From contig OY282382.1 in assembly GCA_958295905.1 (NCBI GenBank), forward strand, positions 1,140,001 to 1,204,000: 64,000 nucleotides of DNA, read 5' to 3'. The notes beneath the pieces were generated by a model. The model ran no database searches, was not told the origin of the DNA, and was given only the letters and a program-made list of their open reading frames with translations. This DNA comes from an uncultured Vicinamibacterales bacterium. GTDB taxonomy: Bacteria; Acidobacteriota; Vicinamibacteria; Vicinamibacterales; UBA8438. Below, piece after piece: positions 1 to 64,000 of the stretch (within the stretch, counting starts at the first letter, position 1; each line of letters opens with the position of its first letter). The position numbers and the translations under genes are program-made.

Positions 1-117
1 TCGGGTTCGGTGCCGCGGAGTGTGTGTCGTCCTGTTCAGTTTTGAGAGAATCGGCATGTTTCAATATGGTGCCGGATGTGGCCGGCGCTAGTGAGCATGC
101 GGCATCTTTCGGATGGA
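1..117 (+). other. rRNA operon internal transcribed spacer
   Basis: This stretch precedes the tRNA-Ile gene. By operon logic it is the spacer after a 16S gene that lies off the left edge of the window. No 16S 3' end (anti-Shine-Dalgarno region) is visible here, and I see no other gene in it. Confidence 0.6.
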
Positions 118-194
<77 letters not shown>

Positions 195-223
195 GGCTCA
201 GGGCTGAGCGCCGCGGCGGTTTT

Positions 224-299
224 GGGGAATTAGCTCAGCTGGGAGAGCGCTTGGTTTGCAACCAGGAGGTCACCGGTTCGAGCCCGGTATTCTCCACCA
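224..299 (+). tRNA. alaT: tRNA-Ala (anticodon TGC)
   Basis: This 76-nt cloverleaf has acceptor arms GGGGAAT and ATTCTCC (one G-U pair), the anticodon loop TTTGCAA with TGC in the centre, a GTTCGAGCC T arm and an encoded CCA. It lies 29 nt after tRNA-Ile, the standard order for a 16S-23S spacer. Confidence 0.97.
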
Positions 300-421
300 G
301 AACCGCTCTCGGAGCCGGGCTGGTTGTTTTTGGCCGGTTCGCGATAGGCGGATGAAGGCTCGGGGTTTTTGTGCCGGATTGCCAGGGATCGCCTCTTCAA
401 GGCGGTGCCCGGTGCTACGGC

Positions 422-433
422 GGGTCTTTGACA
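422..433 (+). promoter_or_regulatory. boxA-like antitermination site before 23S
   Basis: The sequence GGGTCTTTGACAA resembles the rRNA boxA element (E. coli TGCTCTTTAACA), bound by the NusB-S10 antitermination complex. A second, closer match lies ahead of the 5S gene at 3674-3686. The role is inferred from the motif and its place. Confidence 0.5.
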
Positions 434-456
434 ACTGAATATCCTGCAAACGGTAG
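432..456 (+). repeat. 23S processing stem, 5' arm
   Basis: These 25 bases are the exact reverse complement of 3607-3631, on the far side of the 23S gene. Together they would bring the ends of the 23S precursor into a long duplex, the usual RNase III substrate. Confidence 0.85.
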
Positions 457-576
457 TTTTTTCCGACCACAACACGTAGTGTGTGTTCAAGTGTTCCGGT
501 GGCGTGGGATTTTCTTCCGGTCGGGGCTCGTTCCCGGCCGAAGGGGTCGAACGGCATCGGTTCCGAGGGTTTTTGA

Positions 577-3564
<2,988 letters not shown>

Positions 3565-3606
3565 ATCCTTTACCTCAATTCCACGCAACGCGTTGGGCGG
3601 AGGGAG

Positions 3607-3631
3607 CTACCGTTTGCAGGATATTCAGTTG
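3607..3631 (+). repeat. 23S processing stem, 3' arm
   Basis: This is the exact reverse complement of 432-456, giving a 25-bp perfect stem that encloses the whole 23S gene. It is the likely RNase III processing site. Confidence 0.85.
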
Positions 3632-3673
3632 CCGGCTGGACGCCCGGCGGATGTCCGGGGTCCGGCGTTTTAC

Positions 3674-3686
3674 TGCTCTTTGACAA
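3674..3686 (+). promoter_or_regulatory. boxA-like element before 5S
   Basis: TGCTCTTTGACAA differs from the E. coli boxA TGCTCTTTAACA mainly by one substitution. It lies 35 nt upstream of the 5S gene, inside the rRNA transcript. Confidence 0.55.
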
Positions 3687-3720
3687 ATCGGGTCGGACGT
3701 GTGTTCCGGCCCGCTGCGTT

Positions 3721-3838
3721 TCCCGGTGGCGATAGGAGAGGGGTCACACCCGTTCCCATGCCGAACACGGCCGTTAAGCCCTCTACCGCCGATGGTACTG
3801 CACGGGTAACTGTGTGGGAGAGTAGGTCACTGCCGGGA
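3721..3838 (+). rRNA. rrf: 5S ribosomal RNA
   Basis: This gene of about 118 nt has terminal helix arms TCCCGGTGGC and GTCACTGCCGGGA, the conserved CCCATGCCGAACACGG loop and the GAGAGTAGGTC 3' region. It closes the rRNA operon. Confidence 0.95.
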
Positions 3839-3845
3839 TTTTTCT

Positions 3846-3881
3846 CCGACGCCCGGGATCATGGTTGATCCCGGGCGTCGG
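3846..3881 (+). terminator. hairpin ending the rRNA operon
   Basis: A perfect 16-bp inverted repeat (CCGACGCCCGGGATCA with TGATCCCGGGCGTCGG) and a 4-nt loop begins 8 nt after the 5S gene. There is no U-run behind it, so it is either a weak or factor-assisted terminator or a processing stem. Strength and place make it the likely end of the rRNA transcript. Confidence 0.65.
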
Positions 3882-3969
3882 CGTGTACGGAGGAGATCGG
3901 CGTGGTGGAGAGGCGGGGGACGGTGGCGCGCGGCCGCAGGTTGCGGCGGCGACGAAGCGATGAACGGAC

Positions 3970-4710
3970 GTGACGATACAAGGCAACGGGCGGGGGGACC
4001 GGGGCGGTATTCCGGTGGATCTGGCCGGCGATCGGAAAATCCGACACCGAAACAAGGTTCACTATCGGTTCAACCACTGGCCGATCTGGATTTTCGTGTT
4101 TTTCATCCTGCCGGGTCCGCTCACGTTGGACCTGTTCGACCGGGGATTCGACCGGCGGATGGCGGTGTGGCTGGGGACGGTGATGCTGGGAACCGGGATC
4201 GCGGGGCTGCGCGGCCGGCTTCCGGGGTGTGAACCGCGGCCGTATATCATCCGGTTCACAGAGGATCGCCCGAATCCCGTTTACAGGCGCCTCTGTTATA
4301 CGTGCGCTTGGAGCGCGGTCGGGTCCTTCGGCGTCCTGAACTTGGCGGGCCTCGTGACGGCGGTGGTCACTGGTGTGTGGAACGTGCGGGAGATGTACGA
4401 GGCGGCGTATTTTCCGCTGGCCGGCGCGGTGTGGGTGCTGGGGGCGTTGGGGCGGCTGCCGCGGGTGAAGCCGTCGACGAAGGGAGAGGGGCACGAACGT
4501 CGCTACTTCTACGGGTCGGTCTGGGCCATGTGCATCGCGCAGCCGGTGCTTTGGGGGCTTTGGCGGGGGTTGCCGGACGGCCGGGCCGGGGATGTCGTGA
4601 AGCTCTGCGCCTTCGTGGGCATTCTCGCGTTCGTGGGATGGCTGGCCTATCGCGGAAAGCTGCCGCGTACGCGTCCGATCGTCCCGGGAGAACTGGCGGT
4701 CTCGGATTGA
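3970..4710 (+). CDS. hypothetical multi-pass membrane protein
   Basis: I do not recognise this 246-residue protein. A polar N-terminal 35 residues is followed by hydrophobic segments near residues 38-52, 65-76, 112-135, 146-157, 177-192 and 205-225, so about four to six membrane spans are likely. Basic residues flank several segments and the tail is short and polar. The chosen start is a GTG; no ATG lies near the front in this frame, so the true N-terminus is uncertain. It begins 89 nt after the rRNA terminator hairpin and is probably transcribed on its own. An RPT-A element starts 2 nt after its stop codon. The function is unknown. Confidence 0.6.
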   Translation: MTIQGNGRGDRGGIPVDLAGDRKIRHRNKVHYRFNHWPIWIFVFFILPGPLTLDLFDRGFDRRMAVWLGTVMLGTGIAGLRGRLPGCEPRPYIIRFTEDRPNPVYRRLCYTCAWSAVGSFGVLNLAGLVTAVVTGVWNVREMYEAAYFPLAGAVWVLGALGRLPRVKPSTKGEGHERRYFYGSVWAMCIAQPVLWGLWRGLPDGRAGDVVKLCAFVGILAFVGWLAYRGKLPRTRPIVPGELAVSD

Positions 4711-4711
4711 A

Positions 4712-4960
4712 CAGCCCGTGGCGAATGTCCCCGCCTGCCTTCGAGCGACGATGCATCCTGCCTGTCTGCGCGTTGTTTCGTCGGTGCGCCTGTGCCCAAA
4801 CCGTCATGATCGGGACGCCGATCACCCCAACGCCACGAAACATCGGGACATGTTCACAGCAACAGGCGCCCTCTTCACGCTTGGTCAGGCACGGGCGCTC
4901 TTCAGCCCGCTGGCGCCCTCGCCGCTCTCGGGGCGAGGACGCGGGGTTCGCCACGGGCTG
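4712..4960 (+). mobile_element. RPT-A copy 1, MITE-like element (249 bp)
   Basis: The element starts CAGCCCGTGGCGAA and ends TTCGCCACGGGCTG, a perfect 14-bp terminal inverted repeat. Its interior matches the copies at 8542-8804 (reversed), 25363-25544 and 50461-50618. Shared internal blocks include CGAGCGACGATGCATCC, CGTCATGATCGG and GGCGCCCTC. It contains no plausible gene. It sits directly behind the stop codon of the upstream membrane protein. Confidence 0.8.
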
Positions 4961-5057
4961 TGAAGGGATCGACGGCGGCGGCGTCCGCCGTTGGCGGCGG
5001 CCCCCCGGGAGGTGCGACACGGGATTCCACCGCGGGGCGGCGAACTCAGGCGCGGGG

Positions 5058-5267
5058 TCAGGACCGCGACTTGACGAGATGCCACGCGTAGCGAAACGTC
5101 ACGACACCGATGGGGACGCCGACCAGCACCCACGCCCACTGGTAGTCCTCGGATTGAGAGTACCCGTAGCCGATCAGGAGCAACAGAAACAGGTTGAGGC
5201 AGACCCCGATCGCGGTGTGCTTGTTGGCGACCGGATCGCCGTCGGGCGCGGGAGGCGGTGTGGTCAT
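5058..5267 (-). CDS. small membrane protein, unknown
   Basis: This is a 69-residue protein with a short polar proline-rich N-terminus followed by two hydrophobic segments near residues 20-36 (ending LLLLIGYGY) and 44-60, linked by an acidic turn (SQSEDYQW), and a basic C-terminus (VKSRS). The layout suggests a two-pass inner-membrane peptide with both ends in the cytoplasm. I do not recognise a family. It is alone on the minus strand between two plus-strand genes. The regular hydrophobic pattern and ATG start make it more likely real than a chance frame, but the evidence is modest. Confidence 0.5.
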   Translation of the reverse strand: MTTPPPAPDGDPVANKHTAIGVCLNLFLLLLIGYGYSQSEDYQWAWVLVGVPIGVVTFRYAWHLVKSRS

Positions 5268-5383
5268 GCGCGGGGGCTCCGTGGTCTCTTCTCGGCCGGT
5301 CTCGCCCGCCCGCGTGTCGGTGCGATGCCGGGCCTCGGCAGCGCGCGGCTCCCGGGACGGGACGCATGCACCGTGGATTCTAG

Positions 5384-5450
5384 CAGCCCGCGGCGGAGGG
5401 CGTCACTGCTTCGAACGGCGATGTATCCTGCCGGCGTCCGTTGCTCGGCG
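5384..5450 (+). repeat. RPT-A fragment (left end only)
   Basis: CAGCCCGCGGCGGAGG followed by TTCGAACGGCGATGTATCC matches the left 60 or so bases of RPT-A, then the similarity stops. It is a decayed or truncated copy. The rest of the gap from 5268 to 5609 shows only the likely start signals of the next gene. Confidence 0.55.
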
Positions 5451-5597
5451 GAGCGAATTGCTGCCCGGTTACATGGGCCCAGTATGCGCCTTCGCTGCGG
5501 GGGGGCGTGCGCCGCCGGCGCCCCCGCGGTCTCGGCGCCTCGCGGCGGTTCTGCCCGGGGCCGTTGGCAGCCGGTGCCGCCCGTTGCGGGATTCCGT

Positions 5598-5603
5598 TAG
5601 AAT
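5598..5603 (+). promoter_or_regulatory. possible -10 box of a leaderless transcript
   Basis: TAGAAT lies 6 nt before the ATG of the M64 peptidase gene, which would put the transcription start at or next to the start codon. No Shine-Dalgarno sequence precedes this ATG. No good -35 box is visible, so this is tentative. Confidence 0.3.
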
Positions 5604-5609
5604 TGGGGC

Positions 5610-7055
5610 ATGAAGCGCATGCGTACCTGTCTCCTCGTCGGTGTTGTCGTCGCGGCCGCGGCGGCGCGCGCGGATGTCGTGGTCGGGCAACAGGCGGCGT
5701 TCGAGGCGTACTTCCTGGACAAGACCATGCGGGTGGACTACGTCCATTCGGGTGGGTTGGGGCAGGAGATCTTCGCCCTCGACCAGGTGGTCTCAGACGG
5801 GCCTTGGGCCGGCAGCCGCACGCGGCTGCTCGACGACCTCAATCTGGGGAAGTACCGCTTCGAGGTGATCGACCGGCGGACGAATCGGGTGCTGTACTCG
5901 CGGGGGTTCGCGTCCATCTACGGGGAGTGGGAGACGACCCCGGAGTCCCGGGAGGCGCATCGCAGCTTCCACGAGTCGCTCCGGTTCCCGTGGCCGCGGC
6001 TGCCGGTACAAGTCGTGCTCAAGCGCCGGGATGCGGACAACAGCTTCCGCGAGCGCTGGTCCATCGTCGTCGACCCCGCCTCGCGGTTCGTCAACCCCGT
6101 CGATCGCGACCCCGCCGGTGTCGTCTGGCCGTTGTTCGAGAGCGGACCGCCGTCGGAAAAGGTCGATCTGCTCGTGATCGGCGAAGGTTACACGGCGGCG
6201 GAGATTCCCAAGTTCCACGCCGACGCGACCCGCCTCGTGAACGCCCTGTTCGACGAGGAGCCGTTCCGCAGCCGCAAGAGCGATTTCAACGTCTGGGGCC
6301 TCGACCTGCCGTCGGCGGAATCCGGGGTGACCCGGCCCCGGGCCGGCGAGTTCCGCCGCACCCCGTTGTCCGCCCAGTACAACATCTTCGATTCCGAGCG
6401 CTACGTGCTCACCTACGACAACCGGGCCCTGCGGGACGCCGCTTCCGCGGCGCCGTACGAGTTCATCGAGATTCTCGTCAACGAAGAGCAGTACGGCGGC
6501 GGCGGGATCTTCAACTTCCAGGCGACGGCGGCCGCCGACACGGGATTCGCCGAGTACGTGTTCATCCACGAATTCGGGCATCATTTCGCGGGTCTGGCGG
6601 ACGAGTACTACACCTCCGACGTCGCCTACGAGACCGGGGCGGCGTTTCATCCCGAGCCGTGGGAGCCGAACGTCACCGCGCTGCACGATCCGGAGCGGGT
6701 GAAGTGGGGTGATCTGATCGAGGCGGACACGCCCCTGCCGACGCCGTGGGACAAGGCGGCGTTCGAGGCCGGCAGCGTCGAAGCCCAGCGGCAACGCGGC
6801 GCGCTGCGGGCCGAGGGCGTCGCCGAGACGGTGATGGATCGTTTGTTCACCGAGCAGATGGAGCGGGAGACCGCGCTGCTCCGGGACATGCCGTACGCGG
6901 GGCGGATCGGGGCGTTCGAGGGGGCGTCCTACGAACCGACCGGGCTGTACCGCTCCGAGGTCGACTGCATCATGTTCACCCGCAATCCCGTCGGCTTCTG
7001 CCGGGTCTGCAGCCGGGCGATCGAGGACGTCATCGATCAGTACGCCAGGCCCTGA
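5610..7055 (+). CDS. exported M64 (IgA-peptidase-like) zinc metallopeptidase
   Basis: This 481-residue protein is very likely a secreted peptidase of the M64 family. It starts with a basic n-region (MKRMR), a hydrophobic core and an Ala-rich cleavage region (about residues 1-21), so it should be exported. Residues about 30-150 form the M64 N-terminal domain. The catalytic domain carries H320-E-F-G-H324 followed by GLADEYY, the zinc-binding and catalytic motif with the third ligand typical of M64 (Asp331). The C-terminal region holds DCIMF and FCRVC, consistent with a disulfide in the exported enzyme. Substrates of the bacterial environmental homologues are not known, so IgA need not be the target. 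It is followed 30 nt later by glcD but is functionally unrelated. Confidence 0.88.
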   Translation: MKRMRTCLLVGVVVAAAAARADVVVGQQAAFEAYFLDKTMRVDYVHSGGLGQEIFALDQVVSDGPWAGSRTRLLDDLNLGKYRFEVIDRRTNRVLYSRGFASIYGEWETTPESREAHRSFHESLRFPWPRLPVQVVLKRRDADNSFRERWSIVVDPASRFVNPVDRDPAGVVWPLFESGPPSEKVDLLVIGEGYTAAEIPKFHADATRLVNALFDEEPFRSRKSDFNVWGLDLPSAESGVTRPRAGEFRRTPLSAQYNIFDSERYVLTYDNRALRDAASAAPYEFIEILVNEEQYGGGGIFNFQATAAADTGFAEYVFIHEFGHHFAGLADEYYTSDVAYETGAAFHPEPWEPNVTALHDPERVKWGDLIEADTPLPTPWDKAAFEAGSVEAQRQRGALRAEGVAETVMDRLFTEQMERETALLRDMPYAGRIGAFEGASYEPTGLYRSEVDCIMFTRNPVGFCRVCSRAIEDVIDQYARP

Positions 7056-7085
7056 CCGGGGCCGGTCGCGGAGGGGACCGTTCCG

Positions 7086-8540
7086 ATGCCTGTAGATGCG
7101 CAGTTTCTGGCCGAGCTCGGGCGGATCGTCGGACCCGACCACCTCGTGAGGGACGAAGGCGAGCTGTCGACCTACGAGTCGGACGGGCTGGTCTCGCACC
7201 GCTCGCGGCCCCGGGCGGCGGTGCTTCCCGAGACGGCCGGACAGGTGCAGGCGGTGGTGCGACTCTGCCGGCGCGTCGGGGTGCCGTTCGTGGCGCGGGG
7301 GCAGGGCACGGGGCTCTCGGCCGGGGCCCTGCCGCATCCCGACGGGGTGCTGATCGTCATGACCCGCATGAACCGGGTGCTCGACATCGACATCCCGAAC
7401 CAGCGCATCACGGTGGAGCCGGGCATCATGAACCTGGAGGTCACCCGCCGGGTGGCGCCCGACGGCTACTATTACGCGCCCGACCCGTCGAGCCAGGTCA
7501 TCTGCTCCATCGGCGGCAACGTGGCCGAGAACTCCGGGGGCGCGCACTGTCTCAAGTACGGCTTCACCGTGCACCACGTGGTCGGGGTCGAGGCGATCCT
7601 GCCCGACGGCGAGATGATTCACCTCGGGGGCGCGGCCGTGGACAGTCCCGGGCTCGACCTCCTCGGGGTGCTGGTGGGGTCCGAGGGCACGCTGGCGGTG
7701 GTGACGAAGGTGACCCTGCGGTTGCTGCGCCGCCCCGAGTCGGTTCGCACCCTGCTGGCGGCGTTCGATTCGACCGATGCGGCCGGGAACGCGGTCTCCG
7801 ACGTCATCGCCGCCGGCATCATCCCCGCCGCGATCGAGATGATGGATCGCACGACGATCCGCGCCGCCGAGGCCGCCGTCAGCCCCGGGTTTCCCGCGGC
7901 GGAGGCGGTGTTGATCGTCGAGCTCGACGGGCCGCAGCCGGAAGTGGCGGCGCGGTTCGAGCAGATCGAGGCGATCTGCGATCGGAACCAGGGCTGGGGG
8001 GTGCAGGTGGCGCGGGACGAGGCGCAGCGGGGCCGCATCTGGCGGGGCAGAAAGGCGGCGTTTGCGGCGATGGGGCGCGTCGCCCCCAGCTACTACGTGC
8101 AGGACGGGGTGATTCCCCGCAGTAAGCTCCCGGAGGTTCTTCGCCGCATCCGGGACCTGGAGCGGCGGTCGGGGCTCACCATCGGCAACGTGTTCCATGC
8201 CGGCGACGGCAACCTGCATCCGCTGGTCTGCTACGACGACGCGGTGGAGGGACAGGCGGAGCTGGCCGAGGAGGTCGCCACCGAGATTCTTTCGTACTGT
8301 CTCGACGCTGGCGGATCGTTGACGGGCGAGCACGGCATCGGCGCCGACAAGGCCTGCCACATGCCGAAGATGTTCGACGAGGCGGACCTCGCGACGATGC
8401 GGTTCCTCCGCCGGGCGTTCGATCCGGCGGAGCTCTGCAATCCGGACAAGCTGCTGCCGACCCCCCGGCTGTGCGGGGAAGTGCCGGGGCCCTATCGCGC
8501 CCACCCGGTGGAAGCGGCCGGCGTGGCCGAGCGGATGTAG
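7086..8540 (+). CDS. glcD: glycolate oxidase FAD-binding subunit GlcD
   Basis: This 484-residue FAD-dependent subunit, together with GlcE and GlcF, oxidises glycolate (or D-lactate) to glyoxylate and passes electrons to the quinone pool. An FAD-binding (PCMH-type) domain spans about residues 40-220, with the pyrophosphate-binding block ARGQGTGLSAGA near residue 79 and GGNVAENSGG near 142. The C-terminal FAD-oxidase domain contains GNVFHAGDGNLHP and the family motif GEHGIG. Length is normal for GlcD. The stop codon is one base away from an RPT-A element, which separates it from glcE. A paralogous D-lactate dehydrogenase role cannot be excluded, but glcE and glcF nearby favour glycolate. Confidence 0.93.
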   Translation: MPVDAQFLAELGRIVGPDHLVRDEGELSTYESDGLVSHRSRPRAAVLPETAGQVQAVVRLCRRVGVPFVARGQGTGLSAGALPHPDGVLIVMTRMNRVLDIDIPNQRITVEPGIMNLEVTRRVAPDGYYYAPDPSSQVICSIGGNVAENSGGAHCLKYGFTVHHVVGVEAILPDGEMIHLGGAAVDSPGLDLLGVLVGSEGTLAVVTKVTLRLLRRPESVRTLLAAFDSTDAAGNAVSDVIAAGIIPAAIEMMDRTTIRAAEAAVSPGFPAAEAVLIVELDGPQPEVAARFEQIEAICDRNQGWGVQVARDEAQRGRIWRGRKAAFAAMGRVAPSYYVQDGVIPRSKLPEVLRRIRDLERRSGLTIGNVFHAGDGNLHPLVCYDDAVEGQAELAEEVATEILSYCLDAGGSLTGEHGIGADKACHMPKMFDEADLATMRFLRRAFDPAELCNPDKLLPTPRLCGEVPGPYRAHPVEAAGVAERM

Positions 8541-8541
8541 C

Positions 8542-8804
8542 CAACCCGTGGCTGACCCCGCGTCGCCCCGCGGGCGGCGAGGGCGGCATCGGGCCGGAGA
8601 GCGCCCGCGGGCAAAAGAACGTCCGTGCCTGACGAGGCGTGAGTAGGGCGCGCCGGTTGCGGTGAAACAGGCCCCGACGTTTCGTGGCGTTGGGGGTGAT
8701 CGGCGTTCCGATCATGACGGTTTGGGCATAGGTCACCGACGAACGACGCAGTCAGGCGGGATGCATCGCCGCTCGAATGCAGCGGGGACTTTCGCCACGG
8801 GCTG
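8542..8804 (-). mobile_element. RPT-A copy 2, MITE-like element (263 bp, reversed)
   Basis: Read on the minus strand it begins CAGCCCGTGGCGAAAG and ends CAGCCACGGGTTG, with the full RPT-A interior, making it the longest copy here. It fills almost the whole gap between glcD and glcE and leaves the AGGAGG ribosome-binding site of glcE intact just beyond its right end. Confidence 0.8.
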
Positions 8805-8823
8805 ATGGGGCCTCAGGAGGGGC

Positions 8824-10107
8824 ATGACCGAGATCGTGGGGTTGCGGGACGCGCTGATCAGCCAGATCGACGGCTGCGCCGCGGGGGCGGTGGCCCGGCC
8901 CGGGACCGAAGCCGACGCCGTCGACGGTGTCGTGCCGGCGATCGTCGCCGAGCCGGGGTCGCCGGAAGCGGTGGCCGCGGTGCTGGGATGGGCCTCGGAC
9001 CACGGACGTTCGGTGGTGGTTCGCGGCGGCGGGACGAAGTTGGGGTGGGGGCCCCCCGTGGACGCGGTCGACGTGCTGCTGTCAACGCGCGCCCTGAACG
9101 CGGTGGAAGCCCATCGCCACGGCGACCTGACCGCCACGGTGCAGGCCGGCGCGATACTCGCCGACGTAAACGCCGCGTTGGCCGCGCACCGCCAGTGGCT
9201 TCCGCTGGATGCGCCGCACGGAGAGCGCGCGACCATCGGCGGTATCGTGGCCGCGAACGACAGCGGGCCGCGGCGGCAGCGCCACGGCCCGCCGCGGGAC
9301 CTGATCATCGGCATGACCCTGGCCCGGGCCGACGGGGTCAGGGCCAAGAGCGGCGGCATCGTGGTCAAGAACGTCGCGGGATACGATCTGGCCCGGTTGC
9401 TGACCGGGTCGTTCGGCTGTCTCGGGGTCATCCTGACCGCCACCTTCAAGCTGGCCCCCGCGGCCGAGGCGTCGCGCACCGTGCAGGCGACGCTCTCCGA
9501 GGCCCGGCAGTTCGCGCAGGTCGCGGCCGGGCTGCTCGCCCGGGGGGCGACCCCGACCGCGGTGGAACTCGCTTGGCCGCCGCCCACGATGCTCCTGCGG
9601 TTCGAGTCGATCGCCGCGGTGGCCGTGCAGCAGGCGGAGCAGGCGGCGGCGCTGGTGCGGGACGGCGGCGGCGGCGTCACGGTGCTCGCGGATGCGGACG
9701 AGGCCGCGGCATGGCGCCGGCACGAAGCCCGGATATTCGGGGGCGGGGGGACCATCGCCAAGCTCGTCGTCCTGCCGAGCGACCTGTCCGCCACCCTGGC
9801 GCGGCTCGACGAGGCGGCGCGCGGGCTGTCGCTCGATTGCGAGGTAGTGGGCCGGGCGGGCTTGGGGGTGCTGTATCTCCGCCTCACCGGCGCGGCATCC
9901 GCGCAGGCGTCGCTCGTGCGCGGACTGCGCGGGCGCATTCCCGCCGGCCGGGGCAGCGTCGTCATCCGGCGGGCCGACCGGGAGCTGCGGAGCCTGGTGG
10001 ACGTGTGGGGACCGGTCGGCGACGGCCTGCCGCTGATGCGACAGGTCAAGCGTCGGTTCGACCCCCGCGGCATCCTCAATCCGGGGCGCGGACCCGGCGG
10101 TCTGTAA
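8824..10107 (+). CDS. glcE: glycolate oxidase subunit GlcE
   Basis: This 427-residue protein is a second FAD-binding subunit of glycolate oxidase, shorter and more divergent than GlcD. The PCMH-type FAD domain covers about residues 35-215, with VRGGGTKLGWG near residue 61 and GGIVAANDSGP near 139, followed by KNVAGYDLARLLTGSFG near 180, typical of GlcE. The C-terminal part is weakly conserved and ends in the FDPRGILNPGR motif of this oxidase family. An AGGAGG ribosome-binding site lies 6 nt before the ATG. It follows glcD, from which it is separated by an RPT-A element. Confidence 0.9.
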   Translation: MTEIVGLRDALISQIDGCAAGAVARPGTEADAVDGVVPAIVAEPGSPEAVAAVLGWASDHGRSVVVRGGGTKLGWGPPVDAVDVLLSTRALNAVEAHRHGDLTATVQAGAILADVNAALAAHRQWLPLDAPHGERATIGGIVAANDSGPRRQRHGPPRDLIIGMTLARADGVRAKSGGIVVKNVAGYDLARLLTGSFGCLGVILTATFKLAPAAEASRTVQATLSEARQFAQVAAGLLARGATPTAVELAWPPPTMLLRFESIAAVAVQQAEQAAALVRDGGGGVTVLADADEAAAWRRHEARIFGGGGTIAKLVVLPSDLSATLARLDEAARGLSLDCEVVGRAGLGVLYLRLTGAASAQASLVRGLRGRIPAGRGSVVIRRADRELRSLVDVWGPVGDGLPLMRQVKRRFDPRGILNPGRGPGGL

Positions 10108-10283
10108 GCGGGCGGGCCGGAGGCGAAACCCGCGAACCGGTGTCCAACTAGTATCCGATCGCGGAAGGCGCGAGGGCCTTGGCCCAGCCGGTACGGCCCT
10201 GGCAGAGTTGTTCGGACTTCACGATGAGAGCCGGCTGGGCCCCTTACCTCACGGCGTTGACGTTCCCGGCCGGCTTCGCGGAA

Positions 10284-10401
10284 CTAGGAGTCTGCGCCGT
10301 GGAACTGTTTTGGGGTCCGATCTGGCACAATATGTAGCGGTCTGTCGCCGGAGCTTGCACAACATATAGTGGTCAGGATTTCCTGCGGTGCAGACTCCTA
10401 G
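10284..10401 (+). mobile_element. RPT-C copy 1 (118 bp, perfect inverted ends)
   Basis: It begins CTAGGAGTCTGC and ends GCAGACTCCTAG, a perfect 12-bp terminal inverted repeat. Inside are two related blocks, CACAATATGTAGCGGTC and CACAACATATAGTGGTC. The second copy at 17626-17741 shares both blocks. The element is too small to encode a transposase. The outermost CTAG could be a duplicated target or part of the end. Confidence 0.7.
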
Positions 10402-10560
10402 CCCGGCAAGCGTCGCTTCCGCTTGCCGCCCAACCTTCACCGCCACGCTTCGCATGACCACCCCGAACGCGGGAATACAGTAGATATCCGCGCTCACGGT
10501 GCCGATCGTCCCGAGATCAAGGTCACCGAGGACGAGGAGCTGATGCAGGACCTCTACTGA
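10402..10560 (+). pseudogene. possible 3' remnant of a coding sequence
   Basis: An open frame without a start codon runs from the right end of RPT-C copy 1 to a TGA at 10558-10560, about 52 codons, ending EIKVTEDEELMQDLY. The acidic, gene-like tail in a region otherwise free of genes suggests the end of a gene whose front was lost or displaced, perhaps with the RPT-C insertion. I recognise no family. A chance frame is possible. Confidence 0.25.
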
Positions 10561-10860
10561 TACGGCGCACCAGTCCACCCCGCCTGGGGTCGGCGCCGTT
10601 GCGGGGGTGCCGACCCCGTGTCGACCCCCGGCCGCCCATCTATTCCATGCCCCCCGGCCAGTCCGGCGATTCTCGTCCGCCTGGGCGGGCTCGCGCGGCA
10701 GTCGCCTCAGAATCGCCACCCCGCACCCCAGTCGCGGCTCGGGTGGAATGGGGCCCAGCAAGCCCGCGCGCACGATGCCCCTCCGGCCGACCATGAAGTC
10801 GAACGTCAGGCCGACGTGGATCGCGGCCGAATGGTTGCACCGGGGGCCCAAATGCAGGAC

Positions 10861-11021
10861 CATCCCACGCTCCGCCACCGCCGTGCGCAGGCAGAATCGT
10901 GGCGGGTCCTGGGGTTCCGGACGTGCGAAATCGTGGGTCTCACGCGGCGCCGACCGGTCGGCAAGACGGTGGCGACCCCTCGAATCGGGGGCGAGCCGTC
11001 ACGCGCAGTCAGCGTGGGATG
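10861..11021 (+). mobile_element. RPT-B copy 1 (161 bp core)
   Basis: The core runs from CATCCCACGCT to AGCGTGGGATG, an 11-bp inverted repeat that extends outward as AGGAC at the left and CTCCT at the right. Internal landmarks shared by all copies are GCCACCGCCGT, AATCGTGGCGGGTCC, GGTCGGCAAGACGGTGGCG and CCCCTCGAATCGGGGG. Five other copies lie in this window. Confidence 0.8.
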
Positions 11022-11060
11022 CTCCTCGGTGTGCTTGGATGTCCCCGCGAGCCCGACGCT

Positions 11061-11097
11061 GGCGAGCCGTCACGCGCAGTCAGCGTGGGATGCTCCT
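11061..11097 (+). repeat. partial duplicate of the RPT-B right end
   Basis: The last 37 bases of RPT-B (the block GAGCCGTCACGCGCAGTCA and then GCGTGGGATGCTCCT) occur a second time 71 bases after their first occurrence. This looks like a local duplication or a solo end left by a second element. Confidence 0.7.
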
Positions 11098-11284
11098 GGC
11101 CCAAATGCGCCGCCCTCGACTCGTTTGAGGAGATTTGCACTTTCACGGTAACCAAGGACACCGATCGATATCAAGTTGTCAACTGCACCCCAGCGCCGCC
11201 CGTTGTCTGCGGGGTTGGCGCGCGTGGCGCACGGCAAGGTAATTTCCGTCGGCGGCCTGAGCGGCGGCCGGATCGGGCGCCGGT

Positions 11285-12685
11285 CTACGCCGGCAGCGAC
11301 GTGCCGCGGATGGAGGCGTCCACGAGCTCCACGAGGTGGTAGGTGGGCGGCCGGTGTCCGGAGGACGATTCGAGACGCTCCGCGATCTGCAGCAGACAGC
11401 CCGGGTTGCTCGATACGATGGCCTCCGCCCCGGTGCTCCGGATATGGCGCGCCTTGCGGTCTCCCAGCTCGCGCGCCGCTTCCGGTTCCACCAAGTTGTA
11501 GATACCGGCCGAGCCGCAGCAGATGCCCGCCTCGGGGATCTCGCACACGGCGAGATCGGGAATCGCGCCGAGCACGCGTCTCGGCTCTTGGCTCACCCCC
11601 TGCGCGTGCTGCAGGTGGCAGGCGTCGTGATAGGCGACCCGCAGCGGCAGCGGATGGCGCGTCGCCCGGGGTTCGAGCTCGTCAAGGAGCTCGGAGATGT
11701 CCTTGCACTTGTCCGAGAGCGCACGGGCGCGCTCGGCGTAGACCGGATCGTCCCGCAGCAGATGGCCGTACTCCTTCAGCGTCGAGCCGCAGCCGGCGGC
11801 GTTGACGACGAGGGTGTCGATGTCCGCCGCTTCGGCCTCGAAGGTGTCGATGAACCGGCGCGCCATGTCCGCGGCGTCCCCGTCGAGGCCGGCGTGGAGC
11901 ATCAGGGCGCCGCAGCAGCCCTGCCCCCGGGGGACGACCACCTCGCACCCCTCCGCCGCCAGCACCCGGATGGTCGCGCGGTTGACGTCGTCGAAGAACA
12001 CCCGTTGCACGCATCCCCGCAGCAGGCCGACGCGCCGGCGCGGCGTACCGGCCGCGGGCACCCCGCCGGGCACCCGCGTCCATCCGCTGCTCAACGAGAC
12101 CGGGGGCAGCAGCGCCTCCATCGCGCGCAGCCGGGCGGGCAGCAGGTTCAGCAGGCCGCTCGCGCGCACCAGCCGTCGCAGTCCGAGCCGCTGATACGCC
12201 CACAGCATGCCCGTCCCCAGGCGCAGGCGCGCCGGATGGGGGAACAGTGAGAAGATCAGGCGCCTGAACAGCCGGTCCGCCCGCGACCGGGTGGTCAGCC
12301 GTTCGACCTGGGGGCGCGTGGCCGCCAGCAGCTTGTCGTACTGCACGCCGGACGGGCAGGCGGTGACGCAGGCCATGCACCCCAGGCAGGTGTCGAAGTG
12401 GCGGGCGAAGCGGTCGGTGACGGCGGTCCCGCCCTCGATGCCGCCCTTGATCAGGACGATGCGGCCCCGCGGCGAATCGGTTTCCCGGCCCCACAACAGA
12501 TAGGTGGGGCAGGTCGGCAGACAGAACCCGCAGTGCACGCAATCGGCCGCCAGCGCCGCGTCGGGCGGGGCCTGGGCGTCGAAGGCGGAGCGCGGTCCGG
12601 TAGAGGCGGCGGCGTCGAAAGCCGATGCAGTGGTCACCAGTTCGAGACTCTCTCGTCGTTGCGGGCCGGCGGCGGGAGCCGGCAC
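11285..12685 (-). CDS. glcF: glycolate oxidase iron-sulfur subunit GlcF
   Basis: This 466-residue iron-sulfur subunit passes electrons from the flavin subunits of glycolate oxidase to quinone. Two ferredoxin-type 4Fe-4S motifs lie in the N-terminal third (CVHCGFCLPTCP near residue 49 and CLGCMACVTACP near 99). Two CCG-type domains follow (GCCGALMLHAG and ICCGSAGIYN), as in GlcF and heterodisulfide reductase D. The chosen GTG start gives about 35 residues more than usual GlcF; a later GTG at 12637 is possible. It lies on the opposite strand from glcD and glcE, convergent with them across a repeat-rich gap, so the three subunits cannot share one transcript. Confidence 0.92.
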   Translation of the reverse strand: MPAPAAGPQRRESLELVTTASAFDAAASTGPRSAFDAQAPPDAALAADCVHCGFCLPTCPTYLLWGRETDSPRGRIVLIKGGIEGGTAVTDRFARHFDTCLGCMACVTACPSGVQYDKLLAATRPQVERLTTRSRADRLFRRLIFSLFPHPARLRLGTGMLWAYQRLGLRRLVRASGLLNLLPARLRAMEALLPPVSLSSGWTRVPGGVPAAGTPRRRVGLLRGCVQRVFFDDVNRATIRVLAAEGCEVVVPRGQGCCGALMLHAGLDGDAADMARRFIDTFEAEAADIDTLVVNAAGCGSTLKEYGHLLRDDPVYAERARALSDKCKDISELLDELEPRATRHPLPLRVAYHDACHLQHAQGVSQEPRRVLGAIPDLAVCEIPEAGICCGSAGIYNLVEPEAARELGDRKARHIRSTGAEAIVSSNPGCLLQIAERLESSSGHRPPTYHLVELVDASIRGTSLPA

Positions 12686-12811
12686 GATGCGGTGGCCGCA
12701 TCGTACCCGACCGCCGGCGTGAAGACCAGTGCCGTGTCCGGGCGCCGGCGGGATGCGCGGGCCGCGCTGGTCGCTGTCGGCCGGCCGCGGGCATGGAATC
12801 GGCCGGACCGC

Positions 12812-12817
12812 AGTATG
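12812..12817 (+). promoter_or_regulatory. possible -10 box for the quinone oxidoreductase gene
   Basis: TATGAT lies 38 nt before the ATG at 12856, in the divergent gap between glcF and this gene. No convincing -35 box is visible 16-18 bp upstream. Confidence 0.3.
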
Positions 12818-12855
12818 ATCCCCGGGCCACGGCGTGCGGCAGACGAGAGCAGACG

Positions 12856-13839
12856 ATGACGAGAGCGATTCGCATTCATGAGCACGGTGGTCCGGACGTG
12901 TTGCGGTGGGAAGAGACCGACCCCGGCGCTCCGGGGCCGGGTCAGGCCCTCATCCGCCAGACGGCGGCCGGGTTGAACTTCATCGACGTCTATCACCGGA
13001 CCGGCCTCTACCCGGTTCCGGCCTGGCCGGCGATCATCGGCAACGAAGGGGCGGGCGTGGTGGAGGCGGTCGGCGAAGGGGTGACGGAGGTTGCGGCCGG
13101 CGACCGGGTCGCCTATTGCATGAGCCTGGGCAGCTACACTGAGCGGCGGGTCATCGAGGCCGCGCGTCTCGTCCGGCTGCCCGGCAACATCACCGATCGA
13201 CAGGCGGCGGCGATGATGCTGAAGGGGTGCACCGTGCAGTACCTGGTGCGGCGCATCCATCCCGTCGAGCCCGGCGACACGATCCTGCTGCACGCCGCCG
13301 CCGGGGGGGTGGGGCTCATCGCCTGCCAGTGGGCGAAGCATCTGGGGGCGACGGTCATCGGCACCGTCGGCAGCGACGCCAAGGCGGAGCTCGCGCGGGC
13401 GCACGGCTGCGACCACCCCATCGTGCACACCCGCGAGAACATCGTCGAGCGGGTCCGGGCGCTGACCGGGGGGGCCGGGGTGCCGGTCGTCTTCGACTCG
13501 GTCGGGAAGGACACCTTCGCCGCCTCTCTCGACTGCCTGCGGCCGCGGGGACTCATGGTCAGCTACGGCAACGCCTCGGGCGCCGTGGAGCCGTTCAGTC
13601 CGGGGTTGCTGGCCGCGAAGGGGTCGCTGTTCCTGACCCGGCCGACGCTGGCCAGCTACATCCGGACGAGAGCGGAACTGGAGGCGACCACCCGCGAGCT
13701 GTTCGAGGTGGTCGGCAGCGGCGCCGTCAAGGTCGACGTGAGTCTCGCCCTGCCGCTCGAGGAGGCGGCCGAGGCGCACCGCCGGCTGGAAGCGCGCCAG
13801 ACGACCGGGTCGACGGTCCTGGTCATGGAGGGAGAGTAG
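12856..13839 (+). CDS. qorA: NADPH:quinone oxidoreductase (zeta-crystallin type)
   Basis: This 327-residue zinc-free medium-chain reductase reduces quinones with NADPH by single-electron transfer or acts on other enone-like substrates. The GroES-like N-terminal domain has AAGLNFIDVYHRTGLYP near residue 36 and GNEGAGVVEAVG near 58. The Rossmann domain carries the nucleotide motif AAAGGVGLIACQWAKHLGA near 146. Neither the catalytic nor the structural zinc cysteine set of alcohol dehydrogenases is present, which supports the quinone reductase assignment. Start chosen at the ATG that opens the conserved MTRAIRIHEHGGPDVL block; the frame is open further upstream only by chance. Confidence 0.9.
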   Translation: MTRAIRIHEHGGPDVLRWEETDPGAPGPGQALIRQTAAGLNFIDVYHRTGLYPVPAWPAIIGNEGAGVVEAVGEGVTEVAAGDRVAYCMSLGSYTERRVIEAARLVRLPGNITDRQAAAMMLKGCTVQYLVRRIHPVEPGDTILLHAAAGGVGLIACQWAKHLGATVIGTVGSDAKAELARAHGCDHPIVHTRENIVERVRALTGGAGVPVVFDSVGKDTFAASLDCLRPRGLMVSYGNASGAVEPFSPGLLAAKGSLFLTRPTLASYIRTRAELEATTRELFEVVGSGAVKVDVSLALPLEEAAEAHRRLEARQTTGSTVLVMEGE

Positions 13840-13841
13840 TG

Positions 13842-14309
13842 ATGAAAACGATGCGCATCTTCGCGGCGGGTCTCGTGGTCGGCGGTCTCGGCGCCGGCCT
13901 GTTGGGTACGGTGACGGCGCAGCCGGATACGGGGCGCAGAACGGTGAACCTGCCCGGCCGGACGGCGGCGAACCCGTTGTTCAGCGACGCCGTCCAGGTC
14001 GGGGACACCATCTATCTGGCCGGCCGGCTCGGTCTCGACCCCGAGACCGGCGCCCCTCCGGCTGATCCGCAGGACGAAGCCCGCACCGTCCTGGACCAGA
14101 TTGCCGCGGTCCTCGGCGAGGCCGGCATGACCATGGACGATCTGGTCAGCGTGCAGGTGTTCTGCTCGGATGTGGCCCTGTACGACGACTTCAACGCCGT
14201 CTACCGCACCTACTTCACCGGCGACCCGCCCGCGCGCGCGTTCCTGGGGTCCGGCACCCTGCTGCGCGGGGCGCGGTTCGAGGTGATGGGCATCGCGGTG
14301 CGAAGCTGA
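13842..14309 (+). CDS. exported RidA (YjgF/L-PSP) family protein
   Basis: This 155-residue protein carries a RidA domain over about residues 35-153. RidA proteins hydrolyse reactive enamine/imine intermediates. Family features here are VGDTIYLAGRLGLDPETG near residue 48 and GARFEVMGIAV at the end, the segment holding the conserved Arg. Unlike the usual cytosolic RidA of about 128 residues it has a signal peptide (basic start, hydrophobic core, TAQPD cleavage region near residue 26), so it should act in the periplasm. Its ATG is 2 nt after the stop of the quinone reductase gene, so the two are probably cotranscribed. Confidence 0.87.
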   Translation: MKTMRIFAAGLVVGGLGAGLLGTVTAQPDTGRRTVNLPGRTAANPLFSDAVQVGDTIYLAGRLGLDPETGAPPADPQDEARTVLDQIAAVLGEAGMTMDDLVSVQVFCSDVALYDDFNAVYRTYFTGDPPARAFLGSGTLLRGARFEVMGIAVRS

Positions 14310-14409
14310 CGGGCATGCGGGGCGCCGTTCGACGGCTGGAGACGGATGATCCCCGCGCGGCCGGTGTGCGGGCTGTCGCGCCGCCCGCACCCGGAGGAGG
14401 AGGCAGCGC

Positions 14410-15402
14410 ATGCGCGGAACCGTGCGGACCGGTGCCGTGACCCCGGAGGTCCGTGGAGACAACCCGTGTTCGACCGGGACCGGCGGGGCGTACGCGGGGC
14501 GGGGCGGCCCGCGGTCGCCGGTCGGGTACGCGCAACCCGTGCGCAACCTGGTCCGGGCAGGATGCGGGGCCGGTCGCCGGGAGCGGGGCCCTCGCCGCGG
14601 GATTCTGGCTCTCGTCGCGGCCCTGGTCGTCCTGCCCGGCGCCGGGCGGCCCGCGCAGGGGCAGCAGGTTCCGCCCGATCTTGGATGGGTCCGCATTCCC
14701 GCCGGCAGCTTCGAGATGGGGTGCGTCGAGTCCGATCCCGACTGCCTGGACATGGAGCGGCCCCGGCACCCCGTCCGGTTTCCCCTGCCCTTCGAGATGA
14801 TGGCGACCGAGGTGACGGTCGAGCATTACGCCCGGTTCGTGCGCGACACGGGGTACCGCGCCCCCGCCGCGCCGGGCTTCGAGCAGACCGGGCGGCATCC
14901 GATTGTGCTCGTGAGCTGGGACGACGCGACCGCCTTCTGCGCGTGGGCCGGCGCCCGGTTGCCGACCGAGGCCGAGTGGGAGTACGCGGCGCGGGCGGGC
15001 CGGTCAGGATCGATCTATGCGTGGGGCGACGCGATCTCGCGGGAGCGGATGAACTACGGCGCCGAGCAGTGCTGTGCGGGCGCCACCGGCGGGCCCGACG
15101 TCTGGCTGAACACGGCGCCCGTGGGGTCGTTCCCCCCGAACGAGTTCGGCCTGTTCGACATGGCCGGGAACGTCTGGGAGTGGGTGGACGGCTGGCTGGA
15201 CGACGATTACTACGCGGCGTCCCCGCTCGTCGACCCGCCGGGGGCTTCCGCCGGCTATGCGCGCATCGCCCGCGGCGGGTCCTGGCTGAACTTTCCGTCC
15301 GCCCTCCGGACCTCGGTTCGCCTGCCTTTCGCGCAGACCGGGCAGACCAGCAACGTCGGCTTCCGCTGCGCGCGCAGAGCGGGCGCAGCGGCGGCGGAGT
15401 AG
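14410..15402 (+). CDS. exported FGE-sulfatase fold protein (not a formylglycine generator)
   Basis: The protein carries a formylglycine-generating-enzyme (SUMF1) fold domain over about residues 88-325: [47 protein letters not shown] and IARGGSW, in that order. The cysteines that make formylglycine in true FGE, which follow the GGSY/W motif, are absent, so it is probably one of the binding or other-function members of the fold. A hydrophobic stretch near residues 64-80 followed by AQGQQ looks like an internal signal peptide, so the real start is probably the GTG at 14539, giving 287 residues. I report the longest frame but favour the later start. Confidence 0.75.
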
Positions 15403-15448
15403 CGCCGCGGAACGGTGGCGCCGACGACCCCGCCCTTTCATCCCGGAT

Positions 15449-15598
15449 CATCCCACGCTCCGCCACCGCCGCATCGTGGCGGGTCCTGGGGCTTCGGACG
15501 TGCGGAATCGTGGGTCTCACGCGGTCCCGGCCGGTCGGCAAGACGGTGGCGACCCCTCGAATCGGGGGCGGGCCGTCACGCGCAGTCAGCGTGGGATG
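15449..15598 (+). mobile_element. RPT-B copy 2 (150 bp core)
   Basis: It runs from CATCCCACGCTC to AGCGTGGGATG with the shared RPT-B interior but lacks about 10 internal bases after GCCACCGCC. It lies between the FGE-fold gene and the Tat-signal ThDP gene and is open in the frame of the latter, which could mislead start prediction. Confidence 0.8.
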
Positions 15599-15703
15599 CT
15601 CCTGGCCCTTCATCCCGCGGGTCTTGCGCCGGCCGGGGCGGGCGTGCCATTCTTCTGGGGAGATCGGGCACCGCTGACGGGGAACTCAACCCAGGAGCGA
15701 ACG

Positions 15704-17629
15704 ATGAAACGTGCTGGCCAGGGAAGCTCACGGCGGCGGTTCATGAAGCAGGCGGCGCTGGGCGCGGGGGCGGCGACGGTCGGCGCCGGCACAACGGTGG
15801 TGGCCGCGGTGGCCGAGGAAGACGCCCGCCCGATCACCGTGCCGGCCGAGTTCGAGACGGCGAAGCACGCCCCGCGGCCCGAGATCGACTTCCCGATGAC
15901 CGGCGCCCAGGTGTTCGCCCGCGCCTGCAAGGCGGAAGGCGTGGCGGCGCTGTTCTGCTGTCCCGGCAACTACTCGGTGGTGCACGCGATTTCCGACACC
16001 GGCATTCCCACCTACGGCGGCCGGCACGAGGGGGCGCAGTGCCACGCCGCCGATGCGTTCACCCGGGTCACCGGGGAGGTCGCGGCGACCTCGGGGACCG
16101 AGGGGCCCGGCTTCACCGACATGATTTGCGGGATCGCCGCCGCCAACTCGGCGCGGTCCCCGGTCTTGGTGCTCGCCAGCAACAAGACGATCTTCGCCGA
16201 GGATACCGAACGCGGCATCCAGGACGCCTATCAGCAGCCGACGACCGAGGGCATGCGGAAGTACGGCAAGCGGCTGATCACGCCGGCCCGCATCCACGAG
16301 TACGCCGGCTACGCGTTCCGGCAGCTCCGCAGCGGCGTGCCCAAGCCGGTGCATCTCGATTTTCCGGCGGAGATCGCCAACGCCCGGTTCCGCGACCCGA
16401 GCGAGATCGAGTATTTCTTCGACAAGACGCAGTACCGCACGGAGACCCGGCCGCATCCCGACCCCCTGGCCATCGATCGGGCGATCGCGCTGTTCCGGGA
16501 CGCCGAGCGTCCGATCATCGTCTCGAGCAACGGCGTGTTCCACAGCCGCGCTTGGGCCGCGCTGCGGCGGCTGGCCGAGCGGGCCCACGTACCGGTGGTC
16601 GAATCGGGCGCGACCAAGGGTCAGTTCCCCGTCGACCACGAGCTGTCCGCGGACACCGCGCCGGGGGCGTTGGCGAGCGCCGACCTCGTCCTGCTGGTCG
16701 GCCAGTACTGCATGCCGACGCTGGGCGAGTTCGCCTTCGGGCCGGACGCCCGCTACATCCGCATCGACCCGTGCGCGGAGGACATCGGCCGCAACCTCCC
16801 GATCGAGCTCGGCATCGTCAGCGACGAGCGGGCCGCCCTCGAGGCGCTGGCGGACGGCGTCCCCCGCATGCGCCACGAGGCGTGGGTGGCGGAGGTGGCG
16901 GCGGCGCGGGCCGCGTTCGAGGCGCAGAACGCGGAGTACTACCAGACCGGGCTGGGTTACACCGACGCGGTGCATCCCTCGGTCATCGGGAAGGAGCTGG
17001 CCGACTTTCTCCACCGCGGCGCGCTGCCGCCCGACCGGACCACCATCGTGCAGGGGGGCTATGGCATCGCCCGCTACACGCGGCGGTACCTGCGGGCATT
17101 CCGCCCCGGGCAGATCATGAACGGGGCGTATCAATACGGCGCCATCGGCCCCGACGTCGGCTACACCGTGGGCGTGGCCGCCGCGGTCCGGCAGGGGACC
17201 GGCCCGCAGGCCGACTACCAGGGGCATCCGGTCATCGCGATCACCGGGGACGCGGGCTTCGGCTATACCGGCATGGAAATGGAGACGCTGGCCAAGTACC
17301 GCCTGCCGGCGGTGATCATCGTCTACAACAACAACGCCTGGGGCACGTGGCAGGGACAGCGCAACAACCAAGTCGGGTTGCCGGTGCACCTGTTCCAGGA
17401 GAACCTCCGCTACGACAAGATGGGAGAGGCGCTCGGCGCGCACGGCGAGTACGTCACCCGGCCGTCCGAGTTCCGTCCCGCCCTCGAGCGGGCCTATCAG
17501 GTCGCGCTCGACGAGAGCCGACCGTCGGTCGTGAACGTGCAGGCGAAGAAGGAGTTCTGGTTGCGGGACCAGTACGCGCCCGGCTTCCTCGGCAAGATCG
17601 AGCCGGGCGTGATGTCCTACTACCACTAG
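15704..17629 (+). CDS. Tat-exported thiamine-diphosphate enzyme (acetolactate-synthase-like)
   Basis: This 641-residue protein has the three-domain fold of acetolactate synthase, benzoylformate decarboxylase and related ThDP enzymes. The PYR domain has [18 protein letters not shown] near residue 107, with the catalytic glutamate. The central domain follows, then the ThDP-binding domain with [14 protein letters not shown] and NNNAWG, the GDG-N motif that holds Mg and diphosphate. The front is a textbook twin-arginine signal (S9-R-R-R-F-M-K15, then a weakly hydrophobic Ala/Gly segment), so the folded holoenzyme should be exported. Start at the ATG behind CCAGGAGCG; an in-frame extension through RPT-B is not real. 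The stop codon lies inside the left end of an RPT-C element. Substrate unknown. Confidence 0.85.
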
Positions 17630-17741
17630 GCGTCTGCGCCCCAGAACGGTTTGGGGCCGATTTGACACAATATGCAGCGGTCAATCGCCGGCACTTGCGC
17701 AACATATGGTGGTCACAATTTTCTGCGGCGCAGAATCATAG
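17626..17741 (+). mobile_element. RPT-C copy 2 (116 bp)
   Basis: It begins CTAGGCGTCTGCGCC and ends GGCGCAGAATCATAG, a decayed version of the perfect inverted ends of copy 1. The internal blocks CACAATATGCAGCGGTC and CAACATATGGTGGTCAC match copy 1. Its first bases supply the TAG stop codon of the preceding ThDP enzyme gene. Confidence 0.65.
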
Positions 17742-17758
17742 CCGCCAGCGTCCCCGCT

Positions 17759-17849
17759 CATGACGGTTCGGGCATCGGTAGCCGACGAACAACGCAGTCA
17801 GGCGGGATGCATCGCCGCTCGAAGGCAGCGGGGACTTTCGCCACGGCTG
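17759..17849 (-). repeat. RPT-A fragment (left third, reversed)
   Basis: Read on the minus strand this is CAGCCGTGGCGAAAGTCC and on through GCGATGCATCCCGCCTGAC to CCGTCATGA, matching the left 90 bases of RPT-A. The rest of the element is absent. It abuts RPT-C copy 2, so this gap is a nest of two repeat families. Confidence 0.7.
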
Positions 17850-17918
17850 CCGGGAAAGGACATCGTGGGGCTGGAATCGGGGCGCGGCGCAGCGCCGCCG
17901 CGCGCACGGCCGCGCAAG

Positions 17919-18473
17919 GTGGAGACGGGGGCATTCGAGTCGAACGGCGGGAACGCGGAGAAACCGGGGCGGGTCCTCCGGACAGCGCGGGTCCGTCGGA
18001 CGCCGGAGCAGTCGCTTGCCGTCGTGCGCCGGCAGCTTCAAGCCTATGCCGACCGGCGGGTCTTCGGCGGCTTCAGCGAGCGCCCGCCGGTAGCGGGGCG
18101 GTACCGCTTCCGCTTCTCCTGGTTGGGAACGGACCCGCTTGCGCTCGACTACACGCCGGCGAGCGGGACGTTCGTCTTCCGGGCGTTGCTGCCCCACGTC
18201 CCGGCGCGGTCGGTCCTGTGCGCGGATCTCGCGGCGTTCGTGGCGGGGCGGGCGTCGACCCGCCTCCCGCCGCACCGTCGCGTCGACCGGCGCCGCGCCC
18301 GCGTCCGGTGCATCGCCGCGCGGGGCGCGGTGTCCGTCGAACTCGTCGCGACGCGGAACTTCCACGACTATGGCGTGAATCGAGTCGTCAACCTCGTCCA
18401 CGAGATCTTTCTGTACCTCCAGGAGTACCAACCGGAGTATCTGTGGACGAACTTCGCGGCGCCGGAAGAATGA
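17919..18473 (+). CDS. hypothetical protein
   Basis: I recognise no family in this protein of about 184 residues from the GTG start chosen here. It begins with a basic, polar stretch, then a folded-looking region with alternating hydrophobics (RYRFRFSWLG, FVFRALLPHVP), and ends in a strongly patterned helix-like segment (RVVNLVHEIFLYLQEYQPEY). No signal peptide or membrane span is seen. The frame is open upstream into an RPT-A fragment, so an ATG at 17760 should not be used. It lies 19 nt before the cytochrome gene and may be cotranscribed with it. Confidence 0.55.
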   Translation: METGAFESNGGNAEKPGRVLRTARVRRTPEQSLAVVRRQLQAYADRRVFGGFSERPPVAGRYRFRFSWLGTDPLALDYTPASGTFVFRALLPHVPARSVLCADLAAFVAGRASTRLPPHRRVDRRRARVRCIAARGAVSVELVATRNFHDYGVNRVVNLVHEIFLYLQEYQPEYLWTNFAAPEE

Positions 18474-18492
18474 ACGTCCCGGAGAATCATCA

Positions 18493-18912
18493 ATGACCCG
18501 ATCCGTACGTTCGAAGTGGTTCGCGGCGCTGGCCACCGGGGTCCTCGTCGGCGCTGCGTCCGCGCAGCCGCTCCACCCGATGGAACCCCACCGGCACGCC
18601 GAGGGCCAGGCCCTGAAGAACCCGGTGCCGCCGACCCCGGACTCGGTGGCCACCGGCCGGCAACGGTACGTCTTCATGTGCCGCGAGTGCCACGGCAACA
18701 CGGGTCTCGGCGACGGAGACATGGCGCACGCGGGTGGAGACATACCGGACTTCACCGACGACGTCTGGCTGCACGGTCCGGACGACGGGGAGATCTTCCT
18801 CGTCATCAAGGAGGGGGTGACGGCCGACATGCAGCCGTACGCGGACCGGCTCGACGACGAGGAGATCTGGCACTTGGTCAACTACCTCAAGACGCTCGCC
18901 GACCGCCGGTGA
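18493..18912 (+). CDS. periplasmic c-type cytochrome (class I)
   Basis: This 139-residue monohaem cytochrome has a signal peptide over residues 1-24 (basic start, hydrophobic core, AASAQP cleavage). One haem site, C-R-E-C-H, lies near residues 57-61. The distal methionine is probably in the segment VTADMQPYADRL, and the WHLVNYLKTLA helix at the end is typical of class I cytochromes. It should carry electrons in the periplasm. Its gene follows the unknown 184-residue protein, and the Tat-exported ThDP enzyme lies 0.9 kb upstream, but no partner is proven. Confidence 0.9.
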   Translation: MTRSVRSKWFAALATGVLVGAASAQPLHPMEPHRHAEGQALKNPVPPTPDSVATGRQRYVFMCRECHGNTGLGDGDMAHAGGDIPDFTDDVWLHGPDDGEIFLVIKEGVTADMQPYADRLDDEEIWHLVNYLKTLADRR

Positions 18913-18951
18913 GCGGTTCCTGCGAAGTCGGCTATCTGCCTCGCTGACACG

Positions 18952-19431
18952 ATGTCCAGCCCGATTGTCTATCGCCCCATGGAGCCCGCCGACGCCGAAG
19001 CGGTGTCGCGGTTGATCGCCGAGTCGTTCACCGAGTTCATCGGGCCGGAGTACACCGACGAAGGGCGGGCCGAGTTCCTGCGCCACGTGGAGCCGGCCGC
19101 GCTGGTCGAGCGGACGCGGTCGAACCACTTCGTGCTGGTGGCGATGGCGGGTGAGCAGCCCGCGGGGGTGATCGACCTCCGTGACAACGACCACGTGTCG
19201 CTGCTGTTCGTCGATAGCCGGCATCAGCGGCACGGCATAGCGCGCGAGCTGCTGGCGCGCGCGCTGACCGTCGTCCGTCCCGCCAAGCCCGGTCTCGATA
19301 GAGTGACCGTCAATTCCTCCCGTTTCGGCGTACCCGCCTATGAACGCCTGGGTTTCCGGCAGACCGGACCGGAGCGCACGGTCAACGGCATCGTGTTCAT
19401 TCCCATGGCCCACCAGCTCGACGCTGATTAG
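18952..19431 (+). CDS. GNAT-family N-acetyltransferase
   Basis: This 159-residue acetyltransferase of the GNAT fold transfers acetyl from acetyl-CoA to an unknown amine. The N-terminal block YRPMEPADAEAVSRLIAES, the acetyl-CoA loop SRHQRHGIARELL (Q/RxxGxG/A type, near residue 85-97) and the C-terminal VPAYERLGFRQTG are standard. No signal peptide. Its stop codon overlaps the end of the convergent DUF2231 gene by 4 nt. The substrate cannot be read from the sequence. Confidence 0.85.
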   Translation: MSSPIVYRPMEPADAEAVSRLIAESFTEFIGPEYTDEGRAEFLRHVEPAALVERTRSNHFVLVAMAGEQPAGVIDLRDNDHVSLLFVDSRHQRHGIARELLARALTVVRPAKPGLDRVTVNSSRFGVPAYERLGFRQTGPERTVNGIVFIPMAHQLDAD

Positions 19432-19952
19432 GGGACCTGCGGGGCGGGGTCGCCGCTCCCGGCCGGCGCCCGGCCGGGCATCGTCCACGGCGGCCCGGTG
19501 GCGGGAATGGACTCCACCCCGACCCCGTACCGGAACACGAGCCGGCCGCCGTGCAGGGCGGTTGCGGTCAGGAGCCCCAGCCCGATGACCGAGAGCAGGC
19601 AGGACACCGCGATGACCCCCCGGGCGGTCGTCCGCCAGATATAGGACATCGCGAGCCGCAGCGAGGCGAAGAAGACGAAGAACCAAGTCGTCCGGTCCGC
19701 CCACCCGAAGTGGGTCGTGACCGCGAGACCCGCCTCCGGGGGGACCCGGATGGCCGCGGCCGCGCTCAACCCGCTGAAGTAGGCGGCCATCGCCGTCAAC
19801 GTCCCCGCGCAGAAAAGCCAGGTGGCGGTGTCGCGCGTCGCCCCGTGGGCCGGCCGGCGCAGGCTGAGCAGATCGGCGGCCACCGCGGCGACCAGGACCG
19901 CTATCGGAAAGTGGACGAGGAACGGATGCGGGTTGGGCGCCCAGTCCGGCAT
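19428..19952 (-). CDS. DUF2231 membrane protein
   Basis: This 174-residue inner-membrane protein opens with the DUF2231 signature NPHPFLVHFPIAVL and has hydrophobic segments near residues 12-28, 44-58, 88-101 and 112-130, so about four membrane spans are likely. The function of the family is not established; members often sit near cytochrome and respiratory genes, and a cytochrome c gene lies 0.5 kb away here. The tail is polar and proline-rich. It converges on the GNAT gene with a 4-nt overlap of ends. Confidence 0.8.
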   Translation of the reverse strand: MPDWAPNPHPFLVHFPIAVLVAAVAADLLSLRRPAHGATRDTATWLFCAGTLTAMAAYFSGLSAAAAIRVPPEAGLAVTTHFGWADRTTWFFVFFASLRLAMSYIWRTTARGVIAVSCLLSVIGLGLLTATALHGGRLVFRYGVGVESIPATGPPWTMPGRAPAGSGDPAPQVP

Positions 19953-20178
19953 GGCGGAGTCTGCGATGCGGCGATCCGATTCCGATGATACACCGCCGGA
20001 CTGCGATGCCGGTCCCGGGCCGAGTCATCGCCGCGCGACCGGCGCGGCGTCCGCGAACCGGTTCGGGTGCGGCCGTCCCGCCCCACCCGCGGCGGGTTTT
20101 CCCGCAGGATCGGCGGCGCCCGCGTCGTGATAGACTCTGCGGCACGGCCTCTATTTGTACCTTCACGGAGTCTCGCCG

Positions 20179-20928
20179 ATGTCCGGCCATTCCAAGTGGC
20201 ATTCGATCAAGCACAAGAAAGGTGCGGCCGACGCCAAGCGCGGCAAGCTGTTCACCCGCATCATCAAGGAACTGACCGTCGCGGCGCGTGACGGCGGCGG
20301 CGACCCCGACAGCAATCCGCGCCTGCGGACCGTCGTCGCCGACGCCAAGGCCGCGAACATGCCCGCCGACAACATCAAGCGGGCCATACGCCGCGGAACC
20401 GGCGAAGAGCCGGGGGTCCACTACGAGGAAGTGACCTACGAAGGCTATGGCCCGGGCGGCGTGGCCCTGATGGTCGAGGTGTTGACCGACAACAAGAACC
20501 GCGCCGTCGGCGAGGTCCGCCACCTGCTGACCAAGCACGGCGGCAATCTCGGATCCTCCAACAGCGTGGCTTGGCTCTTCGACAAGCGGGGGTACGTGCT
20601 GGTGGACCGGGAGGCGGTGGATGAAGAGACGCTGATGACCGCCGCCATCGACGCCGGCGCCGACGATCTTCGGGATGACGGCGGGCACTGGGAGATCATC
20701 AGCGCGCCGGAGTCGTTCGACGCCGTCGCCGAGGCGGTCCGGGCCCTCGGGGTCGAGCCGGCGTCGGCGCAGGTGGCGATGCTGCCGCAGAACTTCGTGG
20801 TCCTCGAGGGGAAGCCGGCCCAGCAGATGATGAAGCTGATGGGCGCGCTCGAAGACTTGGACGACACCCGGCACGTCTGGTCGAACTTCGACGTCAGCGA
20901 GAAGGAGATCGAGGCCTCATTGGCGTGA
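20179..20928 (+). CDS. yebC: YebC/PmpR-family protein (translation or transcription regulator)
   Basis: This 249-residue protein matches YebC/TACO1 throughout. The front MSGHSKWHSIKHKKGAADA is the family signature, followed by KLFTRIIKELTVAARDGGGDP and NKNRAVGEVRHLL. Members were described as transcription regulators and more recently shown to help ribosomes through proline-rich stretches. The start is the ATG of the signature, not the earlier in-frame ATG at 20155. It leads the ruv operon and its stop overlaps the GTG start of ruvC by 4 nt, which supports coupled translation; yebC-ruvCAB is a widespread order. Confidence 0.96.
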   Translation: MSGHSKWHSIKHKKGAADAKRGKLFTRIIKELTVAARDGGGDPDSNPRLRTVVADAKAANMPADNIKRAIRRGTGEEPGVHYEEVTYEGYGPGGVALMVEVLTDNKNRAVGEVRHLLTKHGGNLGSSNSVAWLFDKRGYVLVDREAVDEETLMTAAIDAGADDLRDDGGHWEIISAPESFDAVAEAVRALGVEPASAQVAMLPQNFVVLEGKPAQQMMKLMGALEDLDDTRHVWSNFDVSEKEIEASLA

Positions 20929-21470
20929 GGATCTTCGGGATAGACCCCGGCTCTGAGCGCACCGGATACGGATGCATCGATTCCGACGGCAGTCGGTGCG
21001 AGCTGGTTGCGTGCGGAGCCATCACGGTGCCCTCCGGTTGTCCGTTTCCGGACCGGCTCGTCCGGATCTTCGACGCGCTCGCTTCGCTGTTGGCGACGCA
21101 TCGGCCGGCTTCGGTGGCCGTCGAAGAAGTGTTCCATGGGCGCAACGCCCGCAGTGCGTTGAAGCTCGGTCAGGCCCGGGGGGTTGCCCTGCTCGCCGCC
21201 GCCCGGGCCGGGCTCCCGGTGGCGGAGTACGCGGCGGCGACGGTCAAGCAGGCGGTCGTGGGCTACGGCCGCGCGGACAAGCAGCAGGTGCAGCGGATGG
21301 TGGCGCTGCTGCTCGGTCTGGACGCGCCGCCCTCGCCGCACGACGTATCGGATGCGCTCGCCGTCGCCGTCTGCCACGCCTACGCCGGGCCGGCCGCGGC
21401 GCCGTCCGGTTCGGCGGAGGACGGCAACGCCGGGGTCAGGACCTGGCGCCGATTCCGGGTGCCGGGGTGA
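20925..21470 (+). CDS. ruvC: Holliday junction resolvase RuvC
   Basis: This 181-residue endonuclease cuts Holliday junctions as part of the RuvABC resolvasome. The RNase H-like active site is complete: Asp7 in [14 protein letters not shown], Glu67 or Glu68 in VAVEEVF, Asp140 and Asp143 in [14 protein letters not shown]. It starts with GTG inside the stop of yebC (GTGA overlap) and is followed 3 nt later by ruvA. The C-terminus has about 20 extra polar residues beyond the fold. Confidence 0.97.
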
Positions 21471-21473
21471 CGG

Positions 21474-22067
21474 ATGATTGCGCGGCTGCACGGTCGTATC
21501 GCCGAGAAGCACCCCCATCGCGTGACCGTCGACGTCCACGGCGTCGGCTACGATCTGCACATCCCCCTGTCGACCTTCTACGGCCTTGGCGAGCCGGGGT
21601 CCGACGCGGCGTTCCGGGTGCATACGCACGTGCGCGAGGACACCTTGGCGTTGTTCGGCTTCGCGACCGCGCTGGAGCTGCAGGTCTTCGAGAAGTTGAT
21701 CGCCGTCTCCGGTATCGGCCCGCGGCTGGCCCTCGCGGTTCTCTCGGGCATCGAGCCGGTCGAGCTGGTGCGGGCGGTGGGCCGGGGCGACGTGCGGCGG
21801 TTGACCGGCATCCCCGGCATCGGCAAGAAGACCGCGGAGCGGATGGGGCTGGAACTGCGCGATCGGCTGCCGGCGGTCCTCGAAGCCGGGCCCGGGCCCG
21901 AGCCCGAGGCCGGGCCGGGCGTGGCCCGGAGCGATCTCGTGTCGGCGCTGGTGAACCTCGGCTACGGCCTGCCATCGGCGGAACGGGCGGTCGATGCCGC
22001 GCTCGGTGCGGGGGGCGATGGGTTCGAGCAGGTGCTCAAGCGGGCCCTGAAGGAGATCGCCCGATGA
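21474..22067 (+). CDS. ruvA: Holliday junction helicase subunit RuvA
   Basis: This 197-residue protein binds the Holliday junction as a tetramer and loads RuvB. Domain I (OB fold, residues 1-62) opens [12 protein letters not shown]. Domain II has two helix-hairpin-helix motifs, [14 protein letters not shown] near residue 78 and [11 protein letters not shown] near 113. A flexible Gly/Pro/Glu-rich linker (about residues 139-150) leads to the RuvB-contacting domain III with [20 protein letters not shown]. Its stop overlaps the start of ruvB (ATGA). Confidence 0.97.
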
Positions 22068-23095
22068 CCGGGGACGAGACGCCGCCGCGCGTGGTCAGCT
22101 CGGTGCGGCTGGGCGACGACGAGCAGTTCGAGGCCGGACTGCGCCCGCGCAGCCTCGGTGCGTACATCGGACAGGAGCGGTTGCGCGAAAACCTCGAGAT
22201 CTCCATCGCCGCGACCCGGCAGCGCGGCGAGGCCCTCGATCATGTCCTGCTCTACGGCCCCCCCGGGCTCGGCAAGACGACCCTGGCCCATGTCGTCGGC
22301 CACGAGCTGGGGGCGCCGGTCCGGACCACGGCGGGGCCGGTGCTCGAGAAGCCGGGCGATCTGGCCGGCATTCTGACGAACCTCGCGCACCGCGAGGTGC
22401 TCTTCATCGACGAGATTCATCGGATGAGTCCGGTCGTCGAAGAGATCCTGTATCCGGCAATGGAGGACTACGAGCTCGATATCGTCATCGGGCAGGGTCC
22501 CGGGGCGCGGTCCGTGAAGGTGCCGCTGAAGCCCTTCACGCTGATCGGGGCGACGACCCGCGCCGGATTGTTGACCTCCCCGCTGCGGGCGCGGTTCGGC
22601 ATCGTGCACCGGCTCGACTTCTACCGCGACGTCGACCTGCAGGAGATCGTGCGCCGGTCGGCCGGCATCTTCGACGTGCCGATCGAGGCCGCGGCGACGG
22701 TCGAGATCGCCGGCCGCTCGCGCGGCACGCCGCGGGTCGCCAACCGGCTGCTGCGCCGCGTGCGGGACTTCGCCCAAGTGCGCGCGGACGGCCGGATCAC
22801 CCGCGGGGTGGCCCTCGGCGCGCTGAAGATGCTCGACGTCGACACCAACGGGTTCGACGAGGCCGATCGCCGGCTGCTGCACGCCATCATCGACAAGTTC
22901 GGCGGCGGTCCGGTGGGACTCAACAGCATCGCGGCCGCGATCAGCGAGGAGAAAGAGGCCATCGAAGACATTTACGAGCCCTTTCTGATTCAGATCGGAT
23001 TTCTCGACCGGACACCGCGCGGGCGCGTGGTGACCGCCCGCGCCTACGACTACTTCGGCGTGCCGGCGCCGAGCCGCGGGGGGCGGTTGTGGTAG
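22064..23095 (+). CDS. ruvB: Holliday junction branch migration helicase RuvB
   Basis: This 343-residue AAA+ motor drives branch migration with RuvA. The Walker A is G65-P-P-G-L-G-K71-T72, the Walker B is LFIDEIHRM, and sensor 1 is [18 protein letters not shown]. The C-terminal winged helix ends [13 protein letters not shown], as in all RuvB. Length is normal. The start is the ATG overlapping the ruvA stop; longer frames that run back into ruvA are not real. Confidence 0.97.
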
Positions 23096-23172
23096 AGGAC
23101 ACGCCGGGGACCCTCCGGCGCGCGTATCACCGGAGCCGGTGGTGAGGCCCGCGTTGCGCGGGAACCGCCGGT

Positions 23173-23202
23173 CGAACGCAGCGGGGCTCTCGCCGCGGGC
23201 TC
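23173..23202 (-). repeat. RPT-A end fragment
   Basis: GAACGCAGCGGGGCTCTCGC followed by CGCGGGCT resembles the reversed left end of RPT-A (CAGCCCGTGGCGAAAGTCCCCGC region). Only about 30 bases remain, so this is a tentative relic. The rest of the gap between ruvB and fabH shows nothing else. Confidence 0.35.
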
Positions 23203-23218
23203 CTGGACGGGACACGAG

Positions 23219-24253
23219 ATGAGCAACCGCACCGCCGCCGCGCCGCCCGGGGGTCCTGCCGCCTGCCGGCCGGTCCGCATCGCCTCGCTCGGCACCTACG
23301 TGCCGCCCCGCGTCATGACGAACCAGGATCTGGAGAAGCTGGTCGACACGTCGGATGCGTGGATTCTGAAGCGGACCGGCATTCGCACCCGCCACATCGC
23401 CGACGCCGACGCCGCCACCTCCGATCTCGCGGTGGAGGCGGCCAGGCGGGCCATCGACGGAGCCGGGCTGACGCCGCAGGACATCGGGTTCCTGGTGGTC
23501 GGCACCACCACCCCGGACATGTTCTTTCCGAGCACCGCCTGTCTCGTCCAGGACAAGATCGGCGTCGCCGGGGCCTGGGGGTTCGACCTCGGCGCGGCCT
23601 GCTCCGGCTTCACGTATGCGGTCACCACCGCCATGCAGATGGTGGCGGGCGGGGCCCACGACCACGCGCTGGCCATCGGGGCCGACGTCATGTCCCGCAT
23701 CATCGACTACGAGGATCGCGCCACTTGCGTCCTCTTCGGCGACGGGGCGGGGGCGGTGGTGGTCTCGCCGGCGGTGGACCCGGAGCTTCGGATCATCGAC
23801 TTCGCCCACGAGGTGGACGGAAGCGGGGCGCCGGCGTTGCGCATGCCCGCAGGGGGCAGCCGGATGCCGGCGTCGCGGGAGACCGTCGACCGGCGGTTGC
23901 ACTACGTGCATCAGGACGGCGCCGCCGTCTACAAGTTCGCGGTCCGAAAGACCCGGGACATCAGCCGCCGCGTGCTCCGGCGCAACGGGTTCGAGCCGGG
24001 CGACGTCGACCTCTTCGTGTCCCACCAGGCCAACCGGCGCATCATCATGGCCGCGGCCGAACAGCTCGGTCTGCCGGACGAGAAGGTCATGGTCAACATC
24101 GAGCGGTACGGCAACACGACCGCCGCCACCATTCCCCTGGCCCTCGCGGACGGGCTCGCGCAACGGCGCATCAAGAAGGGCGACCTCGTGCTGCTCGCGT
24201 CGGTCGGCGCCGGGTTCACGGTTGGCGCCGTGCTGCTGCGGTGGGCCTGCTGA
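23219..24253 (+). CDS. fabH: beta-ketoacyl-ACP synthase III (FabH)
   Basis: This 344-residue thiolase-fold enzyme condenses acetyl-CoA with malonyl-ACP to start fatty-acid synthesis. The catalytic triad is visible: Cys128 in DLGAACSGFTYA, His269 in FVSHQANRRI and Asn299 in ERYGNTTAATIPL. The glycine loop VLFGDGAGAVVVS is also present. The chosen ATG gives about 18 residues more than E. coli FabH; a start nearer VRIASLGTYVPP is possible. It stands alone without other fab genes and is followed 20 nt later by queA, so a second FabH elsewhere in the genome cannot be excluded. Confidence 0.93.
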   Translation: MSNRTAAAPPGGPAACRPVRIASLGTYVPPRVMTNQDLEKLVDTSDAWILKRTGIRTRHIADADAATSDLAVEAARRAIDGAGLTPQDIGFLVVGTTTPDMFFPSTACLVQDKIGVAGAWGFDLGAACSGFTYAVTTAMQMVAGGAHDHALAIGADVMSRIIDYEDRATCVLFGDGAGAVVVSPAVDPELRIIDFAHEVDGSGAPALRMPAGGSRMPASRETVDRRLHYVHQDGAAVYKFAVRKTRDISRRVLRRNGFEPGDVDLFVSHQANRRIIMAAAEQLGLPDEKVMVNIERYGNTTAATIPLALADGLAQRRIKKGDLVLLASVGAGFTVGAVLLRWAC

Positions 24254-24273
24254 GCATCGACCGTCCCCGCGCC

Positions 24274-25320
24274 ATGCGCGTCTCCGACTTCGACTTCGAT
24301 CTTCCCGCCGACCGCATCGCCCAGACCCCGACCGCCGAACGGCAGGCGGCCCGCCTGCTCGTCCTCGATCGCGCCGCGGGCGGCCTGCAGCACCATACCG
24401 TCGGCGCCCTTCCGGCCCTGCTGACGCCGGGCGATCTGCTCGTCGTCAACGATACCCGGGTGTTTCCGGCCCGGCTGCGGGGACGGCGCGTGCCGAGCGG
24501 GGGGGCGGTCGAGTGCCTGCTGCTGTCCCGCCGCGGCGACGGCTGCTGGGAGGCCCTCATGCATCCGGGGCAGCGCCTCCGCGCCGGCGCCCGGGTCGTC
24601 TTCGAGCGCGATGGCCGGCGGCTGCGCGGGGAGGTGCTCGCCCGTCGGTTCCACGGCCGCCGCACCATCCGCCTGTGGACCGGGGACGGTTCCGCCGTCG
24701 ACGAGGCGATCGACCGCGTGGGGCACATCCCCCTGCCGCCGTACATCCGGCGCGGAGACACGCCGGTCGATGCCGAGCGGTACCAGACGGTCTACGCCGC
24801 GGTGCGGGGATCGGTGGCGGCGCCGACCGCCGGTCTGCATCTGACCACCGGCCTGCTGCAGGAGCTCCGTCAGCGGGGGGTCGGCGTCGCGCGGGTGACC
24901 CTGCACGTCGGCTACGGCACGTTCGCCCCGATCCGGGTGGAGCAGGTCGAGGCGCATCGGGTGGCGCCCGAGCCGTACCGCGTGCCCCCGGAGACCGCCG
25001 AGGCGGTCGGCCGCGCCCGCGCGGCCGGCCGGCGGGTGATCGCGGTGGGGACGACCACGACGCGAACCCTCGAGAGCGCGTACCGGGCCGGGGCCGGGGA
25101 GCTGCGCGCCGGCGAAGGCGTCAGCGACCTGTATCTGTATCCCGGGGTCGCGTTTCACGTCGTGGGCGGGCTGCTGACGAACTTCCATCTGCCCCGGTCG
25201 TCGCTCCTGATGCTGGTGAGCGCGTTCGCCGGGTGGGAGCGGATCCGCGGAGCCTATGCCGAGGCCCTGGGGGCGGGCTACCGGTTCTACAGCTACGGCG
25301 ACGCGATGCTCATCCTGTAA
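24274..25320 (+). CDS. queA: tRNA S-adenosylmethionine ribosyltransferase-isomerase QueA
   Basis: This 348-residue enzyme moves the ribosyl part of S-adenosylmethionine to preQ1 in tRNA to give epoxyqueuosine. Family blocks are FDLPADRIAQTP near residue 6, VVNDTRVFPARL near 60, HIPLPPYIRR near 152, SVAAPTAGLHLT near 178 and GVAFHVVGGLLTNFHLPRS near 290, in the right order. Start chosen at the ATG opening MRVSDFDFDLP; it lies 20 nt after fabH. The window also carries queE and queC at 38757-40148, so the queuosine pathway is represented at two places. Confidence 0.96.
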   Translation: MRVSDFDFDLPADRIAQTPTAERQAARLLVLDRAAGGLQHHTVGALPALLTPGDLLVVNDTRVFPARLRGRRVPSGGAVECLLLSRRGDGCWEALMHPGQRLRAGARVVFERDGRRLRGEVLARRFHGRRTIRLWTGDGSAVDEAIDRVGHIPLPPYIRRGDTPVDAERYQTVYAAVRGSVAAPTAGLHLTTGLLQELRQRGVGVARVTLHVGYGTFAPIRVEQVEAHRVAPEPYRVPPETAEAVGRARAAGRRVIAVGTTTTRTLESAYRAGAGELRAGEGVSDLYLYPGVAFHVVGGLLTNFHLPRSSLLMLVSAFAGWERIRGAYAEALGAGYRFYSYGDAMLIL

Positions 25321-25362
25321 GGAGGCGCGGATTCCCGGAGAGGGCTGATTGGGGCGGCCTAT

Positions 25363-25544
25363 CAGCCCGTGGCGAAGTCCCCGCCGCCTTCGAGCGGCGA
25401 TCATCCCGCCTGACGGTGTTGTTCGTCGGTTACCTGCGCCCGATAGGCGCCCTCCTCACGCCTTGTCAGGCCCGGGTGTTCCTTGCCCGCGGGCGCGCTG
25501 GCGCCCCGCCGCTCCCGGTGCGACGCGGGGGTTCACCACGGGCC
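25363..25544 (+). mobile_element. RPT-A copy 3 (182 bp, internally deleted)
   Basis: It begins CAGCCCGTGGCGAAGTCC and ends GTTCACCACGGGCCG. The left and right blocks match the full-length copies but about 70 internal bases (from the CGTCATGATCGG block onward) are missing. It starts 42 nt behind the queA stop codon. Confidence 0.75.
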
Positions 25545-25653
25545 GATATCGGCGCCGCCGGCGACGACTTCCGGGCCGGTCGCCGGCGGCGGAACACGCC
25601 GATATCGGCGCCGCCGGCGACGACTTCCGGGCCGGTCGCCGGCGGCGGAACAC
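25542..25653 (+). repeat. two tandem 56-bp hairpin units
   Basis: A 56-bp unit (25542-25597 and 25598-25653) is repeated exactly or nearly so, beginning GCCGATATCGGCGCC. Each unit holds a perfect 13-bp inverted repeat, CGCCGCCGGCGAC with GTCGCCGGCGGCG, and a 13-nt loop. The array lies between RPT-A copy 3 and the CAU tRNA. It could act as a terminator cluster for queA, but no U-run follows either hairpin. Confidence 0.75.
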
Positions 25654-25752
25654 GCCGTTGCGCGGTTCGAATACGGCGCGGCTTCCTGCCACGGCTTCCT
25701 GGAGTGGGCGCCCGTTCCGGAGGGGCGCTCGCCGGAGTTCCTCCGGTCTTGA

Positions 25753-25758
25753 TACAAT
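25753..25758 (+). promoter_or_regulatory. -10 box of the CAU tRNA gene
   Basis: TACAAT ends 16 nt before the mature tRNA, a good place for a tRNA promoter. The -35 region 17 bp upstream is weak by consensus. Confidence 0.45.
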
Positions 25759-25774
25759 AGGTGCCACCAGTTAC

Positions 25775-25851
25775 GCCGGTGTAGCTCAGTTGGTTAGAGC
25801 ACGCGGCTCATATCCGCGGCGTCCGGGGTTCAAGTCCCTGCACCGGCACCA
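25775..25851 (+). tRNA. tRNA with anticodon CAT (Met elongator or Ile2)
   Basis: This 77-nt cloverleaf has a perfect acceptor stem (GCCGGTG with CACCGGC), anticodon stem CGCGG/CCGCG around the loop CTCATAT, a GTTCAAGTC T arm and an encoded CCA. CAT can mean elongator tRNA-Met or the isoleucine tRNA whose C34 is turned into lysidine by TilS. Initiator tRNA is unlikely because position 1 pairs normally. I cannot separate Met from Ile2 by eye. The tilS gene begins 63 nt downstream on the same strand. Confidence 0.93.
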
Positions 25852-25914
25852 TCTCTCCCGGCTTTTGGGGAGCCCGAATCCGACCGTTCACGGGCCGGCC
25901 CCCGGGATCCGCCC

Positions 25915-27330
25915 GTGTCACTCGCCGACCGTGTAGCGGCGTCGCTCGAGCGGCAGGCGTTGATCCCACGCGGGGGGCGGGTCGTGGCCGCCGTGTCGGG
26001 CGGCGGCGACTCGGTGGCGTTGCTGCATGTCCTGGCGGAGCTGGCGGCGCGCGCGGTCGTGACGCTGGCCGGACTCGCGCATGTGAATCACCGGTTTCGC
26101 GGGCCGGAGTCCGACGGGGACGAGCGCTTCTGCCGGGACCTCGCGAGTCGGTTCGGCGTGCCCTGCCTGGTCGAATCGGTGGCCGTGGCCGATGTGGCGC
26201 GGTCGCGGCGGGTTTCCGTCGAGCAGGCGGGGCATCAGGTGCGTCACGCGTTCTTCGGCCGGGCGGCCGGGGAGCTGGGCGCCGATTGGGTGGCGCTGGG
26301 CCACACCATCGACGACCAGGCGGAAACGGTGCTGCTCCGGCTCATCCGCGGGGCGGGCGCGGCCGGGCTGTCCGGGATGCGGCCGCGGGCCGGTCTCCTG
26401 GTTCGGCCGCTGCTGGCGGTCAGCCGTGTCGAGCTGCGCCGCTATCTCGCCGACCGGGGGATCGCGTTCCGGGAGGATGCGTCGAACGACGATCGGCGCG
26501 TGCCCCGGAACCGGGTGCGGCACGAGCTGCTGCCGCATCTGCGGACGTACTCGCCGAAGATCGTCGATGCGCTGGCGCGTGCGGCCGACATCGCGCGGGA
26601 GGACGAGGCTTGGCTGAGCCGCCGGGCAAACGAAGCGGCCGCGGATCTCGTCTCAAGCGGCGGGGGCGCGATCGAGATCGACGCCGCCGGCCTGAGCGCG
26701 CTGCCGCCGGCCCTCGCCCGCCGTGTCGTGCGCGAGGCGCTGGCCCGGGTCGCCCCGGGGCGGGTCGCGGTGGGTTTCGGGCCGATCGAACGGGTGCGGC
26801 GGGCGGCCGCGGAGGGTCTCCCGCGTGCCGATCTGCCGGGGTGCCGGGTGGAGCGGGCGGGCGGCATCGTGCGTCTTGTGGCCCGTCGCGGGCGCGGTGC
26901 CCCCCAGCGGCGGCCCGGCTTCGCCTATCGCCTGGAGATTCCCGGCGAGGTCTCGGTGCCGGACGCGAACGTGACGATCCGGGCGGAGGTGGTCGAACCG
27001 GACGCCCTGGGCCTGTTCGGCCGGGGCGCGGTGGTCGATGCGACGGCGGCGGTCGTCGCCGTGCCCGCCGCGCCGCTCGTGGTGCGGAGCTGGCGGTTCG
27101 GGGACCGGTATCGGCCGTCGGGTCTCGGGGGGCGCAGCCGGAAGCTCCAGGACCTGTTCGTGGACCGCAAGGTGCCCCGGGCCGACCGTACCCGCGTTCC
27201 CATCGTGCTCGACGCCGCCGATCGCGTCATCTGGGTGGTGGGGTTCGGAACCAGCCACGATTTTCGTCTCTGCGAAGAAAGTGAAAGCGTGCTACTCTTG
27301 AAAGTCAGCCATTTGGGGGAGACTCTGTGA
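25915..27330 (+). CDS. tilS: tRNA(Ile)-lysidine synthase TilS
   Basis: This 471-residue N-type ATP pyrophosphatase converts C34 of tRNA-Ile2 (CAU) to lysidine so that it reads AUA. The PP-loop is S28-G-G-G-D32-S33. Further family blocks are HVNHRFRG near residue 58, [20 protein letters not shown] near 129 and [18 protein letters not shown] near 194. The C-terminal TilS domain ends in RVIWVVGFG and the DFRLCEES segment. Start is GTG. Its stop overlaps the GTG start of ftsH by 4 nt, a conserved tilS-ftsH pairing. Confidence 0.95.
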
Positions 27331-29228
27331 ACTCGACGACACGCAGCCTGCTGTTCTGGATGCTTCTCGTGGTCGTGGTGTTTGCGATCTGGAACCTGTC
27401 ATCCCAATTCCGGACCGGAGACCAGCCGGTCGCGTTCAGCGAGTTCATCCGTTGGGTGGAGACCGGTCAGGTCGAGCGGGTCGAGTTGTCGGGGAACGAG
27501 ATCACCGGAACCACCTCGACCGGCGATCAGTTCCGCACCTATGCGCCGCCGCAGTACGAGGGACTGGCCAACCGGCTCATCGAGCGTGACGTGGTCATCG
27601 AGGCGCGGGAGGCGGCCGGGAGCCCGTGGGCGACGCTGCTGTATTCCTGGGCGCCCTTCCTGCTCGTCATCGGCTTCTGGATCTTCTTCATGCGCCAGGT
27701 CCAGAGCGGCGGCAACAAGGCGCTGTCCTTCGGCAAGAGCCGGGCGAAGCTGTCCTCGAGCGCGCAGAAGAAGGTCACCTTCAAGGACGTCGCCGGCGTC
27801 GACGAGCCCAAGGAGGAGCTGCAGGAGATCATCGAGTTCCTGCGCGAGCCCCAGAAGTTCCAGAAGCTCGGCGGCCGCATTCCCAAGGGCGTCCTGCTGA
27901 TGGGGCCTCCGGGAACCGGGAAAACCCTGCTGGCGCGGGCGGTGGCCGGCGAGGCCAACGTGCCGTTCTTCTCCATCAGCGGGTCCGATTTCGTCGAGAT
28001 GTTCGTCGGCGTTGGGGCGTCGCGGGTCCGGGACCTCTTCGAGCAGGGGAAGAAGAACGCCCCGTGCATCGTGTTCATCGACGAGATCGACGCGGTGGGC
28101 CGGCACCGCGGCGCCGGCCTCGGCGGGGGGCACGACGAGCGCGAGCAGACGCTGAACCAGTTGCTCGTCGAGATGGACGGGTTCGAGTCGAACGAGGGGG
28201 TCATTCTCGTCTCGGCCACCAACCGTCCCGATGTGCTCGATCCGGCGCTGCTCCGGCCGGGCCGGTTCGACCGCCGCATCGTGGTGAACCGTCCGGACGT
28301 CAAGGGGCGCGAGGGCATTCTCGGGGTCCATACGCGCAAGATCCCGCTGGCCGACGACGTCGACGTGCACGTGCTCGCGCGGGGGACTTCCGGTTTCTGC
28401 GGGGCGGACATCGCCAACCTCGTCAACGAGGCCGCGCTGAACGCCGCCCGGTACAACCAGAAGACGGTCTCGATGCAGGACTTCGAGTTCGCCAAGGACA
28501 AGGTGATGATGGGGTCGGAGCGCCGCTCGCTCATCATCAGCGACGAAGAGAAGCAGGTAACGGCCATCCATGAAGCGGGCCACGCCCTGCTCGGGGTCGA
28601 ACTGGAGAACGCCGACCCCGTGCACAAGGTGACGATCATTCCCCGCGGCATGGCCCTGGGCGTCACCCAGCAGTTGCCCCTGGACGACAAGCACAACTAC
28701 TCGGCGGCGTACCTGCACGACCAGTTGGCGGTGTTGCTGGGGGGGCGGATCGCCGAGGAGATCACCAACACCACCGTGACCACCGGGGCCGGCAACGATC
28801 TGGATCGGGTGACGGATCTGGCGCGCCGGATGGTTTGCGAGTGGGGCATGAGCGAGACCGTCGGGCCGCTCACGTTCGGCCGCAAGGACGAGGAGATCTT
28901 CCTGGGGCGCGACTTCGCCCAGCACAAGGACTACAGCGAGGAAACCGCGATACGGATCGACCAGGAGATCAAGCGCATCGTCACCGACAACTACGACCGG
29001 GCGCGGTCGATTCTCGAAGGCAAGAAGAACGAGCTGCTGCGTATCGCCGAAGAGCTGTTGGTGCGCGAAGTGCTGTCCGGCGATCAGGTCGGGCGCATCA
29101 TCGCCGGCCAGGCGCTCGAAGAACCGGTGGCTCCCGCCGCCCCGTTCGTTTCGGACAAGCCCGCCAGCCCCGAAGCGGCGCGCCCCCCGGTGGTGCCGCC
29201 GCTCGGCAAGCCGCTGCCGCAGGAATAA
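27327..29228 (+). CDS. ftsH: membrane AAA+ zinc protease FtsH
   Basis: This 633-residue inner-membrane protease degrades misfolded membrane proteins and regulatory proteins. Two membrane spans (about residues 9-24 and 103-120) flank the periplasmic domain. The AAA domain has Walker A G193-P-P-G-T-G-K199-T200, Walker [12 protein letters not shown] and the SRH arginines in RPGRFDRR. The zinc site is H415-E-A-G-H419 with the third ligand in the downstream GNDLDR block. The tail is Pro/Ala-rich and variable as usual. The start is a GTG overlapping the tilS stop, so the two should be coupled. Confidence 0.97.
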
Positions 29229-29233
29229 CGGGA

Positions 29234-29259
29234 CCCGGGGACCCGTCGCCATCCCCGGG
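29234..29259 (+). terminator. possible hairpin behind ftsH
   Basis: CCCGGGGA (29234-29241) pairs perfectly with TCCCCGGG (29252-29259) around a 10-nt loop, starting 5 nt after the ftsH stop. No U-run follows. It may lower read-through into folP or stabilise the ftsH transcript end. Confidence 0.35.
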
Positions 29260-29356
29260 CCGCCGCCACCCTGCCGCATCGGGCAGGGAAATCCGCCGCT
29301 CCGTCCATTGAGACAGGTTCCAACCCAACCCCGAGGGCCTGTCCGCGCCGCGAGAG

Positions 29357-30310
29357 ATGATCGCGATGCAGGTTCGCCGCCGCTACACGCTGCCGCTGCC
29401 CGGCGCTTCGCCGCTCGCCCTCGGCGGGCGGACGCTGGTGATGGGCGTGGTCAACGTGACCCCCGACTCGTTCTCGGACGGCGGCCGGTGGCAGGATTCG
29501 GGACGCGCGGCCGACCATGCGCTCGATCTGGAGGCGGCCGGCGCCGACCTGCTGGACGTCGGGGGCGAGTCGACGCGGCCCGGCGCCGAGGCGGTCCCCG
29601 CCGCCGAGGAGCTGCGTCGCGTCGTCCCCGTGCTGAAACGGCTGGTCGGACAGATCCGGGTGCCGGTGTCCGTCGACACCTGCAAGGCGGAGGTCGCGCG
29701 GGCCGCTCTCGACAACGGGGCGGTGATGGTCAACGACGTATCCGGCCTGCGGCACGACCCCGCCCTGGCCGGGGTGGCGGCGGAGGCCGGTGCGGCTCTC
29801 GTGGTCATGCACAGCCGCGGCCGTTCGCGCGACATGTACCGCGACGCCTGCTACCGCGCCGTCGCCGCCGAAGTTGCGCGCGAGCTGCGCGCGTCTATCG
29901 CGGCGGCCGTCGAGGGCGGCGTGGAACGGTCGCGGGTACTGATCGATCCCGGTCTCGGCTTCGCCAAGCGGGCCGGGCAGTCCTACGACGCTCTCGCCGG
30001 ACTCGGCCGTCTGGCGGCGCTCGACCGGCCCATTCTCGTCGGGCCGTCGCGGAAGTCGTTTCTCGCCGGCCGCGCGGATCGAGGACCCGCGGATCGCGAC
30101 TGGGGGACGGCCGCCGCGGTGACCGCGGCGATTCTCGAGGGGGCGCACATCGTCCGGGTGCATCGGGTCCGCGAGATGCGGCAGGTGGCCGAGGTTGCGG
30201 ACCGATGCCGGGCCGCCCACGAGGCTCGGGAGGGCGGCCGGCTGGCCGATACCGGAACTGCGGCCGGCTCGCAGGTCCCCGCGTTCGTCGAATCGCCGAG
30301 GTCCGTGTGA
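29357..30310 (+). CDS. folP: dihydropteroate synthase FolP
   Basis: This 317-residue TIM-barrel enzyme joins p-aminobenzoate to dihydropterin pyrophosphate in folate synthesis. Signature loops are MGVVNVTPDSFSDGG near residue 29 (loop 1), DVGGESTRPGAE near 71 (loop 2), VSVDTCKAEVA near 105, VNDVSGL near 124, LIDPGLGFAKR near 195 and VGPSRKSFL near 230. About 35 extra polar residues end the protein. It is followed by cdaA with a GTGA overlap, so folP leads the c-di-AMP operon, as in many bacteria. Confidence 0.95.
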   Translation: MIAMQVRRRYTLPLPGASPLALGGRTLVMGVVNVTPDSFSDGGRWQDSGRAADHALDLEAAGADLLDVGGESTRPGAEAVPAAEELRRVVPVLKRLVGQIRVPVSVDTCKAEVARAALDNGAVMVNDVSGLRHDPALAGVAAEAGAALVVMHSRGRSRDMYRDACYRAVAAEVARELRASIAAAVEGGVERSRVLIDPGLGFAKRAGQSYDALAGLGRLAALDRPILVGPSRKSFLAGRADRGPADRDWGTAAAVTAAILEGAHIVRVHRVREMRQVAEVADRCRAAHEAREGGRLADTGTAAGSQVPAFVESPRSV

Positions 30311-31125
30311 TCGAGCGTCTCACCGGCCTGTTGCCGCCGAGCCGGATCGGCTGGTGGGATCTGCTGGACATCGCGATCGTGTCGCTGCTGATCTACGAGC
30401 TCCTCAAGCTGCTCCGCCGGACCCACGCCGTCCAGATTCTCATCGGCGGCGGGCTGATCATGGTGCTCTACTACGCCGCCCAGTTCACGCCCCTGCAGAC
30501 CCTCAACTGGCTCATCGGCGACATGTTCGGCTACGCCGTATTCGCAGTGATCGTCCTGTTTCAGGGCGACATTCGCCGCGCCCTCGCCGGTCTGGGGCGG
30601 GTGCCGTTCTTCCGCTACGTGAGCCGGCCCGCCGCGACCGACCAGACCATCGAGGAGGTGGTGGTCGCGTTGCGCATGCTGGCCGAGAAGAAAACCGGCG
30701 CGATCGTGGCCATCGAGCGGGAGATCGGCCTGCGCAACTACGTCGAGAGCGGGATTCCCGTGGACGCCAGGGTCAGCTACGATCTGCTGGTGACGTTCTT
30801 CAGCCCCGGCTCGCCGCTGCACGACGGGGCGGTGCTGATCCAGCAGGACCGGATCGCCGCCGCCGCCTGCTTCCTCCCCTTGAGCGTCGATACCCCGGTC
30901 GCCCGCAACCTCGGGACCCGCCATCGGGCGGCGATCGGGCTGAGCGAGGAGACCGACGCCATCGTGCTGGTGGTGTCCGAGGAGACCGGGCTGGTGTCGC
31001 TGGTGGTGGACGCGCAGATGGACCCGGACCTGGACCCGGAGCGGCTGCGGTATCGCATCGAGGCGCTCATGCAGCGCTCGCCGTTCGAGCGGAAGCGCCG
31101 CGGCTCCGGCGTGGTCGAGTCATGA
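30307..31125 (+). CDS. cdaA: diadenylate cyclase CdaA
   Basis: This 272-residue membrane enzyme makes the second messenger c-di-AMP from two ATP. Three N-terminal hydrophobic segments (about residues 20-34, 41-58 and 74-86) anchor it. The DAC domain follows, with the catalytic D173-G174-A175 (SPLHDGAVLI) and the R205-H206-R207 motif (GTRHRAAIG) that bind the nucleotides. Start at the GTG that overlaps the folP stop; the frame is open far upstream only by chance. The next gene, cdaR, starts in an ATGA overlap. Confidence 0.95.
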   Translation: MIERLTGLLPPSRIGWWDLLDIAIVSLLIYELLKLLRRTHAVQILIGGGLIMVLYYAAQFTPLQTLNWLIGDMFGYAVFAVIVLFQGDIRRALAGLGRVPFFRYVSRPAATDQTIEEVVVALRMLAEKKTGAIVAIEREIGLRNYVESGIPVDARVSYDLLVTFFSPGSPLHDGAVLIQQDRIAAAACFLPLSVDTPVARNLGTRHRAAIGLSEETDAIVLVVSEETGLVSLVVDAQMDPDLDPERLRYRIEALMQRSPFERKRRGSGVVES

Positions 31126-31820
31126 AGATGCTCCGAAAGCTGGGGCTCAAGCTGTTCTCCATGGCGCTGGCCGTCGGGTTGTGGCTCACCGTTTCCGGCG
31201 AGCCCATCGCCGAGCGGGGCGTGCGGATCCCGCTGGCGTTCGAGAATCTCCCCGAATCGATGGAAATCCTGGGCGATCCGCCGCAGACTGTCGATGTTCG
31301 TTTGCGGGGTTCCACGGGGACCCTGCGGCGTATCGACGCGCGTGACCTCGTGGCGATCATCGATCTCGAATCGGAGCACGCCGGAGCGAGGATGTTCGAC
31401 ATGACGATCGGCCGGGTCCGGGCGCCGCTCGGCGTCGAAGTGACCCAGGTCAGTCCGTCGACCATCTCGCTGACCCTGGAGGCGCTGGGAAGCCGGGTGG
31501 TGCCGATCATCCCGGAGGTCCGGGGGGCGCCGGCCGCCGGCTTCGTCGTGGGGGCGGTCGAGGTCGAGCCGGCCACCGTCGAGGTGGAGGGGCCGGAGAG
31601 CCGGTTGGGCGATCTGGACGAGGCGATGACCGAACCGATCGACGTGACGGGCGCGTCGGTGCCGCTTCGACGGATGGTCACGGTCGGGGTGGACGACCCG
31701 AGTCTGCGGCTGGCCACGCCGGGGTCCGCCCGGGTGACGATTTCCATCGTCCGGGCGCCGGGCGGGGGCGGCAGCCGGTCCTCGTCGGACGCCTGGAGCG
31801 GCTGGGACGCGCGGGATTGA
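31122..31820 (+). CDS. cdaR: CdaA regulator CdaR (YbbR-domain protein)
   Basis: This 232-residue protein has one N-terminal membrane span (MLRKLGLKLFSMALAVGLWL region) and an extracytoplasmic part made of about two YbbR repeats, seen in PLAFENLPESMEILG with VDVRLRGSTGTL and again in the second half (VPIIPEVRGAPAAGF). In Firmicutes CdaR binds CdaA and tunes its activity. The tail is a Gly/Ser-rich disordered stretch. It sits between cdaA and glmM in the conserved order, with a 4-nt overlap at its start. Confidence 0.9.
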   Translation: MKMLRKLGLKLFSMALAVGLWLTVSGEPIAERGVRIPLAFENLPESMEILGDPPQTVDVRLRGSTGTLRRIDARDLVAIIDLESEHAGARMFDMTIGRVRAPLGVEVTQVSPSTISLTLEALGSRVVPIIPEVRGAPAAGFVVGAVEVEPATVEVEGPESRLGDLDEAMTEPIDVTGASVPLRRMVTVGVDDPSLRLATPGSARVTISIVRAPGGGGSRSSSDAWSGWDARD

Positions 31821-31852
31821 GCGGCTCCCGCACCGGTCGCGACGGGACACCC

Positions 31853-33214
31853 ATGGCCGCCACTCTGTTCGGGACCGACGGCGTGCGCGGCGTTCCGGGC
31901 GAGCCGCCGCTGGACCGGCCCACGCTGGTCCGCCTGGGGGCCGCGGTCGCCGCGGCCTGCCGCGGCCGAGCCGGGGCCCGCCGCGTGCTCATCGGCCGGG
32001 ATACCCGCGAATCGGGCGGATGGATGACGGATGCGCTGGCCGAGGGCGTGGCCCGCGCGGCCGCCCGGCCGGTCGACGCGGGGGTGCTGTCCACCCCGGC
32101 GGTGGCGTTCCTGACCCGGGAAGGGGGATACGGCGCCGGTCTGGTCGTCTCCGCCTCGCACAATCCGTATCAGGACAACGGGGTGAAGGTCTTCACCGCC
32201 GGCGGCGAGAAGGCGGACGCCGATGACGAGGCCCGGATCGCCGCGTCGGTCGCCGGCCCGGACCCGACCCTGCCGGCGGGGTCGCCCCGCCCGATGGAGC
32301 GGGTATCCATCGCCGGCGCGTACGTCGAGCATACCGCCGGGATCCTCCGGACGGTACCGATTCCGGACGGGTTCCGGATCGCCGTCGATTGCGCCAACGG
32401 CGCCACCAGCCGGATCGCGCCGGCCGTGCTCCACCGCCTCGGGCTGGACCCGGTGGTCCTCCACGATCGACCCGACGGGCGGAACATCAACCGCGGCTGC
32501 GGTTCGACCGACCCGCGGCGTCTGGGCCGCACCGTGGTCGAGCAGGAGTGCGATCTTGGCGCCGCCTTCGACGGCGACGGCGACCGTGTCGTGCTCGTCG
32601 ACCACCGGGGCGGGCTGGTGACCGGTGACGCGGTGCTGCTGGTGGCCGCCCGCTGGCTGGCGGCGCAGGGCCGCCTCCCCCGGCGGGGGGTTGTGGCTAC
32701 CGTGATGAGCAACATCGCGCTCGAGCAGGCCCTCGCGGCCGACGGCATCACGCTGCATCGCTGTGCGGTCGGCGATCGGCTCGTCCGGGCCGAGATGCGG
32801 CGGCGCGGGGTTGCCCTGGGGGGAGAGCAGTCGGGTCACGTCATCTTCGCCGATCACCTTCCGACCGGAGACGGGCTCGCCACGACCCTGATGATCCTGC
32901 GGGCGGTGTTCGAGACCGGGCGGAAGCTGGCCGATTTGGCCGCCGATCTGGTGCCCCGGCCCCAGGTGCTGGTGAACGTCGCGGTGTGCCGGCGCGCGCG
33001 GCTCGAGGAGGTGCCGGGGGTGTCGCCGCTCATCGAAAGGGCCGCCCGGCAGCTCGACGGCGCCGGCCGCGTGCTGATTCGCTACTCGGGCACCGAGCCG
33101 TTGCTGCGCATCATGCTCGAGGGACCCGATGAAGAGCAGATTCGCGGCCTCGCGGAGCAGATTGCGGACCGGGTGCGGACGGAGATCGGCGTCGAGCCGG
33201 GCGTTCGCCGATGA
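31853..33214 (+). CDS. glmM: phosphoglucosamine mutase GlmM
   Basis: This 453-residue enzyme turns glucosamine-6-phosphate into glucosamine-1-phosphate for UDP-GlcNAc and thus peptidoglycan and LPS. The front is FGTDGVRGVPGE, the phosphoserine loop is SASHNPYQDNG with Ser102, the Mg loop is FDGDGDRVVLVD, the sugar loop is GEQSGH and the phosphate loop is RYSGTEPLLRIM. I chose the ATG opening MAATLFGTDG; a TTG at 31817 that overlaps the cdaR stop would add 12 residues. In Firmicutes GlmM binds CdaA and restrains c-di-AMP synthesis, which fits the operon. Confidence 0.96.
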   Translation: MAATLFGTDGVRGVPGEPPLDRPTLVRLGAAVAAACRGRAGARRVLIGRDTRESGGWMTDALAEGVARAAARPVDAGVLSTPAVAFLTREGGYGAGLVVSASHNPYQDNGVKVFTAGGEKADADDEARIAASVAGPDPTLPAGSPRPMERVSIAGAYVEHTAGILRTVPIPDGFRIAVDCANGATSRIAPAVLHRLGLDPVVLHDRPDGRNINRGCGSTDPRRLGRTVVEQECDLGAAFDGDGDRVVLVDHRGGLVTGDAVLLVAARWLAAQGRLPRRGVVATVMSNIALEQALAADGITLHRCAVGDRLVRAEMRRRGVALGGEQSGHVIFADHLPTGDGLATTLMILRAVFETGRKLADLAADLVPRPQVLVNVAVCRRARLEEVPGVSPLIERAARQLDGAGRVLIRYSGTEPLLRIMLEGPDEEQIRGLAEQIADRVRTEIGVEPGVRR

Positions 33215-33304
33215 CCGGGGGGAAGCGTCTGCGCCGTCTGGTGACGGCGGCGCCGGCCGCCGCCGTCTGCGGGGTGCGCGTCCCGATTCGTGAAATGACT
33301 GCTT

Positions 33305-33450
33305 CCGGCACTGCCAGGTTGGCGATTCCGTGCCGTTCCCGGCATCGAGGCCCTCCCGGACGGGCCTATCGGGGCTTGGGTTCCAACGGGATGCCTCGGG
33401 GCCGGCCACGCCGGATACGCCAGCGGCGGCGCCTCACTTTCTTGACCTGC
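33305..33450 (+). repeat. RPT-D copy 1 (about 146 bp)
   Basis: The block CCAGGTTGGCGATTCCGTGC, then CGTTCCCGGCATC and AGGCCCTCCCG, and at the end GCGGCGCCTCACTTTCT, is shared with 55101-55240. The middle is more diverged. No gene or clear inverted ends are seen. It stands just before an RPT-B copy. Confidence 0.65.
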
Positions 33451-33475
33451 ACCCCGTCTGCGCCGTCTGCAGGAG

Positions 33476-33637
33476 CATCCCACGCTGACTGCGCGTGACG
33501 GCCCGCCCCGATTCGAGGGGTCGCCACCGTCTTGCCGACCGGCCGGCGCCGCGTGAGACCACGATTCCGCACGTCCGGAGCCCCGGCAGGACCCGCCGCG
33601 ATTCCGCCTGCGCACGGCGGTGGCGGAGCAAGGGATG
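33476..33637 (-). mobile_element. RPT-B copy 3 (162 bp, reversed, one end decayed)
   Basis: Starts CATCCCACGCTGACTGCG and runs through the reversed RPT-B interior. The far end reads GCGGAGCAAGGGATG instead of GCGGAGCGTGGGATG, so that end carries point changes. The glmM-to-TPR gap (33215-33709) holds RPT-D, this element and a TATGAT at 33671-33676 that could be a -10 box for the TPR gene. Confidence 0.8.
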
Positions 33638-33709
33638 CGCCTGAGCGCCCGGCGCTCCGGCGCATTGCTATATGATCGGTGAGTCGCGGTGGTTGGCCCG
33701 GACAGTCCG

Positions 33710-34309
33710 ATGAATCGAACCGAACTGTATTCCGTCGTCGTGTCGCTCGTGCTGGCGGCCGGACTCATGGGCTGGATCATCTGGAGCCAGCGTCCGCCCG
33801 AACCGGTGGCCGAGGTCGTCGGGGCCGCCCCCGCCCCGACCCGGGCGGAGGCGCCGCCGTCCGAGGATGCCCCGGAGCCGCTGCCGATCGACGAGGATCG
33901 CGCGGCCGCCCTGCGCGCGGCCGCCGACGAGGGGCCGGACGACGCGCAGGTCCGCGTCGACCTGGGCAATCTCTACCACCAGGCGCGGCGTTTCGACGAC
34001 GCGATTCCGTGGTTCGAGGCGGCGTTGGCCCTGAGCCCGGACCTCGTCGAGGTGAGCACCGATCTCGGCGTCGCGCACTACTACGCAGGCACCGTCGACC
34101 GTGCGCTGGCCCAGTTCGATCGCTCGTTGGAGATCGACCCGGCGCATGCCGCGACATGGCTGAACATCGGCATCGTGCGGGCCTTCGGCCGGCAGGATCT
34201 GGCCGGGGCCATCGAGGCGTGGGAAGAGCTGCAGCGGCTGGCCCCCGACAGTCTCGAGGCGTTCGCGGCGGCCGATGCCATCGAGCGTCTGCGCGCGGCG
34301 CACCCGTGA
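33710..34309 (+). CDS. membrane-anchored TPR protein
   Basis: This 199-residue protein has an N-terminal membrane anchor (about residues 7-24, SVVVSLVLAAGLMGWIIW) followed by a Pro/Ala/Glu-rich linker and about three tetratricopeptide repeats over residues 75-190 (VRVDLGNLYHQARRFDDAI, STDLGVAHYYAGTVDRALA, WLNIGIVRAFGRQDLAGAI). TPRs mediate protein contacts; the partner is unknown. The helical repeats probably face the periplasm. I chose the ATG rather than an upstream in-frame GTG because it directly opens the anchor. A six-unit RPT-E array follows it. Confidence 0.85.
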   Translation: MNRTELYSVVVSLVLAAGLMGWIIWSQRPPEPVAEVVGAAPAPTRAEAPPSEDAPEPLPIDEDRAAALRAAADEGPDDAQVRVDLGNLYHQARRFDDAIPWFEAALALSPDLVEVSTDLGVAHYYAGTVDRALAQFDRSLEIDPAHAATWLNIGIVRAFGRQDLAGAIEAWEELQRLAPDSLEAFAAADAIERLRAAHP

Positions 34310-34340
34310 CGCGTTCGCGGAATCGTCCCCTGGGATTGTT

Positions 34341-34809
34341 GGAGGGCTGGTTGGGCGGTAATCGGAGCTTCGAGGTGCCGGTTTCCGGGGGAAGTCGTCG
34401 GTGCCGTGTAACGGCGCGGACGGCTGGAGGGCTGGTTGGGCGGTAATCGGAGCTTCGAGGTGCCGGTTTCCGGGGAAGTCGTCGGTGCCGTGTAACGGCG
34501 CGGACGGCTGGAGGGCTGGTTGGGCGGTAATCGGAGCTTCGAGGCGCCGGTTCCGGGGAAGTCGTCGGTGCCGTGTAACGGCGCGGACGGCTGGAGGATT
34601 GGTTGGGCGGTAATCGGAGCTTCGAGGCGCCGGTTCCGGGGAAGTCGTCGGTGCCGTGTAACGGCGCGGACGGCTGGAGGGTTGGTTGGGCGGGAAGCGG
34701 AGCTTCGAGGCTCCGATTTCCGGGGGAAGTCGTCGGTGCCGTGTAACGGCGCGGACGGCTGGAGGGTTGGTTGGGCGGGAAGCGGAGCCGCAAGGCTCCG
34801 ATTTCCGGG
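34341..34809 (+). repeat. RPT-E tandem array, six units of 83-85 bp
   Basis: Units begin with GGAGG at 34341, 34426, 34510, 34593, 34676 and 34761; the last is cut at about 49 bp. Each holds GGTTGGGCGG, a small inverted repeat around CGGAGC and, apart from the last, GTCGTCGGTG with GCCGTGTAACGGC. The last unit forms a perfect hairpin CGGAGCC-GCAA-GGCTCCG. Neighbouring units differ by a few substitutions. No spacers separate them, so it is not a CRISPR array. Single units occur elsewhere in the window. Confidence 0.9.
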
Positions 34810-34821
34810 CTCGGTGACGAC

Positions 34822-35097
34822 ATGGCCCTTGGCTGGCTCATCCGGTTCCTGATCGCGGTGGTCGCGGTGCGGATGGCCTGGAAGTTCTTCAGCGGACTGC
34901 TGGAGGGCGCCGCCCAACGCCCGCGGGTCCCGCCGAGACACGGGGTGAAGTTGGTGCGCGACCCCGTCTGCGGGACTTATGTCGATCGATCCCGGGCCGT
35001 CAGCGCGCGCGGCCGCGGCGGGGTGCACTACTTCTGCTCGGAGGACTGTCGCACCGCGTACCGGCGGGACCCCCGCGGATCCGCCGCCCGGGCGTGA
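34822..35097 (+). CDS. small membrane protein with YHS-type domain
   Basis: This 91-residue protein has an N-terminal hydrophobic segment (about residues 3-22) and a C-terminal YHS/TRASH-like domain with DPVCGTYV near residue 48, then VHYFCSEDCRTAY. The Cys residues of DPVCG and FCSEDC are the usual metal ligands of this fold, so it may bind a soft metal. The start is the ATG just beyond the last RPT-E unit. A degenerate RPT-E unit also follows it. Its role is unknown; it lies next to the microcompartment locus but nothing ties it to that. Confidence 0.75.
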   Translation: MALGWLIRFLIAVVAVRMAWKFFSGLLEGAAQRPRVPPRHGVKLVRDPVCGTYVDRSRAVSARGRGGVHYFCSEDCRTAYRRDPRGSAARA

Positions 35098-35102
35098 CGC
35101 TT

Positions 35103-35152
35103 GGCCGGGTTGGTTGGGCGGCGATCGGAGCCGCGCGACGATTCCCGGGCCG
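35103..35152 (+). repeat. single RPT-E unit
   Basis: GGTTGGTTGGGCGGCGATCG followed by GAGCCGCGCGACGATTCCCGG matches the RPT-E unit. It lies between the YHS gene and the aldolase gene and is separated from the six-unit array by the YHS gene. Confidence 0.65.
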
Positions 35153-35154
35153 GG

Positions 35155-36039
35155 ATGCAGGGCAGGATGCGGCACGACGAGCGGTTGCGCGCGGACATCG
35201 TAGAGATCGGCCGGCGGCTGCACGATCGCGGGTTCGTCGCGTCGAACGACGGCAACATCAGCGTCCGGATCGGCGACGACCGTCTGGTGACCACCCCGAC
35301 CGGCGTGTCCAAGGGGTTCATGACCCCGGACATGATGGTGACCACGGATCTGACCGGCCGGAAGCTGGCCGGTGACCGCAAGCCGTCGTCCGAGCTGCTG
35401 ATGCATCTCGCCGTCTACGAGCATCGGCCCGAGATCAGGGCCGTCGTGCATGCGCATCCGCCCACCGCCACGGGCTTCGCGGTGGCCGGCATCCCCCTCG
35501 ACCGCGCGGTCCTCGCCGAGGTCGTCACTACCCTCGGGAGTATTCCCATCGCCGACTACGGCACCCCCTCGACGAGCGAGCTGGCCGACGCCGTGCGGAA
35601 GCACATCCGCGCTCACGACGGGTTGCTGCTGGCGAACCATGGCGCGCTGACCATCGCCGACGAGCTGTTCGCCGCCTACTACAAGATGGAGACGGTGGAG
35701 CACTTCGCGCGCATCAGCCTCGTGGCGCGGCAGTTGGGACGCGAGCATCTGCTGTCGCGCGAGGAGGTGAACCGCCTGCAGGGGCTGCGGGACCGTTACG
35801 GCATCGCCGCGCTGGCGCCGCTCTGCCCGCCGGAAGAAGGCGGAGGCGAGGACTGTCAGGTGCTGGAGGCGCCGTCGCGGCCCGGCGAGCGGCTCGTCGA
35901 CCCGGATGCTCCGGTCCCGGCGTCCGCCGGTGCGCCGCGGGCCGGCGCCGCCCGTTCGCCTGGTGGCGACCAGGAAGTTCGACTAACATACCGCGAGCTG
36001 ACGGCGCTGATTGCGGACGCCGTCACGCAATTGCGTTGA
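35155..36039 (+). CDS. class II aldolase, probable BMC cargo
   Basis: This 294-residue protein has a class II aldolase/adducin domain (fuculose- or rhamnulose-1-phosphate aldolase type) over residues 10-215. Such enzymes cleave sugar phosphates to dihydroxyacetone phosphate and an aldehyde. Zinc ligands are His99 and His101 ([11 protein letters not shown]) and His162 (LANHGALTI); Glu80 is the likely catalytic acid. Beyond the fold is a Pro/Ala/Gly-rich linker of about 45 residues and a terminal amphipathic helix (about 275-294, [15 protein letters not shown]), the look of an encapsulation peptide. The next gene codes for a BMC shell protein, so it is probably lumenal cargo. An ATG at 35167 is an alternative start. 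Confidence 0.87.
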
Positions 36040-36058
36040 GAGTCGCGGGGGGCGTGTG

Positions 36059-36346
36059 ATGGGCGAGGCGCTCGGCATGGTGGAGACCAAGGGGCTGGTC
36101 GCGATGATCGAGGCGTCGGACGCCATGGTCAAGGCCGCCAACGTCACCCTGGTCGGCTGGGAGAAGATCGGCGCGGGCTTCGTGACCACCCTCGTCCGCG
36201 GCGACGTGGCGGCGGTGAAGGCGGCGACCGACGCGGGGGCGTCGGCGGCCCGCCGGGTCGGCGAGCTCGTTTCGGTGCACGTCATCCCGCGCCCCCATGC
36301 CAACCTCGAGGACGCCCTGCCGATCGGCAGGGCCGCCGTCCCGTAG
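36059..36346 (+). CDS. BMC-H microcompartment hexamer shell protein
   Basis: This 95-residue protein is one BMC domain (Pfam PF00936 type): [20 protein letters not shown] opens the first strand and helix, [20 protein letters not shown] contains the pore-lining turn, and [15 protein letters not shown] leads to the last helix. It should form flat hexamers that tile the shell facets. The C-terminal extension is short. Start at the ATG before GEALGM. It is the only BMC-H gene in the window and is flanked by aldolase and a vertex protein gene. Confidence 0.96.
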
Positions 36347-36358
36347 CGGTCCGACGCC

Positions 36359-36625
36359 ATGATTCTCGGGAAGGTGGTGGGGACCGTCGTCGCGACCCGC
36401 AAGGACGAGCGTCTGGTCGGCAGCAAGCTCCTGCTCGTGCAGCCGGTGCGGCCCGACGGGTCGGAGCGCGGCGCCCCCCTCGTGGCCGTCGACACCGTGG
36501 ACGCGGGCGCCGGCGAGCAGGTGCTGGTGGTCAGCGGCAGCTCGGCCCGGATGGCGGCGGGGCTCGCCGATCGTCCGGTCGATGCGGCCATCGTGGGAAT
36601 CGTCGACACCGTCGCCGTCGAGTGA
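36359..36625 (+). CDS. BMC-P (EutN/CcmL) vertex protein 1
   Basis: This 88-residue protein of the EutN/CcmL family (PF03319 type) forms pentamers that cap microcompartment vertices. Typical features are the front MILGKVVGTVVATRKDE, the strand block LLLVQPV and the end ALVGIVD-like AAIVGIVDTV. It starts 12 nt after the BMC-H gene. Two further paralogues follow, and the three differ in the loop between strands (here SGSSARMAAGLADRP). Confidence 0.95.
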   Translation: MILGKVVGTVVATRKDERLVGSKLLLVQPVRPDGSERGAPLVAVDTVDAGAGEQVLVVSGSSARMAAGLADRPVDAAIVGIVDTVAVE

Positions 36626-36641
36626 CGCACGGGCCTTGAAG

Positions 36642-36851
36642 ATGACGAAGAGCGAGTTGCGTTTCGACCACCGCGACAACAAGAACTGCTCTTGCTACAG
36701 GCCGGTCGGCGAAGACCGCGATCGCGGACCGTCCCTGTTCATCAACCAAACTTTCGTCTCCGGGTATTTTCGAGGGATGGCTCCGGAGAATGCGAAGCCG
36801 ACGTTGATCGTGGGAAACGTCTCGACCGGGCGCGCCGGAGTCGGAGAGTAA
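36642..36851 (+). CDS. unknown 69-residue protein inside the BMC locus
   Basis: I recognise no family. The protein starts MTKSELRFDHRDNKNC, has two close cysteines (NCSCYRP), a charged middle (GEDRDRGP), a hydrophobic/aromatic patch (FINQTFVSGYFRG) and a C-terminal block TLIVGNVSTGRAGVG that faintly recalls the last strand of shell proteins. No signal peptide or membrane span. By hand count 124 of 210 bases are G or C (59 per cent), clearly lower than its neighbours. It lies between vertex genes 1 and 2 and its TAA stop shares one base with the ATG of vertex gene 2, which suggests coupled translation and a real gene. It could be recently acquired or a decayed shell or cargo gene. Confidence 0.6.
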   Translation: MTKSELRFDHRDNKNCSCYRPVGEDRDRGPSLFINQTFVSGYFRGMAPENAKPTLIVGNVSTGRAGVGE

Positions 36852-37165
36852 TGCAGCTCGCACGCGTCATCGGGAACGTCGTCGCCACCCGGAAGGACCC
36901 CGGCCTCGCCGCGGCGACGTTGCTCGTGCTGCAGCCGTTGTCCCCGGCCCGCGAGCCGGTGGGGGCGCCGCTCGTGGCCGTCGATTCGGTCGGCGCGGGG
37001 GTGACCGAGGAGGTGTTCTTCGTGCGCGGGCGCGAAGCGTCCCTGCCGTTTCTGCCGCGCCGGGTGCCCGCCGACGCCTGCGTCACCGGTATCTGCGATC
37101 ACTGGAGCGCCGCCGCGGACCGGCCGTCGAACGAGACGCCCGCGGAGACGCCCCGGCAGGAGTAG
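36851..37165 (+). CDS. BMC-P (EutN/CcmL) vertex protein 2
   Basis: This 104-residue EutN/CcmL-type vertex protein has the front MQLARVIGNVVATRKDPGL, the strand block LLVLQPLSP and the VAVDSVGAG turn. It differs from the usual form near the end: where the paralogues read AAIVGIVD it reads ACVTGICDHW, and it has a polar 15-residue tail rich in Glu, Thr and Pro. It may occupy a different set of vertices or carry a contact for another protein. It begins in the stop codon of the 69-residue ORF (TAATG). Confidence 0.93.
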   Translation: MQLARVIGNVVATRKDPGLAAATLLVLQPLSPAREPVGAPLVAVDSVGAGVTEEVFFVRGREASLPFLPRRVPADACVTGICDHWSAAADRPSNETPAETPRQE

Positions 37166-37168
37166 ACG

Positions 37169-37444
37169 GTGCGGCTCGCGCGCGTGGTCGGGTCCGTGGT
37201 CGCGACCCGCAAGAACGATGCCCTGACCGGCGCCAAACTGCTGCTCGCCCAGCCCCTCGACGCCGCCGGTGGTCCCGCCGGTGACGCCCAACTGGCGATC
37301 GACGCGGTGGGCGCGGGTCCCGGCGAGCTCGTGCTGCTGGTGCTGGAGGGGCGCGCGGCGGGCGCCGCGCTCGGCCGGCCCGGCGCCCCGGTCGACGCCG
37401 CCATCGTCGGCATCGTCGACCCGCGCGACCCCGCTGCGTCCTGA
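37169..37444 (+). CDS. BMC-P (EutN/CcmL) vertex protein 3
   Basis: This 91-residue EutN/CcmL-type vertex protein has MRLARVVGSVVATRKNDAL at the front, LLLAQPLD in the second strand, GPGELVLLVLEG in the middle and AAIVGIVDPRDP at the end. It starts with GTG behind a CAGGAG ribosome-binding site, 3 nt after vertex gene 2. Three distinct vertex paralogues with one hexamer gene recall the shell set of planctomycete/verrucomicrobial fucose-rhamnose compartments. Confidence 0.94.
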   Translation: MRLARVVGSVVATRKNDALTGAKLLLAQPLDAAGGPAGDAQLAIDAVGAGPGELVLLVLEGRAAGAALGRPGAPVDAAIVGIVDPRDPAAS

Positions 37445-37486
37445 CTCCACGTTTCCGGAGACCGGCCCGCGCGCTGTCGACGCTCG

Positions 37487-38458
37487 ATGGACCAGACCTT
37501 GCCCGGCGTTCTCGTCACGCGCCGCATGCCGTCCTCGGTGCTCGCCCCTCTCGAGGCGGTCTGCGCCGTCGACCGGCACGACTCCACCGATCCGTTGCCG
37601 CACGATGCGCTGTGCGAACGTCTCTCCGGCAAGCAGGGCCTGATCTGCATGTTCGACGACCGTATCGACGAAGCGGTTCTCGCCGCCGGCGACCGGCTGA
37701 AGGTGGTGGCCACCGTCGCCGTCGGGTTCGACAACATCGACGTCGCGTCGGCCGCCGCGCACGGCATCGTGGTCGCGAACACCCCGGACATCGTCACCGG
37801 GGCGACGGCGGAAATGACGTGGGCGCTGATTCTCTCGGTCTCGCGCCGCCTCGGCGAGGGAGATCGGACAATCCGTGCCGGCGGGTGGCGCGGCTGGACG
37901 TTCGATTTCCTGCTGGGGTCCGAACTGCGCGGCAAGCAGCTCGGCATTGTGGGGGCGGGGCGCATCGGCCGTGCGGTGGCCGCCATCGCCCCCGCGTTCG
38001 GCATGCGGGCGGTCTTCGCGGCGCGTCCCGGCCGCGCCCCGGCCCCGGCGGTCGGCGAACCGCCGGGGCTGTCGCTCGACGAGCTGCTGCTGACGTCCGA
38101 CGTCGTGTCCCTGCACGTGCCGTTGACAGCCGAGACCCGGCATCTCGTCAACCGCCGGACGCTGGTGCGCATGAAGCGCTCGGCGGTGCTCGTCAACACG
38201 TCGCGGGGCGGCGTCGTCGACGACGAGGCGCTGGCGTGGGCTCTCGACGAACGGCTCATCGCCGGGGCCGGGCTCGACGTCTTCGAGGACGAGCCCCGGG
38301 TGCGCCCGGGACTGGTGGGGCGGGACAACGTCTGCCTGACCCCCCACCTCGGCAGCGCCACCCGCGAGACCCGCACCGCGATGGCCCAGCTCGCGGTGCG
38401 CAACGTCGTCGAAGTGCTCGGGGGGCGGCCGGCGCTGACGCCGGTCGGCCGGCGCTGA
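37487..38458 (+). CDS. D-2-hydroxyacid dehydrogenase (glyoxylate/hydroxypyruvate reductase type)
   Basis: This 323-residue NAD(P)-dependent dehydrogenase of the D-isomer family interconverts 2-keto and 2-hydroxy acids. The dinucleotide motif is GIVGAGRIGRAVA near residue 151. Catalytic residues are the Arg in NTSRGGVVDDEAL, the Glu in LDVFEDEP and the His in TPHLGSATRETR. The substrate could be glyoxylate, hydroxypyruvate or a product of the aldolase. It lies 42 nt after vertex gene 3 and may belong to the BMC locus, but it has no encapsulation-peptide-like tail. Its 3' end is the seed of a duplication that fills the gap behind it. Confidence 0.92.
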   Translation: MDQTLPGVLVTRRMPSSVLAPLEAVCAVDRHDSTDPLPHDALCERLSGKQGLICMFDDRIDEAVLAAGDRLKVVATVAVGFDNIDVASAAAHGIVVANTPDIVTGATAEMTWALILSVSRRLGEGDRTIRAGGWRGWTFDFLLGSELRGKQLGIVGAGRIGRAVAAIAPAFGMRAVFAARPGRAPAPAVGEPPGLSLDELLLTSDVVSLHVPLTAETRHLVNRRTLVRMKRSAVLVNTSRGGVVDDEALAWALDERLIAGAGLDVFEDEPRVRPGLVGRDNVCLTPHLGSATRETRTAMAQLAVRNVVEVLGGRPALTPVGRR

Positions 38459-38650
38459 CGGGGGCGGCCGGCGGGAGCCCGGGATGGGGCCGGCGCGCTG
38501 CGCTGCGGCCGGGAAGAACGTCGTCGAGGTGCTCGGGGGGGCGGCCGGCGCTGACGGGGGCGGGCGGGCGAGCGGTGGGGAGCCCGGGTGGAGCCGGCGC
38601 GCTGCGCCGCGGTCCGGGAAGCACATCGTCGAAGTGCCGGGGAACGGCCG
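38402..38650 (+). repeat. tandem duplication derived from the dehydrogenase 3' end
   Basis: The block AACGTCGTCGAAGTGCTCGG at 38402, inside the dehydrogenase gene, returns at 38517 with one change and as CACATCGTCGAAGTGCCGG at 38622. The spacing is about 115 and 105 bp and the intervening G+C-rich sequence is also repeated (GAGCCCGGG, CCGGCGCGCTGCG). So the gap before queE is made of about two decayed copies of the gene end. Confidence 0.75.
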
Positions 38651-38756
38651 CCGGTGGTCCCCGTTGACCGGCCCCCTGACGGGTCGGCCGGAGAGCGGCG
38701 CGGGCCCGCGGTGGAACGGCGTGCCGCACCGGGACGCGAAGACGGCGGATGCCGCG

Positions 38757-39395
38757 ATGCTGACCGTCAACGAGATCTTCTATTCGATCCAGGGCGAGTC
38801 CGACTACACGGGCCGGCCGTGCGTCTTCGTGCGCCTGACCGCGTGCGACCTGCGCTGCGTCTGGTGCGATACCCCCTACGCGTTCCACGAGGGCCGTCGG
38901 CGCGGGGTCGAAGACGTGGTGGCCGAAGTCCAGGGCTACGGCTGTCCCCTCGTCGAAATCACCGGCGGCGAGCCCCTGCTGCAACCCGACGTCTACCCCC
39001 TGATGGACCGGTTGCTGGCGGCCGGCGCGACGGTGCTGCTGGAGACCGGCGGGCACGTCAATCTCGAACGGGTGCCGGCCGAGGTCGTCAAGGTCATGGA
39101 CGTGAAGTGCCCCGGCAGCGGTGAATCGCACCGCAACGCCTGGGACAACCTCGCCCGGCTCGCCGGCCACGACCAGGTGAAGTTCGTCATCGCCGACCGC
39201 GCCGACTACGAGTACGCCCGCGGCGTCGTACAACGCCACGCGCTCGCCGCCCGGCCCGCGGTCCTCTTCTCGCCGGTGCACGGCGTCCTGCCGCCCGAGC
39301 GGCTCGCCGACTGGGTGCTCGCCGACCGGTTGCCGGTGCGCCTGCAGGTGCAGTTGCACAAGTACCTGTGGGGCGCCGAGACGCGCGGCGTGTAG
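38757..39395 (+). CDS. queE: 7-carboxy-7-deazaguanine synthase QueE
   Basis: This 212-residue radical-SAM enzyme makes 7-carboxy-7-deazaguanine, the base precursor of queuosine. The cluster motif is CDLRCVWC (CX3CX2C) near residues 30-37, shortened relative to most radical-SAM enzymes as in many QueE. FYSIQGES near residue 8 and ITGGEPLLQPD near 69 bind SAM and cluster surroundings; MDVKCPGSGE near 118 is also a family block. Start at the ATG of MLTVNEIFYSIQGE. queC follows 9 nt later. Confidence 0.95.
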   Translation: MLTVNEIFYSIQGESDYTGRPCVFVRLTACDLRCVWCDTPYAFHEGRRRGVEDVVAEVQGYGCPLVEITGGEPLLQPDVYPLMDRLLAAGATVLLETGGHVNLERVPAEVVKVMDVKCPGSGESHRNAWDNLARLAGHDQVKFVIADRADYEYARGVVQRHALAARPAVLFSPVHGVLPPERLADWVLADRLPVRLQVQLHKYLWGAETRGV

Positions 39396-39404
39396 GAGTC
39401 GGCC

Positions 39405-40148
39405 GTGAACTCGCAAAGTGGTTCTCACGGCGCCCCGGCCCGACCCGCGCCCATGACCGATATGACCGATGCGCCGCAACGTCCGGCCGTCGTCCTGCTC
39501 AGCGGCGGTCTCGACTCGTATACCGCCGCGGCCGTCGCCCGAGCCGACGGGTACTCGCTGTTCGCGCTGACCGTCCGCTATGGACAGGTCCACGCCTGCG
39601 AGCTCGAGGCGGCCCGCCGGGTGGCGCGCGCCCTCGACGTCGCGCGCCACCTGGAGATCGAGGTCGACCTCGCCGCATTCGGGGGCTCGGCGCTGACCGG
39701 CGCCGGCGCCGTCGAGCAGGACCGGCCGCCGGAGCGTCCCGGCATCCCGTCGACCTACGTGCCGGCCCGCAACACCGTGCTGCTGTCCCTGGCCCTCGCG
39801 TGGGCCGAGGCGCTTGGAGCCGCCGACCTCGTCATCGGGGTCAACGCCCTCGACTACTCCGGTTATCCCGACTGCCGCCCCGTGTATCTCGAGGCGTTCG
39901 AGCGGCTCGCCCGGCTGGCGACGAAGGCCGGCGTCGAAGGCGCCCGCTTCCGCGTGCACGCGCCCCTCGTCGATTGGACCAAGGCGCGGATCATCGCGCG
40001 GGGGGCGTCGCTCGGGCTCGACTACGGCCTCACCCACAGTTGCTACGTACCTGCGCCGGACGGCCGCCCCTGCGGCCGCTGCGACAGTTGTCAACTGCGC
40101 GCCCGGGGCTTCGCCGAGGCCGGTCTGACGGATCCGCTGTCCGTATGA
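39405..40148 (+). CDS. queC: 7-cyano-7-deazaguanine synthase QueC
   Basis: This 247-residue ATP-dependent enzyme turns the QueE product into preQ0. The PP-loop is S33-G-G-L-D37-S38. The nucleotide and substrate blocks [20 protein letters not shown] and [15 protein letters not shown] are present. The zinc site is at the end: a Cys in THSCYVP and then CGRCDSC. The GTG at 39405 is used; an ATG at 39453 would drop a variable 16-residue front. Cotranscribed with queE; queA is 14 kb away. Confidence 0.95.
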
Positions 40149-40204
40149 GGAGGGCAACGGCGGTCCCGCCGCGCGCACATCCGGACCGGCCGCCCGGTGG
40201 ATTG

Positions 40205-40235
40205 GGAGTCTGCGCCGTAGCACGGCGCGGACTCC
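40205..40235 (+). repeat. RPT-C-derived palindrome
   Basis: GGAGTCTGCGCCGT and ACGGCGCGGACTCC form a 14-bp inverted repeat with one G-T pair around AGC. This is what remains when the two RPT-C ends meet without the interior. It abuts a degenerate RPT-E unit (40236-40297). Confidence 0.6.
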
Positions 40236-40297
40236 TGGAGGGCCGGGGCGGCGGCGCCAATGCGGCGGCGGAGCCGTGAGGCGACGATTTCCCGGCC
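40236..40297 (+). repeat. single degenerate RPT-E unit
   Basis: GGAGGGCCGGGGCGGCGGCG, then GCGGCGGAGCCGTGAGGCGACGA with ATTTCCCGGC follows the order of the RPT-E unit with several changes. The remainder of the queC-osmC gap (40298-40430) is notably A+T-rich, with CAAAAATTTTAGGATAG and TAATATTTTTTCG, and shows no gene. Confidence 0.5.
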
Positions 40298-40430
40298 AGC
40301 GGTTCGTCACGTCAAAAATTTTAGGATAGACGGACTTGGGTCGAATGGTGCGATTCTCCGGCAGGGAGGAACGCTCCCGGGGTCGAGGCGAGTTCCCGAT
40401 GACCCTAATATTTTTTCGTGGCGCGCCGCA

Positions 40431-40856
40431 TTAGACTTCGAGGACGGCGTTCATCGAGATGGTGGCGTTCAACAGCCTGGAGATCGGGCAGCCGGTCTTC
40501 GCGTTGTTCGCCGCCGTGTCGAACGCCGACTGGCTCGCGCCAGGGACTCTCGCCGTCACGTCGAGGTGAATCGTCGTCACCGTCGGGCCGCCGTCGAGCA
40601 TCTCCAGGGTCACCGTCGCGGTGGTGGTGACGTGGTCCGGGGTCAGCCCCGCCTCGCCCAACTGGGCCGAGAAGGCCATCGAGAAGCAACCCGCGTGGGC
40701 CGCTGCAATCAGCTCCTCCGGATTCGTGCCGGCGCTTCCCTCGAACCGCGTGGCGAACGTGTAGGCGGTATCCGACAGCTCGCCGCTGCTGCTCGAGATC
40801 GCGCCGGTGCCGCCCTTCAGGCTGCCCTTCCAGACGGCCGATGCCTTGCTTTCCAT
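40431..40856 (-). CDS. osmC: OsmC-family peroxide-reducing protein
   Basis: This 141-residue OsmC/Ohr-fold protein reduces organic hydroperoxides with a pair of reactive cysteines. The first is in AAHAGCFSMAFS near residue 60, the second in NAKTGCPISRLLNA near 124. The NPEELIAAAHAGC block is an OsmC hallmark. The protein usually works as a dimer in the cytoplasm. An exact AGGAGG ribosome-binding site lies 4 nt before the ATG, and this fixes the start against longer upstream frames. Confidence 0.94.
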   Translation of the reverse strand: MESKASAVWKGSLKGGTGAISSSSGELSDTAYTFATRFEGSAGTNPEELIAAAHAGCFSMAFSAQLGEAGLTPDHVTTTATVTLEMLDGGPTVTTIHLDVTARVPGASQSAFDTAANNAKTGCPISRLLNATISMNAVLEV

Positions 40857-41255
40857 GTGTCCTCCTGAGACTCTGGCGTCGCGCCCCGCGGGGCTTCCGG
40901 GCCCGACGGGTGTCCGTCGGTTTCGCGCCCCGGCGCGCAGACGCCAAGGCGCACAGACTCTAGATCGTTCGGTCGCAAAGCGCAACCGGTGCGGTAGGCG
41001 CGCATCTCCTGCGCATCGGCCTGCCTTGCGGATGCGGCGCGGTCCCCGGGTCGGGTCGGTGGCCCCCGGGGACTTCGAGGCCGCCTGCCGGGAGGGAGCC
41101 TTCACGGGCTCCGGGAAGGAGCCGCGGGGCGGCGAACGGCCCGCCCGGAGGAGGAGGATCCTGACTGACGTGTCCGGTCGTCGAGCCGATGCCGGTCGGC
41201 GAAGGGCCGGCCCGCCCCCGCAGGACCCGAGGGCGGGCGGGGGCGGGTCGCCGCG
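40857..41255. other. 399-bp gap, no gene seen
   Basis: This gap between osmC and the exported paralogue 1 gene holds the osmC ribosome-binding site at its left edge and a strong hairpin at 41211-41247 at its right. Nothing else with gene-like codon use or repeat structure is apparent. Confidence 0.5.
41211..41247 (-). terminator. hairpin behind exported paralogue 1
   Basis: CCCGCCCCCGC (41211-41221) pairs perfectly with GCGGGGGCGGG (41237-41247) around a 15-nt loop, beginning 8 nt after the stop codon of the minus-strand gene at 41256. No U-run follows, but the 11-bp all-GC stem is well placed to end this transcript. Confidence 0.5.
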
Positions 41256-41900
41256 CTATCTCAGCAGGATCGGCAGCCTGGCGGTCCGACCGCCGTCGAC
41301 GGTGACGACGAGCGCGTGCACGCCGGCGTTCCAACTCCCGTCCGGCGAGACGAAGAACACGTCGCCGCGAACGCCGCCGCGCGCTTCAATCCGGAGGACC
41401 CGATCCGGAACCCTGTCCGACCCGTCCACGCCGAACTCGAACCGGAAGAAGCCCCTGTCGATTCTGCTCCGGGGAAAAGCGAACGTCAACGTCTCGGGCC
41501 AGTTGGCCCGCTCGTTCAGAAGCCGGCGCACCCCCTCCATGTCGCGGCGGTGATCGTGCTGCGTCGCCGGCGGCACCGCGATCCCGTCCGGCCGGACGAG
41601 CACGATGTCCTCCCGCCGGATCCTCAGGGTCTCGGACGCGGCGAGATCGAGGGCGACGACCAGCCACGGCGAGTCGTGATGGCGCTGCGCGTAGCGGTAC
41701 GAGGCGCTTGCCAGCAGGACGCCATCGTCGTATATCACGAGGTGGGGTTCCCCGAAGAGGGCGTCGGGGAAGTGGGTGTTGGGGAAGTCATCCTGGGTGA
41801 GGCGGAAGGGCTGCGCCAGGGCCGCCGTGCCGCACACGGCCACCGCGACCGTGACAAGGATGACTCTTCGGACCCGGTACGCGGTGACGATAGCTCGCAT
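41256..41900 (-). CDS. exported protein, paralogue 1 of a tandem pair
   Basis: I recognise no named family. This 214-residue protein has a signal peptide (basic start, hydrophobic VILVTVAVAVCGTAALAQP, cleavage near residue 29). The mature part is rich in beta-like alternation. Blocks shared with its neighbour are YDDGVLL, YRYAQRHHDSPW, VLVRPDGIAVP, RRDMEGVRRLLNER and a last DVFFVSPDGSWNAGVHALVVT segment. No catalytic motif is evident. The start ATG is 5 nt after the stop of the paralogue, so both are translated from one transcript. Confidence 0.8.
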   Translation of the reverse strand: MRAIVTAYRVRRVILVTVAVAVCGTAALAQPFRLTQDDFPNTHFPDALFGEPHLVIYDDGVLLASASYRYAQRHHDSPWLVVALDLAASETLRIRREDIVLVRPDGIAVPPATQHDHRRDMEGVRRLLNERANWPETLTFAFPRSRIDRGFFRFEFGVDGSDRVPDRVLRIEARGGVRGDVFFVSPDGSWNAGVHALVVTVDGGRTARLPILLR

Positions 41901-41904
41901 GCTC

Positions 41905-42549
41905 CTACTCCAGCAGGATCGGGAGCTTGGCGACGTGGTCCTCGTTGCCGGTGACGACGAGCGAATACGCGCCGGCCTCCCACCTTCCGTCCGGTGAGAG
42001 GAAGAACACGTCGCCCACGGCGCTCGTGCGCAGATCAATCTGGACCACCTGGGTCGCGATCCCCGTGCCCCGCGCTACTCCGAACTCGAACGGCCAGACG
42101 CCGCCCGCTCTTCTTCTGGGGAAGCGCACGGCGTTCTCGCGCCAGTTCCGCCGCTCGTTCATGAGCAGGCGCACGCCCTCGACGTCCCGGCGGCGGTCGC
42201 GCCTCGACGCCGCCGGGATCTCGATCCCGTCCGGCCGGACCAGCACGAAGTTCTCCCGCGGGATGGACATGCGTTCGGACGCGCTGAGACCCACCCTGAC
42301 GACCACCCACTGCGAGTCGTGACGGCGCTGCGAGTAGCGGTACGCCGCACTCGTCAACAGGACGCCGTCGTCGTACAGCACCACGTGGGAATCCCCGAAG
42401 CGGGCTTCGGGGAAGCTGACGTTGGGGAAGTCGTCCCCGTTGACGTCGAAGGGCTGTGCCCGGGCCGGCGTGGTGAACAGCAGCACCGCCCCGATCAAGA
42501 GGAGTATTCTCCGGGCCAGGTACGTGGTGACGATGGTCCGCATCGGCAT
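41905..42549 (-). CDS. exported protein, paralogue 2 of a tandem pair
   Basis: At 214 residues it has exactly the length of its neighbour and the same layout: signal peptide (IVTTYLARRILLLIGAVLLF, cleavage after ARAQ), then YDDGVLLTSAAYRYSQRRHD, VLVRPDGIEIPAASRRDRR, VRLLMNERRNW and DVFFLSPDGRWEAGAYSL. The pair clearly arose by duplication. Function unknown; the absence of membrane spans beyond the signal suggests periplasmic or surface location. The first ATG (42549) or the second (42543) may be the start. A 100-bp tandem duplication lies directly upstream. Confidence 0.8.
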   Translation of the reverse strand: MPMRTIVTTYLARRILLLIGAVLLFTTPARAQPFDVNGDDFPNVSFPEARFGDSHVVLYDDGVLLTSAAYRYSQRRHDSQWVVVRVGLSASERMSIPRENFVLVRPDGIEIPAASRRDRRRDVEGVRLLMNERRNWRENAVRFPRRRAGGVWPFEFGVARGTGIATQVVQIDLRTSAVGDVFFLSPDGRWEAGAYSLVVTGNEDHVAKLPILLE

Positions 42550-42566
42550 GCCCCCGTCTCCTCTCC

Positions 42567-42770
42567 CCATTCTTCGACCGTCGCCTTTCGTCCGTCCAAG
42601 GGCTTGGGCCGTGGAAGTTCGCGCCGGCGACTCCAACGCGACCGCGGGGCCGCGCAGCGACCGTTCCCCGTTCTTCGACCGTCGCCTTTCGTCCGTCCAA
42701 GGGCTTGGGCCGTGGAAGTTCGCGCCGGCGACCCCAACGCGCCCGCGGGGCCGCGCAGCGACCGCAGGCT
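42567..42770 (-). repeat. two tandem 100-bp direct repeats upstream of the paralogue pair
   Basis: The unit starting CCCATTCTTCGACCGTCGCC at 42567 returns at 42667 with very few changes (for example CCCGTTCTTCG). The second copy runs to about 42770. Being upstream of the minus-strand paralogue pair it could double a regulatory site, but I see no clear promoter inside it. Confidence 0.85.
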
Positions 42771-42782
42771 CGAACCGGCGCT

Positions 42783-43412
42783 TCACCGGCCGGCTTCGTC
42801 CGGCAGGCCCTCGACGTCGGGCTCCAGCAGCGCCCCCAGGGTGTTCTGGAACATCGCGAGCTGGGTGTAGTTGCCCACGATCAGCACGACTTCCCGCAAC
42901 TGGTCCTCCGTGTAGCGTTCCGCGAGCTTGTCCCAGGTGGGGTGCGAGATGAACCGGCTGGTGTGCAACTCGTCGGCCGCGCGCAGCAGCGCCCGCTCGA
43001 AGTCCTCCCAGCCGGCGGCGTCCGGGCCCGCGGTGATGCGGCCTATCTGCTCTTCGGTGAGCCCCGCGCCCTGCCCGATGAGGTTGTGCCGGCCCCAGAT
43101 GTAGTCGCCGCGGGACAGCCACGCGGTGCGCAGGATGAGCAGCTCCTTGTCGCGGAGGGGAATCGCGTAGTTCCGGACGAAGTGGATGGTGTAGGCCCAG
43201 TAGTTGCGGCAGGTGTCGGTGATCTCCGGGCACAACTGCCGCAGGGGGCTCGCGTCCCCCGGATCCTCGGGAAGCGCGATCCGCGGGCCGGCGAGCCGGT
43301 CGTGCGGCGCCACCCGGGTGACGGAATGCTCCTGGGCCGCAGCGACGGGCGCGGTGGTCACGGCCACGCCGCAGACGAGAATCACGCCGGTCAGCAAGCT
43401 GGTCCACCGCAT
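42783..43412 (-). CDS. exported carboxymuconolactone decarboxylase (CMD)-family protein
   Basis: This 209-residue protein has a signal peptide (about residues 1-26, ending VAAAQE) and a CMD-like all-helical domain: IPLRDKELLILRTAWLSRGD near residue 83, WGRHNLIGQGAGLTEEQI near 106 and LREVVLIVGNYTQLAMFQN near 168. The Glu and His of the CMD active region are present, but the CxxC of AhpD-type peroxidases is missing, so a disulfide-based peroxidase role is unlikely. Export of a CMD protein is less common. It lies divergent from the PQQ dehydrogenase gene. Confidence 0.82.
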   Translation of the reverse strand: MRWTSLLTGVILVCGVAVTTAPVAAAQEHSVTRVAPHDRLAGPRIALPEDPGDASPLRQLCPEITDTCRNYWAYTIHFVRNYAIPLRDKELLILRTAWLSRGDYIWGRHNLIGQGAGLTEEQIGRITAGPDAAGWEDFERALLRAADELHTSRFISHPTWDKLAERYTEDQLREVVLIVGNYTQLAMFQNTLGALLEPDVEGLPDEAGR

Positions 43413-43474
43413 CGGGCACCTCCCTGGTTCCTGGCGCGCCTGGTTCTGGCGCGGTCACCCGTACCGTCGGCCGC

Positions 43475-43530
43475 GGTATTCCCGTGGCCCGGACCGCATC
43501 GCCTTTGCGGCTCCGCTGCCCACCCTGCCC
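43475..43530 (-). repeat. single RPT-E unit (reversed)
   Basis: Read on the minus strand: GGCAGGGTGGGCAGCGGAGC, then CGCAAAGGCGATGCGG and CGGGAATACC, following the RPT-E order. The 396-bp gap from 43413 to 43808 also holds a half RPT-C end near 43552 (TACGGCGCGGACTG) and a TATGAT at 43687-43692 that may be the -10 box of the PQQ gene. Confidence 0.5.
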
Positions 43531-43686
43531 ATCCTACCGCAGTCCGCCCCGTTTCTACGGCGCGGACTGCCGGCGCGTTGCGGCGGGTCGAGTCGAACGG
43601 TCGACGCCGCGATGCAACGGTCGACGCAGGCGTGGCGGCCGCTGCGCGTTCGCGGGTCGCCTCTGGATCGTCCCGCCGGGACCCCG

Positions 43687-43692
43687 TATGAT
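43687..43692 (+). promoter_or_regulatory. possible -10 box for the PQQ dehydrogenase gene
   Basis: TATGAT lies 116 nt before the ATG of the PQQ dehydrogenase gene. The -35 position 17 bp upstream reads TGGATC, a weak match. The leader of about 110 nt has no obvious riboswitch. Confidence 0.3.
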
Positions 43693-43808
43693 GGTCCGCA
43701 TCGCGGAGGGCGGCGCCGTCGGCGTCGCCGCAGGACGCGCAGGACTTCCCGCCGTTGCCGGTCCCCGGCGGCGCGGGCCGATGGGCGCGGGCCGATGAGA
43801 GGTTGATC

Positions 43809-45476
43809 ATGAAGAAGACGGCAGGACTGCTTGCGATCTTCCTGGGGCTGGGGCCGAACCCGAGTCCCGCCCAGACGGCGGAAGATCTGCTGAACGATGC
43901 GCAGACCCCCGAGGACGTGCTCGTCCACAGCATGGGGTACGACCGCAAGAGCTACAGTCCCCTCGACCAGATCGACAAGTCCAACATCCATCGGCTCGTG
44001 CCCATCTGGAGCACCAGCATGATGAACCAGTCGGGTGAGCTCGCCGCGCCGGCCGTCCACGACGGGGTTCTCTACGCCATCAACGGGAGCTGGACGTTCG
44101 CCATCGACCTGGAGACGGGCCGGCAGATCTGGCGCACGCCGGTCGTCCTCGAGGAGGGATCGCGGCGGCGCAGCAGCTTCAACCGGGGCGGGCCGGTGAT
44201 CTACGAGGGCCGTCTCTTCCGGGTGACCGTCGACAACCACGTCCTCGCCCTCGACATGGAGACCGGTGAGGAGCTGTGGAACCAGAAGTTCGCCGACGGG
44301 GCGCAGGGCTACTACGCGACGGGCGCCCCCATCGTGGCCAACGGGGTCCTCATCTCGGGGATGTCCGGCGGCGAGTCCACCACCCGCGGCTTCCTCGACG
44401 GCTGGGACCCCGCGACCGGCGAGAAGTTGTGGCGCCGCTACACGATCCCGGGGCCCGGCGAGCCCGGCCACGAGACGTGGCCCGCCGGCACCGACGCGTG
44501 GCTGTACGGCGGGGCGCCGACGTGGCGCTCGGGCTCGTACGATCCCGAGCTCGACCTCGTCTACTGGGGGACCGGCAACGCCGAGCCCTACGATCCGGCG
44601 CCGCGCGGCGCGCTCGACAGTCTGTACGCGTCGACCGTGCTCGCCATCCGTCCCAAGACGGGCGAGATCCACTGCCACTACCAGTACACCCCCAACGACG
44701 TGTACGACGTGGACGGCATCGACGAGAACGTGCTGGCCGAGCTGGAGGTCGACGGCGAGATGCGCAAGGTGATGATCCAGGCCAACAAGAACGGCTTCCT
44801 GTACACCCTCGACCGCACCGACTGCTCGCTGATCGCCGCGCACCCCTACGTCTACGTGAACTGGGCCACGCACATCGACCTGGAGACCGGCCGGCCCGTG
44901 CTGACCGACATCTACCGGAACTTCCTCGCCGGCGAGCAGGTCTACATCTGGCCGTCCCGCGGCACCAACGCGGTTCCCATCGCCTTCAACCCCGACACCG
45001 GCCTCATCTACTCGACGACGTGGCACGTGCCGCGCATCCAGCGGCTCCTGCCCGAGCCGCAGGAACGCGTCATCGGGGCGAGCTCGACCGGGGTCACCAA
45101 CCGCTTCCCCGAGGTCGAGCCGGGCGATCTGCTCGGACACATCGTGGCCATCAATCCGCTGACCGGCGAGAAGAAGTGGGAGGTCCCGATGCACGATTTC
45201 CCCAGCTCGGCCGGGGTGCTGGCCACCGGCGGGGGGCTGCTGTTCAGCGGCAAGATCACCGGCGAGTTCATCGCGCTCGACGAGGAAACCGGCGAGACCC
45301 TCTGGGAGTTCCAGACCGGATCGAGCGTCAACGCGACGGCGATCACCTACACGCTGAACGGCCGGCAGCAGATCACGGTGGCGTCCGGGCTCGGGGGCGG
45401 GCTCGCCAACCGTTACGCGCGCGGCTTGGTGCCGGCCGGTGGCTCGATCTGGACGTTCGCGCTGATGCCGGAGTAG
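43809..45476 (+). CDS. periplasmic PQQ-dependent alcohol dehydrogenase, predicted lanthanide type
   Basis: This 555-residue quinoprotein has a signal peptide (about residues 1-21) and eight propeller blades with W-motifs such as LETGRQIWRTPV and ATGEKLWRRY. It should oxidise an alcohol or aldehyde in the periplasm with PQQ and a metal. The catalytic Asp is Asp300 in NDVYDVDGIDEN, and two residues on is Asp302; that second Asp marks lanthanide-dependent enzymes (XoxF, PedH), while calcium enzymes have Ala, Ser or Thr. There is no C-terminal cytochrome domain, so a separate cytochrome must accept electrons. The vicinal Cys pair of methanol dehydrogenases is not seen. No pqq synthesis genes are in the window. 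Confidence 0.88.
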   Translation: MKKTAGLLAIFLGLGPNPSPAQTAEDLLNDAQTPEDVLVHSMGYDRKSYSPLDQIDKSNIHRLVPIWSTSMMNQSGELAAPAVHDGVLYAINGSWTFAIDLETGRQIWRTPVVLEEGSRRRSSFNRGGPVIYEGRLFRVTVDNHVLALDMETGEELWNQKFADGAQGYYATGAPIVANGVLISGMSGGESTTRGFLDGWDPATGEKLWRRYTIPGPGEPGHETWPAGTDAWLYGGAPTWRSGSYDPELDLVYWGTGNAEPYDPAPRGALDSLYASTVLAIRPKTGEIHCHYQYTPNDVYDVDGIDENVLAELEVDGEMRKVMIQANKNGFLYTLDRTDCSLIAAHPYVYVNWATHIDLETGRPVLTDIYRNFLAGEQVYIWPSRGTNAVPIAFNPDTGLIYSTTWHVPRIQRLLPEPQERVIGASSTGVTNRFPEVEPGDLLGHIVAINPLTGEKKWEVPMHDFPSSAGVLATGGGLLFSGKITGEFIALDEETGETLWEFQTGSSVNATAITYTLNGRQQITVASGLGGGLANRYARGLVPAGGSIWTFALMPE

Positions 45477-45549
45477 CCCGGCAACCGCCGCCCCGCCGCC
45501 GTCTTCTGCCCCTCCCGGCCGCGGTCCGCCTCAGGGGCGGCTTGTACGG

Positions 45550-46926
45550 TCACGGGGCAGGGGTTTCGGGGTCCCCGCGGAGGACCGCGAGGGCCTCGAT
45601 GGCGTCCTCCCAGCTTCGGGTGTTCAGCCGGGCGGCGCCGGGCTCGTCGCCGCTCACGGCGAACACGTCGTCGCCGGTGCGGCCGACCACGACTCGCTCC
45701 TGGTCCGCCTCGTCGTTGAAGGTGACGGTGATCGCGGCGGCCGGCGCGTCGAGGCCGGTGCCGTTGCGGGACGGCTCGAACGACTCGGCGCGCAGGTTGG
45801 ACAGCTTCGCCAGCAGGTCGTCCATGGCGCTGCGATCGACATCGGCGGCGTTCGGTGCGGTCCGGCGCCAGGTGTCGATTTCTTCCTCCCCGGACGCCGC
45901 TTCGAGCGCGAACGTCCAGACCGCGCCGTCGTGCTCGATCTCGAGCCCGGTGGCGTTGAACGGACGGAACGCGAACAGGTTCTTCCGCCGGTACTCGCCG
46001 GCGTCCTGCTCGAGCTCCGCGGCGAGCGATTCGTCGACGGTGAACACCAGCCCGCGCGCCGCGTCCCGCGCGTAGACGGTTCCCGTGGGGGTGGTGTCGC
46101 CGAGGAGGAGGGTCGCGGCCGAGCTGCCGAGCCCCACCGTCACCGTCAGCCGCGGCGTGTCGAGCCCGTAGGGCTCCAGGCCGTCCGGCTCAACCGCCTC
46201 CTGCTCGATGGCGGTCATCTGGCCGGTGCTGAGCCGGCCGACGAGACCGTCGGTCACCCCCGGGTCGGCCCGGGCCTCGATGGGGTCGACCAGCGACCAC
46301 TCCCCGTCGGTCTTTCGGAGCCGGACCGCGAGGTCCTGCCCGGCGATCTCTAGCGAGTCGACCTGATCGCGGGTGATGTCCAGGATGGACTTGTCACGCA
46401 GGTCGAACGTGGTCTGGTCGAACGTCGTGTCCAGAAAACCCGAAATGAGGAAGACGCGGCTCGAGTCGGCGACGGCCGCATAGAGATCGTTGCCGGTCGG
46501 GGTGCGCCCGCCGATCTGCAGCCGGGCGTCCCCGCCGCCGGTCGTGGTGAAACCGACCTCGATGCGGGGCGCGGCCAGCCCGAACGGCTCCAGGTCCGGG
46601 ACGTCGTCGGGCTCGGCGACGACGCGCTGCATCTCGAGGTTGGCGAGGCTCGACGACAGCGAGACGACCTTGGTGACGTCGACGTTGGCGCGGAACGGCT
46701 CGACCAGTTGCCACCGGTCGCCGTCCTTCTCGATGACGGTGCGGTCGCCGTTGCTGGAGGTCACCGACAGCGAATCGATGTCGTCAGACGCGATCTCGAA
46801 CACCGGCTCCAGCGGATCCGGCGTCCCCGCCGGCGGCCGCCCGGACTCGACGAAGTAGATGTAGGCCCCTAGACCGAGGGCCACGACCAGCAGAACCAGC
46901 GTCGAACGCACTCCACGCATGTCCAT
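45550..46926 (-). CDS. DUF4340 protein of a Gld-type ABC locus
   Basis: This 458-residue protein has one N-terminal membrane span (about residues 8-26) and a long extracytoplasmic part with two to three repeats of the DUF4340 type. Examples are SVTSSNGDRTVIEKDGDRWQ, VDSLEIAGQDLAVRLRKTDG and GLEIEHDGAVWTFALE. The blocks GLAAPRIEVGFTT and GLDTPRLTVTVGL are also repeat-like. Such proteins regularly accompany GldG-like ABC accessory proteins, as here 17 nt downstream of the gldG-like gene. The exact role is not known. Confidence 0.85.
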   Translation of the reverse strand: MDMRGVRSTLVLLVVALGLGAYIYFVESGRPPAGTPDPLEPVFEIASDDIDSLSVTSSNGDRTVIEKDGDRWQLVEPFRANVDVTKVVSLSSSLANLEMQRVVAEPDDVPDLEPFGLAAPRIEVGFTTTGGGDARLQIGGRTPTGNDLYAAVADSSRVFLISGFLDTTFDQTTFDLRDKSILDITRDQVDSLEIAGQDLAVRLRKTDGEWSLVDPIEARADPGVTDGLVGRLSTGQMTAIEQEAVEPDGLEPYGLDTPRLTVTVGLGSSAATLLLGDTTPTGTVYARDAARGLVFTVDESLAAELEQDAGEYRRKNLFAFRPFNATGLEIEHDGAVWTFALEAASGEEEIDTWRRTAPNAADVDRSAMDDLLAKLSNLRAESFEPSRNGTGLDAPAAAITVTFNDEADQERVVVGRTGDDVFAVSGDEPGAARLNTRSWEDAIEALAVLRGDPETPAP

Positions 46927-46943
46927 CAGCCTTCCGCGATTGC

Positions 46944-48590
46944 TCAGCGCCTGCTCATCCAGGTGTAGACGCCGACGCCCAGGATGGCGGCGGGCAGCAA
47001 CAGCACCGAGAGCCAGAAGATGCGCCGCTGGGCGCCGGCGGTGAGGGTCAGCCGGCGGTCCTCCGGTTCGCGGGCGCGAATCGAGATGAGGTTCTCCTGC
47101 TGGGCCAGCCAGTTGACGGTGTTCAGGAACATGTCGCGGTTGCCCTGAATGCCGACGACCGCGTTGCTGGCGAAGTCGGAATCGCCGATCACCGCAAGAC
47201 GGGTCTCGGGCGGCGCCGGGTCGTCCCCGCCGTCGGGGTCGGCGGCGCCGTCCGGGGCGTCCGCCGGCGTACCCGCGCCGTCCTCCCCGCCCGCCTCCTC
47301 GGTGCCGTCACCGGCGACCGCGGGGGCGGGGGCGGAAACGGCCATGCCGATCGCCACCGGGCCGGGTCGGTCGCCGCTCTCCTCGTCGAGCTCGACCTGG
47401 CCGGTGACCAGGCTGTCGATATCCGCTTCCTGCCAGCTCTGCGGGCCGGTCTCGATGAACGACTGCGGGAGCCGGCCGTCCGGGCGGCCCGACGCGGCCG
47501 AGACCGAACGGGCGAGGGGATAGGCGGTCAGCAGGTTGAACCGCTCGGTGATCGGATGGAACGGATAGTTCGCGGCCACCGGCACGGAGGCGTCGGCGCC
47601 GAAGAGCTGTCCCACCCCGCTCGCGTCGACCACGACGTCGGCGCCCACCTCGATGCCCCACGCGCGCACGAGGCCGAGCAGACCCTCCGGGGCCGGTTCG
47701 TCCCCGGTGACGGGCGGGTCGAGCAGCAGCAGCAGCTTGCCGCCGCGATCCAGGTAGGCGCCGAGCGCGTCGATCTCCCCCGGCAGCAGATCCGTCTCCG
47801 GTCCCGCCGCGACGACGACGGTGGCGTCGTCGGGTACCGCGCCCGCCTGCGCGAGGACCAGCGAGTCGACCTCGAAGTTGTCGAGCGCGAGGGCCGCCGA
47901 GACGGTGCTGTAGCCGTCCCGGTCGGCGTCGGTGTGGGTCTTCTCGCCGTGGCCCTCCAGGAAGTAGACGGTCTGCTGCGAGCCTTCCACGACCTTGATC
48001 AGGGCGTTCGTCAGGTCCTGCTCCGCGTCGGAATCGACCCGTTCCACGCGGTCCTCGTATTCGAACACGATGGTGCCGTAGGTCTGCACGTCGTACTGGC
48101 GCGCCAGCATCGGCTGCCGGTCCGCGTCGATGTAGTCGATGGTGACCCGACTCGACTGGTAGGCGTAACCCTCCAGCCGGTCCTGGAATCGGGGAAAGTC
48201 CGGCTCCCGCGCGAACACGAGTATCCGCACCGGCGCGGCCAGGGTGTCGAGCACCTGCCGGGTCTGGTCGGACAGGGAGTACTGCCCGCCCGCGGTCAGG
48301 TCCCAGCGCTGGTTCTGCCGGGCGAGCACGTAGTTCAGGGCGGCGACGATGGCCACCACCAGGAGGATGCTGGTGCCGGCGAGGGCGCCGTAGCGGGTCT
48401 GGCGCCGCTCGAACGACCGGCGGACCCCGCGCCAGTGCCCGGCGCCGTAAAGGACGATGCACGCGAGGCCGGCCAGGGCCAGCGTCCGGCGCAGCGACTC
48501 CTGGTCGGGGCTGACCAGCCACGCGAGCACCGCCGCGAAAACGAGGATCGAACCGATCCAGCCGAGGAAACCGAAGATTCTGTTCAGCAT
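46944..48590 (-). CDS. gldG: GldG-like ABC transporter accessory protein
   Basis: This 548-residue protein has two membrane spans at the front (about residues 8-27 and 35-50) and a third near 73-89, an ABC-type-uncharacterised-transport domain over about residues 95-370 (ILVFAREPDFPRFQD, VTIDYIDADRQPMLARQYDV, LEGHGEKTHTDADRDGY, LLLLDPPVTG), an acidic Asp/Glu/Pro/Ala-rich linker near 435-475, then NRDMFLNTVNWLAQQENLIS and a final membrane span. That layout matches GldG of gliding and related ABC loci. It should sit in the inner membrane with the permease at 48613. Confidence 0.88.
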   Translation of the reverse strand: MLNRIFGFLGWIGSILVFAAVLAWLVSPDQESLRRTLALAGLACIVLYGAGHWRGVRRSFERRQTRYGALAGTSILLVVAIVAALNYVLARQNQRWDLTAGGQYSLSDQTRQVLDTLAAPVRILVFAREPDFPRFQDRLEGYAYQSSRVTIDYIDADRQPMLARQYDVQTYGTIVFEYEDRVERVDSDAEQDLTNALIKVVEGSQQTVYFLEGHGEKTHTDADRDGYSTVSAALALDNFEVDSLVLAQAGAVPDDATVVVAAGPETDLLPGEIDALGAYLDRGGKLLLLLDPPVTGDEPAPEGLLGLVRAWGIEVGADVVVDASGVGQLFGADASVPVAANYPFHPITERFNLLTAYPLARSVSAASGRPDGRLPQSFIETGPQSWQEADIDSLVTGQVELDEESGDRPGPVAIGMAVSAPAPAVAGDGTEEAGGEDGAGTPADAPDGAADPDGGDDPAPPETRLAVIGDSDFASNAVVGIQGNRDMFLNTVNWLAQQENLISIRAREPEDRRLTLTAGAQRRIFWLSVLLLPAAILGVGVYTWMSRR

Positions 48591-48612
48591 CGGGCGTCGG
48601 GGCAGTCGGGCC

Positions 48613-49377
48613 TCATCCGTTCCAGCGTTCCTGGTCCATCGACTTCGCGGTCAGGAACAGGCCGAGTCCGATGAAGCTGAGGTAGTACGTCACGTGTTTC
48701 GTATCGATGACGCCTTTCGAGAAGTCGTCGAAGTGCTCGAGTATCGACAGGTACGCCAGCACCGCCTGGGTCGTCGTGCCGGAGGCGTCGCCGATCCAGT
48801 TGATGATCCAGAACAGCAGCAGCACCGCGAACGTCGCCACCCCCGCCACGATCTGATTCTTCGTCGTGCTGGAGATGGCCAAGCCGACCGAGATGAACGA
48901 GCCGCCCATCAGGAGCAGGCCGAGGTAGCCGCTGAAGATCGGCCCCCACTCCGGCTCTCCGTACCAGAACAGGAGCCCGATGTGCAGCAGCGTGATGGCC
49001 AGCATCAGGCCGTACAGGGCGAGGGCGCCGAGGAACTTCCCCATGATGATCTGGAAGTCGCTCAACGGCGAGGTCAGCAACAGCTCCATGGTGCCCGAGC
49101 GCTTCTCTTCCGCGTAGGACCGCATGGTCAGCATCGGGAGGAGGAAGAGCAGGATGACCGCGGTGTTGCCGAACAGCGGCCGGATCATGAACTCGTTGAT
49201 GTTGATGACCTGCGGCCCCATGCCGAACTGGCCCATGCTGAGCTGAACCATCACGTTGACGCTCGCCACGTAGAACCAGCCGAACAGGAGGGCGAAGAAC
49301 ACGAGCAGCACGTAGGCGATCGGCGAGACGAAGTACGCGCGCAGCTCCTTTTGGGTCAGGGCCAGGATGTTACCCAT
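48613..49377 (-). CDS. gldF: ABC-2 type permease (GldF-like)
   Basis: This 254-residue integral membrane protein has about six spans: near residues 18-36, 66-82, 105-128, 145-165, 175-192 and 222-245. The front ALTQKELRAYFVSPIAYVLL and the stretch EEKRSGTMELLLTSPLSDFQ (between spans 2 and 3) are classic for ABC-2 permeases of the NosY/GldF type. The substrate is unknown. Its start overlaps the end of the ATPase gene by 8 nt. Confidence 0.9.
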   Translation of the reverse strand: MGNILALTQKELRAYFVSPIAYVLLVFFALLFGWFYVASVNVMVQLSMGQFGMGPQVININEFMIRPLFGNTAVILLFLLPMLTMRSYAEEKRSGTMELLLTSPLSDFQIIMGKFLGALALYGLMLAITLLHIGLLFWYGEPEWGPIFSGYLGLLLMGGSFISVGLAISSTTKNQIVAGVATFAVLLLFWIINWIGDASGTTTQAVLAYLSILEHFDDFSKGVIDTKHVTYYLSFIGLGLFLTAKSMDQERWNG

Positions 49378-50404
49378 TCGTGTGCTCCTCCGCCGCGATC
49401 GGATACGTGCCGCCGCCGGGCGCGGCGTCCGGGGGGTCGTCGTGGCGGGCGATCCCGTCCGGCCCCTCGGCCGCCTCTTCCGTCGTCAACTGCAGGAAGA
49501 TGTCCTCCAGGCTCATCTGCTGCGCCCGCAGCTCCAGCAGGCCCCAGCCGTGGGTCACCACGGTGCGGGACACGTCGCGGCGGACATCGCACCCGGGGGC
49601 CATCTCGAGCTGGAATCCCGATACGCCGTCCCGCCGGTCGGCCACCGACACGGCGGCCACGCCCGCGACCTCCCGGAGGGCCGGCGCCGGGTCGGCGCCG
49701 CCGCTGTCGACCTGGAGGTACAGGCTCTGGGAACCTTGCAGCCGCGCCGTGAGATTGTCGGGGCTGTCGACCGCCACCACCTTACCGCGGTTGATGATGA
49801 CGACCCGCTGGCACGTCTGGGAGACCTCCGGCAGGATGTGGGTGCTGAGGATGATGGTGTGGTCGCCGGCGAGCTCGGTGATCAGCCGCCGCGTCTCGAT
49901 GATTTGTCTCGGGTCGAGCCCCGCCGTCGGTTCGTCGAGAATCAGCACGTCCGGGTTGTGGAGCAGGGCCTGGGCCAGTCCGACCCGCTGTCGATACCCC
50001 TTCGACAGGGTGCCGCAGTAGCGCTCGGCCATGTCCGTGATGCTGGTGCGCGCCATGGCCGCGCCGACCTGAGCGGTCCGGTCGCCGGCCGCGACCCCGT
50101 TGATGCGGGCGACGAACTGCAGATACTCGCCGACGGTCATCTCGGGGTAGAGCGGCGGCGTCTCGGGCAGGTATCCGGTGCGGCGCTTGGCCTCGATCGG
50201 CTGGTCGAACACGTCGAAGCCGGCGACCCGCGCCCGACCTTCCGTGGCCGGCAGATAGCCGGTCAGGATGCGCATCGTCGTGGTCTTGCCGGCCCCGTTC
50301 GGGCCGAGGAAGCCCAGGATCTCCCCGGGCTCGACGGCGAAGCTGAGGTCGTCCACGGCCGTGAACGAGCCATACCGCTTGGTCACATGCTGCACTTCAA
50401 CCAC
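49370..50404 (-). CDS. gldA: ABC transporter ATPase (GldA/NosF-like)
   Basis: This 344-residue ATPase is the motor of the ABC-2 permease encoded next to it. Walker A is GPNGAGKTTT near residue 38, the Q-loop is GYLPETPPLYPE, the signature is LSKGYRQRVGLAQAL, Walker B is VLILDEPTAGLDP and the switch His lies in LSTHILPE. A C-terminal extension of about 100 residues resembles that of Gld/Nos-type ATPases. The start is the GTG that opens VVEVQHVTKRYGSF; the frame continues upstream into RPT-A copy 4, which would add a spurious 52 residues. Confidence 0.92.
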   Translation of the reverse strand: MVEVQHVTKRYGSFTAVDDLSFAVEPGEILGFLGPNGAGKTTTMRILTGYLPATEGRARVAGFDVFDQPIEAKRRTGYLPETPPLYPEMTVGEYLQFVARINGVAAGDRTAQVGAAMARTSITDMAERYCGTLSKGYRQRVGLAQALLHNPDVLILDEPTAGLDPRQIIETRRLITELAGDHTIILSTHILPEVSQTCQRVVIINRGKVVAVDSPDNLTARLQGSQSLYLQVDSGGADPAPALREVAGVAAVSVADRRDGVSGFQLEMAPGCDVRRDVSRTVVTHGWGLLELRAQQMSLEDIFLQLTTEEAAEGPDGIARHDDPPDAAPGGGTYPIAAEEHTNG

Positions 50405-50460
50405 GATGCCCTCTCCCGGAACCGCCCGCGCGCCGCCTCGACCCGCGCCATAATCCTCAA

Positions 50461-50618
50461 CAGCCCGCGGCGAAAGTCCCCGCTGCCGTTCAAGCGGCGA
50501 TGCATCCCGCCTGATCGCGTTGTTCGTCGGTTGCCTATGCCCAATATACGCCCTCCTCACGCCTTGTCAGGCGGGCGCCTCGCCGCTCTCTGTGCGACGC
50601 GGGTTTCGCCACGGGCTG
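50461..50618 (+). mobile_element. RPT-A copy 4 (158 bp, short form)
   Basis: It begins CAGCCCGCGGCGAAAG and ends TTTCGCCACGGGCTG. It lacks the central block of the long copies, like copy 3, but both ends are intact. It lies 56 bp upstream of the start codon of the ABC ATPase gene, in its promoter region. Confidence 0.75.
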
Positions 50619-50767
50619 TCAACCCGCGAAAAGGGGCCGGCCGCGCCGAATGATGGTGAATTAGACGCAGGGCCCAGGAGAAAAGACGTCGAGCCAGCCC
50701 GGGATGCGGAGAATATTGTAGTGTCCGGTCCGCCCGTTCGCAACCGGCTTCCTGCCGGTCCCAGGGG

Positions 50768-50928
50768 CATCCCACGCTGACGGCGCGTGACGGCCCGCCC
50801 CCGATTCGAGGGGTCGCCACCGTCTTGCCGACCGGCCGGCGCCGCGGGAACCCACGATTCCGCACGTCCGGAGCCCCAGGACCCGCCACGATTCCGCCTG
50901 CAGCACGGCGGTGGCGGAGCGTGGGATG
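50768..50928 (-). mobile_element. RPT-B copy 4 (161 bp core, reversed)
   Basis: It begins CATCCCACGCTGACGGCG and ends GCGGAGCGTGGGATG, with the full shared interior. It lies in the 631-bp gap (50405-51035) between the ABC locus and the REC-PilZ gene, which otherwise holds RPT-A copy 4 and no gene. Confidence 0.8.
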
Positions 50929-51035
50929 GTCTGTGCGGTCCGGGCTCCCCCGCCCGCGATCGCCGCCTTGCGGATCCGCCGCCGCCCGGCCAACCCGCCG
51001 GGAGCGGGCGGCTCCTGCATGGAGGCGGCGGCGTT

Positions 51036-51773
51036 CTACCGCGCAGACTCCTGTGCGCTCTCCCGATCGTGATGCCGGTCGACGTAGTCGTCGATGGCGG
51101 TCTGGTCGGCCGCATCCACGCGCTCGAACTGCAGGCCCATACCCACGCGGGGGTCGCTCCAGGCTACCCGGCACAGGGCCTCGACGTCGAGGGCCGACCC
51201 CGGCAGCCGGAACCGCGTGTGAACCTTGCCGGGGGGGCGCAGCGGGCTCATGGTCCGCACCGCGAACCCTCCGGTGCCGATGTTCAGGGTTACCGCGGTG
51301 GCGATGGTCTGGTCGATCCGGTAGGAGACCGGAATGGCGAGGACGACGCGCGGGCTGCGGCGGCGGTTGAAGCTGTCGGGGAACAGGTGGGGCGCCAGCG
51401 AAGGCAGAACCTCCTGCGCGTCGCAGTGCTCGTTCACGTAGCCGGCGACGCCGAGCGGCGCCAGGGCGCGCACCTCGGCGGCGCTCTCGACAGAGCCGCT
51501 GAAGAGGACGATCGGAAGCCGGGCCGCGCACGCCCGCACCTGGCGGAAGAGGGCGGCGGCGTCGTCGTCGGCCAGCCGGAGATCGAGGAGCAGGAGGTCT
51601 ATCCGGTCGCGCGCGTTGCGGAGCCGATCCAGGAGCACCGGGGCGCGGGTCGCCGCGACGGTGCGGTGACCGGCTTGGTGAAGGGGATCGGAGAATCGAT
51701 CGCGGACGCCGTCGTCGCCGGTGGCGAGGAACACGGTGCGCGAGCCGGTCGTCGATACGGTCATGGCGGACAT
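51036..51773 (-). CDS. response-regulator receiver fused to PilZ domain
   Basis: This 245-residue protein combines a REC domain (about residues 12-125) with a PilZ domain (about 138-235). The phosphoacceptor is Asp64 in LLLLDLRLAD, and FSGS supplies the switch Ser; the usual N-terminal acidic pair is represented by GDD near residue 20. The PilZ part has the RxxxR c-di-GMP motif (RRRSPR) but NIGTGG in place of the usual D/NxSxxG, with Gly for Ser, so nucleotide binding may be altered. It could join a phosphorelay to c-di-GMP control of motility or surface properties. No histidine kinase is adjacent. Confidence 0.85.
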   Translation of the reverse strand: MSAMTVSTTGSRTVFLATGDDGVRDRFSDPLHQAGHRTVAATRAPVLLDRLRNARDRIDLLLLDLRLADDDAAALFRQVRACAARLPIVLFSGSVESAAEVRALAPLGVAGYVNEHCDAQEVLPSLAPHLFPDSFNRRRSPRVVLAIPVSYRIDQTIATAVTLNIGTGGFAVRTMSPLRPPGKVHTRFRLPGSALDVEALCRVAWSDPRVGMGLQFERVDAADQTAIDDYVDRHHDRESAQESAR

Positions 51774-51866
51774 CGTAGCAGCGGCCCGGAATGAGACCCG
51801 CGTCCCACCGCTCGTCTGCGGCGGCGCCTCTTCCGCGGCGGGCGGCGGAACTTCGGAACCCCCGGA

Positions 51867-51896
51867 TTGACAGATTTCTCGGTTCCTTTGTAAGCT
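51867..51896 (+). promoter_or_regulatory. sigma-70-like promoter ahead of the Pal-like gene
   Basis: A perfect -35 box TTGACA (51867-51872), an 18-bp spacer and TAAGCT (51891-51896) as -10 lie on the plus strand. The leader to the Pal-like ATG would be about 235 nt, and it holds no evident gene. It is the best promoter match in the window by eye. Confidence 0.55.
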
Positions 51897-52138
51897 GTGC
51901 GCTTCTGGTCCGATGTATCTGGTATGTGCCGCGCGTGGTCGGCATCCCGCTTCGGGGCGGCGGCCGCCGTCCCGATATCAGAGATGACCAGGGAGCATAC
52001 GGCGGGACCGGACGGATGAGCGGGTTATCGCGGCATGCTCCACCGGCGGATTCGCCGCGGCGGCGGTCGCTGGAGGCTCCCGGTCCCCGGGGAGACCTTC
52101 TCCACGGCGCCGGGGCGCTGAGAACAGGAGACGCCAAT

Positions 52139-52708
52139 ATGAAGTCGTCAACGGGTTGCCTGATTGCTGTCTGTCTGAGCCTCGTGCTCGGGCTTGGCGC
52201 TGCAGGATGCGCGGACAATCCGCCGCCTGAGCCGCCTCCGCCGCCTCCGCCGGCCCCGCCGCCCCCGCCGGCCCCGCCGCCCCCGCCGCCCCCGCCGCCC
52301 CCGCCGCCCCCGCCGCCGCTGACGGAGGAAGAGCTCTTTGCGCGGATGTCGCTGGAAGAGCTCAACGCCTCGTCACCGCTCGCCCCGGTGTTCTTCGAGC
52401 TGGATCAATCCACGCTGATGCCCGCGGGACAGGCCACTCTGCAGCGTAACGCCGAATGGATGCGGCGGTGGCCGTCGACGCGGATCCTCGTCGAGGGGCA
52501 CTGCGACGAGCGCGGGACCAACGAGTACAACCTGGCTCTGGGCGAACGCCGCGCGGCCGCCGTCCGCGACTATCTGGCGAGCCTCGGCATTGCCGCGGAC
52601 CGGGTTCAAGCCACGAGCCGCGGGGAGGAGTCGCCGTTCTGCACCGAGTCGACGGACGGCTGTTGGGCGCAGAACCGCCGCGGCCACTTCACGGTCACGG
52701 CGAAATAG
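52139..52708 (+). CDS. pal: Pal-like OmpA-family lipoprotein with polyproline linker
   Basis: This 189-residue protein starts with a lipoprotein signal whose lipobox is LGAAGC, so Cys24 or so would be lipidated and anchored in the outer membrane. A linker of about 35 residues, nearly all proline with few Ala and one Glu, follows. The OmpA domain (about residues 78-189) has VFFELDQSTLMPAGQ, GHCDERGTNEYNLALGERRA and the final GHFTVTAK, all needed for peptidoglycan binding. It resembles Pal of the Tol-Pal system. No tol genes are in the window. AGGAG lies 8 nt before the ATG. Confidence 0.9.
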   Translation: MKSSTGCLIAVCLSLVLGLGAAGCADNPPPEPPPPPPPAPPPPPAPPPPPPPPPPPPPPPLTEEELFARMSLEELNASSPLAPVFFELDQSTLMPAGQATLQRNAEWMRRWPSTRILVEGHCDERGTNEYNLALGERRAAAVRDYLASLGIAADRVQATSRGEESPFCTESTDGCWAQNRRGHFTVTAK

Positions 52709-52851
52709 ATTCGGGGCCGGCGCACCGGCCGGTCGCGTCGTCCCGTCGTCGCGCGGATTTGAGGTCGCGCGGATTTGAGAATGAACGGGGGTGGGCGGGT
52801 TCCGTCCACCCCGTTCTCTGCGTACCGGCGGATTCCCGCGCCTGCCTGGGG

Positions 52852-52900
52852 CGGGAATCACGGCCTTGCGGCTCCGCCTCCCGCCCACCGACCCTCCAGG
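52852..52900 (-). repeat. single RPT-E unit (reversed)
   Basis: Read on the minus strand it is TGGAGGGTCGGTGGGCGGGA, then GGCGGAGCCGCAAGGCCG and TGATTCCCGC, very close to the last unit of the array at 34761. It lies behind the Pal-like gene. Confidence 0.7.
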
Positions 52901-52948
52901 AATCGACGCCTCCTGTCGGCGCCCGCGCCGTTCCAAGGCGGCAGACGC

Positions 52949-53272
52949 CTACTCCTCGTCCGCCGGCCGCGGCGCCGGTCCCGGAGTCGGCGGTCCGCGG
53001 CGGGAGCCCCCGCGGGGTTCCCCCGCGGGCGGCTGGGGCAGGGCGGCCAGGGCCCGCAACAGTTCGGCGACCCCGATGCGGGATCGGGCCACCTCGACGT
53101 CGTTCGCGAGCAGGACCGGAATGTGGTGCCGGTAACGCCGCAGAAGCGCCTCGTCGAGCGAGATGTCCACCTCGGTCAGCTCGCACGCCATCTGACCCTG
53201 GACGCGGCCGATTACCGCCTTCATGTCCTCGCACAGATGGCATCCCGGACGCGTATAAAGAGTCAGGCGCAT
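52949..53272 (-). CDS. glutaredoxin-like (DUF836) protein
   Basis: This 107-residue thioredoxin-fold protein opens MRLTLYTRPGCHLCEDMK with a CxxC redox pair. The cis-Pro is in HIPVLLANDVEV, as in glutaredoxins of the DUF836 type. A Pro/Gly/Arg-rich tail of about 25 residues ends it. Its start overlaps the end of pyrD by 10 nt, so it is probably translated with the pyrK-pyrD pair, but no known link to pyrimidine synthesis explains that. Confidence 0.82.
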   Translation of the reverse strand: MRLTLYTRPGCHLCEDMKAVIGRVQGQMACELTEVDISLDEALLRRYRHHIPVLLANDVEVARSRIGVAELLRALAALPQPPAGEPRGGSRRGPPTPGPAPRPADEE

Positions 53273-54204
53273 GGTGCGTTCCGGGCCGGGAGCTCGAGCG
53301 AGCCGATGACGTCGGTCAGCCCGGCCAGACCGTGACGCCGCAGGTAGCCGGTCAGTCCCGCCAGCAGCTTCTTCCAGATGAACGGGTCGACGAAGTTCGC
53401 GGTGCCCACCTGGACGGCCGTCGCGCCGGCGATGATGAACTCGAGCGCGTCCTCGGCGTTCATGATGCCGCCCATCCCGATGAGGGGCAGCGATACCGCC
53501 TGGCGGCATTCGTGCACCATGCGGACGGCGATGGGGCGGATGGCGGGGCCGCTCAACCCCCCCACCACGTTCGAGAGCCGGGGGCGGCGGGTCTCCACGT
53601 CGATGGCCATGGCGAGGAAGGTGTTGACGAGGGAGACCGCGTCGGCGCCCGCGTCGCGCGCCGCGACCGCGAACGAGGCGACGTCGGTCACGTTCGGTGT
53701 CAGCTTGGGAATGAGGGGGAGGCGGGTGACCCGTCGCACCGCGGCGACGACGTCGTGCGTGCCCCGCAACGACGAGCCGAACATCATGCCGCCCTTCTCG
53801 ATGTTCGGACAGGAGATGTTCAGCTCGATCGCCGCGACCCCCTCGGCGCCATCCAGAATGCGGGCGACCTCGGCATACTCTTCGATGCTCGATCCGCAGA
53901 TGTTGACGATCACGACGGCGCCGCATTCGCGCAGCCGCGGCAGCTTCTCGGCCACGAAGCGCCGCACCCCGATCCCCTGCAGGCCGATGGCGTTCAACAT
54001 CCCGCTCGGGGTCTCCACGATGCGTTCCGGGGGGTGTCCCTCCCGCTCGTCGAGAAACAGCCCCTTGACCGCGACCGCGCCGAGAGCTCCGAGATCAACG
54101 ACGCCGGCGTACTCGACGCCGTAGCCGAAGCAGCCGCTGGCCGCGATGAAGGGATTCGCGAGCGTGAGGCCGCCGCCGATGTTCACCGACAGGTCGACAC
54201 TCAT
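53263..54204 (-). CDS. pyrD: dihydroorotate dehydrogenase, class 1B catalytic subunit
   Basis: This 313-residue FMN enzyme oxidises dihydroorotate to orotate. It works with PyrK, encoded just upstream with an ATGA overlap, and so is the NAD-linked class 1B type. Features are the front GGLTLANPFIAASGCFGYG, the catalytic Cys in ELNISCPNIEKGG, KLTPNVTDV for FMN and GMGGIMNAEDALEFIIAGA for phosphate binding. The start is the ATG of MSVDLSV. Confidence 0.96.
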   Translation of the reverse strand: MSVDLSVNIGGGLTLANPFIAASGCFGYGVEYAGVVDLGALGAVAVKGLFLDEREGHPPERIVETPSGMLNAIGLQGIGVRRFVAEKLPRLRECGAVVIVNICGSSIEEYAEVARILDGAEGVAAIELNISCPNIEKGGMMFGSSLRGTHDVVAAVRRVTRLPLIPKLTPNVTDVASFAVAARDAGADAVSLVNTFLAMAIDVETRRPRLSNVVGGLSGPAIRPIAVRMVHECRQAVSLPLIGMGGIMNAEDALEFIIAGATAVQVGTANFVDPFIWKKLLAGLTGYLRRHGLAGLTDVIGSLELPARNAPCA

Positions 54205-55025
54205 CCGGCACCGAGTCCGTCCCAGACCACCGTTCCCCCGTCGAAGACCGGTCCGTCGAGGCAGGAGCGCACGAAGCGGGGGGCTTCCCCGCCGCGCCGG
54301 ATCGGCACCACGCAACTGTAGCAGCCGCCGAGACCGCATCCCATCACCTGTTCGAGCGACACCTCGGTCCGGCGTCCGTGAGCGTCCGCCAGATTCGTCA
54401 CCGCGCGCATCATCGGCGTCGGTCCGCAGGCATAGAGCCGCAAGGGGACGGCGGGGTCGAGCCGGCGCAGGGCGCGTTCGAGGGGCAGGGTGACCCGCCC
54501 GTGGTCGCCGCGGCTCCCGTCGTCGGTGGCCAGCGCCAGCCGGACCCCGAGGCGGCGGAACGCATCGAGGCGGAACAGCTCGCCGGCGGAGCGGGCGCCG
54601 TAGAACAGCGTCGACTCCACGCCGCGGGCGCGGAGGGCGGCGGCGAGACCGTGGAACGGGGCCAGGCCGACGCCTCCCGCGACCATCCACGCCCGCTCCG
54701 GCGGGGCGGCGGGGGAGAACGGCCGGCCCAGGGGGCCGAGACAGCGGACGGCGGCCCCCGGCTCGAGACCGAACAGGGTGCGGGTGGTGACTCCGATCCG
54801 CTTGTTCAGCAGCGACAGTCCGGTTACGCCCCCGGTGTCCCGCAGCACCTCGAAGACCGAGAACGGCCGCCGGAGCAGCGGATGGTCGCCGCGACCGGGC
54901 TTGACCATCACGAACTGCCCCGGTTTCGCCCGTATCGCGATGTCCGGAGCGGCGAGGGCCAGGACATTGTAGTCGGGCGACAGGCGGGCATTCGACAGGA
55001 CGACCGCGTCCACATCGACCGGCAT
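54201..55025 (-). CDS. pyrK: dihydroorotate dehydrogenase electron transfer subunit PyrK
   Basis: This 274-residue FAD and 2Fe-2S subunit passes electrons from PyrD to NAD. The FAD site is in LLRRPFSVFEV near residue 50, the NAD site in VAGGVGLAPFHGLAA near 112, and the cluster cysteines are in CGLGGCYSC plus a later Cys in FVRSCLDGPVF. Length is normal. It leads the minus-strand pyr block and diverges from pyrR across a gap of 456 bp. Confidence 0.95.
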   Translation of the reverse strand: MPVDVDAVVLSNARLSPDYNVLALAAPDIAIRAKPGQFVMVKPGRGDHPLLRRPFSVFEVLRDTGGVTGLSLLNKRIGVTTRTLFGLEPGAAVRCLGPLGRPFSPAAPPERAWMVAGGVGLAPFHGLAAALRARGVESTLFYGARSAGELFRLDAFRRLGVRLALATDDGSRGDHGRVTLPLERALRRLDPAVPLRLYACGPTPMMRAVTNLADAHGRRTEVSLEQVMGCGLGGCYSCVVPIRRGGEAPRFVRSCLDGPVFDGGTVVWDGLGAG

Positions 55026-55100
55026 GACGGGCGATCATATCCGAACGCGGCCCGGGGGGACGGCCGGCAGGAGCGCATGGGCGCACGTCAGATTTTGCCC

Positions 55101-55240
55101 CCGGCACGGTCAGGTTGGCGATTTCCGTGCCGTTCCCGGCATCAAGGCCCTCCCGAACGGCTTTCTTGGGCTCTGGCGCCGGGGGATCCCTCGGGGGCCG
55201 GCGCCAGCGTCGGCGCCTCACTTTCTGGACGCGCACGCGG
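55101..55240 (+). repeat. RPT-D copy 2 (140 bp)
   Basis: CCGGCACGGTCAGGTTGGCG, then ATTTCCGTGC, CGTTCCCGGCATC and AGGCCCTCCCG, ending GTCGGCGCCTCACTTTCT, matches 33305-33450. It lies in the divergent pyrK-pyrR gap, just ahead of the promoter of pyrR. Confidence 0.65.
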
Positions 55241-55254
55241 AGCGCATCGCGCGG

Positions 55255-55284
55255 TTGCGCGGCCTCGACGGGGGACGCTACAAT
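55255..55284 (+). promoter_or_regulatory. candidate promoter of the pyrR-pyrB-pyrC operon
   Basis: TTGCGC (55255-55260), an 18-bp spacer and TACAAT (55279-55284) form a good match to the housekeeping consensus. The leader to pyrR would be about 190 nt, long enough for the regulatory structures usual in front of pyrR. Confidence 0.55.
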
Positions 55285-55460
55285 GCGCGGATTGCGGGTG
55301 CCCTGCGGCAGGATCCCCGCGTCGCATCGAGACCGGCGGTCGTCTGCGGCGGAGCCTTACCGCCCGGGGGCTCGGGGTGGACGCCGATCCTGTGACGCCG
55401 CGAAGAGCCCGCCGTGAGCGGTGACCGGTTGCGATTCCCGCCTTTCCGTTGGTTGCGCCG

Positions 55461-55487
55461 CATCGGTCCTGCGGAGGTCCCGTGCCG
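55461..55487 (+). promoter_or_regulatory. possible PyrR-binding stem-loop covering the pyrR start
   Basis: GCATCGG and CCCGTGC can pair with one mismatch around a loop TCCTGCGGAGGT. The loop resembles the PyrR-binding consensus UCCNGNGAGG with one extra base, and it contains the GGAGG ribosome-binding site, while the GTG start lies in the 3' arm. This would allow PyrR to repress its own translation. It is a by-eye prediction. Confidence 0.4.
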
Positions 55488-56024
55488 TTGGTGATGGCGG
55501 CCGAGCAGGTCGCGCGCACGATTACCCGAATCGCCCACGAGGTGGTGGAGCGCCATCGCACCCTCGGCGATCTCGCGCTGGTCGGCATCCGCACGACCGG
55601 CGCTCCAATCGCACGCCGGTTGTCAACCGAGCTGCACGGCATCGGCGGCGTCCGCGTGCCGACGGGCGCCCTCGACATCACCCTGTATCGAGACGACCTC
55701 ATGCGTCATCAGGTCGGGCCGCAGCCGATCCTGCGCCGGACCGACATCGACTTCTCCATCGACGACCGCCGGATTCTCCTGGTCGACGACGTGCTGTATA
55801 CCGGCCGCACCATCCGGGCGGCCCTCGACGCCCTCATCGACTTCGGGCGTCCCCGGACCATCGAGTTGATCGTCCTGGTGGATCGCGGGCACCGCGAGCT
55901 GCCGATCAAGCCGGACTACGTCGGCAGGACAGTACCCACCGCGGTCGGCGAGAGCGTCCAGGTCCGCCTGCGGGAGGTCGACGGCCGGGACGAGGTGGTC
56001 ATCCACGATGGCCCCGACCGCTGA
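55482..56024 (+). CDS. pyrR: pyrimidine regulator/uracil phosphoribosyltransferase PyrR
   Basis: This protein of about 180 residues binds pyr mRNA when UMP is high and often has uracil phosphoribosyltransferase activity. [11 protein letters not shown] near residue 15, [13 protein letters not shown] near 37, RDDL with the following loop and the PRPP motif [14 protein letters not shown] near 100 are family blocks. I chose GTG 55482, 5 nt behind GGAGG, because it gives the usual length; ATG 55494 is possible. Its 3' end overlaps the pyrB start by 17 nt. Confidence 0.93.
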
Positions 56025-57054
56025 ACCCTCCCGCCGCGCCCCCGATTCGCCGTTGGGGCTCGACGCGCCGGTCCGCCTCCGGACGAAGGACCTGCTGAGC
56101 ATCGGGGATCTGTCGCCCGACGAAATCCTGTTGATTCTCGATACCGCGGAGGCCATGAAGGAGGTCGGCACGCGGTCGATCAAGAAGGTGCCGGCCCTGC
56201 GCGGGCACACGGTGGTGAATCTCTTCTTCGAGCCGAGCACCCGGACCCGAACCTCGTTCGAGATCGCCGAGAAGCGGCTCAGCGCCGACACCGTGAACGT
56301 CGCGGCCAGCGGATCGAGCGTTTCGAAGGGCGAGACCCTGGCCGACACGCTCCGCAACCTGGAGGCGATGTCCCCCGACATGATCGTCCTGCGGCATGCG
56401 TCGGCGGGGGCGGGGCATCTCGCCGCGCGTCTGTGCGGGGCCTGCATCATCAATGCCGGGGACGGCATGCACGAGCATCCGACCCAGGCTCTGGTCGACG
56501 CGTTCACGATCCGGGAGCGCAAGGGCGGGTTGGCGGGGCTCAGGGTCTCCATCATCGGCGACCTGCTGCACAGCCGGGTGTTCCGGTCGAACCTGCGGCT
56601 GTTGCGGGTCCTCGGCGCGCAGGTCTGCGCGTGCGGACCGGCCACGCTGATGCTGCCGGACATGGAGCGTCTCGGCGTGCGCGCGACCACCTCGGTCGAC
56701 GACGCGGTCGCGGGCGCCGACGTCATCATGCTGCTCCGGGTGCAGCTCGAGCGCATGCGCGGCCACTTCTTCCCGTCGCGGCGCGAGTACTTCCAGCGCT
56801 TCGGCATGACCATGGCCCGCCTGCGCCGCGCCGCCCCCGACGCCGTCGTCATGCATCCCGGACCCATGAACCGCGGGGTCGAGATCGCGTCGGAGGTCGC
56901 CGACGGATCCCGGTCGGTCATTCTGGAGCAGGTGGCCAACGGGGTCGCGGTCCGCATGGCGGTGCTGTACCTGCTGGCCGGGAGCCGCCGGGGAGCAGCG
57001 CCCGGCGGTCCGGCGCTCGACGGAGGGAGCGGGTGGGATCGAGCCGGTGAGTGA
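56008..57054 (+). CDS. pyrB: aspartate carbamoyltransferase catalytic chain
   Basis: This 348-residue enzyme makes carbamoyl aspartate from carbamoyl phosphate and aspartate. [15 protein letters not shown] near residue 77 holds the carbamoyl phosphate loop, [12 protein letters not shown] near 155 and [12 protein letters not shown] near 288 complete the site. The front 25 residues and the Gly-rich tail are longer than usual. No pyrI regulatory chain is present in this window, which fits PyrR-type control. Overlaps pyrR and pyrC at its two ends. Confidence 0.96.
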
Positions 57055-58447
57055 ACGAACCACGATTCTGCGGGGCGGGCGGGTCGTCGACCCCGCTTCC
57101 GGCCGCGACGGCGTGGCCGACGTGCTGATTCGGGACGGCCGGGTGGTGCGGGTCGGTCCCGGTCTGGAGGTGGAGTCCGAGGCCGCGGTCATCGACGTGC
57201 CGGGTGGATGCGTGGTGTGTCCGGGCTTCGTCGACATGCACGCCCACCTGCGCGAGCCGGGGGCCGAGCACAAGGAGACGGTCGCGACGGGGGCCGCGGC
57301 GGCCGTGGCCGGCGGCTTCACCGCGGTCGCCTGCATGCCGGACACCGAGCCGGCGAACGACGAGGCCGGCGTCACCGGGCTCATCCTCGCCCGGGCGGCC
57401 GAGGCCGGGCTCGCCCGGGTCTACCCGATCGGGGCGGTGACGCGGGGACGCGCGGGCCGGCAGCTCGCCGCGATCGGCGAGTTGCGGGACGCCGGATGCG
57501 TCGCCGTCTCCGATGCCGGCCGCCCCGTCGCCGACGCGATTCTGATGCGCCGCGCCCTCGAGTACGCGGCGATGTGCGGCATGCCGGTCATCGACCATTG
57601 CGAGGAGACCGCGCTGACCGTCGACGGCGTCGCCCACGAGGGCGGCGCGGCGGCGCTCCTGGGGCTGCGCGGCATGCCGGCCGCGGCGGAGGAGATCCAC
57701 GCCGGGCGGGACGTGGCGCTGAGCGGGCTGACGGGGGCGCCGGTCCACCTCGCGCACGTCAGCGCCCGCGGTACGCTGCGGGTGGTCCGGTCGGGGAAGG
57801 CGCGCGGGGTGCCGGTGACCTGCGAGGTCACCCCGCACCACCTGACCCTGACCGACGAACGGTTGGCCGAGTACGATACGAACTGCAAGATGAACCCGCC
57901 GCTGCGCGGTGCGGCCGACGTCGAGGCGCTGGTGGACGGTCTCGCCGACGGCACCATCGACTGCGTGGCCACCGACCACGCGCCCCGGCACGTCGACGAG
58001 AAGCTCGCCGAGTTCGACCGCGCGGCGTTCGGGGTCGTCGGACTGGAGACCGCGGTGTCGGTCTGTCTCGACCGGCTGGTCCATGCGGGGCACGTGTCGC
58101 TGAGCCGTCTCGTGGGGCTGCTCTCCGCGAATCCGGCGAGAATCCTCGGCGTGGAGGGCGGTGCCCTGACCGAAGGGGCGCCGGCCGACATCACCGTGCT
58201 CGCCCCGGATCTCCCGGTCACCGTCGATGCGCGGGGGTTCCGCTCGCTGGCCCGCAACACCCCCTTCGACGGCTGGTCGCTGCGGGGCGGCGTCGCGGCC
58301 ACGATGGTCGGCGGGCGGACCGTCTACGTGAACGCTTCGGTTCGCGGCGCCGACGCGTTCGGCCTCGCCTCCGGTCGCGCCGCCGCCGGCGGTGCCGATG
58401 CCGCCGCCGGCGGCGACCCCCGGGCCGGCGCCCCGACCCGGGTCTGA
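57047..58447 (+). CDS. pyrC: dihydroorotase PyrC (class I)
   Basis: This 466-residue zinc amidohydrolase closes carbamoyl aspartate to dihydroorotate. The metal site is complete: [13 protein letters not shown] near residue 61, then His in [15 protein letters not shown] near 238 and VATDHAPRH near 307 with the catalytic Asp. An Ala-rich tail of about 30 residues follows the fold. It starts with GTG, overlapping pyrB by 8 nt, and its stop shares a base with the next ATG (TGATG). Confidence 0.95.
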
Positions 58448-59361
58448 TGCCCCGCCGCCGTGTGCCCGCCGCCGCGCTCCGCCGCCTGGCCGCGCCGCTC
58501 GATCGGCTGTACCGCACCTTCGACCACGCCGAGTCGGCGATCGATCCCGTCCACCTCTTGCGGCGGTATCCCGCACCGGCGGATCGCGAGGTGGTGGGGT
58601 TCTGCGCGGCGGGGCTGGCGTTCGGCCGGGTCGCGGCGGCGCTGGAGTCCATCGAGGCGGTCTTGGCGGTGCTCGGACCCGCCCCCGCCGAGTTCGTGAG
58701 GCGGTTCGACCCCGCCCGCGACGCCGGCGCCCTGCGCCCCCTCGCGCACCGCTGGATCCGCGGCGTGGACGTCATCGCCCTGCTCTGGGTCCTCCGGCGC
58801 ATGCTCGCGGCGTCCGGCTCGATCGAGCGTTTCTTCCTCGAGGGCGACGACCCGTCCGCGCCGGACGTCGGGCCGGGGCTCGACCGGTTCGCGGCCCGGG
58901 CCCTCGCCGTCGACGTCACGCCGGTCTACGGCGACGACCCGCGGCGGCGGGTCGCGTGGTTCTTCCCGCGCCCGGCCGGGGGCAGCGCCTGCAAGCGGCT
59001 CAACCTGTTTCTTCGATGGATGGTCCGCCGCGACGCCGTCGACCGCGGGACGTGGTCGGGACTGCCGGCGTCCCGGCTCGTCGTTCCCCTGGACACCCAC
59101 GTGATCCGGGTCGGACGGTGTCTCCGGCTGACGCGCTACCGCAGCCCCGGCTGGGCGATGGCCCGCGAGATCACCGACTCGCTGCGGCGGCTCGACCCCC
59201 GGGACCCGGTCCGCTACGACTTCTCGTTGTGCCACCTCGGGATGATGGAGGCCTGCGGGTTCGGCCGGCCGCAGCGCGACGACCGGTGCCCGCTGCGGGG
59301 GGTGTGCCGCCCCGGCGGACGCCGGCGCCGCGGGCCGGCCGGTGCCCCGGTCGGGGGCTGA
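58447..59361 (+). CDS. TIGR02757/DUF2400 family protein
   Basis: This 304-residue protein belongs to the DUF2400 family, whose function is unknown and which resembles a shrunken HhH-GPD glycosylase fold. Family blocks are YRTFDHAESAIDPVHLLRRY, FCAAGLAFGRVAAALESIE, SACKRLNLFLRWMVRRDAVD and VPLDTHVIRVGRCLRLT. Four cysteines at the end (SLCHLGMMEAC, then DRCPLRGVC) look like an iron-sulfur cluster site as in endonuclease III. It is translationally coupled to pyrC, probably by chance of operon growth. Confidence 0.88.
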   Translation: MPRRRVPAAALRRLAAPLDRLYRTFDHAESAIDPVHLLRRYPAPADREVVGFCAAGLAFGRVAAALESIEAVLAVLGPAPAEFVRRFDPARDAGALRPLAHRWIRGVDVIALLWVLRRMLAASGSIERFFLEGDDPSAPDVGPGLDRFAARALAVDVTPVYGDDPRRRVAWFFPRPAGGSACKRLNLFLRWMVRRDAVDRGTWSGLPASRLVVPLDTHVIRVGRCLRLTRYRSPGWAMAREITDSLRRLDPRDPVRYDFSLCHLGMMEACGFGRPQRDDRCPLRGVCRPGGRRRRGPAGAPVGG

Positions 59362-59557
59362 ACGTCGGCCCCGCCACGGTTGCCGGATGCTGTCTCGCCC
59401 CGCGGGGGCATGGGAGCGTGATCGGCCGGCCGGCGCCGAAGGCCCGGCCCGGCAATCGCCGCCGCGCGATCTTGCCGTCGCGTGCGAAGTTTCGCCGGTG
59501 CGGAACTTCTGCGGCGCCGGGATTGCCGCCCAACCCGTCCGGCCGGTAGTTCCGGGC

Positions 59558-61198
59558 TTACGGGGCCACCCCGCCCAGGGGAATCTCCTGGACCGCGTCG
59601 AAGTCCACCAGCGACCGGATGTAGTCGAGAATGGCCTGCTGTTCGGTGTTGCGCGCCGTCGCGAGGTCCCGCTGGGCCTGGAACACCAGGAAGTTGGTCG
59701 ACAGGCCCACCTCGAACTTGCGTTGTTCCGCTTCGAGGCGGCGTTCCGCGAGCTCGCGCGAGGCCCGGGTGGCCTCCACCCGCTGCAGGTTGGTGCGCAC
59801 GCTCCGGGCCGCGTCCCTGACCTCGGTGGCGATGCGCAGCTCGAGGCTCCGGCGGCTCGCCTCGCTCCGGGACCGCTCGAGGCGGAAGCGCTCGAGGTTG
59901 GCGTCGGCCGCGCTCGTGCCGAGGGGGTAGGAGACGGTGACCCCCACCGTCCAGTTCGGAAACTCGTTCGCGAAGATGTCGCCGAGAACGCTGCCGAACG
60001 ACTTCTGCTCCTGACCCACGACCCTGCCGGGGAACCCGCCGGTCCGAACCAGCCGTTCCCCGCCCAGGCCGGTCAACCCGTAGTCGATCTGCAGGTTCAC
60101 GTCGGGCAGCCGCTGGTTGCGCTCGTACCGGATGTTGGTGTCGGTCACCTCCAGGTTCTTGTCGAGGGTGTCGAGGTCGGTCCGGTTCAGAAGCGCGTTG
60201 CGGACGGCGGCGTCGACGTCGATCTCCCGCGCCAGCAGCACCGGGCGGTCGCTGGGCTGGAGGCTCATCGACCAGAAGCCGGGGGTGTCGGGGTCGAATA
60301 TCAGGGTTCGCAGCCGGTCCTCGGCGCGTTCGACGTCCGCCTCGGCCCGAATCACCGTCTCGGAGTTCCTCGCGACCTCCGCCTCCGCCTCGACGATGTC
60401 GATCGGGGCCATGGTGCCGACCTCGACCCGGGTCCGGTTGTTGCGCAGCGACTCCTCCGCGAGCGCGAGCGACTGGCGCTGAACCTCGAGGAACGATCGC
60501 GCGAACACCAACTGCCAGTAGGCGTTGCGGACGGTGCGCTCGGTCGAGACGACGGTTCGCCGCAGGTCGATGTCGGAGAGGTCGCGGTTGGCGCGGGTCA
60601 CCGCGATTCGCTGGCGGGGGCCGTCGATGCCGAAGTTGCGCAGCAGCGGCTGGGTGTAGTTCAGGCTGAGGTTGGAGCTCAGGCGGGGGTTGAACGACGT
60701 GAAGATGCTCGTCGTGCTCGATCGCTGGCCGTTCCAGCGCGCCGTGTACTGGCCGCCCCTCCAGGGCACCTGCTGCACCATCTCCACGCTGTCCTGCAGG
60801 AAGCGGTCGGTCACCACGTCTCCGCCCGCGAAGATGTTGCCGGCGGGGCTGTCCCGGTTGTCGCCGGTGACCGTCGTGGACAGGGTCGGGGCGTACACCG
60901 ACCGCGCTTCGGCGACGGCCGTGTCCTGAATCAGCGGATTGATGCGCTCGACCCGCAGGTCGAGGTTCTGCTCGAGGGCCAGGGTCACCGCCTCGTCGAC
61001 GGACAGGGGGCGAACCGGGCGGGACGGCGGCAGGGCCGCCCGGGGGAGTATGACGCTGCCCGTCGATGTTGCGGCCGGGGCCGGCGCGGCGGCGGGGGAC
61101 TCCGCCCGCGGTTGGGCGCGGCCCGGAGCGGGGTGTGCGCCCGGCAGCGCGAGCGCCGCGAGCATCGTAACGACCAGTCGTCTTCTGCGCATCTGCAT
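59558..61198 (-). CDS. TolC-like outer membrane efflux channel
   Basis: This 546-residue protein starts with a signal peptide (basic MQMRRRRLVV, hydrophobic core, PGRAQ cleavage) and a Pro/Ala-rich linker. The outer-membrane-factor repeats follow: VDEAVTLALEQNLDLRVERI near residue 67, long heptad-like coils such as SLALAEESLRNNRTRVEVG, and in the second half SRRSLELRIATEVRDAARSV and AEQRKFEVGLSTNFLVFQAQ. It should form a trimeric channel for efflux or type I secretion. No inner-membrane pump lies next to it. GGAGAAG precedes the ATG. Confidence 0.92.
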   Translation of the reverse strand: MQMRRRRLVVTMLAALALPGAHPAPGRAQPRAESPAAAPAPAATSTGSVILPRAALPPSRPVRPLSVDEAVTLALEQNLDLRVERINPLIQDTAVAEARSVYAPTLSTTVTGDNRDSPAGNIFAGGDVVTDRFLQDSVEMVQQVPWRGGQYTARWNGQRSSTTSIFTSFNPRLSSNLSLNYTQPLLRNFGIDGPRQRIAVTRANRDLSDIDLRRTVVSTERTVRNAYWQLVFARSFLEVQRQSLALAEESLRNNRTRVEVGTMAPIDIVEAEAEVARNSETVIRAEADVERAEDRLRTLIFDPDTPGFWSMSLQPSDRPVLLAREIDVDAAVRNALLNRTDLDTLDKNLEVTDTNIRYERNQRLPDVNLQIDYGLTGLGGERLVRTGGFPGRVVGQEQKSFGSVLGDIFANEFPNWTVGVTVSYPLGTSAADANLERFRLERSRSEASRRSLELRIATEVRDAARSVRTNLQRVEATRASRELAERRLEAEQRKFEVGLSTNFLVFQAQRDLATARNTEQQAILDYIRSLVDFDAVQEIPLGGVAP

Positions 61199-61274
61199 CT
61201 TCTCCTGAGACGCCGAAACCGTCCGTCCGGCGGCGCCGTCGGCACGCGATTGCCCGGTCAGGGCGCCGCTTCCT

Positions 61275-61301
61275 GTATTAAGACGTTTGCGAGAGGCTCA
61301 A
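61275..61301 (-). promoter_or_regulatory. possible promoter of the TolC-like gene
   Basis: On the minus strand TTGAGC (61301-61296), a 15-bp spacer and TAATAC (61280-61275) precede the gene by about 75 nt. The spacer is two bases short of optimal. The rest of the 638-bp gap to truA (61199-61836) holds an RPT-B copy and nothing else I can support. Confidence 0.35.
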
Positions 61302-61494
61302 GTTCTGACCGGCCGGTTCCGGGCGGATCGTCGCGGGCGGGATCGCCCGGAACGTGAGCCGGTCGGGGACGCCGGCGGCCGCCGCCCAACCGTCGCCGGG
61401 AGGGATATGTTGCCTCGGTTACCGAGTCTTCAACGTAGCACGGCGCCCCCCGGCAGACAAGGGGGCGCGAGCCTTGGGCAGGACCATCCCACGC

Positions 61495-61642
61495 TCTGCC
61501 ACCGCCGTGCGCAGGCGGCATCGTGGCGGGTCCTGGGGCTCCGGACGGGCGGCATCGTGGCTCACGCGGGCCGGCCGGTCGGCAAGACGGTGGCGACCCC
61601 TCGAATCGGGGGCGGGCCGTCACGCGCAGTCAGCGTGGGATG
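61495..61642 (+). mobile_element. RPT-B copy 5 (148 bp core)
   Basis: It begins CATCCCACGCTCTGCC and ends AGCGTGGGATG, flanked by AGGAC at the left and CTCCG at the right. The interior matches the other copies with small deletions. It lies 195 bp upstream of truA, and RPT-B copy 6 follows behind truA in opposite orientation, so truA is bracketed by two inverted copies. Confidence 0.8.
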
Positions 61643-61836
61643 CTCCGGAGCCTTGGGGAGCCCTGGGGCGAAGCCGGCCGCCGGGGCGCCGGCCGGGCCG
61701 GGCCGGGAAGGCGGCGGAGCCGCGGTTGTATACTTCGAAGAAAACCGCGGCGCTCCGTGCCGAGCGCGCTACCCCCGATGCGCCCGCGGCGAGCCGGTCA
61801 CCGGCCCCGGCCCGCGCCCGCCGTCACCATCCCGTG

Positions 61837-62607
61837 ATGCGCACGTTCAAGCTCACCGTGGCCTACGACGGCACGGCGTACGTGGGCTGGCAGCGCCAGG
61901 CGGCGGGGGTGTCGATTCAGGGATGTCTCGAGGCGGCGCTGGGCGACCTCGCGGGGGCCCGGGTCGCCGTCGTCGGCGCGGGGCGGACCGACGCCGGCGT
62001 CCATGCCCTCGGACAGGTGGCGGGCGTCCGCCTCGACCTGCGCATCGATCCGGCGGCGCTGGCCCGCGCGGTGAACGCGCGGCTGCCCGAGGACGTTCGC
62101 GTCGTCGACAGCGCGGTGGCCGCCGACACCTTCCACGCGCGCTTCGACGCCGTCGCCAAGTCCTACCGCTATCGCCTGCTGCACGGTCCGGTGACGAGCC
62201 CCTTCCTCCGGCGGTACGCCTGGCACGTCCGCGAGCCGATCGACGTGGAGGCGATGACCGCGGCGGGCCGGCTGCTCGTCGGCGAGCACGACTTCGCCGC
62301 GTTCCAGGCCGCCGGCAGCACGGTGCGGACCACCGTGCGCACGCTGTTCGACCTGACGGTGCGGCGGGTCCCTCCCGGCGACTGGATCGGCGCCCCCGGC
62401 GCGGACGGCACCGTCATCGATGTGCGCGGCAGCGGCTTTCTCCGCCACATGGTCCGGACCATCGTGGGGACCCTCGTCGAGGTCGGCCGGGGCCGATGGG
62501 GGCCGGCCGAGGTCGAACGGGCCTTGCGGGCCGCGGAGCGCAGCGCGGCGGGGCCGACCGCGCCGCCCCGGGGGCTGTTCCTGACCGGGGTCGGGTACCC
62601 CCGGTGA
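61837..62607 (+). CDS. truA: tRNA pseudouridine synthase A
   Basis: This 256-residue enzyme makes pseudouridine at positions 38-40 of tRNA anticodon arms. The catalytic Asp52 is in GAGRTDAGVHALGQ; LTVAYDGTAYVGWQRQ opens the protein, and YRYRLLHGPVTSPFLRRYAW and RGSGFLRHMVRTIVGTLVEV are further family blocks. The start is ATG 61837 directly behind an in-frame GTG; the long upstream frame crosses RPT-B and is not real. Confidence 0.96.
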   Translation: MRTFKLTVAYDGTAYVGWQRQAAGVSIQGCLEAALGDLAGARVAVVGAGRTDAGVHALGQVAGVRLDLRIDPAALARAVNARLPEDVRVVDSAVAADTFHARFDAVAKSYRYRLLHGPVTSPFLRRYAWHVREPIDVEAMTAAGRLLVGEHDFAAFQAAGSTVRTTVRTLFDLTVRRVPPGDWIGAPGADGTVIDVRGSGFLRHMVRTIVGTLVEVGRGRWGPAEVERALRAAERSAAGPTAPPRGLFLTGVGYPR

Positions 62608-62679
62608 CGGCGGCCCGGCCGGCGCGGGTGCGAGGTGCGGGACACTGTGCCGCCCCTCCGGCCGCCTCCGGTCCAGGAG

Positions 62680-62840
62680 CATCCCACGCTGACTGCGCGT
62701 GACGGCCCGCCCCCGATTCGAGGGGTCGCCACCGTCTTGCCGGCGGGCCGGCGCCGCGTGAGACCCACGATTCCGCCCGTCCGGAGCCCCAGGACCCGCC
62801 ACGATTCCGCCTGCGCACGGCGGTGGCGGAGCGTGGGATG
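62680..62840 (-). mobile_element. RPT-B copy 6 (161 bp core, reversed)
   Basis: It begins CATCCCACGCTGACTGCG and ends GCGGAGCGTGGGATG, flanked by AGGAG and GTCCT, so the inverted ends extend to 16 bp with one mismatch. It lies between truA and uppS, and the promoter of uppS starts 25 bp after it. Confidence 0.82.
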
Positions 62841-62864
62841 GTCCTGCCTCCGGTCCAGGGGCGC

Positions 62865-62893
62865 TTGAACCGGACGCGTGCGGCCCATATCAT
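62865..62893 (+). promoter_or_regulatory. promoter of uppS
   Basis: TTGAAC (62865-62870), a 17-bp spacer and TATCAT (62888-62893) match the housekeeping consensus. The expected start of transcription is about 27 nt before the uppS ATG. Confidence 0.55.
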
Positions 62894-62926
62894 CAGGGAT
62901 TGCACGGTTGCGGCCCGCGGTCCGGC

Positions 62927-63742
62927 ATGACCGTGCCCGCGCCTGCGAATACGCGGATGAGTCTCGAAGACCTGCTGACTTGGGCTCCGGCCGGTTCGCG
63001 CGAAGCGTCGCTCGCCCGACAGGTGGACTTCGATCGTCTGCCGGCGCATGTGGCCGTCATCATGGATGGCAACGGCCGTTGGGCGGCCCAGCGGCATCTG
63101 CCCCGGGCCGAGGGCCACCGGGCGGGTGTCGATTCGGTCCGGGACGTGGTGGAGGCGTCCGCCCGGCTGGGCATTCGGGTCCTGACCCTCTATGCGTTCT
63201 CGGTCGAGAACTGGAAGCGGCCCCCCGCCGAGGTGTCGGTGCTGATGGGGTTGTTGAAGAAGTACCTGTGGCTCGAGCTGGAGAGGCTCCACGACAACGA
63301 CGTCCGGCTTCACGTCATCGGATGCGAAGACGGGCTGCCGGCCGGCGTCCGGCGCGAGCTCGACGCGGGGCGGGAGCGCACCCGCGGCAACCGCGGCATG
63401 CTGTTCAACATCGCCCTCAACTACGGCGGGCGGGCGGAGATCGTCGAGGCGGCGCGGCGGGCCATGGAGAACGCCGTCCGTCCGTCGGACCTCGACGAGC
63501 GGCGCTTCGCCGAGTTCCTGCACACCGCCGGGCAGCCGGATCCCGACCTGCTGATTCGCACCAGCGGCGAGATGCGGGTCAGCAACTTCCTGCTGTGGCA
63601 GATCGCGTACTCGGAGATCTGGGTCACCGACACGCTGTGGCCCGACTTCCGCGCGCGGCATCTGCTCGAGGCGATCGTCAGCTACCAGAAACGCGATCGG
63701 CGCTACGGCGGGATCACCCGGCCGGTGGCGGCCGGAGGCTAG
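62927..63742 (+). CDS. uppS: undecaprenyl diphosphate synthase (isoprenyl transferase)
   Basis: This 271-residue cis-prenyltransferase makes the C55 lipid carrier for peptidoglycan. The catalytic Asp47 is in HVAVIMDGNGRWA; LTLYAFSVENWKRP, NIALNYGGRAEI and the final RTSGEMRVSNFLLWQIAYSE with its arginines complete the site. About 30 residues precede the fold; ATG 62957 is an alternative start. cdsA follows 43 nt later, the usual uppS-cdsA pair of envelope lipid operons. Confidence 0.95.
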   Translation: MTVPAPANTRMSLEDLLTWAPAGSREASLARQVDFDRLPAHVAVIMDGNGRWAAQRHLPRAEGHRAGVDSVRDVVEASARLGIRVLTLYAFSVENWKRPPAEVSVLMGLLKKYLWLELERLHDNDVRLHVIGCEDGLPAGVRRELDAGRERTRGNRGMLFNIALNYGGRAEIVEAARRAMENAVRPSDLDERRFAEFLHTAGQPDPDLLIRTSGEMRVSNFLLWQIAYSEIWVTDTLWPDFRARHLLEAIVSYQKRDRRYGGITRPVAAGG

Positions 63743-63785
63743 TGGTCCGTCGACTCACGGGCTGCCGGGAGCGGTTGGCGGCGGG

Positions 63786-64000
63786 ATGAAGCGCGTCTTG
63801 AGCGCCCTGACGCTGCTGCCGGTGGTGATCGCGGTGATCCGGTTCCTGCCGCCGGCGGCCGCGGTGGTGCTGGCGGAGGTGGCGGCGCTGCTGGCGCTCC
63901 GCGAGTATACGGCGCTCGCCGCCGGTTTCGGCGCCCGGGTGCTCCGCGGGGTGGCGGCCGCCGGCGTCGCCGCCACCGTCGCCGCCGTCGCCTGGGACGC
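63786..64000 (+). CDS. cdsA: phosphatidate cytidylyltransferase CdsA (5' part, cut by window end)
   Basis: An open frame starts at ATG 63786 and runs off the window after 71 codons. It begins MKRVLSALTLLPVVIAVI and continues in hydrophobic segments separated by LREYTALAAGFG, matching the first two or three membrane spans of CdsA, which makes CDP-diacylglycerol. The place behind uppS supports this. GCGGGATG gives only a weak ribosome-binding site. Confidence 0.75.
   Translation, partial: MKRVLSALTLLPVVIAVIRFLPPAAAVVLAEVAALLALREYTALAAGFGARVLRGVAAAGVAATVAAVAWD

Follow-up and report, generated by a model that had tools for sequence, protein, structure and literature searches.

The window, the whole stretch of 64,000 nucleotides analysed here, carries a compact bacterial microcompartment (BMC) locus whose features are listed in Table 1. 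A preliminary description had packed an aldolase, one hexameric shell protein (BMC-H), three vertex proteins (BMC-P), a 69-aa open reading frame (ORF) and a D-2-hydroxyacid dehydrogenase (HADH) into positions 35155-38458. All of these are present with open frames on the plus strand, but the 69-aa ORF was rejected as a component, given its single match among the relatives (Table 1) and an interval between the first two BMC-P genes of relative L017 that is too short to hold it; nor did it match any Pfam or NCBIfam family at E values up to 10. The conserved genes combine open frames with dN/dS values of 0.13-0.30 relative to L016 and L017. The aldolase starts at the ATG at 35155 or, as in the aligned relatives, at 35167, and an Rfam scan of the window returned only rRNA and tRNA. 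The single hexamer gene applies to this locus only, since a second BMC-H gene lies elsewhere in the genome (C1:3731256-3731483). No BMC-T protein was found, so that the shell set comprises two single-domain BMC-H proteins and three BMC-P paralogues, with all three EutN genes of this genome located at the window locus.

Table 1. Features of the microcompartment locus and its conserved neighbours (positions in the window).
Feature	Position	Strand	Evidence
TPR protein, neighbour conserved in 76/80 relatives, candidate member only	33689..34309	+	
Small protein, neighbour in 78/80 relatives, candidate member only	34822..35097	+	weak YHS match (25.2 bits; Pfam cut-off 30.3)
Class II aldolase (PF00596)	35155..36039	+	PF00596 7e-50
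BMC-H, hexameric shell protein	36059..36346	+	PF00936 1.2e-29; EutM model 142.5 vs cut-off 133 bits
BMC-P slot 1, vertex protein	36359..36625	+	PF03319 2.6e-32; nearest tree rows are relatives' slot 1
69-aa ORF, unsupported as gene	36642..36851	+	match in 1/80 relatives; dN/dS 1.34 against that one
BMC-P slot 2	36851..37165	+	PF03319 1e-24; nearest tree rows are relatives' slot 2
BMC-P slot 3, GTG start	37169..37444	+	PF03319 7.3e-29; nearest tree rows are relatives' slot 3
HADH (PF00389/PF02826)	37487..38458	+	PF02826 2.5e-54

Of 242 relatives found, 80 were retained; among these, matches were obtained for BMC-H in 78, for the three BMC-P in 71 and for HADH in 63; many of the missing matches are due to contig ends, some are not, and in five loci HADH is absent despite 8 kb of downstream sequence. 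Outside the order, 11 aldolase loci gave no HADH match. From glmM through queC, the relatives have their genes in the same order, and judging from this shared arrangement the inheritance of the locus looks vertical. EutN genes occur in 33 of the 35 sampled genomes of the order, not all of them of the type described below. In the BMC-P tree that had been proposed as a check, the three slots of the window lie nearest to the same-numbered slots of the relatives, albeit on the basis of few columns, with only two, long-branched loci of other types and with slot 1 implying four changes rather than one. The nearest named relatives are labelled as Acidobacteria or groups within them in 73 of the 80 cases; the other seven (Woeseiaceae, four Acidimicrobiia, Bifidobacterium breve and Cyanobacteria) hold the same kind of locus and are therefore probably mislabelled metagenome-assembled genomes.

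The preliminary description had noted that aldehyde dehydrogenase (AldDh) is missing from the window, and indeed all five PF00171 matches of the genome lie elsewhere. The genome-wide search that it proposed recovered an acylating-type AldDh next to the second BMC-H gene at C1:3.73 Mb, 2.55 Mb from the window locus, with the frames of both genes open. The suggestion that the window might hold a satellite locus is thus correct in that other enzymes are encoded elsewhere, but by the definition given in the 2021 catalogue (PMC8217296) a locus containing both BMC-H and BMC-P counts as the main one, which makes the AldDh pair the satellite. The AldDh has the acetylating acetaldehyde dehydrogenase 5j78 as its nearest solved relative (468 bits) and reaches 567 bits with NCBIfam model TIGR02518 (cut-off 620). 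Orthologues are found in 47 of 60 genomes of the order; of 30 AldDh loci inspected, our own included, 26 show the pairing with BMC-H. Two genomes (G084 and G159) contain three EutN genes without an AldDh orthologue, perhaps as a result of assembly gaps.

At its C-terminus, the AldDh carries a helix resembling an encapsulation peptide (EP) and a 45-aa module reminiscent of those in EutQ, EutT and PduM. After prior removal of loci L103 and L104 by a motif filter, the 30 AldDh loci yielded 28 such modules, which matched TIGR02536 in 22 cases, EutQ in nine, PduM in four and EutT in four, always below the curated cut-offs. Eleven columns are invariant in all 28 modules, and a strict regular expression matches 19 of them. 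EutQ has been found to bind the shell with its H1/H2 (PMC12487888). Judged by this resemblance, the AldDh may anchor itself to the shell: its EP-like helix would take it into the lumen, together with a EutQ/PduM-like module with a possible grip on the shell.

Metabolosomes with a complete core contain a phosphotransacylase (PduL or Pta), whereas the genome studied here, estimated to be 98% complete, has no match to either PF06130 or PF01515, although the same searches were positive in two and ten of 14 control genomes, respectively. PduL is thus missing from the window, as the preliminary description had stated, but neither it nor Pta turned up elsewhere in the genome, where a search for them had been suggested. 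PduL is likewise absent from all 35 sampled genomes of the order and present in only seven of the 130 EutN-positive genomes in the phylum sample. Given this lack of a phosphotransacylase, we propose that acyl-CoA could feed central metabolism directly, with CoA either crossing the shell or being freed in another manner. A complete core also includes a cofactor-recycling dehydrogenase, a role for which HADH is a candidate. Its best solved relatives are glyoxylate reductases, making it glyoxylate/hydroxypyruvate-reductase-like, and it shows no terminal extension; it may recycle cofactors or handle a C2/C3 hydroxyacid downstream. The earlier idea of a keto/hydroxyacid step in place of the aldehyde step finds no support, because the genome encodes a conserved AldDh of the acylating type.

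This combination of genes corresponds to the ACI type, which was catalogued and named in 2021 (Sutter et al., PMC8217296), so that the identity of the locus is not new. Section 8 of that catalogue describes ACI as comprising a class II aldolase with a C-terminal EP, a hydroxyacid dehydrogenase, a BMC-P triplet, BMC-H and a satellite AldDh whose phylogenetic similarity is limited to that of MIC3, in acidobacterial hosts mostly of subdivision 4 or 6, a phylum termed particularly relevant to soil (PMC8217296). Here, we likewise find a PF00596 aldolase with a C-terminal EP predicted from sequence and structural model, a PF00389/PF02826 dehydrogenase within the locus, the BMC-P triplet with at least one BMC-H, and an AldDh on a satellite; judging from the named relatives, the host is probably a Vicinamibacteria-like acidobacterium. 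The catalogued locus also includes several proteins of unknown function (PMC8217296); in the window, by contrast, no supported gene of this kind lies between the members, whereas most relatives have a small EP + Cys protein. This small protein is absent here and the 69-aa ORF is unsupported, but conservation is seen for the TPR and YHS-like neighbours. ACI was listed among the types that lack an evident signature enzyme and have no function assigned to them, and we recognised no later work on its function among the literature matches listed.

The aldolase terminates in a linker and an EP-like helix that, according to sequence and model, would direct it into the lumen. The AlphaFold2 model assigns pLDDT values below 50 to residues 251-275 and a helix to residues 277-291, and R274, L275, T276 and Y277 are invariant in all 35 sequences aligned (of 81 available). 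In fold, YgbL is the top match, but DrdA and FucA score about equally, both in fold and in sequence. The H-x-H, H and Glu residues and the phosphate-site SSE align with those of FucA and DrdA, and the 35 sequences show little or no variation at these positions. Tyr113 of FucA, presumably a catalytic residue, is apparently not kept, its place being occupied by an invariant A119-E120-V121. The protein falls below every curated NCBIfam cut-off. The genome's other PF00596 protein (L141:5842-7152) resembles RhaD/short-chain dehydrogenases at low score and was rejected as MtnB, reaching only 26.6 of 137 bits. In the proposed scheme, the aldolase would cleave a 1-phospho-ketose, releasing DHAP and a short aldehyde, and the AldDh would turn the latter into acyl-CoA and NADH. 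That the window contains the main locus of an ACI-type BMC and that the aldolase product is passed on to the AldDh is, as a joint claim, quite probable.

The small EP + Cys protein raises the question of whether the organelle still works. Of 67 complete intervals, 50 contain its motif and 17 do not, the latter including those of the window's nearest relatives; a search for the motif in the window and in seven other stretches of the genome was negative. The locus could therefore be a decaying remnant, with shell genes kept but a non-functional organelle in the lineage lacking this protein at its usual place. The dN/dS values of the conserved genes and the open satellite genes argue against this notion, and so do the motif-less relatives, 15 of which have the aldolases most similar to ours and retain the other genes, leaving decay a very improbable explanation. 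Among alternative chemistries, the aldolase could decarboxylate 3-oxo-tetronate 4-phosphate or a similar acid whose precursor is made by HADH, with the AldDh serving another aldehyde. The decarboxylase OtnC is its best NCBIfam model (139 bits, cut-off 250), YgbL its top fold match, and a hydroxyacid dehydrogenase lies within the locus; however, DrdA and FucA score nearly as well, and a decarboxylase would yield no aldehyde for the conserved AldDh, which makes this option improbable.

A more serious rival is a fucose/rhamnose organelle like that of the Planctomycetes and Verrucomicrobia (PVM), in which fuculose-1-P or rhamnulose-1-P would give DHAP and lactaldehyde, the latter being oxidised by the AldDh. 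The same aldolase superfamily and three BMC-P proteins are shared, which led Sutter et al. to propose a carbohydrate role for ACI (PMC8217296), and the kinase search suggested earlier did yield one FGGY kinase in the genome. Yet this kinase is single and not at the locus, PduL is lacking, and no sugar kinase or isomerase was recognised by eye among the families of ORFs that relatives have in common from BMC-H to queE (or over 8 kb). Moreover, in a PVM-like acidobacterial locus (L187) containing aldolase, AldDh and PduL, the aldolase is 37% identical to ours, the match covering residues 7-215 but not the EP tail. The PVM locus itself (PMC4207490) includes AldDh and PduL, neither of which is in the window locus, as already recognised in the preliminary description, and a lactate/malate rather than a D-2-hydroxyacid dehydrogenase, in another phylum; the window locus is not of this type. 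The possibility of a complete canonical PVM locus at another site in the genome was rejected, with all EutN genes at the window and no PduL. Altogether, we regard fucose or rhamnose as unlikely substrates.

We tentatively favour, as a possible substrate, a 1-phospho-ketopentose supplied by MtnA: either ribulose-1-P derived from nucleosides, which would be cleaved to DHAP and glycolaldehyde, or 5-deoxyribulose-1-P derived from 5'-deoxyadenosine, which would yield DHAP and acetaldehyde. The genome contains an MtnA-family match (PF01008). In 23 of 60 genomes of the order, an AldDh orthologue occurs together with a single PF00596 protein, and MtnA was found in all 14 of these that the MtnA survey covered. 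With MtnA present and the aldolase the sole family member in many relatives, the latter may consume the product of MtnA. The remaining 24 of the 47 AldDh genomes have either none or at least two PF00596 proteins, and MtnB may be among the extra ones. In seven of eight loci seen in the order, one of them from the source of the query and none from the present genome, mtnA adjoins at least one nucleoside-salvage gene, the neighbours including nucleoside phosphorylase and transporter genes. The mere presence of MtnA says little, since it occurs in 310 of 327 genomes of the phylum, both EutN-positive (126/130) and EutN-negative (184/197). Outside the order, mtnA lies beside nucleoside genes in none of ten EutN-positive and one of ten EutN-negative genomes (a weak PNP match), with some stretches ending at contig ends; the linkage thus does not track BMC genes across the phylum and may be confined to this order.

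Several known pathways resemble this proposal. The DHAP shunt for 5-deoxyribose disposal (PMC6079011, PMC10986504) also combines an MtnA-type isomerase with a class II aldolase producing DHAP and an aldehyde, and its aldolase DrdA is among the nearest solved relatives of ours, but the available parts of these reports do not mention a microcompartment, whereas our aldolase ends in an EP-like tail and, in those genomes of the order that were inspected, is encoded away from mtnA. The haloarchaeal non-carboxylating pentose bisphosphate pathway likewise runs from a nucleoside phosphorylase to a ribulose-1-P aldolase yielding DHAP and glycolaldehyde; it differs in being archaeal and in using an R1P kinase, an R15P isomerase and a phosphatase, and the term 'bacterial microcompartment' is absent from the text available (PMC9700705). 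In the SPU BMC, a sugar-phosphate aldolase feeds an AldDh, with nucleic acids (DNA sugar) as the proposed source, but there the enzymes are a DeoC-type PF01791 aldolase and RpiB rather than a PF00596 aldolase (PMC8217296).

It is tempting to speculate, although we hold this fuller picture to be more doubtful than the substrate assignment itself, that the ACI organelle is a salvage compartment for (5'-deoxy)nucleosides, in which an MtnA-type isomerase supplies an EP-tagged aldolase and the AldDh acts as its own shell linker, with no phosphotransacylase involved. The EP-like helix and module in the AldDh tail and the link between MtnA and the aldolase may represent additions to the 2021 catalogue. 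Collectively, our findings narrow the question of ACI function to a system that lacks a phosphotransacylase, has a single EP-tagged aldolase and a single acylating-type AldDh that may be anchored to the shell, and occupies a conserved chromosomal setting; purification of two enzymes would allow its candidate substrate class to be tested.

The microcompartment system encoded in the window belongs to an already known type, the acidobacterial type (ACI) catalogued by Sutter et al. (2021, PMC8217296), and is not a fucose/rhamnose locus of the planctomycete/verrucomicrobial (PVM) type. ACI was described with 125 members, restricted to Acidobacteria, whose loci contain a PF00596 aldolase with a C-terminal encapsulation peptide (EP), a hydroxyacid dehydrogenase, a BMC-P triplet, at least one BMC-H and several unknown proteins, with the aldehyde dehydrogenase (AldDh) consistently on a satellite. 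Except for the 'several unknown proteins', on which the evidence is mixed, all these gene-content features are matched in the window's genome (6.3 Mb, three contigs, 98% complete), and because of this agreement we assign the locus to ACI rather than PVM. A preliminary description had suggested that the window locus may be a satellite; by the definition in PMC8217296, the window carries the main locus and the AldDh–BMC-H pair is the satellite. Elsewhere in the phylum, locus L187 of genome G163 encodes a PVM-like organelle, combining PduL and an AldDh with a class II aldolase, three BMC-P and several matches to BMC-H.

Features of the main and satellite loci and their surroundings (plain coordinates, window; C1, contig of the window, which occupies C1:1140001-1204000; L011, its fetched satellite stretch; L089 and L092, fetched loci of relatives)
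Feature	Position	Strand	Basis or remarks
Class II aldolase, BMC-H, three BMC-P, D-2-hydroxyacid dehydrogenase (HADH)	within 35155-38458	+	clear Pfam match each
Aldehyde dehydrogenase, 602 aa	C1:3729375-3731183 (= L011:9375-11183)	-	profile match
Second BMC-H	C1:3731256-3731483	opposite strand to window locus	single-domain BMC match; directly upstream of AldDh
AldDh tail module	last 45 residues of L011:9375-11183	-	in the 28/30 orthologues aligned
Small conserved protein in the BMC-P3–HADH interval of relatives	L092:10065-10328, L089:2718-2969 and others		EP-like N-terminal helix, variable linker, Cys motif
Tandem array	34340-34788		83-bp unit, 5.3 copies, 96% matches; between TPR and YHS-like genes
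Dispersed repeat, ~145 bp	33500-33660		five further window copies near 10853, 15447, 50792, 61477, 62704

The gene set first proposed for the main locus (aldolase, BMC-H, three BMC-P and HADH) is borne out, and its conserved genes show dN/dS values of 0.13 to 0.30 against the fetched loci L016 and L017. The 69-aa ORF proposed in the gap from BMC-P1 to BMC-P2 lacks support as a gene, being matched in one of 80 relatives, with a dN/dS of 1.34 against that one. The single hexamer holds for the window locus but not for the genome, in which the second of two single-domain BMC matches lies beside AldDh; all three matches to the EutN (BMC-P) family fall inside the window locus. As to repeats nearby, diverged copies of the tandem unit occur in L142, and the dispersed repeat, which had no match in Rfam, recurs ahead of the satellite BMC-H in L011 and also in L014, L015 and L142.

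An aldolase search of named genome records yielded 242 loci, the best 80 of which were kept; 73 of these have record titles naming Acidobacteria or one of their subgroups, and the seven titled otherwise carry the same kind of locus. Among these best 80, matches were found to glmM (64), TPR (76), YHS-like (78), aldolase (80), BMC-H (78), all three BMC-P (71), HADH (63), queE (45) and queC (44), many absences being contig ends, and the gene order from glmM to queC is common to the relatives. An endonuclease-III-like gene, identified by eye, lies between HADH and queE in 54 of the best 80 loci. In a BMC-P tree based on few columns (73 sequences, with full triplets from the window and 20 other loci), the window's three proteins each group with the same slot of the relatives; slots 3, 2 and 1 require one, two and four changes, respectively, and all groups together nine, versus 40 when shuffled. 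EutN was detected in 130 of 327 sampled genomes of the phylum including 33 of the 35 from the order of the window's genome. PduL was found in ten of the 327 (seven of the 130 EutN-positive genomes, by cross-count of two lists) and in none of the 35. HADH had no match in eleven aldolase–BMC loci outside the order (L172-L181 and L183; 7-14 kb fetched each), whose aldolases are 39-50% identical. In a single case within the order (G269), EutN, an AldDh orthologue and MtnA are all absent, and the only PF00596 protein is low-scoring.

The absence of AldDh and PduL near the locus was correctly noted, AldDh lying far outside the window. The idea that the other enzymes are encoded elsewhere holds for AldDh, found with the second BMC-H at 3.73 Mb of the contig, but not for a phosphotransacylase, since neither PduL nor the Pta family had a match in the 98% complete genome. 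AldDh scores 567 bits against TIGR02518 (cut-off 620), and its nearest solved structure is an acetylating acetaldehyde dehydrogenase; judged by these relatives, it is predicted to be of the CoA-acylating kind. Orthologues (678 bits or more) are present in 47 of 60 genomes of the order by our own count, one being split over contigs, and BMC-H adjoins AldDh in 26 of 30 loci examined, that of the window's genome included; at least one of the other four lies near a contig end. G084 and G159 possess three EutN genes and lack an AldDh orthologue. AldDh without phosphotransacylase is not new in itself, because it corresponds to the 'incomplete core' of Axen et al. (PMC4207490). The acyl-CoA would probably pass straight into central metabolism.

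The aldolase and AldDh both carry putative targeting signals. At the aldolase C-terminus a variable linker leads into a conserved helix, and R274, L275, T276 and Y277 are invariant across the 35 sequences aligned; in the AlphaFold2 model, residues 251-275 have a pLDDT under 50 and the helix spans 277-291. Such an arrangement is the one given for EPs in PMC8217296. Upstream of the EP, C222 and C232 (numbering of window:35161-36036) are invariant in 35/35 and could possibly form a metal site or a disulfide. In AldDh, the catalytic domain is followed by a linker, an EP-like helix, a second linker and a 45-aa module, extracted from 28 of 30 loci after a motif filter had removed two. The 28 modules matched the C-terminus of TIGR02536 (22; best E 2.5e-5), the EutQ N-terminus (9; 0.017), PduM (4; 0.0046) and EutT (4; 0.023), the single matches being weak and far below cut-offs. 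Five of the seven families matched are microcompartment families, the other two being hit by one member each. The module resembles the N-termini of EutQ and EutT and the C-terminus of PduM, its match spanning EutQ 5-40; helices H1/H2 of the EutQ N-terminal region bind the shell, according to PMC12487888. We infer from these similarities that AldDh may carry its own shell anchor. In a thin search of partial texts on PduM, EutQ and EutT together, no such module was described on an aldehyde dehydrogenase.

A further EP-like helix occurs in the small protein that precedes HADH in relatives; the C-terminal motif of this protein, C-x2-C-G-x-C...GH (in fuller form C(I/L)IEPxVxCxHCGYCxSxGH), suggests a metal site. 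The motif was found in 50 of 67 complete BMC-P3–HADH intervals; it is absent from the window and from the other 17 (L016-L020, L022-L031, L041, L045), fifteen of which (L016-L020, L022-L031) have aldolases among those most similar to the window's. Possibly this protein corresponds to one of those listed as unknown for ACI by Sutter et al. (2021).

With regard to chemistry, alignments against the FucA/DrdA family show that the aldolase keeps the histidines, glutamate and SSE residues that we take to be metal ligands, catalytic residue and phosphate site, respectively; in sequence and fold it is about equally near FucA, DrdA and YgbL/OtnC. HADH is closest to glyoxylate reductases. An acidic residue in the dinucleotide loop is usual for NAD, and its seeming absence from HADH hints at the use of NADP(H).

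As to the substrate, a route fed by MtnA is a tentative possibility, and fucose or rhamnose, the substrates of the PVM type, are somewhat less likely. MtnA-family genes occur in 310 of 327 phylum genomes, the window's included, at similar breadth in EutN-positive (126/130) and EutN-negative (184/197) ones. MtnB is a PF00596 member, and its model TIGR03328 gives the window aldolase 84 of 137 bits. By our own counts, 23 of 60 order genomes combine an AldDh orthologue with exactly one PF00596 protein; the remaining 24 of the 47 AldDh-bearing genomes have none (one genome) or more than one, and of the additional proteins only the second one of the window's genome was classified. All 14 of the 23 included in the MtnA survey possess MtnA, and in 13 the PF00596 gene lies within about 2 kb of a EutN gene on the same contig (in G151, on another contig). 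MtnA adjoins at least one gene for pyrimidine/purine nucleoside phosphorylase, NupC or cytidine deaminase in seven of eight order loci (L143-L150; NupC only in L143; L145 cut by a contig end, L148 the query source), as it does in none of ten EutN-positive genomes outside the order. In those seven loci, tsaD comes next. Precedents are the DHAP shunt (PMC6079011, PMC10986504) and the haloarchaeal ribulose-1-phosphate aldolase (PMC9700705); among the papers listed in literature searches, we recognised none joining either pathway with microcompartments. In the single-PF00596 genomes, what MtnA produces would most likely be consumed by the window-type aldolase.

Follow-up and report, generated by a model that had tools for sequence, protein, structure and literature searches.

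RPT-B is a real family of transposable elements, MITEs, of which one Acidobacteria genome contains about 250-300. Comparison of its ends and target sites with those of known elements indicates that this 173-bp MITE with 17-bp terminal inverted repeats (TIRs) was very probably moved in trans by a transposase that an ISAs1-family insertion sequence (IS) supplied. RPT-B is ordinary in kind, new as a family and most likely ISAs1-derived; the unusual part is what was inserted into some of its copies.

The window, i.e. the whole stretch of 64,000 nucleotides that was analysed, corresponds to C1:1140001-1204000 in an Acidobacteriota genome of 6.3 Mb in three contigs. The first-pass annotation had described six RPT-B copies there, three per strand and devoid of a transposase, and all six were found in the window, in this orientation and with no transposase within them. 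Their locations were right, whereas the limits given were not: the true ends read CAGG...CCTG and the copies are slightly longer. The inverted end that had been proposed is also real, although it measures 17 bp with two mismatches (CAGGRGCATCCCACGCT vs CAGGACCATCCCACGCT) instead of 16 bp with one. The six copies are:

Copy 1, 10855..11098, minus strand: 244 bp including a 71-bp internal insertion; an exact 9-bp target-site duplication (TSD), CATTTGGGC, brackets all 244 bp.
Copy 2, 15443..15604, minus strand: 162 bp with a small deletion in its interior; the 10-bp duplication is imperfect (gatgaagggc / gatgaaagggc).
Copy 3, 33470..33643, plus strand: right end degraded; duplication not recognisable.
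Copy 4, 50762..50934, plus strand: imperfect duplication; element absent at the orthologous site in congeners G001 and G002.
Copy 5, 61479..61648, minus strand: 170 bp, upstream of truA; exact 9-bp TSD, CCCAAGGCT.
Copy 6, 62674..62846, plus strand: 173 bp, the reference copy; exact 9-bp TSD, CCTCCGGTC.

Copy 1 had been drawn too short, a second left end lying at 11061-11098. Copy 6 separates truA from a predicted gene for undecaprenyl diphosphate synthase, and the element sequence is absent at the orthologous site in G001. A second intergenic repeat of mosaic make-up, CATCCCGCCTGAC...TTGTTCGTCGG, occurs in the window at 50461-50618, 8708-8800, 17754-17846 and 25402-25471; it is high-copy in both congeners, which lack RPT-B.

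The complete element (CAGGRGCATCCCACGCT ... AGCGTGGGATGGTCCTG) has the structure of a MITE, being short, non-coding and bounded by TIRs of 17 bp with two mismatches; the consensus left end is CAGGGGCATCCCACGCT and the right end begins with CAGGA. Genome-wide, a 26-bp pattern of the left end allowing up to three mismatches gave 294 matches, against none for the reversed control. This amounts to about one copy per 21 kb, so that the window, whose density had been called high, is about twofold denser than the genome mean. Sequence-level analyses of RPT-B cover 2.46 Mb (39% of the genome), from which the TSD and repeat-spacer-repeat counts given below are taken. The exact 18-bp RPT-B end, scanned across 396 genomes of the phylum, had 185 matches in its own genome and a single chance match, inside coding sequence, in the 395 other Acidobacteriota. 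Nothing comparable was seen among 40 relatives, and searches of plasmids and phages found none; matches labelled G350, G023 and L325 were chance hits in coding sequence or noise. Within our sample, RPT-B is confined to this species, no copy having been seen in the two congeners or among the remaining genomes of the phylum.

Copies of RPT-B have a median identity of 95.3% to the consensus and of 91.8% to each other. With that much decay, about 40% of the 9-10 bp TSD pairs would be predicted to remain intact, and 39/83 (47%) do. Since copies lie about 5% from the consensus and the intact-TSD fraction is near the decay prediction, the family looks like the product of one past burst. RPT-B has multiplied within this species, and its copies now lie outside genes. 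At C1:3731664 (L310), a 71-bp sequence is bounded left and right by RPT-B-like ends (CAGGGCCATCCCACG ... CGTGGGATGGTTCTG) but has a different interior, and is possibly another deletion derivative.

Evidence for transposition comes from 83 full-length copies taken from C1:1-2,064,000. A perfect TSD of at least 8 bp, with one base of slack, flanks 48 of them, compared with a mean of 0.9 and a maximum of 5 when the right flanks were shuffled 200 times; the other 35 have no such TSD. Exact flank matches are 9 bp long in 17 copies and 10 bp in 22, and none was found at 5-7 or 11-14 bp. For two copies, the genome also contains the target site in its empty form. At C1:1292051-1292223, the TSD GTTCGACGCC is single in the empty versions of the host, a transposase-like sequence; at C1:1500650-1500822 (TSD CTCGAAGGC), the host is another intergenic repeat. 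In addition, the regions of the congeners that align with window positions 62674 and 50762 lack the element sequence, though they are too divergent for a clean junction. The comparison of empty with filled sites that the first-pass annotation had put forward was one between strains; here, uninterrupted target copies came from the same genome, and the target duplications measure 9-10 bp. The proposal of a non-autonomous element made in that annotation is borne out by these TSDs, by the empty sites and by absence from two orthologous congener sites. Each insertion cut its target with a stagger of 9-10 bp, at GC-rich sites largely without sequence specificity, and left a TSD of 9-10 bp.

The first-pass annotation had also placed RPT-B between genes, and this holds past the window: a codon model called 0/83 sites in C1:1-2,064,000 coding, the corresponding figures being 63% for random sites and 72% for those 1-2 kb off. 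The model is crude, and what it supports is strong gene avoidance rather than zero; since the site at C1:1292051 lies in transposase-like sequence, the figure of 0/83 depends on the classifier. This intergenic placement presumably reflects purifying selection.

Two other origins had been offered for the family, a structured RNA and a binding-site repeat. The RPT-B consensus does fold as a long rod, as a structured RNA might, whether a cis-regulatory one or a repeat at the RNA level; this fold is owed to the inverted ends and barely beats shuffled sequences (z -1.73). Covariation across 77 copies is absent, with two double changes over 60 pairs against 4.3 expected from shuffled columns, and Rfam gave no match. 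Occurrence in both orientations, restriction to one species and flanking TSDs are likewise unlike an RNA repeat, and we consider an RNA origin extremely improbable. The dispersed, TSD-flanked distribution contradicts a binding-site repeat.

Nine tandem pairs of RPT-B were found, with one duplication between the members (TSD-E-TSD-E-TSD). In six of the nine, both members have at least two rare variants in common (background 0.7%), which argues that most pairs are products of a local duplication that followed insertion; for most of them, these shared private variants rule out independent insertion. Occasional tandem copies, together with high copy number, intergenic location and palindromic ends, recall the REP/BIME-type repeats moved by RAYT transposases. 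The repeats of that class are palindromes of 20-40 bp with a GTAG or CGTC tag, the tags described for REP/RAYT repeats (PMC3733652). RPT-B has no GTAG or CGTC head, is 173 bp long, and bears true 17-bp TIRs and 9-10 bp TSDs, so that a RAYT-driven origin has hardly any likelihood. One tandem pair is carried by a repeated segment of 5154 bp at C1:37007-42160 (L015), with further copies near C1:1273351, 3455360, 3486054 and 5605672. The copies of this segment share the terminal sequence GGGTGCACGTCAGATTT, and two of them have 9-bp duplications; by eye, the putative genes of the segment resemble LarB and citrate synthase.

The MITE reading leads to the question of a parent. The RPT-B end followed by A/T has nine matches, one of which, at C1:1594785, is not a MITE. 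There, the end CAGGGCCATCCCACGCT agrees with the 17-bp RPT-B end at every defined position and leads directly into the N-terminus of a transposase, with no MITE interior, so that RPT-B shares its end with a transposase-bearing element. It is a left end, the right end being lost, and the N-terminus carries a frameshift and is truncated by IS debris. Searched as pieces joined across the frameshift by XX, the remnant matches PF13808 (DDE_Tnp_1-associated) with an E value of 1.6e-7 and 31.7 bits, just under the cut-off of 32.3. A genome-wide profile search with PF13808 gave no match because this remnant is frameshifted. In plasmids, it has two annotated transposase matches, both 'ISAs1 family transposase'.

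Elements of the ISAs1 family have inverted repeats of 14-22 bp starting with CAGGG and 10-bp direct repeats (PMC11946415); an ISAs1 element of Streptosporangium has the ends CAGGGCCCCGGCGAGT and a 10-bp TSD, GTGCACGGAT. RPT-B agrees in how its ends start (CAGG(G)), in their length, 17 bp falling within this range, and in its duplication of about 10 bp (9-10 bp). It differs from ISAs1 IS and IS-derived MITEs in combining a length of 173 bp and no coding capacity with about 250-300 copies, its parent surviving as one decayed fragment. A literature search, not exhaustive, found no account of an ISAs1-derived MITE with as many copies. ERIC elements have ends and a duplication length different from those of RPT-B. 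Like ERIC-type elements and MITEAba12 (PMC6382973), RPT-B is short, non-autonomous, TIR-bearing and dispersed between genes.

The transposase with matching ends that the first-pass annotation had suggested looking for is present in part, as one decayed ISAs1 remnant with a matching left end; no intact parent was found in 39% of the genome, nor, in 2.46 Mb, any IS bounded on both sides by RPT-B ends. The ISAs1 element at C1:1594785, or a close relative, was probably the source of both the RPT-B ends and the transposase, and the burst would be over because this parent decayed. Two other candidate parents were set aside. In the region of C1:3097677 (L049), two RPT-B ends 1753 bp apart enclose a transposase, which belongs to an IS with termini GGAGTCTGCGCCGCAG that inserted into an RPT-B copy; an adjoining second copy has an insert of its own. 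The ISAs1 genes of G217 have no clear ends.

The transposase could also have come from a resident element of the IS4 family (IS4Sa-type, DUF4372 + DDE_Tnp_1). The IS4Sa subgroup has ends of the form CA------T and direct repeats of 8-10 bp (PMC2266710, Table 1), and RPT-B shows the same pattern of ends and duplications, though the pattern is loose. An intact, multi-copy IS of 1291 bp with DUF4372 and DDE_Tnp_1 does reside in this genome (ends CACTAGTGTCCCAC / CACTTCTGTCCCAC, duplications of 9-10 bp), and its end aligns with CAGGAGCATCCCAC at CA, at the T in position 9 and at the motif TCCCAC. However, it shares only 11/17 terminal bases with RPT-B, whereas the ISAs1 remnant agrees at all defined positions, and no fetched copy of it bears RPT-B-type ends. 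We thus regard mobilisation by the IS4 element as unlikely, and retain the ISAs1 family as the probable source of the transposase. RPT-B then makes a complete small story, with hundreds of fossils, readable TSDs and a likely parent down to one fragment.

The greater value of the hundreds of near-identical RPT-B copies is as a ruler: any later insertion into one of them stands out against a precisely known empty state. In copy 1, the extra 71 bp repeat 37 bp of the left end and add 34 unique bases:

Unique 34-bp 'spacer', 11027..11060, minus strand: flanked by the repeats 10990-11026 and 11061-11097; not present in any other aligned RPT-B copy.

Other long RPT-B copies follow the same plan elsewhere, with repeat/spacer lengths (bp) of 36/36 at C1:312764, 37/35 at C1:940418 and 41/33 at C1:36111. 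Copies of 245 bp could have been a subfamily with an internal duplication; the alignment shows a different spacer in each. The long copy at C1:1837591 instead has a plain internal tandem duplication. About 80 sister copies lack the insertion, which can therefore be described as gain of a spacer together with duplication of the target, and it is this exact empty reference that allowed the 36+36 repeat-spacer-repeat insertions to be recognised.

Such units are not restricted to RPT-B. In 2.46 Mb, exact direct repeats of at least 29 bp form 50 pairs at a spacing of 71-76 bp, against 9 over 54-70 bp; this peak was not seen in 730 kb of other bacteria. A strict list holds 49 repeat-spacer-repeat units, 47 of them outside coding sequence. 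Examples are:

Window 10855-11098 (copy 1); C1:155250, 212743, 312766, 397508, 640376, 711913, 940465 and 2051477; C2:37009; about 40 more: repeat-spacer-repeat units.

Nearly all units have different repeats, and a few have two spacers (C1:155250, C1:640376). Spacers are mostly 33-37 bp where the repeat is still at least 35 bp, so that repeats of constant length surround unique spacers of constant length, a geometry of CRISPR type. One of the 49 spacers has a long match elsewhere in 39% of the genome; 28 searched in phages gave no match, and neither did five spot patterns in IMG/VR. No cas genes or canonical array were seen in 39% of the genome, and a tblastn search of the same portion with Cas1/Cas2 of E. 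coli, an insensitive query, gave no match.

Off-target integration of spacers outside arrays has been described on overexpression of Cas1-Cas2 (Nivala et al. 2018, as cited in PMC11788318). The units described here resemble its products in the duplication of about 36 bp of target around about 36 bp of new sequence and, rarely, in two spacers in a row. They differ in being natural, in numbering about 50 sites in 39% of one genome, with repeats nearly all different, and in that no cas genes or array were seen there; this count would correspond to roughly 120 units in the whole genome. By analogy, RPT-B copies may have been passive targets of a second integration activity, one that would place inserts of about 36 bp almost anywhere outside genes and duplicate about 36 bp of target, as Cas1-Cas2 does. 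To this reading, massive natural non-canonical spacer integration, we give an even chance, and we report a Cas1-Cas2 origin as a candidate, not as established. If Cas1-Cas2 made these units, off-target integration would be recorded naturally in this genome, on a scale for which the only description found involves Cas1-Cas2 overexpression.

Direct repeats at a spacing of 83 bp form a second, smaller excess, and tandem arrays with a period of 83 bp occur at unlinked places (window 34333-34809; C1:157690, 813456 and 813682).
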